Source of the DNA: Volvariella volvacea V23
Taxonomy: Eukaryota > Basidiomycota > Agaricomycetes > Agaricales > Pluteaceae
DNA length: 40,994 nucleotides
Assembly (NCBI GenBank): GCA_000349905.1
Contig: KB722767.1
Location: forward strand, 4,023 to 45,016
Direction: 5' to 3'
The notes under the pieces are model-generated. The model was not told where the DNA came from and made no database searches. It saw only the letters and a list, made by a program, of their open reading frames with translations. The position numbers and the translations under genes are program-made. Shown here one piece after another: positions 1-40,994 of this stretch. Position 1 is the first letter of the stretch. Each line of letters opens with the position of its first letter.

Positions 1-393
1 TCCTAACTATTGACTCAAGCTCAAGGTAGCTAAGTCAAGTTGCAGGTCATGTGCTCCAGCATGCCAGAGGGTGATAGTGACACTTGTAACTACAAGTAAC
101 AGTAGAAATAAGCACAAATATAGGCTCAAGTCATATGATGTGTTGGCCAGTGATCATGTGACTACTCAGATCTGATCAAAAGATTGAATCTTGATCATTT
201 TTACATGTGATCATCTATTCTTCTCTTTAGAAACAAGTATTGTTCCAATATACCATTCCATGACATCTGACAGTATTATATAATGATTTGTACTTGCTTC
301 TTTTTTCCACTCCACCTGCAATGCTTGCAGCATTGCGGATGGAATGGTGTTAGTCGTTGCTCAGGACATTGCTTCACTCCGCCCCTCACTCCT
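1..393. other. AT-rich intergenic sequence, no gene seen
   Basis: No reading frame here resembles a protein I know. A short perfect hairpin, GCAATGC-ttgca-GCATTGC, lies at about 319-337. A 60-bp stretch (about 263-320) is repeated in direct orientation at about 1,512-1,570. The region is probably old repeat DNA. Confidence 0.5.
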
Positions 394-650
394 CCAGCAC
401 TACCAGCCCATATGAAATTCACCAATGGATGGCCAATATTAGTATTATCAACATATATCTAGGTGGTTGGTTATTATTTTAATGCATCTCATATGGCCAG
501 TACTGTCAGCCCATATGAAATTCATTGATGGATGGCCAATATGAGAGTTTAACATCATCAACAAATATTGGCCATCAACTAGTGAATTTCAGTTGGGCTG
601 GTAGTACCAGCTATATGAGGTCTATCAAAATAATAACTAACCATATAAAA
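394..650. repeat. Foldback / MITE-like nested repeat
   Basis: The stretch 394-440 is repeated in inverted orientation at 564-610, and 455-500 in inverted orientation at about 611-650. A further direct copy of the first arm lies at about 507-545; all share the core CCCATATGAAATTCA or its complement. The arms are imperfect but alignable over more than 40 bp each, so the segment could fold into a long hairpin. No coding capacity is seen. This is the pattern of a non-autonomous foldback element. Terminal ends and a target-site duplication were not identified. Confidence 0.6.
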
Positions 651-879
651 GACAATAGTTTAGCTAGCCATGCTATTGTAAATAAGATGTCTACTTAATG
701 GCTGAATTTGCTGCCTATACACAGAACTCATTTAATGAGTCACTTTGGTAGCTCATATTATTCAGAACAGTACACACTTGCTTATATTACTTGTATTTTC
801 TTTTTTGATTATGAAAACCCTAACCTAGGGTTAAAACTGGTTGGCCAGATCTAAATTTCTCATATTAACCCTACACCTT

Positions 880-1226
880 GGTGAATATATAAGTGGGCTT
901 GGTTGGCTCTAGGGGTTTTCCTCAGTTTCGACCTTGTCTACTCTGCCAAGCTAGCTTTGTTCCTGAGACTCCAGTGCAACCTGAACTTACAGGCTATTAA
1001 GAGGTGAGTAAGCATCATTAGGATTCTTGTATCCATCTTGTCTTTTCTGCCAGCTGGTAGTGAGTGTCTTTGCAACCATGTCACTGGTGATACCTGGGCA
1101 CCGCTGTGTGGGTGATCCCTTGTAGTAGGCCCATCTGATAATGCATAGAGATGTGTGCTGAGTAGTTGACATCTTTTCTTATTTCTATTTATTTGTCTTT
1201 GGGGCCAAGCACCTTTGTCACTGACA
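880..1226 (+). mobile_element. 3' part of an LTR (solo or truncated)
   Basis: This segment aligns along its whole length with the 3' half of the complete solo LTR at 34,718-35,436. The shared parts include a TATATAAG box (886-893 here, 35,083-35,090 there) and the terminal CTGACA (1,221-1,226). The 5' part of the LTR is missing or too diverged to recognise. There is no primer-binding site or coding sequence beside it. The orientation is inferred from the matching copy, whose 5' end begins TGTCAG. Confidence 0.75.
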
Positions 1227-1840
1227 TCAAGTAATCAGAATGACGTTAGGCCTACTTTCAAGAGACAGGCAAGGAACAAGCTAAAAATTGCCTTTTAAGG
1301 CAAGTTATCAGTCAGGGTGGGCTGATTTGACAGCTTTGCTGTCATTAATGACAGGTATGTGCTCTGGAGTACTGAAGTAGGGCCCTAGTTTGCACAGGAA
1401 TAGTGGTAGCTTAAAACTTACTACTAGACACCAAAATCAGGTACAGGTTTCCTGATCTTGAAAAGACCAAGTCCTCACTACATTCCAGGCTGGGAAATAT
1501 ATCATTTTATGACTCACCTGACAGTATTATATAATAATCTGCGCATGCATTTTTTTTTTTACTCCACCTGCTTCTTTCACATCTAGGAGTGACAGAGATT
1601 GATTCTGGGTGACAGAACAATTTCATCTTTGCACGGCCAGCTGAGAACACCTACAGGAGCAACTACAACATATAGAAACATAATATACACAAAGCGGATG
1701 CATCTGCAAGAGGGAGGGAGATGGAAAAAGGTAAGGAACGCATGTCGAGGACTGTCTATAAGGTAACCCCAATGGCGGTTCCTGAATTTTTGTGACCTGC
1801 TCCTCACCAATCCTGCTACGGTCAATGTACACTCGGTTCA
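1227..1840. other. Intergenic / repeat, 3' flank of the Crinkler gene
   Basis: No gene is seen. The stretch about 1,512-1,570 repeats about 263-320 (core CTGACAGTATTATATAAT followed by a T-run and ACTCCACCTGC). The bases just before 1,841 should hold the polyadenylation region of the minus-strand Crinkler gene. Confidence 0.4.
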
Positions 1841-4266
1841 TCAATTAACTTCTGCAATACTAACTAACTGCGAATCCTGACCCACAGCTAGATGAATGAG
1901 TTTCAACATTTCTTCATCGTGCGCCTTCAATATTGGTGCAGACCGAGCCACACCAAGCGCCCAGACGATTGCACCGCTATCGTTCAGGTTTGGGGGATAC
2001 AGGACCTCTCCCTCAATCCCTGCCCAGTCAAAATCGATGAGGTTTGCACGCCATACAGAACCTTCCTTAAACACCATAATATTCGGTCGACGAAGGTCAC
2101 CATACACATAGTTTTGATCATGAAGAGTACGGATGGCGCGAGTCAAATCTTCAATGACGCTCTCGGGTAAGCTCTTCTTGAAAAATGCATCATGTGCCGC
2201 CGTGCCTTTGGCGATGTCCATGACCACCATCTTGACTCCCCCACGCAACGTGGAGAAAAAGTGCAGTCGAGGAGCCAAATCCAGACTTGCGACTATCCCG
2301 TGAGCTCTTTCACAATAACGCTCACAAAACTTGACGAGGACTCGCTTGCCGTCGAGTTCGGCTATGAAGAGTGAACGGTTGTAATTGGTATCGTCCCATC
2401 CCGGAAATCGGAATCGCTCGATGAATCTAATAGCTGCTGGAGCCTGATCGATGTATGTCGGGTTGGGGAAGAGACGAGCGTGGACGGGCTGTGCGCTAAG
2501 CGGAGAAGACCGATAATAGTTTATTAAATCATTGATCGCACGCCGGAAGACATCGAATATCTGAGCGAGATTATAGATACGTTTTGTCAAGTATGGTCCA
2601 CCACCGAGGTAGATATACTCCGTGAATGATTCGGCGACGAAAATATCAGCACAAATAGAGCCTGCAAAGCAGATATATGGACCAGCGACAGAAATGAGGA
2701 TGCAAGGGCAATTAAATGTCTGTCGTATCCGTTGGTACTTAATGAAATACAGAATCAGTAAGATCACAAAAGGACTAATAGTGAAAGACGTACGTTGGCA
2801 CTACTTTGCTGCTTTCTCAGTGTGAGGGGGCCTTGAAGTCCGCTACTTCCACGAATGCCTAGTTCCGCCTTGAGCTCGAGGTGAGTGTGGATTGCGTTCA
2901 CGCCATCCGCCAGGCTGATTGTTGCGATGCCATCACTTTCAGCAGCCAAGACTCCATTCGCATTGTACGCCCTCGCGTGCATTTGAAACTCGACATCCAA
3001 AAGATTCTGAAGCACTTTGAGAATTTTGTCACTACGGTTATCCTCAAGTGTGTAGATTCCGTTTGAACGCTCGACCAACTTGGCTGTCTCGTTGACAAGA
3101 TATTGATTCGGGTTGATTTGGGAGAGGTTATCCAGCTCGTGTTTGATGGTGGCAAAGACACGGTGGTATATGGCAATGGGAGGACCAATGCGAGTGTTGG
3201 GACGTCCATTATAGATCGGGCGTGTTTCTTGCTCACTTTTGAGTTTGGCGAGACTATTCGCGACTACGGATGGCGCAGCTGCATGTCGGGCGTTTTGTAT
3301 TGCATCATTATGTGCTAAGGCGACAATTAGATGTTATACATCACATCTCAAGACACTAGACATTCACCTTTCTCGTCTGCATGCAATTCCATTTGGGCGG
3401 ATGCCGGCGTAGGTATATTCACGTAGCAATCAGTTATCAAGCCATCCTATATGGAACGAATGCCAGGTACTCACCTCTATGTATTACACGAACGACAAAT
3501 TGAACTTCCTCTAGTGTACACGTGTGCAGTGCAGAGATCTTGTCAATATCCTTCAACTCTTTGAGTGGCTCACACTCTTGGATTCGTTGGAGGAGCGTAT
3601 TGCGTGGCTCGATAGACAACGGAACCGACTAGAAGAGAAATCCAATAGAGGCAGACCCACGATGTAGAAGATAATTATTGTACGATACCAGATGCACTAG
3701 ATTGAGGTTGCTGTAGTCCATGTTGTTACTCTGCAACGCCATCGAGAACTTGTTGTAAACAGCTTTCATGAGCATATGAACAGTTGAATCGACGGGGAGT
3801 TGAACGTCAATCAGATCGTCCATTTCGTAACCAGAGATGATACAATTGAGTCTGAGGGCTGTATATTGCACCAAGTGGTCAATGCACGTCAAATAATAAA
3901 ACCAAGTTTAAAATGAATTGACGTCAATTAGAATACGATATTCGACTTACGAGGAACCCTTATAATGATGTGGACGTGTTTCTTAAGAGGCTGTTTCGGA
4001 AATACCTCGCCGATTTCATCTGCGGGGCCCAGCGTATCTTCATTAAGCTCAGGCTCTTGTGGTGTCTTGTCCTGTGTAATCATTGGAATCTCAACTTTCC
4101 AGAGTTCGAGGTGAACTGAATCGATGCCCTGGAAGTAGTTCGATCTCTTGTTGACAATGAGCTCCTTGAGGTCGCCAACTGTATCGTCTTTGTTGATCTT
4201 CACCGGAAAGGCTTTGGCAAATGGCTCGCCATAGATGATGCAGAAAAGGCTGATAAGGTTGGACAT
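1841..4266 (-). CDS. Crinkler-type effector candidate with tandem header, nuclease-like and kinase-like domains
   Basis: The exons I read, 5' to 3', are 4266-3951, 3858-3689, 3628-3475, 3314-2794 and 2737-1841. All phases agree and the product is about 685 residues. Whether 3474-3315 is one 160-bp intron or holds an extra exon (at least 9 nt, 3376-3368) is open. Residues 1-105 form a Crinkler header: an LFC..YGE..AKAF motif, then TVGDLKELI, LELWKVEIP, and the closing HVHIIIRVP, equivalent to the oomycete HVLVVVP motif. A second, diverged header follows (LRLNCIISG ... LNLVHLSVPL ... VQFVVRV). Residues about 214-387 contain SDG and, about 20 residues later, ELK, like a PD-(D/E)xK nuclease core. 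The tail is kinase-like: VLVKF lysine (about 523), YGDLRRPNI in place of HRD (about 600) and DFD in place of DFG (about 622). There is no signal peptide, as usual in fungal Crinklers. Crinklers act inside host or competitor cells, often in nuclei; activity here is inferred. Confidence 0.88.
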
Positions 4267-4831
4267 ATCAAATTTGTTCAAGTTGCAAAGACAGATCAAG
4301 TAGAAAAGCTTTTTGCGCGATGTGGAGATAATGTGGTTGTGGGTGAAGTGGCATCGATTGCGAGGTGTTGCTACCAATTGTCACGGGTCACGCGCCACGT
4401 GACCGTTCTTCATTGGACGAGCCACTTTGCTGGTCTCCTCCTCAATTTGATTCCAGTACTGGCGAAATTCAGATTCAGATTCCAATGATAGTCTAGTATA
4501 TCCTCACTATGGAGTCGATAAACATTGTCACTAGTTGGGGTCTGGAATAGACGAAGGAAGAACGATACCACACCATAGCCTTTTGACACCAAGTTCATTG
4601 CACTTTCCGGTATCAATTGCGTTCACTGCAGTGCCGCCCCGAGGACAGCATGCATCAAACGTGAGAATGAAGAAAAAAGTCTATAATAGCATTACTTGAT
4701 AAAACCCCTTGTTAAACCCTTCGCTCCAAGAACCATGCCAGAGAACATAACGCACAGCGAGGAGCGCGAAATCTAGTAGTAGTGAACCTACCAAATCACT
4801 CCAGTCAGTGTTGCAAATAAGGAAAGAGAAA
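4267..4831. other. Upstream region of the Crinkler gene
   Basis: No gene is seen. The region separates the Crinkler start from the end of the pyruvate dehydrogenase pseudogene. No clear TATA box precedes 4,266 on the minus strand. A 68-codon minus-strand frame (4,410-4,616) resembles nothing I know and is probably chance. Confidence 0.4.
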
Positions 4832-6262
4832 GACCAACGACGCACCTCCTCCTGCTCACGATTACGCATATAGGGTGGCTCAGTACCCTTGTAGTAGATA
4901 TCCGTCCACAAATCCTTTGCCTATGGCTCAGGCGATGTCTTGGCCTTCTCGACTGCGGCGTTTACCTCTGCTTTTGCTTCCTTGTCGAGTTTCTGCACGC
5001 GGCAATGACAAATAAGAGATCAGATATATGGAAAGGTAAGCCAGAGACGCACCTTGAGCTCTTGCTCTGTGGCGAGACCCCACTCCTCGATGTATCGCTG
5101 CAGACCCCGGATCGGGTCCTTGGTGCTACGCATCCGTTGAAACTTCCTCACGCGTGCCATAGGTTTGTACCGGGATCTGACATGCTATCGTTCATTCGTT
5201 ACTCTCCGATCAAATAAGCAGACCGAAATCAAAGGCGACTTTACGAGTGACCACCATAGCCGTATGTGACGAATTCGAGTAGAAGAGGCCCTTCTTGTCG
5301 TCCACTGCCACTTCCTGGCATATTGAACAGCTTGTTTTGCGGCGATGATATCCATTCCGTTTACCGGAGTTATGAGCCTTCAAGCCCAACTAGAGGCATA
5401 CATTAGCGAATGAAGAAAGTTTAGAAAACCGTACATACTCATGCTATATGGCTGAGCAAGCTGGGGGAAAAAAATGATGAACAATGACCAACTTGAAGAC
5501 CACGAATGTTATCGCCTGTGAAAGTACTCGGTATTGGAAAAGCTACGCTCAGCAGATGTACTCATACCGTATTTGTTGTCGCAAAAAAAGACGTAAGGAA
5601 GATCCCAAAGCTTCGCCTACACCAAGGTCAACAGACCAAACCTCCAATCATCCAGCCCACAGCCACTCACCATATTGGACGCCTCAAACACCTACTCCTG
5701 GTTGCTCGCGCCATCACCATACAGTGCAAACGTGCAACTCAGCTTGCTCAAATACTTCTGTGCAAAGGCAACAGCAGGCCCCACAGGCACCTGCGCGGCG
5801 GCGATACCATTTCCACCAAAGAACGACGGGGTGAAGATATGCATTGAGCCACCCTTGCCCTTGGACATGCCGTTGACGCGCCCAAGCAGCTCGGTGATAA
5901 CACCCTTGATGGTTCCGCCACGCATGACGGCGAACGGGTAGCAGAGGTAGCCGGTGATGACGCAGCTATCGGGTGTGATTGAATGTTCCATTCCGACTGA
6001 GACGGCTTCCTGTTAACGAGAGAGAGGGGGAAGGGGCGAAAGAAATGTTGGTTACTCCAGAAAACAAGCGCAAACCCACCCAGCAACAAGGAAAGCTCAC
6101 ACAAAAAGCTCAATACATCTGTCCCAATGCCCAAATGGCAAAAACCACGAATAAACTTGGCCTTGTACAGAGTGTCCAAAGTCATCTCCACATGACGCAT
6201 GGTCTGCATCTCCTTGTACATTCACAACTCGTCGCCTATTACCTAGACTTCAAGGTGCCAAT
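4832..6262 (-). pseudogene. pda1: Pyruvate dehydrogenase E1 component alpha subunit, decayed copy
   Basis: Read from 6,262 downwards, the family order of E1-alpha is present: TLYKAKFIRGFCHLGIG; VITGYLCYPFAVMRGG; GKGGSMHIF; GGNGIAAAQVPVG; the thiamine-diphosphate motif GDGASNQ; NKYGMSTSAERS; VNGMDII; EFVTYGYGGHS; SDPGT; the C-terminal LWTDIYYKGTEPPYMR. Disruptions are clear: in-frame TAG at 5,692-5,694 just after GDGASNQ and TAG at 4,921-4,923. Frameshifts lie near 5,515 (a base missing), near 5,310 (a base missing) and between about 5,150 and 5,180 (extra bases). The N-terminal part with the mitochondrial targeting peptide is missing. Typical introns remain (for example one closing at the HS|MSDPG junction), so this arose by DNA duplication and not by reverse transcription. 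The working gene is presumably elsewhere. Confidence 0.9.
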
Positions 6263-6601
6263 GTGATTGGCAAGTGAGAGGTAGATGGAAAAGTTGCATC
6301 CTCTGGGTTCCAGACGGGGTCAGGAGTCCTCTTGATTACAGGAGTGTGTGAGAGTAACGAAGCCATGTGAGACGTGAGTGCGAGTTGGACAGTAAGAATT
6401 GAGCTTACGGGTTACCAAAGCCATTTGAATCGCCAGCAAGAGCCCCCGACAGCCTAAATCTGATGGCGATATGCTGTTCACCGGGGAGTCAATGCACTCC
6501 TCTTCTTCAGCGGTCGGCCTTGAAACCAAGGTTGCAAGGTTGCAAATACCCTGTAGTGCTTTTTTCTCACTTTCATCTTATCATTGTATATTACATATTT
6601 T
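6263..6601. other. Spacer between the SDR gene and the PDH pseudogene
   Basis: About 340 bp with no recognisable gene. It should contain the 3' end of the SDR transcript. A TATTACATATTTTTCAAT tract lies just beyond the SDR stop. Confidence 0.4.
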
Positions 6602-7870
6602 TCAATCAAAGTACATTCCGCCATTAATTGAAATCTACTATTATGTCAGAATCTGTTTGCCCATTCAGTGTAGGCACTTACAGTTTGTCCTATTGGGTCA
6701 CAACAAATAGAAATGTTATGAATTCATAAGCAACAGCAACAAGACACAAGGACTTACCTGTGATGAACTTTGACTCCTTCGAGGCTAGGTATGATACCAG
6801 ACAAGCGATATCCTCCGGGACCCCGACATTTGCTCCAAATTGTGGTGTCGAAGCCTTACGCATTGATAAATCATTAATAATTTCACATCTGCTTGTACAT
6901 GAAGTACTCACAGCCTCCAGGTCTTCTGGTCTCAATGACCCGGTGGTATTTCGAACTGTGATTCTGTAGTTCAGCTACGGTCGTAGACATACCGACCCAA
7001 AACTTACACATCGGAGTATCAATTGCACCTAAAACAAAATAGTCAGAAAGAGTAGCACCAACGAAGAACAAGCATACCTGGCGCATACGCGTTGACTGTA
7101 ATTCCATGTTCCCGCAACTCCGCCGCTAACCAAGATCGTCACCTTCACGCATTACCAGACCAAAAGCACAAGACCTACCAGCGACTTGCGTAAGTCCCCG
7201 TATCGCAAACTTCGTTGATGCATACGCACTCAATCCCGAACTGCCTAAGGATTGTCGCATTAGCCCCAGCAGTGGCCTCCTAGTCAAGAAATTGGTAACG
7301 CACCTTGCTTTCCGGCGAGCGACGATGCACCGATAATCCTCCCTCCTCTTCCTTGAGCAATCATCTTATCAGCTGCAAATTTATACGACAAGAATGTTCC
7401 ACGAGCGTTGATCGCAAACGTTCTATCCCAATCTTCAGCAGCGGCTGACACAGTCCTTATTCAGTCTTCCCCGAGCGCAGAATGAACATCGGGCGTGACA
7501 GTACTCACTTTGGGATATGGGTTGAGGAACACATATTCCCGCGTTCGCGACCATCTTCACACACCCGACTTCAAATCAGCACCAGGTCTGACAAACAGAT
7601 AGCAAATATACATACCACGTCCAAACCGCCAAGCTCCGTGTACACAGTCTCGACGAGGTTTTTTACATCCGCCTCTGCAGATACGTCACCCGGGACAACC
7701 AAAGCCTTTCTCCCAGACGCTTCGATTTCTCTCGCCAACGAAACCAAAGAGTCTTTTGCGCGAGGTAAGTCATTGAGACCGAGGTTGTACCCGTCCTTCG
7801 CGAGACGGAGTGCGATAGCGCGTCCGATTCCTTGGGAAGCACCCGTTACGATCGCAATACCAAGGGACAT
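6602..7870 (-). CDS. Short-chain dehydrogenase/reductase (acetoin/diacetyl reductase-like)
   Basis: Ten exons thread without phase conflict: 7870-7616, 7554-7509, 7444-7304, 7244-7179, 7125-7078, 7028-7008, 6955-6912, 6854-6758, 6689-6682, 6634-6602. The product is 252 residues, the normal size for a classical SDR. It shows the cofactor motif TGASQGIG (residues 9-16), an acidic patch after beta-2 (LNDLP) that suits NAD(H), NAG (89-91), N113, the catalytic serine in GASSLAG, YASTK (Y155, K159), APGAIDTPM, and the C-terminal ITGQTISINGG. The likely reaction is NAD(P)-dependent reduction of a small carbonyl such as acetoin/diacetyl or a 3-oxoacyl group; substrate cannot be told from sequence. 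The ninth exon is only 8 nt, yet it is needed to write the conserved GQT. Introns are 47-68 bp. A TATA-like ATATAAC lies about 105 bp upstream of the ATG. Confidence 0.93.
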
Positions 7871-8519
7871 GATTTCGTTGAATAGGCCCAAAAGAAACGT
7901 AAGAAGTAGTTGGGGTAAGAGGCTGCAGAGAGGGAGAGGAGGTAAGAATAGACCGTCTGTACCACGTCACAAGTTATATGGACGGCTGAGAATTGTGGGC
8001 TATTTGCCCGGTCGACGTATCAAAAAACGAGCTATCGTTTGCGAAAGCTTCAGCGTCAGCGGTACGGAAGTGAGTGATTAGCGAGGTCATACCCGGTTCC
8101 CCCGTATCTTGATGGTCTGCGGTGGCGGGAATGAATGATGAAGTAAAATCAAAGACATTGAAAAACAGCTGCGCAAGGTTGATTTATACTTGAAGACTCG
8201 CTCGTGATGTATTTGTTAAGGAAAAAGGCTCATTAGTCACTATGTATGCTGCGAGGAATCAGCGTTATACGAGCCGCGATATTCACTAGGCTCACCAAAC
8301 GGAGCAACACCCACATCAAAATTGACAGATCACATTGTCACTTCCTACGGTTATTCGCAGCGTCAGTCAGAAAGTCAACCACTTGGAGATACTCCTAGCA
8401 CTCGAAAGAGCGGGCGCAGTTATTCTTAACCTGCACCTCAAAGAATCATGTTTGACGAAACCGCTTCCGAAATATTTAATTAAGAATTGTCGGAATACAG
8501 GAAGTGATCAAAACAAGAA
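7871..8519. other. SDR promoter and Rds1-like gene 3' flank
   Basis: About 650 bp with no gene. On the minus strand a TATA-like ATATAAC lies near 7,975, with a CRE-like GTGACGTGG beside it (about 7,961-7,969). Both could belong to the SDR promoter, but this is motif matching only. Confidence 0.4.
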
Positions 8520-9661
8520 TTACTCATGAAGTCTCCCATCAGCCTCAAAGGGGCACATAACCACTGCCGGACCAGCTACAGTCGACGCATCCGTCGCCTT
8601 CTCCTTATCCTTGCTAACCAAACAATAAGCCGCCCCTCGGATTCCATTCGGTATGGTGACTTGCTTCTTCAGCATGTCGACAACGCTTGTGTAGATTCCC
8701 GTTCCCGTCAAACAATGGAGGTAGAGTTGCGTTCGGGGGTACGGATACTTGTCCTTGCTTGCTTCTGAACTGAGAGCGTCGCCGATGACCTGAAGCTCGA
8801 CAGTGGCACCTGGAAGCGCATTAGCGGGGAGGGCGAGCTTGGGGAAAGACTTGGAAGGAGAAAGGAAGTTGGGGCCAGGGCAGGAGACGATAAAGGTGCT
8901 GAACCAGCTACGAGCTTGATTGGCATCGAGAGGAGTCTACAGGACATTAGAGGACAAAGAAATGGACCAGCTGAACAGGACGCACCTCGAAAGCCGTATT
9001 CCAAGGATTTACCCATAGCAAAGCTGAATTGATCCACCCTGCGTGCCGAGCTTGAACACCGAGAATGGAACCAAACGCCGTAAGATAGCCCTAGGTGCGG
9101 ATGTCAAGTGGATGGATGACGGATAACCGCGTCGCACTTGCCTTATTGTTCACAAAGGGCAGCATGCCATTGAACGCGGAAGTGGCGACATTGCTGATGA
9201 TAGCGCTCAGCTCAACGAAGGAACGGGGATTGGAATGTGGGCTGGGAAATGTGAGTGGGGTGGCAGCGATTATAGGTTGAGGCAAGACGTACAAGTGGTA
9301 ATGGCACGGCCGAACAGCTGGTTGATCAGTCGTGTTGAGCGAGGTTGTAAGAAACTTGATGTGGGTCTTCTCGTGAGACGCAATTTGTTGGAAGCGGTCG
9401 CGGACCCAGTCGGGGTAGCCAGCTTGACGAAAAGCGTCCGTTGAGTAGTCCTTGAGGCCTTGACGGTAAAAGGCGTGACCGAGCTGCTGGATTCCCAAGG
9501 CGTAGTTGAGAATGTCGCCGTCTGAGTGACACCAGTAAGCAAACCGGCAAAGCCGATGAGTTTGAAGACGCACCACCGAGCAGATAGTCGGGATCAGCAA
9601 AGTGAGAGGCGGAGAATGATATGAAGGAAAGTAGAAAGACGAGAAAAGACAGATAACGCAT
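8520..9661 (-). CDS. rds1: Rds1-like secreted ferritin-fold protein
   Basis: Five exons: 9661-9574, 9521-9293, 9241-9142, 9090-8986, 8936-8520; 312 residues with consistent phases. Residues 1 to about 20 form a signal peptide (MRYLSFLVFLLSFISFSA). The body is the ferritin-like (Ferritin_2) domain of fungal Rds1 and desiccation-related proteins: DGDILNYALGIQQLGHAFY, AGYPDWVRDRF, the SHEKTH metal-ligand-type helix, SFVELSAIISNV, VQARHAGWI and the closing STFIVSCPGPNF. Rds1 of fission yeast is stress-regulated; the family role is poorly known and iron binding is not shown. Intron 3 (9141-9091) begins GCAAGT, a GC-AG intron; the spliced frame NNK|GYLTAFGSIL matches the family, so the donor is real. 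A TATA-like CTATAAAC lies about 95 bp upstream of the ATG. Confidence 0.92.
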
Positions 9662-10529
9662 CGTGGGTTGGCGAGTCCAAAGGAATGTACGAATCAAATG
9701 AGCGTTGGGGCAAGGAATACAACGAAAAGGCTTACCGTTACCCATTCACCCCGAGTTTATAGCAGCTCTCCCCCGCGGCGGGTGACCTTGAGCACCATTG
9801 TGGCTTGCCGACATCGAATGCTGCGACGAGGAGACGATGGTGGCGGTCAACATTGGCTCCCGCGCCAGCCACAAGGTCGGGCGTCACGTGCCTTTCCCAG
9901 AGCACGGTACTCTTGCGTACCACCAACTCTGAATTAAATAAGAATTGACACTGTAATCATGGTTTTCATGGACAAATATCAGCAACGAATAGCACCCGGA
10001 ACCATGGAGCCTCCATCGTTTCAAGTAATAGAACACCATTCGTGCAAGCCCATCACGGCTGACCCATAATGTGCGCAATTTGCCCCTCAGCGCGAATGAG
10101 AACACATCCCCCCTCCTAGTCCAATGCGGAACGAGACTGGCAGGCGCCCATCGAAGAAGCCAAGTCCGCAAACAAGTGTCTTCATGCTTGACAACCGCCC
10201 GCCCACCTATCTCACCGTAAGGCATTGCTGACCAGTATAGTCTAAACACTCAGGGAACTGGACCTGATATTATCGTCAGCCCCAACTCATTCACCGCGTG
10301 GTCGTCTTCAACGTACGCAATCAATAAAGAGCCCAACAATGAACTCCAGATCTTCCATATTCCGACCAATGTCGAAAATAGTACTACGACCGTATTGGGG
10401 CGGCCCATGCTCCGCTGCCGCTTGATACGCAAAAAGGACCCAGTATTCGCCGCTCGTGAGGGCTCCCTTCAAGTAATTTATCCTTCACGTGTCACTTGAG
10501 TGAAGCGTAATTAACGTAGTCCCACAAAC
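9662..10529. other. Intergenic, no gene recognised
   Basis: About 870 bp. Two minus-strand frames (9,884-10,249 and 10,250-10,432) have no recognisable family and no convincing intron structure. The stretch next to 9,661 should hold the promoter of the Rds1-like gene. Confidence 0.4.
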
Positions 10530-11426
10530 CTACCCGAACAACTGACATATATAAGCTGCAGTTTTCTGTACTTCTTGATCGATGTTGCCAACCAGACCTT
10601 GTGGACAAGTCACGTCAACGATGTAAAGTGTTGAACTGGGCTTCGAATTGGGACGTAGGCAGAGCAATTCTGGGTACTCTCGAAGGACGATGTCTGTAAC
10701 AACCCATTTAATCTCGTTAAAGAACGTAGATAGACAAAACACACCGGACAGCTCGGACGGATATCGTTGCAAAAGGCATCCAAAGGTTAGTTGAGAGGGA
10801 TACTTTGCGTGACCCCGATGAACCGTCCTCAACCACCGATCCTCTGGGATGATATGCAGCTGGTTCTTCTCATCGCTCAAGATGGATACCAGGCATAGCA
10901 TCACGAGATTGACCAGCATAAAGCATCCTCCTGACCCCTGATAACTCGGCTATGAATTTCTGGAATGGCAAAGCAAAGTACGTACTGCACGGGAGACATG
11001 ATTCGATGCCAAGTTCGCGAGCCACCGTGTACCGTCAAGCGATAGGAACTTGTCGCCAATCCATCGTTTTCCCTTTTCCTGTGCACGTTCTCTTGCACCC
11101 AGACTGAGCTCAAGACGGTGGTATTGCGCCTCGACCCACTTCGTCAATTCGTCTTCATTGAGACCAGAACCTGATGTACCCTGGCAATGGAGGTTATTCC
11201 AGAACTCGGCTTAAAATGGAACGCGAACCTCGGGTTCCCTCTCAGAGTCTAATTCTGGACCAACTTGGAGCTCAAGAACGAGTTTTTGGATCACCCCAAT
11301 TACCTGCGCCGTCTTTACGTCATCTCCGTCAAGTGTCCCCGCGAACTGATTTAGAGGATCTACAATCTGCGCGATCGCCTGGCCATCGAGCTCAGAAACC
11401 TTGCGGCGGCGAAGCGCTGTGGCCAT
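10530..11426 (-). CDS. Hypothetical protein, about 236 residues
   Basis: I do not recognise this family. A phase-consistent model has five exons: 11426-11261, 11209-10998, 10959-10890, 10843-10745, 10693-10530. Introns 1, 3 and 4 are 46-51 bp; the first uses a weak GTCCAG donor. Intron 2 would be only 38 bp, so that junction is uncertain. The N-terminus is basic (MATALRRRKVSELDG). The middle part is rich in charged helix (WVEAQYHRLELSLGARERAQ, then GKRWIGDKFLSLDGTRWL) and could be an alpha-helical domain. There is no signal peptide or membrane segment. It lies in the same direction as its neighbours on both sides, with no functional hint. Confidence 0.55.
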
Positions 11427-11984
11427 CGCAGATAGAAACGGTAAGTTTAGAGCTATTTGGCTCACGGACGGAGGCGACCCGTGGCTTCGTTGGGGCGCGG
11501 CGCCCAGATGGAATGGATTGACGCTTAGAGTTTTGACAGACACACAGGCGTGTGACGGAAAATGGAACCTAGATCAAGAGCTGAAGGAAAGCCAGACGCC
11601 GAAATGAAGGGATCGAACGCACCGTATCTCGATCTGTCCATCGATCGCCCCATGGCACAGATGACGAGAATCCACGCAACCGTCTGCTAGAAGCCGCCAA
11701 CATATGTTGAGAGGATTATCGACGTGCGGGGGATGCAGAAACGTTGTGCGATTGCCTCAATCAGGTGGTCATGAGGACAGCGCCACAGAAGGTACGCCGC
11801 ACGTGCTCACAAATTGGAATGGATGACTTCACATCTCCCAAATTAAAGTATTTGCATTATAGAACGGATAGGATAGCGTACAAATATTGCTACATTAAAC
11901 ACCTGATTATGGGCATCCCTGGTGTGAATGTGGTATTGATGATGGGTAAACATGCGATGATGAGCTGTGCATTTGAACGGAGGG
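11427..11984. other. Intergenic, no gene recognised
   Basis: About 560 bp between two minus-strand genes. It holds the upstream region of the 236-residue protein and the 3' flank of the 305-residue protein. No motif stands out. Confidence 0.4.
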
Positions 11985-12957
11985 CTACGACATGTCCGGC
12001 AGCGACGGGTTTCGTCGGAAGGGTGTCGGTGTTGGAGGCTCACTGCCTGAGTCTGCGACAGGGGCAAAGGGATCGTCCAATTCGGTATCATCGCCGATCG
12101 TGAATACAATGCCTTTTCTGGGTCGAATGGTATCTGTACTTGAACGTGGAGGGGGAAAGTCCGCAAGTGCATTGAGGTTGTCGGAAAAGTCGTTGGCAAC
12201 ACGTGGGAGGCCTCGAATGGTTTGATCATCGATGTTGGAGCTCGGAGGCACCGCGATGACACCAGGCTCCAATGGAGCAGAGAGGGAGTGCGAGGGAGTT
12301 GGAGCTACGTTGGACGCGTCAGTGAAGAGCGCCTTGAGGGAAGGCCTAGTGCCAGGTAACGAGGGGCTAGAACGATGTTGCTCTTCTTGGAATAAGGGGT
12401 CGTGATGTGATACTGTTTGTGCAGACGGTGCCCCAGGGTGCTGTAATTGTTGTTTGTCTTGACGGGAAGGAGAGCGTTGTTGAGGCGACTGCGTGTGATT
12501 TGATGGCATGAAGGTCACAAACTCGGCGCTGATTGTCGTGGGGGGAGTGACGGCTGGGGTGCCAGCATCCAGTGCTGTAGGGGAATTTGAGGAGCCAAAG
12601 TGAGGCATAAGACGACGGAGTCGATTTGCATTGCGCTGCGCTTGCTATTGGGGCATGAGTGTAAGGAATGTTAGCCCTCCCAGCGCACACAAGACCCACC
12701 AGATGTCGCTTCCACAAGGCAGTACGTGTCCACTTGAGACCATCAAGATCAGCGAACTCAATCTTGACTGACTTGAAACAGGAAGAGAGAAGCTGGCGCT
12801 GCTCATCCGTCATCTTCAACGCTTCTGCTTCCTCCATCCTCTGTTCCTTCTCAATCTCCAATAGTCGCTGCTTGCGTTGTGCAGCTCGAGTGTTGTTAAG
12901 GGAAGAGAGGTCGGCTGACGAGTCGTTACGCGGCATGTCTTGAGACTGCAGGATCAT
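11985..12957 (-). CDS. Hypothetical Ser/Pro-rich protein with N-terminal charged helix, about 305 residues
   Basis: Two exons, 12957-12700 and 12644-11985, joined by a clean 55-bp intron, give about 305 residues. The start could also be the next ATG at 12,936, which has a good A/G at -3. Residues about 20-60 form a charged helix, probably coiled coil (AAQRKQRLLEIEKEQRMEEA). A compact segment follows (LLSSCFKSVKIEFADLDGLKW) and then a basic stretch across the splice (QRNANRLRRLMPHFG). The remainder is low-complexity Ser/Pro/Thr/Gln sequence ending in RRNPSLPDMS, probably disordered and phosphorylated. No known domain is evident. A regulatory or adaptor role is only a guess. Confidence 0.7.
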
Positions 12958-14586
12958 TGCAAGAGTTGATGTGAGACGAGACAGCAACGGAAAATTAAGC
13001 AGGGAAAGCAGAATAAGTGAAATTCAAAACGAAAGTAGTCAAAGCGAGGTGGCGGTGAAATGGGTGGAGCCAACGCAAGCTCAGCCACCGTGACGGTGCC
13101 TTGTCACATGAGGGCGTGACACCCGTGAACGGCATGCGGCTGTCGAAACACACCAAAGCGCATCACCCACGCAAAGCTGACGCGCCTGCATACACTAGAG
13201 CTAGGAACTCGGCGCAGAGCATGAAAAAATGCCGAAATACCAGTGCCTGTAATCGATCATCCAGAATTTAGTGCATGCGACTTGTCAACGTCAGTTCTCG
13301 CGCTTGGGAATTACGAGCCTCAAGTTCCTATTCGCATTATGTACTCTTTTACCTCGTTCAGGTGCTGACTTCCCATTATTCTCTTCGACAAAATGCCATT
13401 CAAATCGGCCGGTATGTTTACTCCATTCACGACGTGATATGTTTGGGTTGCATGGTGCAGAATGCCCAATACTGGCGAAGACGGTACAATCAATGTTTGG
13501 ATCACAATCTGCGTACGGCGTTTGGATAAGCCTTGTATTTCTGACTTCCACGACCAAAAGGGGCCAAACGCATCCGAGCTCTGTACTTGTGGAGGTCTTC
13601 CATTCGGCCTCAAACCTCCCTATGGTGGAAGCCGATTAAGAGTCCCCTGTTACAGAATTAATGTGGGACTCTGTACAAGTCGGAGTTGCGGCTGGATGTC
13701 GAGTTTCACCACCCCAGCGCTGAACTGATTCGGCGAATCGATACCGCATTGCACAACATTGGTGATGCGGGCTCAATCAGTCTGCATGTACAATTCCAGC
13801 AACAATTAATTGCGGTGACGAGTAACCGTCGATAAAATTGCCTCCTCAGTCACCACATCCGATATTAGCTATTGCATCGTCGAAGGGTAAGTCTGACGGT
13901 AATACCCATTCTTGACCTCGCGCTCACTTCTCCAGCGCGCTGACTACGAGTCGGTTTACCTTTTAACAGTTTCACGCGCTATATATGCAGAAAAGTAGGA
14001 CAGAGACGGACTACAAGTTGCTTTGGTACTAATAAATATGTTTCTTGATCTATGTATACCTGCTCACATCCTCCGAGATTGTTGTGAAGTGAAAGGGTAT
14101 GAAGAATTACGGGACTAAATTCGTGGATGACGGGCAGAACCTTTGCTCACTTGCACCCCAAGTTCAACGTCGAAGCTTCTACGTCACACTGCAGGATTCC
14201 CTCGCGTGTGGCAAATTGGAAATGCGACATTCAATCAGGAGAATACGTGTTGCGCTGGGATGAACTTTGGTGGCGTTCTTTTCTACGTGTGTAGGCCCTT
14301 ATCACATGGTTACACCGTTTACAAGTCCTTTTAATGGATTCTCGGTATCGATGTATCATGCCAACTTTATTGATTCTTTCCGACAAGAGGATAAGATATT
14401 AGCACAATGAAATCGCGCTACAAAGTTGCCCATATCAATGGACAGGTAGGGACAACGAGAGGGGCTCTTCCAGCCGCGGGTGCAGGTTCAATTGCGCAGG
14501 AAATGACCCTGTCATTTAAGCCTCTCGGAATGAGAAGTATTTATTAATGCAATACATATAAGGAGCCTGAACACGAGTATCCGAAC
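12958..14586. other. Long intergenic stretch with one weak gene candidate
   Basis: About 1.6 kb. Apart from the plus-strand candidate at 13,392-13,639, I see no gene. A TATATATG sequence at about 13,980 has no convincing coding region behind it. Confidence 0.35.
13392..13639 (+). CDS. Weak candidate for a small gene with one intron
   Basis: An ATG in good context (13,392, ACAAAATGCC) is followed by a canonical 49-bp intron, GTATGT...GGTGCAG, at about 13,411-13,459. One reading then continues to a stop near 13,639 for a protein of about 65 residues. A different frame is open from an ATG at 13,462 to 13,728 (88 codons, five cysteines in the first two thirds). I cannot choose between them, recognise neither, and keep this only because the intron borders look genuine. 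Confidence 0.22.
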
Positions 14587-15764
14587 TCAATCGCCTCTCA
14601 TCGCATCTCCAGCTGCCTCCAACAACTCCCCCCAATCACGTCGTGATCCAAAGATCTTTGGCATCTCACGTATCCCTCCCTCACTCGCATCCTTGTCCAC
14701 CACCGGCAATATTGTCTGGCACTGAGCACACAGCGGTCCAACATCCCCTTCCTGCGGTCTCAAGCCATCTCGCAGAAACTGAATTGTCGCCAATTCCTGG
14801 GTCGTATTAGACTGGCTCATAAAGGCATTGCCAGCGTCCCAGTCCGGGACCGAACCCCTCTGGTGGTCGGCAAGCCCCTCTAACCAGAAATCCCGACAAA
14901 CGCTCGGGGACAAACAGTGGGAGTAGAATGTCGCCCATACATTGGCTTTACCCCGGACTAAGGAATAGCCGGAGAGAAGCCGGATAATGGGTTCCCATGC
15001 CTCCAGTAGTTGTGCCTTGACTCCTTCTTCAATCTCTACTGCCTGCAGCTTCGTGCGCCATTTCGACTTTCCGTCCATCAACTGTTCGTTCGTTATCAAT
15101 GGGGGTATCTTGTTCAGCTGAGCAGCATCATCGGGGTTCCCTCCGCCCAGCATGACGTTTTGCCGCAAGATCTCGTAGAAGACTGCATAAACCAGGACAT
15201 GTACGAGCAGCCAGGTGTAGTCGAATTCTTTGGCGATGCGGATCAGCTTTGGTCCCAGCTTGTCCAGAGATAGGTACGCGTAATCCACCATCTGATCGCG
15301 CCAGACCTGCAGCGATTCCGGGACGAAAGACGATAGGTGGCGTAAACAACGGCGACGGAGATACGAGACGTCGTATTTCATCGACAAGTTGAGAATGTCG
15401 AATATTGTGTCGATGGGGTACTTGACTGGATATGGTTCGAAAAACCTTGGCGGCGGGGGTTGATAATGGATAGGGAGCGCATCCAAGTTGGATCATACCT
15501 TGCATCGAAGATGGCACGTAGAAAGTGAGACAACTCTTCTGGTGAGTCATAGAGCTCGATTACTGGGTGGCCATTGTGACAAGCTTCATCTTTTGCGCGC
15601 CCAGATAGGGCGAACAAGTCGAAGAAGAACGTGGAACGGGCGGCCAGTAGACCGCGATATACCCGAAACGCGGTGGCACCAGCATGGAGGATGACATTGC
15701 CATCTGTGAACCAGACCTCTGTGGAGGGAGACAGTCCAGGTGGGAGATCCGAATGTTGGGACAT
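14587..15764 (-). CDS. BTB/POZ domain protein (tandem copy 1)
   Basis: Two exons, 15764-15499 and 15445-14587, with a 53-bp intron give 374 residues. The N-terminal BTB/POZ fold reads STEVWFTDGNVILHAG, FRVYRGLLAARSTFFFDLF, VIELYDSPEELSHFLRAIFDARFFEP, then the BACK-like helix FDILNLSMKYDVSYLRRRCL. This is the Agaricomycete family in which the BTB domain is followed by a helical region (LIRIAKEFDYTWLL). The C-terminus holds LCAQCQTILP, then IREMPKIFGSRRDWGEL. A CxxC followed by P..FG...W is shared with the neighbouring copy. BTB proteins mediate dimerisation and often bring substrates to Cullin-3 ligases; partners are unknown here. The intron sits at the same place (FDA|R-FFEP) as in the adjacent paralogue. 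Confidence 0.93.
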
Positions 15765-15903
15765 CGCAATGGTGGTTGATACTGGCGATATGTCCTAGGG
15801 TCGCAGCGAGGCTCGATGATTCAATCTCCGTCGGGCACAAGGCATAGACTACAGCACAACACGGAACACGACGTAGAAATACATTGATAATAGTACATGT
15901 ACC

Positions 15904-16907
15904 TTAATCTGGCAGCGATAAAATGCCCTGTTGTTCCCTCTTCAAATCTTCCCAAGAACCGAGTCCGAACATCTCTGGTAGGTAGCCCCACAGCTCCTTC
16001 CTCGTGTCCTCATAGTACTTTCTGTACCAACTGCTGCACGGCTCGCACATGCCCTTGAAGACATCCGTGTTGTCCGCCCGCAAGTCCAAGTAGCCCATAG
16101 TCTCCCACGTGGAGATGGACTGCAACCCTTCGGTACGTACACTCGCGCAGTGATCCTCCTCTTCGCATTCCGCATTATCCAAGCCTTCATTCATAACTTG
16201 CAACGCATACCGTATCTGCAGCTGAAGGAGCCGCGCCCTCCCAATTGAACTTGCGCGTATATCGTCTAGATGTAGCTCGATCTTCTGTTCCCTGAATGTG
16301 ACACCCTCGAAAATCTTCTCGAGCGGATGCGTGGCGATACAATAGTGAACGGCCGGGAGCACCCAAGACAGATTAAGCTCCCGAGCGAGGTTGAGTATCG
16401 CAAAGGGCATGTCATCGATAGCTGGGATGGTTCGTCGCCTATCGCGCGTGGTCCAGTTTTCGAGAGTGGTGGGATATGACGTTTCAAAGTGCATGACGGA
16501 TCTTCGCCTCAGGAAGTTCACGTGGTACTTTGTGCTCAAGCGGTATACTGCAGCTATGATTGAGAAGTCTATCGTTGACGGCGGCGGTTCAAAGAATCTG
16601 TGCAGAGACTGAGGGGTTGGGTATCGGGCCTATGCGATGGATAAATGAGTGCTCACCCACTGTGGTATATCGCCATGAAGAAGTAGCCCGCATCCTGACT
16701 GGTATCACCCAGCTCGATAAAGGTATATGGTTGGTCGCCCTGCTGGTCGGACGCAGCCAACTTGTCGCGGAAGAAGGAGGAGTGCATACACAGAAGGCCC
16801 TTGTAAAGACGAAACACGGTCTGCTGGGCTTGTAGAATGACATTTCCATCTTCGAACCACAGATCCTTCGCTCTCTTGAGCTCAGGGGGTACGTCGACTT
16901 TTGTCAT
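15904..16907 (-). CDS. BTB/POZ domain protein (tandem copy 2)
   Basis: Two exons, 16907-16657 and 16597-15904, with a 59-bp intron give 314 residues. BTB motifs are AKDLWFEDGNVILQAQ, FRLYKGLLCMHSSFF, FIELGDTSQDAGYFFMAIYH, and across the intron FFEPPPSTIDFSI, then YRLSTKYHVNFLRRRSV. The helical region includes LARELNLSWVLPAVHY. The C-terminus carries MCEPCSSWY and WGYLPEMFGLGSWEDL. It is about 60 residues shorter than the neighbouring copy and clearly diverged, so the duplication is not recent. Same strand, 139 bp between the genes, same intron position: a tandem duplication. Confidence 0.93.
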
Positions 16908-18204
16908 GGCACACGATGTCGCGCCGGGGTTGAGGCGGGATTAAGGCGTCGGCGGTTATTCTTTGTTTATCCCAGTGTCGACAGCAAGCCCAACGCGAAC
17001 ATCAACACAACCCTGCTCGATGCCCTGCACACCCACCAGCACCCACCGTCGACGTTGGACATAGCTGTGCCGTTCCACGAATCCGTGTCTATCACCTATG
17101 GCCGACCCAAGAGAAAGTGTCACAGGGGGTTGCATTCCAGGCGGCCCGTCCGGGATCTCTTTTCCCCAGGCACATGGAGCCAAATCAAAACCTTGAGCCC
17201 CCGCGATCGACGATACAATGCGGAGAAGCGGACGGGGAAAGGGCGACGACAGGGGAACGGGTGCTCGTACGGCACTTATGTGGGGTGCAGAAAATTGTTC
17301 TCTCCCATTTTATTGAACGCCGCCCATGTTTACAAACGTCGATGGTCCAGGTTCCGTTATCGCGTCGACCACGGGAACGCACTCCCTCGTGCGAACTTTG
17401 TGCGCGATGATATCATGGACTTAGCGGACCCAGATCCATCGGAAGTAAGTTTGTACGCCCAATCAAATGCCCGACGCCCAAACAGCGACTGCCGCTTTTC
17501 GTCAAACATGAATCGGTCGTTTTCGACACTCGTTTGTCGCGCATAGTTCCGGTGCTGGATTCTGGAAACACAATCAGCTCAATGATGGCCCATCACGCTC
17601 CACATCCCCTAGCCCATCGATGTCCCTGATCGTTTGTGGCCGGGTAGCTCGTTCGCGCACACCACAATGCATGATCGACCTGCAGTCACCTCGGCGGACC
17701 GTCGAAACCGTCACCTCCCGTGGTGGCTCTCGACAAGAGGGACAAGACCGAATCTATGGCACGATGGAAGAAGGAAGGCACCTCGGGGAATCATCGCAAG
17801 TGTGTTGAATACGGGTGATTCCATATTGCCGCAGTGTTGGCTCGTTCTTGGGCACCCTGAGGAGCAGCACGGTGCTCATGTCGTGAAAAGGGTTGCAACA
17901 ACAGCCACCGCTGGGATCAGGGGCCTTTACCCCAGACCGTCTCCACGGGTGCGGGGTAATTTGATCAGGCTTTCCTCTGACGGGCCGGCGGGCCGGGGAG
18001 GGGATTCCCACAATTTTTCGTTGTGCTGTCGCATGGAGATCCACCGACTGGATGATATTGCACATACGGCTGCACGCGAGCCGTTGACTCAACTGGGAAA
18101 CGGGGTGCTTCTGTTCTTAAAAAAGGACTGCGGGGAAATCAGATCCAGGCTGTTCTCCCTCTCCATCCCCACCATCTGTCACTTCTTGATCTGACGGGAT
18201 CCCA
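16908..18204. other. Divergent intergenic region between BTB copy 2 and the first sugar transporter
   Basis: About 1.3 kb. It must serve as the upstream region for the minus-strand BTB gene and the plus-strand transporter. Several open frames overlap here (such as 17,055-17,546 plus) but none has family resemblance or good intron borders. GC-rich GCGGGG-type motifs occur near 17,950 and 18,130; they resemble carbon-catabolite repressor sites, but such motifs are frequent by chance. Confidence 0.4.
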
Positions 18205-20592
18205 ATGGCCACCAACATCTTCAAGAACATACGCGTGTATTGTGAGTGTGCTATTATTATCTCTTGCTGCCCCACTTGTCCTCAGATGTGGTCCAGGGCT
18301 CGCGTTTATCGTCTACTGGGGAATTCTGCTCTTCGGTTATGACACGTAAGTACCATATCTGTGCTAGATCTTCAGTTCGCATCGCTCACGCTCATCAAAG
18401 CGGTATCGCGGGGGGTGTGGTCTCTCAACCCTATTTCCAACGTCATTTCGGATTGGTCAATGAGGATGGAACGAAGGATGTCAGGAGAACAAACGAGGTC
18501 TCTTCCAATGTGGTCTCCGTGCTCCAGGGTGGTGCGTTCTTTGGTGCACTGTCAAGTGCTCCGGTATCTGGTACGCCATCAAATTCTGTGTACCCCAGCC
18601 ACTTCTCACCCGGAGACTAGCTAGAATCGGTCGCTGGTGGACACTCGTTACCTACACACTACTTTTCAGTGTTGGTGCTGTATGTTGCACATTCATACTC
18701 CTATCGCATTTTGGGTTAAACCTCGCCGTTTTAGGTCCTAACTACTGTGGCAAATGACCCAAAGAACGGTCTACCCTTGATCTACGCCGGTCGAGTTATC
18801 TCTGGTTTCGGTATCGGCGCCGTGTCCGCGGTCGCCCCTGCATATGTCTCCGAGTGTTCTCCCAAGGCCGTTCGTGGACGTATCACCGGTCTGTTCCAGA
18901 TCATGGCATGTATCCATTTCAACTCCGACTTGTGAGATGCTTACTGTATGACAGGTAGCTACTGGTGTCATGATTTCCTATTTCATCAACTGTGTGTGGT
19001 TTGATATCGCATCCCTGGATTCAGCTTATACCTTTTTTAGTCGGAGTGGGATTGAATCTCCCAAACAGTGTCCTCGTTTGGCGCTTGCCGTTCGGCTTCC
19101 AACTGGTACCCGCTGGAATCCTGCTCCTTGGGTTGTTGACAGTCAAGGAGTCCCCACGTTGGCTTGCCTCCGTGGGACGGAGGGACGAAGCTATCAAAAA
19201 TTTGACCTATCTCCGCAAGCAGCCTGCCGATTCTGAGGAGATAATCCGTGAGATGGCTGAAATCGATGCCGCTATTGAGGAAGAACGTCTCGCAAGAGAA
19301 GGCCTTGGATGGAAAGAGGCTTTCTTCGGCAAGGGCAACTTCATCCGATTCGTTATTGCCTTCGTCATCTTCCTCTTGCAACAATGGAGTGGACAGAACT
19401 CTGTCAAGTGGGTGTCCTTGTTTTCCGTGCAGTGAGGTGGTACTCACCCATCCTCATAGCTACTACGCCCCACAAATCTTCGCCTCTGTGAGTTCATTAT
19501 TACGAGCAGGGGCGGGACTGGTTCTCATGTTTAATATAGATCGGATACATTGGTCCTAGGAACTCACTTCTTGCCTCTGGTATTTACGGTATCATTAAGG
19601 TAACTCCCACTTCAATCACTCTCCATCAATTCTATTTACATCCATCACTGCTCAGGTCGTCGCCACAGCTATTTTCATTTTCGGCTTCGTCGAGTCGCTC
19701 GGTCGCAAGATCCCTTTGATCATCTCGTCTGTCGGAATGGGCAGCTTGTTCTACATCATCGGAGCCATCCTCAAGACGCACCCTCCCCCGACGGACACCA
19801 GCACTGCACCTCCAAGCCCCCCACCCGCCTCTCAAGCTATGGCCGGCATGTTGTACATCTACGTCTGCTTCTACTCCATGGGATGGGGTATGTGGCTTTT
19901 GTGGCTTTTTCAGCTCCGAAGGATTAATTCTCGATGCAGGACCACTTCCCTGGGTCTACGTATCTGACATTTTCCCAACACGAACCCGTCACTATGGCTT
20001 GGCTCTGGCCAGCGCATCACAATGGCTATGGAGTAAGTTCCTTCCAAGATGATTATCCGGGCCGCTTCTCTTCCCACGTCAAGCGACAGGTTAGCTGACT
20101 GCACACGTGTTGCCTCTATCTAGATTTCGTGGTCTCAAAGGTTACACCTGATATGATCACTTCCCTCGGCTACAAGATCTTCTTCACATTTGGGACCATC
20201 AACATTGCTGGAATGGGTCTTTTCTCAGTGTATGCTCCATTTTACCAATTCACTCTCACAAGCTAACATTTCTTGGCAGACTCATCCCCGAGACCAAAGG
20301 CCGCTCCCTGGAAGACATGGACATCATCTTTGGTGCTATCTCTGCTGAACAGAGACAGGCCAACATCGACCGTATGGAGCAAGGTGGGTGTTGCGTTTCC
20401 CATTATTTCCATACTCCTGTCGAACGGCCATATGGTCCTGGGATGACGCTTCCATCTGCTTCTTAACCCCTTCCAAACTTACCGTTTTATGATTCTGATT
20501 AACCATATCTGATACCTTCCGTTCGTTTAGCTGCCCGAGGACAAGAAAAGCGAGAGACAGACTCTGAGCAGTCTGTTCGAGAGAAAGTTTAA
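18205..20592 (+). CDS. MFS sugar transporter (quinate/hexose permease-like), tandem copy 1
   Basis: Fourteen exons, all phases consistent: 18205-18241, 18297-18345, 18401-18570, 18621-18679, 18735-18905, 18955-18991, 19041-19407, 19460-19487, 19540-19599, 19656-19887, 19940-20032, 20124-20229, 20280-20383, 20531-20592; 524 residues, normal for the family. Sugar-porter signatures are ARIGRWW (loop 2-3), YAGRVISGFGIGA, VSECSPKAVRGRI, KESPRWL, QQWSGQNSVNYYAPQIF, LGRK (loop 8-9) and PETKGRSLEDMD. Twelve membrane spans are expected, with a Pro-rich outer loop (PPPTDTSTAPPSPPPAS). It would import sugars or quinate-like compounds at the plasma membrane; the substrate is not determinable. The intron after FQIM (18906-18954) begins GCATGT, a GC-AG intron; the paralogue uses GT at the same site. 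The next gene is its tandem duplicate. Confidence 0.95.
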
Positions 20593-21430
20593 TGGCGATT
20601 TGGGCAATGAATTTTTTAATGTTGTTGGGGCAAGGTCATTACGTATACCTCACGATTTATACATGATTTTTTCGGTTGTACAGTATTACGAGCGTTTCTT
20701 CCTCGATGCATTGCTTTTCTTGATCCCGATCAGAGTGCTCTCAGCTCGACAATTTTTTCATGCAAAAATTTTGTTTCTTATGTTAGAAGGATTCATTGCG
20801 GAAAAACTATGGCTTTACACTGAGCAAACCATGCGCAAACAACTCGGGAGCGCAGCGACGATGTAGTTGAATTCAGTTCACACGCATCCTTCTATTGAAC
20901 CACACCCCCTCTTTTCGTAATGGAGAAGCTGTAATTGAAAGTTAGAGATAAGTGGTGGCATCAACCATCACTCGCGATCACAATGCGGACGTACGTTCAC
21001 CCCTTTTGATTGGCTCTAGGACTGAACGTCTCTGCGAAATCCGCATGCAGGGACCCCACTTCGTCTTGTGTTGCACACCACGGAGGAGAACGGGGGCTCG
21101 AGAAGTTTCACGCATCGAATGAGTGCTTGGACGGGAAGCGATTGGTAATATCAAAAGGCCCGGGCAGCAGGAAGGCCCGTTTCCGTCAGCCTTCTTCCTT
21201 GAGCGGGTATGGCGGACCTAAGTTTCCGCTTCTGACGTTACCTTTTTGTGGTGGACTCGAAGTACACATCCCATTGGTGAGTATATAAAGCACCTGTCGT
21301 GTCCATTGGTTTTATTAGCAGAGTTCTTCTGCACTCCATCATTGGTCCACACGTTGTCCCTCTCTACCTTGTCTCTTTAACGTCACGATTTGAATTCACC
21401 TAGAAGACTCGACAACTAATTGGGCTAACG
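20593..21430. other. Intergenic between the two sugar transporters
   Basis: About 840 bp holding the 3' flank of copy 1 and the promoter of copy 2. I see no gene; plus-strand frames at 20,600-20,866 and 21,010-21,288 have no family resemblance. Confidence 0.5.
21271..21290 (+). promoter_or_regulatory. TATA box and CCAAT-type element of transporter copy 2
   Basis: A TATATAAAG sequence lies at 21,282-21,290, about 140 bp before the ATG at 21,431. CCATTGG (an inverted CCAAT) sits immediately upstream at 21,271-21,277. Copy 1 has no comparable TATA box, so the two duplicates may be expressed differently. The call rests on motif and spacing only. Confidence 0.5.
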
Positions 21431-23936
21431 ATGGCTGGAGAGGCTGCTTCCGGGACGTTTCAGAATATTCGGGTGTATTGTGAGCGTTTCTTGCAGTCGA
21501 TGAAGTTTGGGTCCAACAGCAGGTTGCAGGGCTCGCGTTCATCGTCTACTGGGGAATTGTCCTTTTTGGTTACGATACGTACGTCCCCATTCGACTTTCA
21601 CTTAACCGCTAATGAACCGCGTACTCTAGTGGTATTGGGTATGTCCTCGTCATCCCATATGACCCACCGACCTCACTTCTGGTCCAACAGTGGTGGCGTA
21701 GTGAACTCCAATTACTTCCTGCAGTACTATGGAATCGTAAATGAGGATGGGACTACGGATGTTCACAAGAAGGACGAGGTATCGGGGAACGTCGTTTCCG
21801 TACTGCAGGCAGGAGCATTCTTTGGTGCGCTGGGTTGTGCTCCAGTCTCAGGTGAGGTTCTACGGCTATCTCGATTACGACTACCTGGCTCCGTCACGCT
21901 CCTACGCTGTTCGGCAATATGTCCCTGGGTGACACCTTTGATATCCCCGCAGTGGGGTCATCTGAGCAGGGCATATGGTCCATGATCTATCTTTAGAACA
22001 CGGGGTTGGGCTACATACCATTAAGCTCTGCCCTTCCGTCGCACCATTAATTCGTCAAAAAGCCTATTCTAACGCACTTTACAGCAAGGATAGGGCGAAA
22101 ATACACCCTTTTTGCATTCACGATCATATTCGTCGTTGGTGCAGTACGTAATTTATTCTACGTGTACTGAATTGCTGTCAACCCGGTGGCATAGATTCTC
22201 ACCACCATCGCACATGGACCTCACGGGTTGTCACATATCTATGCTGGGCGTGTCCTCTCTGGCTTTGGGATAGGTGCAATTTCAGCTGTCGCTCCTGCGT
22301 TTGTATCAGAGTGCTGCCCCAAAGATGTAAGAGGAAGGATAACTGGAATGTTCCAAATCATGGTAATGTCCGAAGATACGTCGTTGCCGTTCTAGATGCT
22401 TAACTCGCCACTATAGGTTGCTCTTGGCGTTATGATTTCTTACTTCATCAACCGTGCGTTCTCGGTCATTCTGTCAGGTTTAATTGCTGACACTATTTGA
22501 TAGTGGGAGTTGGCCTGCACATCAAGACTGGACTTGATGTCTGGAGAATCCCATTTGGACTTCAATTGGTCCCTGCAGGCATAATGGCCATCGGTCTTCT
22601 TACTGTAAAGGTGAGTAAATGATGATCAAGTATAAGGTCTAGTACTTACTCTCAATAGGAATCTCCGCGTTGGCTTGCCTCTGTAGGTCGCACGGAAGAA
22701 GCCCTGGTGAACCTCGCATATCTCCGCCGCCAATCTGTTCACTCAGAATCGGTCGTCTCGGAGATGGCTGAAATCGAGGCTGCGATCAACGAAGAGAAAG
22801 AGGCTAGAAAAGGTTTAGGATGGAAAGAGGCGTTCTTCGGAAAGGGAAATTTCATTCGATTCGTGATCGCCTTTGTGATTTTCCTTTTGCAACAATGGGC
22901 TGGTCAAAATTCCGTCAAGTGAGTAGACATTCGGCACCTTTCCGCTTCGACTCTCATGCGTGTTTTGTTACGAAAGCTATTATGCTCCACAAATCTTTGA
23001 GTCCATCGGCTATACCGGCACTACAAACTCATTACTTGCCAGTGGTATTTACGGTACGTACCTCATCAAGATCATTCGAATTCATTATCTCTGATTCATC
23101 TCTACCATTCAGGCATTATCAAGGTTGTCGCCACAGCCATATTCATTTTCTTCGGTGTCGAGACTCTGGGTCGCAAGTTGTCATTACTCATTTCGGCTTT
23201 GGGCATGGGAACGCTCTTCTACATCGTCGGTGCAATCTTGAAAACCCACCCACCTCCAACGCCTATTCCTGGACAAGCCCCACCGCCACCCCCGCCAGCA
23301 TCAAAAGCGATGGCAGCCATGCTCTACATTTACGTTTGCTTCTATTCTATGGGATGGGGTAAGCAACGGTTTTAAACTCGAAGAATCGGCCATTCTAACT
23401 CGCTATGCAGGACCTCTCCCATGGGTATATGTTGCCGATATTTTCCCGACCCGCACAAGGCACTACGGACTTGCATTGGCAAGTGCCTCGCAATGGTTGT
23501 GGAGTGCGTATTAGTGCCAGCCGCTGACTCGGTGCTATCTAACTCTATAACGATAGACTTTGTCGTGTCTAAGGTGACACCACAAATGAAGACAGCGCTT
23601 GGCTATAAGCTGTTCATCATGTTCGCGACCGTCAATATCGGCGCCATGGGCCTCTTCTCTGTGTATGTTCTCGACCGACCGTGTCTGTCCGGACTTGCAC
23701 TCATCCCCTTCTTCATAGCCTTATCCCCGAAACAAAGGGAAAAAGTTTGGAAGAGATGGACGTTATATTCGGGGCTGTATCTGCCGAAAAGCGACAGGCG
23801 GATATCGACCGCCAACAACGAGGTACGTATGCCAACTTCACACGCCAGGCGCTGTGTGCTAAGTGATGGTGTAGCCCTCGAGGACAAGGGTGAAGAAGAC
23901 CAATCCAAGACATCCATCAACCAGAAAGAGGCTTAG
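21431..23936 (+). CDS. MFS sugar transporter (quinate/hexose permease-like), tandem copy 2
   Basis: Fifteen exons, phase-consistent: 21431-21479, 21530-21578, 21630-21638, 21691-21851, 22085-22143, 22195-22362, 22417-22453, 22504-22610, 22659-22918, 22977-23053, 23113-23358, 23411-23503, 23557-23662, 23719-23822, 23875-23936; 528 residues. Motifs match copy 1: [69 protein letters not shown], again with a Pro-rich outer loop. Exon 3 is only 9 nt, yet it supplies the TGIG of the first membrane loop. Intron 4 (21852-22084) is 233 bp, four times the usual size. Relative to copy 1 it has two extra introns (after TGIG and after TVK), lacks one (after QIF.S), and has one shifted by 11 nt. The family and place in the plasma membrane are firm; the substrate is unknown. 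Confidence 0.95.
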
Positions 23937-24646
23937 CCTCTTCCACGACTTGTGGAGTTATCGCAGCATCAGTAGCGTTAATGTAGTTTTATTGAACTTT
24001 GTGTTGTATATATTTACCGCCATGGGTTCTTGCTCCTGCTACACCCAGACGAATGCATTGCATCCCTAACGTGGCGTAGACGCTATACATGACTTCAAAC
24101 CCGAATGTAATTTCTTTGATTCCTCGCAGCGCCGTATTCCCATATTTGATCCTCCCTGTTTCCCTTGAGCACAAAAAACTAACGATATAAAGATACGTGA
24201 AATAACCCCACGAAGCACCCAGCGCTTCATTCCTGATGATCAGGCTATTTGCGTGTATTTGTTCGTATGAATGCCATTTTCTACCGAAGCCAGCTGGCCT
24301 GAGAACTTGCGCACAATTTTTACCAGTGGCAAGAAATACGGGCCACCAAAAAGCGACTGCTAGGAGATTTACAGAAAGCAGCTTCGGCAGCTCCTTCTGG
24401 TACTTTGCCGCACCACACATATACCCTCCTGGGTGGTTCGAACCTACTTATCGGAATCGAAGCCAATAAACGCTATACTCTTGCGATGTTTGACACCTAT
24501 TATACCGGTACTCATTGTTCAAAGTAAAGAACGGCAGATGGGTCACCAATATCGACCTTGGTTCAAGAATAAGGGGTCTTGAGGGGTACAGGCAAGACTC
24601 GCAATCAGAGTGGGGTGAGCAAGCATAGACACACGTAAGTTGTCAA
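23937..24646. other. Convergent intergenic region
   Basis: About 710 bp between the 3' end of transporter copy 2 (plus) and the 3' end of a BTB-like gene (minus). A 143-codon minus-strand frame (23,989-24,420) has no family resemblance. A GGTTCGAACC motif at about 24,436 recalls a tRNA T-arm, but no cloverleaf can be built around it. Confidence 0.45.
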
Positions 24647-26637
24647 TCATGAACTCTTCGGACTCGCAAGACCAAACCAAATGTCCAAATTGTCCCAACA
24701 CTTTGCCCTCCCCCTCTTCCACGACTTGCACATCCTGTCCACACACGCGGTACAATATCCAGTCTGCTTCCACTTATCCTTCATCCCAATCAACGCGTCG
24801 TACCCACAAATGGGATCGTAAAGGTACCGCTCAAAGACGCCTGATTGGTGAACGAGCTTGTTGTGAACTCGGGTCACTGCGTCCGACTGCCCGGATATAC
24901 AGGCAGGCTTCCCGGGTAGCTCGTAGTCAGATTCGGCCTCGACCGCGGGCTTCTTTTTGTTCGCGTTGGGAGGCGCTTTGGTTTTCTGGTCCTTGTGTTG
25001 ACCGTTCTCATCCTCCTCGCTTTCCTCCTCACTCGTGCTCTCTTCTTCCTCCTCTTTCTTGCCCTTCTCCTGTTTGATGATAACAGCCTTACTGGGTCCT
25101 GGCTTGCTTTGACCTCCACTTGTCACCAAAACGCACTGACCAGTCAGCGAGCTGTTAGGCGAAGCAGCTGCCGTAGTCCAAATCTGAGTCAATCTTTCTC
25201 TCGCTCTAACCAGGACCCTATAGTCCTTCGAAGATAACCGAGCCTTCTTCACCGTCCTCTTCTTCGACTTGATGTTCTTGCGTTTTTTGGACTTTTGTTT
25301 GGACGAACCAGGATTTTCGTTGTCGACATCCATCCCATCTGCACCTGCATCTTCTTCGCTATTCACAGATGAAGAGTCATCTCCGTCTTCGTCATCCTCG
25401 TCATCCACTTGACCGAATCCTTCCTGCCGAACGAGTTCGTATAGAGCTCGCTTCAGGATGTTCGGCAAGTTGCATTGCCGAGCGAGGACAATGCTCTCCG
25501 TAGCGTACGGTTCCTTGGCGGGACTAAAGTCCACTAATGCGGGAGACCACCTGTCTTCGAGCCAATTAGAGGCCCAGGTGAAAAAGGCGTCGAAGGACAG
25601 CGCATGGGATGCGCGGAGAATGGAGGCGACACTCTGGAAAGGTGGGTCATTGTAATAGTATGTACTGCATATATGCGTCAGAGTGGATATATGCGCAGAG
25701 AATAGACTTACATTGCATCGTCCATGGCGGTAAGCAGCACCTCGAAATCGGCTACGCTGACACCCGTCGCGTCAAGATGGACGACGGGGATTTCTTCGTC
25801 GCTCTCCTCGTCAGCTGCGCCGGTGTCGGCTGTGGTGCTCGCTCCTGGTTTGTCGCTTTCGAAATGCTCCTTGAACCATTTGCTCGCTTTCACGAGTCTG
25901 CTCCTCTGCAACCTGAATCGCACGCGCTTGATTTGGACTCGGACGTTTCCGTCGAGCTGCCAGTGGACGGGGTGCTTGCTGTATTTGGGTAGCCGACGGG
26001 CGATGTGAACACTTGTGCCCGTCGTTGCGGAAGTCTTGAGTCGCTTGGTAGGTGGGCTGGTTGGCGAGCCAGGTGCCCCGTTGGATTGAGCGGAGTTTGC
26101 AAAACCAACAAAAAGTGGTCTTGATTTGGGCCGAATTGCCAGATATTTCGATGGAGTGGGCTCAGGCGCCTGCAGGCTGGCTTGGTCGGAGGGAGGGACC
26201 ACAGGGGTCTCAGCTGGAGCTGGGGCCGTAGATTCCCTCCCCTCGTGGTCGGATGCAGGATCCCTGGGAGTGCCATCCGGCCCGGGTTTCTCGAGCGCTG
26301 GTTCGTCTTCATGCTCTTCATCCGAATCTGGCTTATCCTTGCTGCAACGGGCGCTCACACCATCCTGGTGGGAATCCAGGCCATCAGCGCCTCCCTAGTA
26401 CGTGTGTACTGCAATATATACCTTCTCCTCCTCTCCTCTATCATCTTCCTTGGTGTCGTGCCTCTGCGACTGGGTGCTCGCCAGCATGCTTTCGATTTTC
26501 TCCATATCTTCATTCACGTCCATAGCGTCCAGCGGCGCGTCGTTTTCCATGTCAGAGCTCTCAAGAATGGAGGGATCAACCAACGGGGTTGGTTCTGGTA
26601 GAGGAAAGGGCTGGGGTTGACTCGACGCGAGCGGCAT
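24647..26637 (-). CDS. BTB/POZ-like protein with acidic and basic disordered regions, about 617 residues
   Basis: Three exons, 26637-26422, 26364-25712 and 25631-24647, are phase-consistent and give 617 residues. The last acceptor is CCAGAG|T, two bases beyond a better-looking CCAG, because only that keeps frame. The start is the first ATG (MPLASSQPQPF). Residues 1 to about 190 are disordered and acidic or Pro-rich. The BTB-like core follows: VHWQLDGNVRVQI, FRLQRSRLVKASKWFKEHF, VVHLDATGVSVADFEVLLTAMDDA, and after the intron SFDAFFTWASNWL, ESIVLARQCNLPNILKRAL, LYELVRQ. Then come an acidic run and a lysine-rich stretch (KSKKRKNIKSKKRTVKKARL), a likely nuclear localisation signal. The C-terminus ends in GYCTACVDRMCKSW and CWDNLDIWFGL, a CxxC plus W...FGL arrangement like the tandem BTB pair. 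Probably a nuclear adaptor; partners unknown. Confidence 0.85.
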
Positions 26638-26913
26638 TTTATCAGCACTGTCCACGTAAAGCGTGCCTTGCGCGGAGTCATGGAGGCGTCATCTGCTGCG
26701 TCACATCACATGATCCTGTCACATCGTGTCTGGACCCGGCCCATTCAGAATTGCAGGTGGAGGTAACACGAATACTTGCAACGAGCATCCTACCAGTCTT
26801 ACACAGGCATGTAATCTAAATTGTATCTATTATATCGTTACAGCAGGTATTATCGATACAACAGTGCCAAATATGTCGAGGTACGCCGAGTTGGAGTACA
26901 AGCTCACAGACGA

Positions 26914-29900
26914 CTATCCGAAGTACAGAGTGTCAAACCACTTTGGGGAGGAGACCCCATTTTCCTCGACCTGTAAGTTTTTGTCAGCCACCAGTCCGAT
27001 GGACAAGCATAAAGCAAGGACAAGTTGGAGAAGATCAGATTTTAATAGCATGTGACTCGTGTAGTCAACCACGAAGAGATACAACAAACGAGGAAACTTG
27101 GAAATCCAAGGTAAAGAGAAGATGGCTAAAGTAGCACTCACGTCGAATCCAAGGATTCTCTCCTCGTCTATCGATATGGCATGATAGTTGAATTTGTCCT
27201 TCGAGACGATCTCGACATAGGGCAAAGACGAGATTAATTCTTTCTTGAACACTCCTCCATCGTTGAATTCGTTGCTTCTATCTCGACGGCCTCTCTTACC
27301 CTTGGTGCCCTTTCCTTTTTCCTTGGGCTGGCAGCCTGGAGCACCTGCTCTGGCGGTAGCCTTGGCCTTGTACGACGGTAGATCATCGGCGTATAGCGGG
27401 TGCTTGGTGAGACTCTGCATAGCAGCCAGGAAAGCCGCGTCTCGTGTATTCCAAAGGTCAACACCGTCCCCACCATTTGCACTTTCCTTCCCCTTATCGT
27501 TACTACTCTCCCCTTTCCTGCCTTCCCCCACTTCCATCTCGCCACTGCTCTTGCTATCTTTAGCCTCATTCCTGTGGCTATCCTCGCGTCCCCAAAGCTC
27601 TTCCGAACGAACGAGCTCAGGCTGCCTCCAAACTGGTTTATCGCCCCGCCTGTCCCTTTCCTTCATACTTGTGAACCACGTAGACGACGGTGTCTTCCCA
27701 ACCACAATGCGCTTGTAACACTTTTCTTCTTCCATCCACCCCAAGTAGGGCTCGGCAACGCCCTCCCCACTTGAATCGCCTTGAGTGGAAGCCATCGCCA
27801 GCTCCTTTCTCTTCATAATCTCTCTCCCAACCCTCGCCTCGTTGAAATCACAAAGAACAATTCCGTACTCCCTCGCTCCTATCTCAGCTATGCCGTGATC
27901 ATCGTCGCTGTCATCTCCACTACCATCACTACCACTGCCATCGCTATCCTCGTCCACCCAGTTCTCATCATCCTCCGGACTTTCTTCGTGAACGACAACC
28001 TCGTCTCCATATCGGTTGAGGGAGGAGCCCCTCCCGCTCCCACCGTCGAACACGGTCGCAGCCAGACCATCAAAGCCGCCCGGCATGCTCTCGCCAATCG
28101 ACGTCTTCCCCCCGCTCTCATCCTCTCCCGCGTCCTTGTTCTCTCTCTGACTCATAATCGCGCGCCATCCATCGCCTCCTCCAATGAAATGCCCGTCTCC
28201 ATAAACATCGTCTTCGCCGTCCTCGTCAAACCACTCGTCCTCAAACTCGTACCACCGGTCGAGGATCCTCACAAACCTCTCTCCGCACGTCGTCGTGACG
28301 TACTCGCGAGAGAATTCCTCGCAGTTGAACCAGCGGGTCAGCCAGGGCCCGCCCCACGCATAATAAGAGTACACAATGCGGGAATGCGAGTGCGAATGCG
28401 GGTGCAGCGGCAGATGCGGGGGGACAAACGCGTCCGACGGCACATCGACGCTGGTGTTGGACCGCGCGAGCCACTTTTTCGACCACGAAGCGATGTTGCC
28501 GAGCGCGTCCAAGGGGTTGTGGCCCCGTCCTCGTTGACCTGCTGGGCTCGACTCTGGGTTATCGCCACTCTCTTTCTTCTCGGCGCTCCGGCTTTTTTCC
28601 GGAGCGTCGTGTTTATCCACCTGGGACTTTCTTATCCTCGACATAAAGCCTTTTGCCTTTCCTCCCAACTTTGCCTTTTTTCCTCCTTCATCTTTCTGCT
28701 TGCCCTTGCCCTTATCCCGACCCTTATCAATCGACTCTGAGCGCTGCCCCTCATCCTGTGCGTGTTCCCGGTCTTCCTCCCGCTTCTCCAGCTCCATGGC
28801 CTCCTTGATCGTTCTCATCCTCTTCTCGATCTTCCTCCTAACCCTCTCGCCTTCACATTGGTATTCTTCCGCGTCAACGTCGACACCACAATAACACCCC
28901 TCAAAACCCATCCCCTCAGCGTCCCAGTGTTCTCCAATCCCGCCACTTCCCTCCCCAGAACCAGGACGCACCTTCCCGAACCCACGGACAAACCACTCGA
29001 GCTCCTCCCTCCTCACCATAAACTCCAAATACCTCGAACCCTCGCCATCGTCCTTGACAAACTCGAGTTGGAAGAACATCATCACTCTAGAAGGGTGCGG
29101 CGTGAACGCCCGCGTCGGATTCGCGTACGGCAATCGCGGTTTCGGTTCTGGAGCCGGGCGCACGGGCGTGTCGTCCACGGCTGCCTCCACGTTTGCAGCA
29201 TCTCCACCGGCTGTTCTCCTCTTCAACGCCTGCAACATCTTTGCCCTGTCCAATCCCCCTGGACCGGGCTCCCCCTCGCAGATAAAGGCCACCAAGTCGT
29301 ATTTGTCGCTGATATAGGGTAGCATCAGCCTCTTCACCAGTCTAACCTTCCCCGTTGCCGCATCATCAAGGTTGCTCGGCCCCACGCCGACCTCTTCGCT
29401 CTGCTGAATTGTGGCGGTTTCCGCACCTTCGAGGGCAGCGATTCTCTGGAGCGTGAGTCCGTCCATACGGGGTTTAGGAGAGGAATCGTCGGATGCGGGG
29501 GAGGTGTAGGCCAGCCACGCGGGCACGTCGTCGTCCTCTGCGTCCTCGGAGACAGACTCGCGATCGCTGGCGCTATCCGAGTCGGAAGAAGAGGACAATG
29601 TGGAGTCGTCAGAGTCGCTCTCGGAGTCTGCGACCGTAGACCAGTCTCCGCCGTCGTCGCCTTCGTCCAGCTCCACAACCTCATCGGGGTTGGAGGTGGA
29701 GCTGCCTTCGCTGTGGTCCCCGTAGTCGCTCTCTTCTTCGGTGTTGTGGTCGTCGTCGGAGGGCAAGTCTGGGTGATTGTATATCTCGGACATGCCCGAG
29801 TCGGAGGCGGCGTCGTCATCGACAGCGGCAGGACTTGCGGTTGTAGCAGAAGTCGAAGAGGCGGTGCTCTCACCGCGGTTATTCCGGGTGGACTGAGTGG

Positions 29901-31214
29901 TTGCGCGCGACTGCTCGTGTGCAGCAGGTCCGGGTATCAACGACTCTGGGTCTGAGGGATCGATGTGGTAGACATCAAGACACTGACGCCTGACATTTGG
30001 GCAGAGCAGCAGATCTTCGGCGATGAAGACTCCCCCGGTGTTCATAACAGGAATCCAGGGCTAGTGGGCGTCAACGGGGAATCGGGTATGAGAAAAAGAA
30101 AGACTGACACTCTTCCGGTATCCCCTTTTCCAATCCAAGATTATCATTCCGTTCCAAGGCGCACTGCTTGGCCCGTCCCCGATAAGAGGGTCACTGTCGT
30201 AATGGACGGCGATGGCCAAGTTCTCTCCTACGATCCGGACGCTGATCGACGGCTGGTGCAGCTTGCGCGAGTACACGTGAACCGGCAAGATGGGTTCATT
30301 CGCGTCCTGATGCGGTCGTCCCGTGGAGAAGTGGACGAGGTGGATCTGGAGCGAGTAGAATCCGGTTGCGGGGTGGTTGGGTGCATTCAAGATATTTGTG
30401 GGCGGGCCCAGGGGTGGGGAGGTGTCGTAGTGATCTTCGACGAGGATCGCGTTGGTGGGATGGGGGTAGAACCTGGGATTGTCCCAGTTTGGATCGATGG
30501 ATTGGATGTGTGGCGAGGGTTTTCTGGAAGTTGGGCGTTGACAGGGGCATCTGAGGTCGTGTCAATGACAGACCGGATGTGCGTCCAGGCGACTCACGCA
30601 GTGACCAGTGCAATCAGATCGTGCTCCTCTATCGCCATTCCGAAATCTACGATGACCTTTCCGGGTATGTGCAGGTCTTTCCAGACGAAGGGTGCTTGCT
30701 TTTCGGTCGGGTGATCGACGGCGGGGACGTCAGGCGGGGGCACCACGACACCCTCGTCTCCCCTTCCTGGCAACCTGAGCGCTTTGATGCCCGCCGTAAG
30801 AAATTCTCCATCGTCCAACGCGCGACCCAAGAGGTAGTGTCCGGAGACCACGTCATACACGCCCGAGACGAGATGATCGACAACGGTCCGAGATCGGAAC
30901 TTGGGATCAAAGGACGACCACGCGCGCTCTCGATCATCGAGAAGGGACAAGACGGCGGGGCGCGTGAGCTGTGACGGTGCTGGAGGCGGCGAGGCAGCTT
31001 GGTGAGAAGCCAAGTCGGGATGGAAGAGAGCATTCCATTCGAGGCCTGCCAACTCGATTTCGACGTTTCGGTTCAAACCAGCAGATTGGCTGTAGATATC
31101 GTGAAACAGTTTGTTCACGAGTCGGATGTTGAAGATGACATCTTTGGCCGGTAGGTAACCCAAGATCTGCTCCAGAAGCTCGGCTGGGAGGCTGGCAAGA
31201 GTTGGCGGGGTCAT
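26914..31214 (-). CDS. Large F-box domain protein, 1,344 residues
   Basis: Exons 31214-30598, 30550-30109, 30060-27142 and 26970-26914 thread in phase. The last intron, 27141-26971, is 171 bp and could be two short introns. Residues about 4-45 are an F-box: TLASLPAELLEQILGYLPAKDVIFNIRLVN in outline. Residues about 200-360 match the central part of an Agaricomycete F-box family (PNWDNPRFYPHPTNAILVED, FYSLQIHLVHFSTGRPH, WNGMIILDWKRG, CLDVYHI). A strongly acidic Ser/Asp/Glu tract follows (about residues 400-560). Ordered islands reappear (VMMFFQLEFVKDD, REYGIVLCDFNEARVGREI, SSLPYVEIVSKDKFNYHAI, IDEERILGF) between Lys-, Gly- and Ser-rich linkers. It presumably links Skp1-Cullin1 to a substrate. 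The 2.9-kb third exon is GC-rich and unbroken, in contrast to the intron-rich neighbours. The ATG at 31,214 fits the F-box starting a few residues in. Confidence 0.9.
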
Positions 31215-31424
31215 GAAAGCACGAAACAAGAAATTGCTGTATTACTATATTTGGATATACCCACTACGGCCTTTGCCACGCCCCTGGCGGCGTGGTTCAT
31301 AGGCAGTTGACCCTGGTCATGTATCCTCAAATGTTGCCCGCTAGAGGCCCTAAAATCCACGTGTTATTCCCCACAGCTAATGAATAGTACAAAGGTAACT
31401 AACTACATTCCGAACCGTCCCAAT

Positions 31425-32295
31425 TTACAGATACAGCACAAGAGCAAGGATTGACGCGGACAATACAAACAGTACGAAAAACGTATGGCTAAGAGGGTGT
31501 GGCGTGGTCGTGGAAGTGTTACGGTGGAGTTTAGGAATGGGGTACGGGTTCTCCATAAGGCGCTCGAGGACTTTCTGGGAGTTTAGATTGATAGCCTGAC
31601 TCACATGCTCAAAGAGCCTGCCTTTGATGGCCGCCTGATGCAAGGCAAGTGGATCAACGCGTGATTGTTGAAGGAAGTAGTCCTTGTAAGCCCTTTTCAG
31701 GATGCGCTTCCCCTTTGCATTTTTGCAATTGGTGAAGCCATAATCCACAGATACCGACGGATTCAAGTGAACTTTGTCACTGAGACCTTTCTTGCGGAAG
31801 AGCTCGATGAGCCTCGCGTTATTATACGCACTGCAAAACTCGTCAAATGTGCAGCATTGGAAGAGCTTCAGATACAGCAAAGTAAGTTCTGCCTCCTTCA
31901 GCACGTCTGAGCATCCACAAAACCCCATGGTGATCCAGTCTGTCCGATGGTACTGGACCGCAACCCGCGAATACCATTGAGCGGAAGAGATGGTACTCCC
32001 CTCTTTCCATTTCCGATATGACGTCAGAGAAGGCTTCATAGGGAAAGCCCGTATTGAAGGCCCGCTGCTGTAGTTTTTCGGCCAGACCTTGTAGGTAGTT
32101 TATCATCGTCGCCTCCGCGGGTCTGCAAAAGGGGAAATGATTCCTCCGGTCGTATTCTTGACAATCCGTGCTGCAGTACCACACTTTAGGGCATCCCGAG
32201 CATCTCTTCGGGCTGTCGAACTTGTGAACTCCACAGACTACATCCTCGGAGTGGTCGACGGTTATATCATGACAGAAGTGGCACTGAGCGGGCAT
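31425..32295 (-). CDS. MYND-type zinc-finger protein, probable frameshift, hydrophobic C-terminus
   Basis: The N-terminus is a MYND finger: CHFC (residues 5-8), then CSGC, WYCSTDC and HFPFC with the spacing CxxC-x4-YCxxxC-x8-HxxxC. The main body matches the decayed paralogue downstream (TDWITMGFCGCSDVL, LLYLKLFQCCTFDEFCSAYN, LSDKVHL, NCKNAKGKRILKRAYKDYFL, LALHQAAIKGRLFEHV, LMENPYPIPK). The frame changes between about 31,955 and 31,985. Either one base is lost or gained, or a weak 70-bp intron (32022-31953, GTCATA...CCAG) is removed, leaving 266 residues. The paralogue has alignable sequence on both sides there, so I favour a frameshift. The last about 20 residues (HTFFVLFVLSASILALVLYL) are hydrophobic and could be a tail anchor. 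MYND fingers bind proline-rich peptides; the role here is unknown. Confidence 0.72.
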
Positions 32296-34309
32296 TGCGA
32301 GCGGTCAGGATCTACAGTGCGTACACATCAGGAATAAACACATGGATGAATACTGTGTCACATACTTTGGGGGCTGCACAAGGTGATGGTAAGAGGTAGC
32401 GATGTCGATGACTGCGCCATCCATTAACATATATAGATGGATGTTCCACACGCATGATTCAAACTCAGATGTTCTCGACGTTCAAAAATCTGCAGAAGCT
32501 GAATATTAAAGCAGCATCGTGTGTGTGGCGATCGAGTACTACTAGATCATGCAACAATATCCTATAGTAAAAGCATAGCAACAACACGGGATTAAAAAAA
32601 ATAAGGTGCAGGGAAAAGAATCGATCATGCTAAACAAGGGTGCTTACAAATTACGATTCACAGGTGAGTGCTCTTACTGGCCTTGAGGCAAAGGGTAAGG
32701 ATTTTTCATGAAATGCTCGACTAACTTCTCTTCTGGTGCTTTAGCTTGACACACTGGCCTACATGCTCGAAAGGCTTGCCCTTGATGGTGGTCTGATGAA
32801 GTGTATTTCAGATATCAATGAGGCTGTTGATTGATCAATCATAGGGTGTTGTTGACATAGGTTAAAATCTGTCAAGTGTCGGAGAAAAAGCGAATGCTCA
32901 GATTCTATTCCCAAGCAAAGAATAGTAAGTAAAAGGTATAGGAAAAAGAGGCTAGCTCGGATTTGCTTACCTATTCCCAAGCAAAGAATCTTTAAAGCTG
33001 GGGAATAGGTAGCAAGAGCAGTATGGTATATATACTACTTGAAGATAAATAAAGGTAAATAAGAGGATATAATCTCTTTGGTGAAGAGAAGTGGGGGGTT
33101 AGAATGAAGGTAACAAAGTGGGAGTCCTGAGTGAAGAGTATAGCACACAGACCAGGGGATGTGTAAGCTGGGTTGGCATGTACACATAAGCCTGTGTCAT
33201 GTGCAGTCAATGTATGAATGGACGGAGTCATATAAAATCATAACTGATCTTCTGACTCAACACATGTCCGTTTAGAACAAGATTGAGTCTTTGGATGTAA
33301 TAAAGAACAAAGGGTATACCATATGTGGGGGATGGAGTTGGGTAGAGTGAGAATGAGTATTGTAGATAAGGGTGTAGGGTATGGATGAGTGGATGTGTGT
33401 AGGTAATGGTGGTGTGTAAGAGGGAAAATGGGGTAATACGTATTATGTATCAAGGTATAGTAAAAAGGATGTAGTGGAGAAGAGGAAAGGAAAAAGAAAA
33501 ATGAGATAGTGAAGATGCTTGGTGGGCATCTGAATGTGGGTGTAGATACTTGGCCAGTGTTTATGGATGGTGTGTGGATGCTTGATGGGCGTCTGAATGT
33601 CGGGCGTTTATGTCAGGGGCTCTTACAAGTCCTGACATCAAGAATATGATGACAACCCAAGTGATAAGTGATCAGCAACTATTGATGAACAATGTGAGTT
33701 GAGATCAATCAGGAATCTGTTCCAAAGACTGAGATTAATAGATGTATACTACTGTACAGTGGATGGCTTACCTATCCTAAAGACTGAGAATATTAAGTCT
33801 AAGAAACAGGTCAACAAAAAAAAACAGTTTATATATGTAAAAAATGTGGTCTGTGCATAAGGGATAGAAAGTGCTAGAATGTAACATGATGTATTCTACT
33901 TAGCCTGTGCATAAGGGATGGAATGTGTTAGAAAGAATGTGACTAAATCAGAGGCTGGTAATATGGAAGAGTGGTGTAATTGTAAATGAGTAAGCAGGAA
34001 GGTGGATCTGGAGGATTACTGATGAAATGAGAATGATGAAGACCCTGTAGATAAGATAAGATTAAAGGGTGTCATATGTAATGTATGTGTTATGTCCACA
34101 ATAAAATCAGTGTCCAATGCAACAGGAAAGCAAAACTGACATCAGGAATATGTTTATATTCTGCATATCCTCAAAAAAATGACTGTATTTATGCATTCAG
34201 AAAGAGAGCAAGTATGATTAATGCAGCAACTCCAAATAGTATAACAGAATATGAACTGAAGAATCCAGAATCAGAATGCCTGGTCACAAGAACACTATAA
34301 TAGAGTATA
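32296..34309. repeat. AT-rich repeat region with short direct repeats and a MYND-gene scrap
   Basis: About 2 kb without an intact gene. Short direct repeats include TTCCCAAGCAAAGAAT (about 32,909 and 32,975), a 30-bp unit GATGCTTGRTGGGCRTCTGAATGT (about 33,511 and 33,576) and TGTGCATAAGGGAT (about 33,853 and 33,906). TGTCAGG...CCTGACA (33,611-33,637) forms a small hairpin. Part of it (about 32,680-32,805) derives from the MYND family and is listed separately. The G/A-rich tract around 33,240-33,500 is low complexity. Confidence 0.55.
32680..32805 (-). pseudogene. Fragment of the MYND-family C-terminus
   Basis: Read on the minus strand, this stretch encodes pieces matching the C-terminal part of the MYND protein at 31,425-32,295: HQTTIKGKPFEHV-like sequence, then VKLKHQK and FMKNPYPLPQ, corresponding to QAAIKGRLFEHV and LMENPYPIPK. 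It has no start, is bounded by unrelated AT-rich DNA, and contains frame breaks. It is a duplicate scrap in the same orientation as the parent gene. Confidence 0.7.
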
Positions 34310-36830
34310 AACCAGGGATATAGGTTCACCATCACACACTTGAAAAAACTCTGGGGTTCTAGCTTGACAAACTAGCTTACATGCTCAAAAAGCTTGTCTT
34401 TGATGGCTGCCTTGTGTAGGGCAAGCAGGTTGATGCCTGTCTTTTGAATAAAGTATTTTTTATAACCATCCTTCAGAGTACATCTCTCCTTCCTGTTTTT
34501 GCAATTAATAAAGCTGTAATTGATGGATACTGAGGGAATTAAATACATAATATCCTTGCTGCAGCCACTTGACTATATGATTAGCACCTTTAGATCTCAT
34601 ACAGACTTATACATCTGGGGAGACATAAATAGTGCATCTTCAATCAGTCGTGCATCTTCCACATCCTATGCTTTGTCCAGCAAAAGACCCTTCTTTTGAA
34701 AGAGCTCAACTAGTTATTGTCAGGAATCGTATCCTTATTCCCTATTTATTCACCAATCATTTAATATTCATTTCCTTTCTCTTTTCCTTTTCCTTTCTTA
34801 AGCGCCAGGGACTACGTGACTTGCTTACTTAATCCAGATTAGATTAGATTACATCTTGACCATGTGATACATTACCTTTTGAGCCACCTTCGGAGATCCC
34901 AGGCATCGAGGTATTCTCGGCGGCATCATTAGTCTTGGAGCCATCATCCCGGCTCACGGCTTATCTCTACCCAATGGGATCTTAGCGATGCCGGACACTG
35001 GTGATATCATCATGAGGTCATAGATAGATACCCATAGAATAGTCTGGAATAGTGTAAACATGTATATATAGACTCTGGTGAATATATAAGTGAGCTTGGT
35101 TGGCTCTGGGGGTTTTCCTCAGTTTCGACCTTGTCTACTCTGCCGAGCTAGCTTTGTCTCAGAGACTCCGGCGCAACCTGAATTAACAGGCTACTAAGAG
35201 GTGAGTATGTGTCGTTAGGATTCTTGTATCCCTCTTGTCTCCCCCGCCGGCTGGTAGTGAGAGTTTTTCGCAACCATGCCCCCGGTGATACCTGGGCACC
35301 GCCGTGTGGGTGATCCCTTGTAGTAGGCCCATCTGATAATGCATAGAGATGTGTGCCGAGTAGTGGATGTTTTTCCCTTTCTCCTTTATTTTATCTCGCG
35401 TATTGTCTTTGGGGCCAAGCGCCCTCGTCGCTGACAGTTATAAACTTCTATATATGTTACAGAACTTGTTAAATGTGCAGCAGAAAATGAGTTGCCAATA
35501 TTGACCACCAAGTATCATCTCCAAAAACCCATCTAAGCATCCATAAAATCCAAATGTGATCTACAGTCTGTCATGCAGCTCCGGGCACCAATTTGTAAGC
35601 AACACCATATAGAAAAAGTGGCAATCCTTCTGATCCTGTGGCATCTTTTCCAGTGTTGCTTTGATATCAGCCTCTGTTGCAAAGGGTGAGCCTCCAATAA
35701 AGGCCCATGCATGCTGCTGTATTTGAACCACCTGCTCTTTTGGTGTTGAACCTGCAAGTTGAGCTATTCCATTATTGAGAATATATTCATGCTGCAAAAA
35801 CTACTTATAGTAAACACCATGTGATTCTGCTGAGTGGTGCTCAAATGCACGCTTGATTCCATAAACAAGCATGGCTCCACCCTGTAGTCTCTACTGGTGT
35901 AATATTGTTAGCTCCACTTCCAGGTACTTGATTAAGCCGGTGTATGGCCCAAGCAACATTGTCGTGTTTTCCAGCGAGAATGCCCAGTTGAATTTATAGT
36001 CTTTGAGTGTCTTTAAATCCTTGAGGAGTATATCTCAGTGAAAGGCTGACTGTGGAATGACCCTGAAAACTATAGGATGTGTATGCTCTCAAGATCTGCT
36101 CCTGGAGCGCTAGAGGCAATATGCAACACACACACAACTCTCAAAAACTCCCAAATCAAGCTTAAGTTTGTGGGGGCAGCTAGACTGGCATCTACTTGAC
36201 TTGATGAACTTCCTCTCAGCAATTCCTGAACGATGTCTAAAGTATTGGTGACCCTGTAAATTAGATCTCCTTCACTTGTATGTAGAATACAGGCCTTCAC
36301 ACACTTAAACCACAAATCTCTAACCAAATAAAGCTCTATTGAACCTCAGATAGATTTTAAAAGGCACTCAGCAATGTTCTATCTAAGAATCCGTCCAGCA
36401 CACATGCTCATGACAATGCTAAAACCCTTAGATCAATATTTAGTGGTTTACTCTCACTTGCAAATAAACTATATCCAAAACTCTTTCCAAGAAGCCAATT
36501 CTTAGGTAGACTATATCCCAAGTTACTATATGGTTTATCAAACAAAACAGCACTCAAGTTCACTCATAAAATCCAGGGACAAGGTTGCTTGATATTTTAA
36601 TCAACCTTAAAGGCCTTATATACTGAGTAGCTGTACAAATAAACTAGAACTATATAGTTCTTTGCAAACAGCATCAAGGAATCTTTTATGGAATGTTATT
36701 TCTGATAGTCCATCAAATAAAATATTAAAAGAATCAAGAGAAATAAAATAATCGAACCAAGACAAAAAAAGGGATATTATTACTTTTCTAGGAAGTTTTT
36801 TTGTCACAGAAATGAGTGTGATCACATCTG
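34310..36830 (-). pseudogene. Long MYND-family paralogue, stop-riddled and split by a solo LTR
   Basis: On the minus strand, coherent protein-like stretches run from about 36,800 to 34,310: FDGLSEITFHKRFLDAVCKE; PLNIDLRVLAL; AECLLKS; GSIELYLVRDLWFKCVKA; RVTNTLDIVQELLRGSSSS; LSLIWEFLRVVCVLHIASSA; LKDYKFNWAFSLENTTMLLG; AQLAGSTPKEQVVQ; WAFIGGSPFATEADIK; ITFGFYGCLD. After the LTR come SFINCKN, YKKYFIQK and LALHKAAIKDKLFEHV. In-frame stops are at 35,891-35,893, 35,801-35,803 and 35,561-35,563; frameshifts occur elsewhere. The LTR at 34,718-35,436 sits inside it. Compared with the gene at 31,425 it keeps a long region ahead of the shared part, so it derives from a longer family member. Differences are mostly C-to-T and G-to-A, making it much more AT-rich. 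Confidence 0.85.
34713..35441 (+). mobile_element. Solo LTR with 5-bp target-site duplication
   Basis: The LTR runs 34,718-35,436 (719 bp), begins TGTCAG and ends CTGACA (perfect 6-bp inverted ends), and is flanked by direct GTTAT at 34,713-34,717 and 35,437-35,441. A TATATAAG promoter-like box lies at 35,083-35,090. No internal domain is present, so the element was lost by recombination between its LTRs. Removing the insertion rejoins the two halves of the MYND-family pseudogene at the place where the intact relative reads ...GCGTTATTATACGC, confirming the insertion. Confidence 0.93.
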
Positions 36831-37339
36831 CTTTGGGATTTCTGTGAACACAAGGTTACCAGGTCCAGTGATACCCAAGATCGAGGTTTTCAAGATCTAG
36901 GTGAAGTTGCTGGTTTCTGAGTAGGACTCAGGATATTATTACAAGTCCATAATAGGAAGATAGTGGTCCAAGAAGCTGCACAAGCCTTTCCATTATAGTA
37001 GCGCATTGTGAGCGACATGTCCAGTATAAGTGTGTATGACTGGTAGTCTCAGGCAACCTCTCCATGAATTGGTTTTGTTTTTAAGTGTGAAATATATGTC
37101 AAACACTCCATTCTGAACTTCAAACTAGGCCCAATTCCAGTATTTTCATCAAAGCTTCCTACTGAGCAATGTTTCACACATTATTACACATCCGCTCTCA
37201 AATTTACCTAGTCAGCAGACCAGGGCTTATCTCTGACTTTCCAAACAATCAGCTTTTTTGTGCTATATAGTTTCTCATTTGCAGGAACATATATTAGGGG
37301 TATATTAGATGAATCCAAGTCCGGATTTATTGTCATGAA
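36831..37339. other. AT-rich spacer, no gene recognised
   Basis: About 500 bp between the MYND-family pseudogene and the large inverted repeat. A 77-codon minus-strand frame (37,208-37,441) lies partly in the inverted-repeat arm and resembles no protein I know. Some of this region may be the far upstream part of the decayed MYND paralogue. Confidence 0.4.
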
Positions 37340-38085
37340 CAGTGTAAGATGTGGAACGTAAAAGGGTACAGTGAAGGCTATACACCCACACAACACAATA
37401 TGCTCCCAGAGAGTTAATTGGACCTTAGAAGGGTTGGACACTCCCTGTTGTTCGTTTTAGGGTTTTTTTTTTAGGGTAAGGTTAGATAGTGACCAAACCC
37501 ATTGGTAGTAATGTGTGTCAGATAAGCTTGTAATTTTAGTGTAGCTCTTTAAGCAGCAGTGGTTTTTTTAGCCAGTGTTCGCTCGTTGTGCCCTCTCCAG
37601 CCAAAGTAGGAAAAGGGGTCTGGTAGGTCCACCCTGGAACCATGCGCACAGAGGAGTGACAAGTGCCGCCCACTATTTTTCTTCTTACTAAGGGGCCATA
37701 TCAAATGTGTTGCATCGTTTGACATGTTTTGTTGAAAATGTAGTATAAAATTCTCTCATCTTCACCATATACACCAAACACTATCAAATATCTTAGTAAG
37801 CTCTATATTTGACCTTCTTTTATTTTCTTTTTATTCTGAAAAATAGAAGAATATTTCTAGAACCTCTTTTAATGCTCCTTTTTCAAAGCTTTCTTTTATA
37901 GATAATACCTATCATTCTACTTTATATTGTTTCCAAGTTTTCAAGATTTTTATTACTATTAACACAATACAATTCTAATTTCAACACTTAAAAAATATTT
38001 AGTTTAGTTTTAATTATTATTTCATGATGTATTTTTATACTAAGCAATTAAAGTTGATTTTATAGGTACATGTCATGCATGACAG
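37340..38085 (+). repeat. Left arm of a large inverted repeat
   Basis: About 745 bp that match, in reverse complement, 39,537-40,285. Landmarks in order are the AAGGGTTGGACACTCC block (37,428-37,443), a GTTTTAGGGTT tract, GTGCCCTCTCCAGCCAAAGTAGG, a TTCTTACTAAGGGGCC block, the GAAAAATAGAAGAATATT block and an inner end GTCATGCATGACAGCAC. It is AT-rich and carries no coding sequence that I can support. It may be the terminal part of a DNA transposon or an LTR-like sequence in head-to-head arrangement. Confidence 0.85.
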
Positions 38086-38180
38086 CACATAGGCCAGTTT
38101 GTCAAGCTGAAGCCCCAGAAGCTGCTCAAATGTCTTATGAAAAACCCTTACTCTTTGCTTCAAAATCAGTAGAAGCCTTT
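38086..38180 (+). pseudogene. MYND-family C-terminal fragment in opposite orientation
   Basis: Immediately after the inner end of the left arm, the plus strand reads HIGQFVKLKPQKLLKCLMKN followed by PYSLLQ. This corresponds to the C-terminus of the MYND gene at 31,425-32,295 (HVSQAINLNSQKVLERLMEN, PYPIPK). It is a third displaced copy, now on the plus strand and abutting the repeat arm. Confidence 0.7.
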
Positions 38181-39536
38181 ATTAAATTGTATATACCTTT
38201 GAGTTTTGCTTCTCTATGACCGATCTTAACTTGCTTCCATATTTTTTTAATGACAAGTTATTTTGATTATACTTATTTTTTTTATTTTTGTGTTGTTTGT
38301 TTTGTTTTTACTATTAGATTAGTACTTAAACATTATATGCAGGATACTGCCTTGAATATTCAGCATATAGCCTTCTACCGATTTTTTAAGGTTGAGAACA
38401 TTGGTGCTTAAATCACACAGTGTGGAAACTTCCATCTATATATGTAGAAATAGATCATGTAGTCACTAACTGCCTACTACCTCATCATACTACCACACAA
38501 CACTTAAAACCAAGATACATGATATGATTGCCATATATACAGTGACTTATCTCAATCATAGGTTTTGTTTATAATGCCTCCACCAGAGTGTCATGGGTGC
38601 TATGGCTTGGGAGTCGACATATCCAAAGATGTTTATAGGGTCCACAAATTCAGTAGTCCCAAATGATGCTCTGACTGTGGAAAAGTATGATACTACAGCA
38701 AAGAATAACAAGAATCTAACTTACTCAATCATATCTTTGACTGCAAACCTACAAAGGCCACAACAGCACATCATCTCTCCCTGGCAATATGCCAGTGGCA
38801 GGCCAGCCATAAATATCAATGACCACGTCAAGTGCTCGCCAACCCCAATGAATAGCATAATGAAATAAATAAGAAAACTAATGAAAACAGACTCTACCCT
38901 CAACAAGGGACAGGTCTTAAGCCATCTGTATGAAACAAGAAACAGTAGTCAGCAGATGCGCGTAAAGCATCTCACTCCACAACGACCAGATAAGAAGAAT
39001 TATTTAACAACAAACTGCTTATCACTGTGAGTACTTGTATCGTAACAAGTATATGTCTCGGTCATCAGAGTAAAGATACTGGGGAGCTTTAGGCTGCGTG
39101 GCTCAACAAGGGCAGTAAAAACCAGATCAGAACTAGGGAGCTATCTGCCAGCTAGCTTCAGTATTTATAGACAAAATGGTTATCTATGCACAGACCATTG
39201 TGCTAATACTTGCACGATGATTGCATGTTATAGCGCAATCATGATGCACATTGCTAGTATATTTTATGGATCATGTGTCTAATGGTTTCCCTCAGTTATT
39301 CATTAACCGGTTTGTATCTTTTTGGAGGTGACCACCATTTGGGAATGTACTTAATGTAGTAACTATGATCTCCTACATATGTAATCATCTTATCTAATCA
39401 TGCTGACTAATCTGATGAAGGAATGACATAATAAAATAAAAGGGAAGTGAAATTAATAATGATATTCTAAGCATCTATATATGCATCTATATAAGCGTCT
39501 ATAAATAGGAATGATGATAAGTTTAAAATTAAATTA
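38181..39536. other. Loop between the inverted-repeat arms, no gene recognised
   Basis: About 1.36 kb of AT-rich DNA. The longest frame (38,593-38,868 plus, 91 codons) has no family resemblance, and no transposase-like motif is visible. The composition resembles the decayed repeats around it. Confidence 0.5.
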
Positions 39537-40285
39537 GCTCGTTGTTATGCATGACATGTATCTATAGGGTCAACTTTAATTGCTTAGTATAAAAATGCAT
39601 CATGAAATAATAATTAAGACTAGACTAAATATTTTTTAAGTGTTGAAATTAGAATTGTATTGTGTTGATAGTAACAAAAATCTTGGAAACTTGGAAACAA
39701 TATAAAGTAGAATGATAGGTATTATCTATAAAAGAAAGCTTTGAAAAAGGAGCATTAGAAGAAGTTCTAGAAATATTCTTCTATTTTTCAGGATAAAAAG
39801 AAAATAAAAGAAGGTCAAATATAGAGCTTACTAAGATATTTGATAGTATTTGGTGTATATGGTGAAGATGAGAGAATTTTATACTACATTTTCAACAAAA
39901 CATGTCAAACGATGCAACACATTTGATATGGCCCCTTAGTAAGAAGAGAAATAGTGGGCGGCACTTGTCACTCCTCTGTGCACATGGTTCCAGGGTGGAC
40001 CTACCAGACCCCTTTTCCTACTTTGGCTGGAGAGGGCACAACGAGCGAACACCGGCTAAAAAAACCACTGCTGCTTAAAGAGCTACACTAAAATTACAAG
40101 CTTATCTGACGCACACTATTACTAACAGATTTGGTTATTGTTTAACCTTACCCTAAAAAAACCCTAAAACAAACAACAAGGAGTGTCCAACCCTTTTAAG
40201 GTCTGATTAACTCTTTGGGAGCGTATTGTGTGGTGTGGGTGTATAGCCTTCACTGTACCTTTCTACATTCTGCATCTTACATCAC
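39537..40285 (-). repeat. Right arm of the large inverted repeat
   Basis: Reverse complement of the left arm (37,340-38,085), alignable over its whole length with scattered transitions and small indels. The two arms face each other across a loop of about 1.45 kb, so the region could form a very long hairpin or, if transcribed, a long double-stranded RNA. Confidence 0.85.
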
Positions 40286-40703
40286 CCACCATTTCTTTTC
40301 TTACTAAGGGGCCATATCAAATATGTTGCATTGTTTAACATGTTTTGTTGAAAATGTAGTATAAAATTCTCTTATCTTCACCATATACACCAAATACTAT
40401 CAAATATCTTAGTAAGCTCTATATTTGGCCTTCTTTTATTTTCTTTTATTCTGAAAAATAGAAGAATATTCCTAGAACCTCTTTTAATGCTCCTTTTTCA
40501 AAGCTTTCTTTTATAGATAATACCTATTATTCTACTTTATATTGTTTTCAAGTTTCCAAGATTTTTGTTACTATCAACACAATACAATTCTAATTTCAAC
40601 ACTTAAAAAATATTTAGTCTAATCTTAATTATTATTTCATAATGCATTTTTATACTAAGCAATTAAAGTTGACCTTATAGATACATGTTATGTATGACAA
40701 CAC
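40286..40703 (+). repeat. Third, truncated copy of the inverted-repeat arm
   Basis: This stretch aligns with about 37,665-38,085 in the same orientation as the left arm, from TTCTTACTAAGGGGCC to the inner end TATGTATGACAACAC. The outer about 325 bp of the arm are missing. It abuts the right arm tail-to-head, giving three copies in about 3.4 kb. Confidence 0.85.
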
Positions 40704-40737
40704 TGCTACATTTGGATCACCTGCTCTTTTGGTGTTG
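40704..40737 (-). pseudogene. Short scrap of the MYND-family coding sequence
   Basis: The 33 bp from GCTACATTTGGATCACC to TTTTGGTGTTG match about 35,715-35,748 inside the decayed MYND paralogue (TPKEQVVQI on the minus strand). It lies between the end of the third repeat copy and the start of a probable LTR. Confidence 0.65.
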
Positions 40738-40994
40738 TGTCACGGTTTTCTACATGTGACAGTGTTCACACTATTTCTTCCCTTCAATTACCTCATATTC
40801 TTCTAGTAACCCTCAAGCGCTAACACCCTTGAGTGGCTATTGTGGGCGCTTATGCCTCAGCGCTTATTCTAGGCATCTATTCCTATTATATAATTATTGC
40901 TAGTAATATCCTCACACGCCAAGACTTCTCTAGAATCTTCCAGAAGGTTATGGAACATGCCAGAACCTCGGAATCATATTACATCATGACCAAG
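40738..40994 (+). mobile_element. Probable 5' end of another LTR element, cut by the window end
   Basis: The sequence starts TGTCACGG exactly where the match to the MYND-family copy ends. An LTR beginning TGTCA is like the solo LTR at 34,718. Only 257 bp are visible, so neither the 3' end nor a target-site duplication can be checked; the last bases before the start are TGTTG. Confidence 0.5.

What the first reader, a model, noticed from the sequence alone, without database searches (positions are those of the whole stretch)
1841..4266. Crinkler-type protein with two header domains in a row, a nuclease-like core and an altered kinase tail
Seen: two header-like modules in tandem, each ending in a hydrophobic H/E-V-x-x-x-V-R motif at an exon end, followed by SDG...ELK and then a kinase-like domain with YGDLRRPNI and DFD replacing HRD and DFG. 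Known: Crinkler proteins usually carry one N-terminal header for delivery; REase-plus-kinase tails have been described for this class. Inference: the second header (exons 2-3) arose by internal duplication and may act as a spacer or a second delivery or ubiquitin-like module. The altered HRD and DFG motifs mean that catalysis is not assured.
Basis: partly seen in the sequence, partly recalled or inferred. Interest (0 to 1): 0.78.

Follow-up and report, generated by a model that had tools for sequence, protein, structure and literature searches.

The report
Mushroom Crinkler protein with tandem headers
A gene in a straw-mushroom-like fungus encodes a Crinkler-type nuclease-kinase protein that carries two ubiquitin-like header domains in a row instead of one, and some related mushroom proteins carry two to four, so the header looks like a unit that evolution has multiplied more than once.

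Summary
Confirmed, with corrections. The minus strand at 4266-1841 reads as an intact five-exon gene: header 1, header 2 (two exons), a PD-(D/E)xK-like nuclease and an atypical kinase. Header 1 is a clear Crinkler header (PF20147, 86 bits). The first half of header 2 matches the same profile (17.4 bits, below cut-off; a local profile beats all 1000 shuffles); the second half is not proven by profile. The host is Volvariella or close kin.

The tandem header is not a one-off. Two paralogs carry a further full header. Introns before internal headers are homologous (25-32 of 36 bases), and direct repeats of period 461-474 span intron plus header. An annotated V. volvacea protein joins header 1 to header 2 at the matching junction of a paralog. 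Of 24 header-bearing proteins among 117 retrieved, 7 have two or more (four in Phlebopus). A contiguous internal header folds as ubiquitin-like.

The 'altered' kinase motifs are the family norm; no middle exon is needed, though a 9-base one is not excluded. Header 2 is not a recent copy of header 1. That arrays act as multivalent docking chains is inference.

The parts
3951..4266 (-). Exon 1: N-terminal Crinkler header 1, starts at ATG, ends HVHIIIRVP; donor GTAAGT, phase 1
   Evidence: PF20147 86 bits, profile 1-105/106; 84% identity to a V. volvacea protein
3859..3950 (-). Intron 1, before header 2; its 3' end is homologous to the introns before internal headers in two paralogs
   Evidence: 27-31 of 36 bases identical to four such introns, against 8-13 of 36 to the other five introns compared
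3689..3858 (-). Exon 2: first half of header 2 (strands 1-2, helix, strand 3 by analogy), phase 1 to 0
   Evidence: PF20147 17.4 bits from profile position 1, under the cut-off; local profile 28.2 bits, 0 of 1000 shuffles; paralogs at C32:110982-111146 (60%) and C14:6074-6235 (56%)
3475..3628 (-). Exon 3: second half of header 2, ends EEVQFVVRV and IHR, phase 0 to 1
   Evidence: Profile inconclusive (4.5 bits, 15 of 1000 shuffles reach it); three paralogous copies, 65-74% identity; dN/dS point estimates 0.17-0.42
2794..3314 (-). Exon 4: linker and first part of the REase (PD-(D/E)xK-like) domain, SDG (2940-2926) and LELK (2880-2857)
   Evidence: Aligns to the nuclease region of REase-kinase relatives; no Pfam family over its cut-off
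1841..2737 (-). Exon 5: last part of the REase domain (CPCILISVAGPYICFAGSICAD) and atypical kinase with VLVKF, YGDLRRPNI, DFDWAG; stop 1843-1841
   Evidence: Kdo kinase 21.6 bits (cut-off 21.3) and Pkinase 21.5 bits (cut-off 31.7); 32% identity to P0032 in the alignment

Best explanation
This is an intact fungal Crinkler protein of the REase-plus-kinase class whose N-terminus carries two ubiquitin-like headers head to tail. Header 2 belongs to an internal-header subfamily that, in this genome, multiplies by tandem duplication of a unit made of an upstream intron plus a header, bounded by phase-1 introns, so a copy can be added without breaking the frame. In other mushroom-forming fungi arrays of two and four headers exist too, and in several their headers are each other's nearest kin, which points to repeated within-gene duplication (protein-level evidence only). 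Shown: anatomy, homology of the inter-header introns, recurrence, and an Ubl fold for a contiguous internal header. Inferred: the protein works as a nucleus-acting DNA-cutting toxin whose nuclease is controlled by the kinase, and the header array is a multivalent docking module whose length tunes binding to a partner (my likelihood for that last step about 0.4). Whether the partner is a delivery route or an intracellular factor of the fungus is open.
For: Header 1 and exon 2 profile matches. V. volvacea protein P0059, by eye the counterpart of the C14 paralog, joins header 1 to the first half of header 2 and has two PF20147 stretches. Exon 2/exon 3 modules recur at C32:110.4-111.4 kb and C14:5.5-6.6 kb, followed there by a further full header of 41.3 and 54.1 bits and by nuclease/kinase sequence. 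Direct repeats of 36-300 bases spanning intron and header, spacing 461-474. Homologous inter-header introns. dN/dS point estimates 0.17-0.46 in 7 exon 2/3 comparisons. Multi-header proteins from six other species, four headers in P0061, with sister headers within Phlebopus (96/92), Lactarius (99/72) and Chiua (95/79). Internal header model pLDDT 85.8 matching SUMO, UFM1, ISG15 and ubiquitin relatives. Kinase and ExK residues conserved.
Against: No transcript data. Exon 3 is not a header by profile alone. The window's own header 2 was not folded because an intron splits it; the fold evidence is for a related internal header. Psilocybe's two headers are not sisters, so not every array need come from local duplication. 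The other-species arrays are database gene models. The dN/dS values are untested point estimates on 50-56 codons. No call tests what any header binds, and the nuclease fold was not confirmed by structure.
Confidence: 0.78

Rival explanations
1. The extra headers are neutral: tandem duplication of a symmetric exon unit is easily tolerated, and header 2 is a spacer with no binding role.
For: Phase-1 to phase-1 units insert without frame damage; header 2 has diverged strongly from header 1 (14 of 42 aligned residues identical) and its second half is hard to recognise.
Against: dN/dS point estimates below 1 in both header 2 exons; the fold of a contiguous internal header is kept in the model; arrays in several lineages.
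Confidence: 0.22
2. The protein is not delivered anywhere: it is an intracellular self-defence or incompatibility factor of the fungus, and headers dock it to an internal sensor or ubiquitin-pathway protein. (This rivals the delivery half of the open question, not the anatomy.)
For: The nearest species found is V. volvacea, an edible saprotroph (recalled). The Crinkler domain was also annotated at N-termini of fungal NLR receptors (PMC9815663, passages read). According to the review PMC5289972 (passages read), signal peptides predicted in CRN N-termini lie within strand 1 of the Ubl fold.
Against: CRN8 of P. infestans is described as translocated into plant cells (PMC3426532, passages read); nothing here tests location.
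Confidence: 0.4
3. Two neighbouring genes or a pseudogene were read as one.
For: No RNA evidence; some other copies in this genome have stops inside the matched stretch (C15:116 kb, C15:129 kb and C31), decay or introns not told apart.
Against: All five exons are open with matching splice phases; P0059 is annotated as one (partial) protein across the header 1/header 2 junction; other species have single proteins with 2-4 headers and REase-kinase sequence.
Confidence: 0.06

Closest known systems
Crinkler (CRN) proteins, REase-plus-kinase class of the CR-toxins (Zhang et al. 2016, known here only through the review PMC5289972, passages)
   Same: PF20147 Ubl header at the N-terminus, ExK nuclease core, kinase tail
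   Different: Described with one header in what I read; here two, and two to four in some relatives
P0032, V. volvacea AX16_003459, 620 aa
   Same: Header, REase, kinase in the same order; GDLRRPN and DFDW motifs
   Different: One header only
P0061, Phlebopus sp. FC_14, 930 aa
   Same: Headers in tandem followed by REase-kinase
   Different: Four headers that group together in the tree
P. infestans CRN8 (PMC3426532, passages)
   Same: CRN with a kinase; the review assigns a REase domain too
   Different: Classical RD kinase; oomycete; a single header is recalled, not checked
Tandem ubiquitin-like proteins (ISG15, linear polyubiquitin)
   Same: Beta-grasp domains head to tail
   Different: No C-terminal Gly-Gly at either header end; fused to a nuclease-kinase; 5-19% identity in the 50 fold matches shown

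Membership tests
Crinkler (PF20147) proteins | N-terminal header over the curated cut-off | tested here: met
   Header 1 86 bits against 24.6
Crinkler (PF20147) proteins | Second header over the curated cut-off in the window gene | tested here: inconclusive
   Exon 2 17.4 bits, exon 3 no Crinkler match, pieces searched apart; last headers of the two paralogs 54.1 and 41.3 bits
Crinkler (PF20147) proteins | Ubiquitin-like fold of the header | tested here: met
   Predicted for the contiguous last header of the C14 paralog: pLDDT 85.8, Ubl matches; not for the window's own headers
Crinkler (PF20147) proteins | LxLFLAK motif of oomycete CRNs | tested here: not met
   Window reads LFCIIYGEPFAKAF; the motif is reported as less conserved in fungi (PMC6131194, passages), so I do not treat it as excluding
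Crinkler (PF20147) proteins | HVLVVVP-like motif at the header end | tested here: met
   HVHIIIRVP at 3978-3952, by likeness, not identity
CR-toxin REase-kinase class | Nuclease core with D and ExK | tested here: met
   SDG and LELK align with the family columns; the fold of the nuclease alone was not searched
CR-toxin REase-kinase class | Kinase with lysine, catalytic D, N and metal-binding D | tested here: met
   VLVKF, YGDLRRPN, DFD present at columns at least 90% conserved; activity not testable
CRN effectors | Secretion or translocation into another cell | not testable with these tools
   Needs experiment
Polyubiquitin / ISG15 | C-terminal Gly-Gly for processing or conjugation | tested here: not met
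   Header 1 ends IIIRVP, exon 3 ends VVRVIHR

The most novel reading that the evidence does not exclude
Mushroom Crinklers carry genetically encoded poly-ubiquitin-like chains: header number is an evolvable dial, set by tandem gain and loss of an intron-bounded unit, that tunes how strongly a nuclease-kinase toxin is docked to its carrier or sensor, and this has been selected repeatedly and independently.
Probability: 0.27. Interest if true: 0.75.

Novelty: new variant of a known kind. Interest (0 to 1): 0.56.

Why it matters
What the Crinkler header does in the cell still needs testing (so the review PMC5289972, passages). A natural series of one to four headers on similar nuclease-kinase bodies, with one-header and multi-header genes in Volvariella itself, makes it testable by binding and deletion. 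It also gives a clear case of exon-unit duplication building a domain array, and shows Crinkler diversification in mushrooms not known as pathogens (lifestyle recalled).

Tried and rejected
Recent internal duplication of header 1: rejected, no DNA repeat in the window gene, while both paralogs show repeats. Middle exon in 3475-3315: not needed; the direct join keeps phase 1. Of two other acceptors tried by eye, the one ending at 3447 runs into a stop; the one ending at 3377 gives a 9-base exon (3376-3368) that keeps the frame and is not excluded. Inactive kinase: not supported by the motifs. Subtelomeric position: the gene lies about 6-8 kb from the end of contig C32, but no exact TTAGGGTTAGGG was found in the 56 loci then held, among them the first 800 bases of C32, C14 and C31, and no tandem repeat in those 800 bases of C32. 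PDB by sequence: header 1 only weak Ubl5 matches (E 0.014 and above); kinase piece best BUD32, E 0.00079. Foldseek of the whole P0032 model shows kinases in the 50 rows listed of 1998, so the nuclease fold is unconfirmed by structure. Rfam at gathering scores and ARAGORN on the window: nothing. The sigma-70 promoter scan is not relevant to a fungus. P0062 repeat: a first script compared a position with itself and was redone. In one search the C14 header-internal intron was cut one base off, so its ungapped counts are low; by gapped score the header-internal introns of the window, C32 and C14 genes are also alike (15 and 8 against shuffle maxima of 3 and 4).

Literature: nine paper searches bear on prior description, plus one id look-up that failed. 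I saw listings for all nine and passages of PMC5289972, PMC9815663, PMC6131194, PMC4219462 and PMC3426532. Nothing that I saw reports tandem headers. Zhang et al. 2016 (NAR), the main survey, is not held, so mention there is possible.

Full report
What is there. On the minus strand the window holds five open pieces with GT-AG borders: exon 1 4266-3951, exon 2 3858-3689, exon 3 3628-3475, exon 4 3314-2794, exon 5 2737-1841. The splice phases fit (1, 0, 1, 0); the lengths sum to 2058 bases, 685 residues plus stop. This is a model by eye; there is no transcript evidence. A 9-base extra exon at 3376-3368 would also keep the frame. I kept the exons apart in every computation.

Headers. Exon 1 is a Crinkler header (PF20147, 86 bits). 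Exon 2 matches profile positions 1-51 at 17.4 bits, under the 24.6-bit cut-off. A profile from 14 headers of the same genome gives exon 2 28.2 bits with 0 of 1000 shuffles reaching it, and exon 3 4.5 bits with 15 of 1000 reaching it. Three narrower profiles gave exon 2 22.8, 24.0 and 11.1 bits (0 of 1000 each) and exon 3 2.6, 0.3 and 0.5 bits (62, 133 and 225 of 1000). So the homology of the first half of header 2 is firm, and the second half is supported mainly by position, its closing hydrophobic VQFVVRV and its paralogs.

The host. Header 1 finds two proteins in the large collection, both from Volvariella volvacea WC 439 (84% and 65% identity). The genome holding the window has 35,390,291 bases in 54 contigs. 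I take it as Volvariella or near kin; species and strain are not established.

Paralogs with more headers. PF20147 has 24 matches in the genome, 21 over the cut-off. Among the scored candidates, exon 2 and exon 3 relatives occur in the window gene and at two other places. At contig C14 the order is header 1 (6633-6343), exon-2-like (6235-6074), exon-3-like (6015-5878), then another full header (5774-5502), then nuclease/kinase sequence (C14:4804-4382, E 8e-4). At C32:110-111 kb the order is exon-3-like, exon-2-like, exon-3-like, full header, then kinase; the first module there is only partly recognisable and no header 1 was found there. The last headers score 54.1 (C14) and 41.3 (C32) bits.

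How they arose. Direct repeats with spacing 461 (C14, 117 bases) and 470-474 (C32, 300, 59 and 36 bases) run across the end of the intron and the start of the next header, and in C32 also across exon 3. The last 36 bases of the five introns that precede internal headers agree at 25-32 of 36 positions in all ten pairs; the 35 other pairs among the ten introns compared agree at 7-19 of 36 (one of those introns was cut a base off, and by gapped score the header-internal introns are alike among themselves). In the window gene the unit begins and ends in phase 1. That is direct evidence for tandem duplication of an intron-plus-header unit in this genome. In the tree of 43 headers the internal headers of the three genes form one group (98/93), apart from the N-terminal headers (98/98); deeper order is unresolved, and the half-length rows are weakly filled, so I do not claim where the first internal header came from. 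The window gene itself shows no such DNA repeat, so its own second header is old.

Independent support for the junction. P0059 (V. volvacea, annotated partial, 160 aa) reads from header 1 straight into the first half of header 2 and carries two PF20147 stretches. By eye its sequence corresponds to the C14 paralog, and its junction (RVP-F-LRLN) is what splicing at that paralog's GT-AG border would give; the window's border is at the same place.

Beyond this genus. Three protein searches gave 54, 2 and 65 proteins, 117 distinct, which were scanned with an extended header profile. At domain E below 0.001, 24 have a header and 7 have two or more: P0059 (Volvariella), P0060 (Chiua virens), P0062 (Suillus subalutaceus), P0063 (Psilocybe cyanescens), P0064 (Suillus discolor), P0104 (Lactarius vividus) with two, and P0061 (Phlebopus sp.) with four. 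Pfam itself counts two to four stretches in the last six. Those six continue into REase-kinase sequence; by eye P0104's model lacks part of the nuclease. The sample is biased: the query alignment held P0059 and P0032, so 7 of 24 is no frequency for Crinklers at large; the other 17 show one. In the tree the headers within Phlebopus (96/92), Lactarius (99/72) and Chiua (95/79) group together, the Suillus headers and one metagenome header form one group with mixed order (95/97), and Psilocybe's two do not group. In P0062 a run of 52 residues is identical between the two headers and ends within about three residues of where the window's header 2 is split by its intron.

Selection. Nei-Gojobori dN/dS point estimates are 0.26, 0.46 and 0.29 for exon 2 pairs and 0.17, 0.32, 0.42 and 0.18 for exon 3 pairs; header 1 pairs 0.38-0.52, the last-header pair 0.64. 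No test was made and the stretches are short (50-56 codons for exons 2 and 3).

Fold. The contiguous last header of C14 was predicted with mean pLDDT 85.8, pTM 0.74, order strand-strand-helix-strand-helix-strand. Foldseek's matches are mostly ubiquitin-like proteins in the 50 rows shown, among them SUMO, UFM1 (TM 0.70/0.85) and ISG15, with some other beta-grasp domains such as FERM and Ras-association domains; the best E-value is 3.6e-4 and 8 matches are at or below 0.001. Header 2 of the window was not folded because an intron splits it.

Nuclease and kinase. The window's SDG and LELK fall on the family's columns. In the P0032 model the ExK lies in strand 275-285, followed by two helices and strand 323-329, as expected for this nuclease class (recalled), but no structural match for the nuclease was obtained. 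For the kinase the best Pfam matches are Kdo/WaaP and Pkinase, equal in E-value. G-D-L-R, P-N and D-F-D-W are at least 90% conserved; 16 of the 19 rows covering the kinase have FGD, two have HG, and the window has YGD.

Mechanism. From the review PMC5289972 (passages), the REase domain is thought to carry toxicity and the NTPase or kinase to regulate it, and the header, an Ubl domain, is thought to serve secretion and translocation. I apply that by homology. The new element is the array. Head-to-tail Ubl copies could give avidity for a partner; I think that is the likeliest use (about 0.4), with neutral duplication as the main rival. PMC9815663 (passages) reports the Crinkler domain at N-termini of fungal NLRs, which fits an intracellular docking role as well as delivery.

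Verdict. A real variant: an array of Crinkler headers, two in this gene, up to four elsewhere, formed in this genome by duplication of a symmetric intron-plus-header unit. I found no report of it in the searches named under Tried and rejected, but the key survey was not available.

Noticed in passing
L008 (C15:116255-116554), L026 (C15:129596-130486), L027/L028 (C31:5671-6521): Header or nuclease/kinase copies with stop codons inside the matched stretch; decay or introns not told apart; described only. Near the C15:129 kb and C31 copies the header profile found only one weak stretch (8.6 bits, E 0.08, seen in two overlapping loci of C15).
   Followed up: partly
L021, L011, L024, L020, L012 (C14:16537-27231): Five header matches of another header type on one strand within about 11 kb of contig C14; L020 matches only profile positions 1-52, as if split by an intron at the same place as header 2.
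   Followed up: no
L033:877-2427: A 516-residue open frame with kinase matches and a REase-like stretch, but no header found by Pfam; relatives in Tetrapyrgos, Armillaria and other mushrooms.
   Followed up: partly
window 18246-23936: Two similar stretches on the plus strand (NEDGT and NVVSVLQ.GAFFGAL in both) look by eye like neighbouring sugar-transporter genes.
   Followed up: no
window 14587-16629: Neighbouring minus-strand frames that look by eye like a pair of related BTB-type genes.
   Followed up: no
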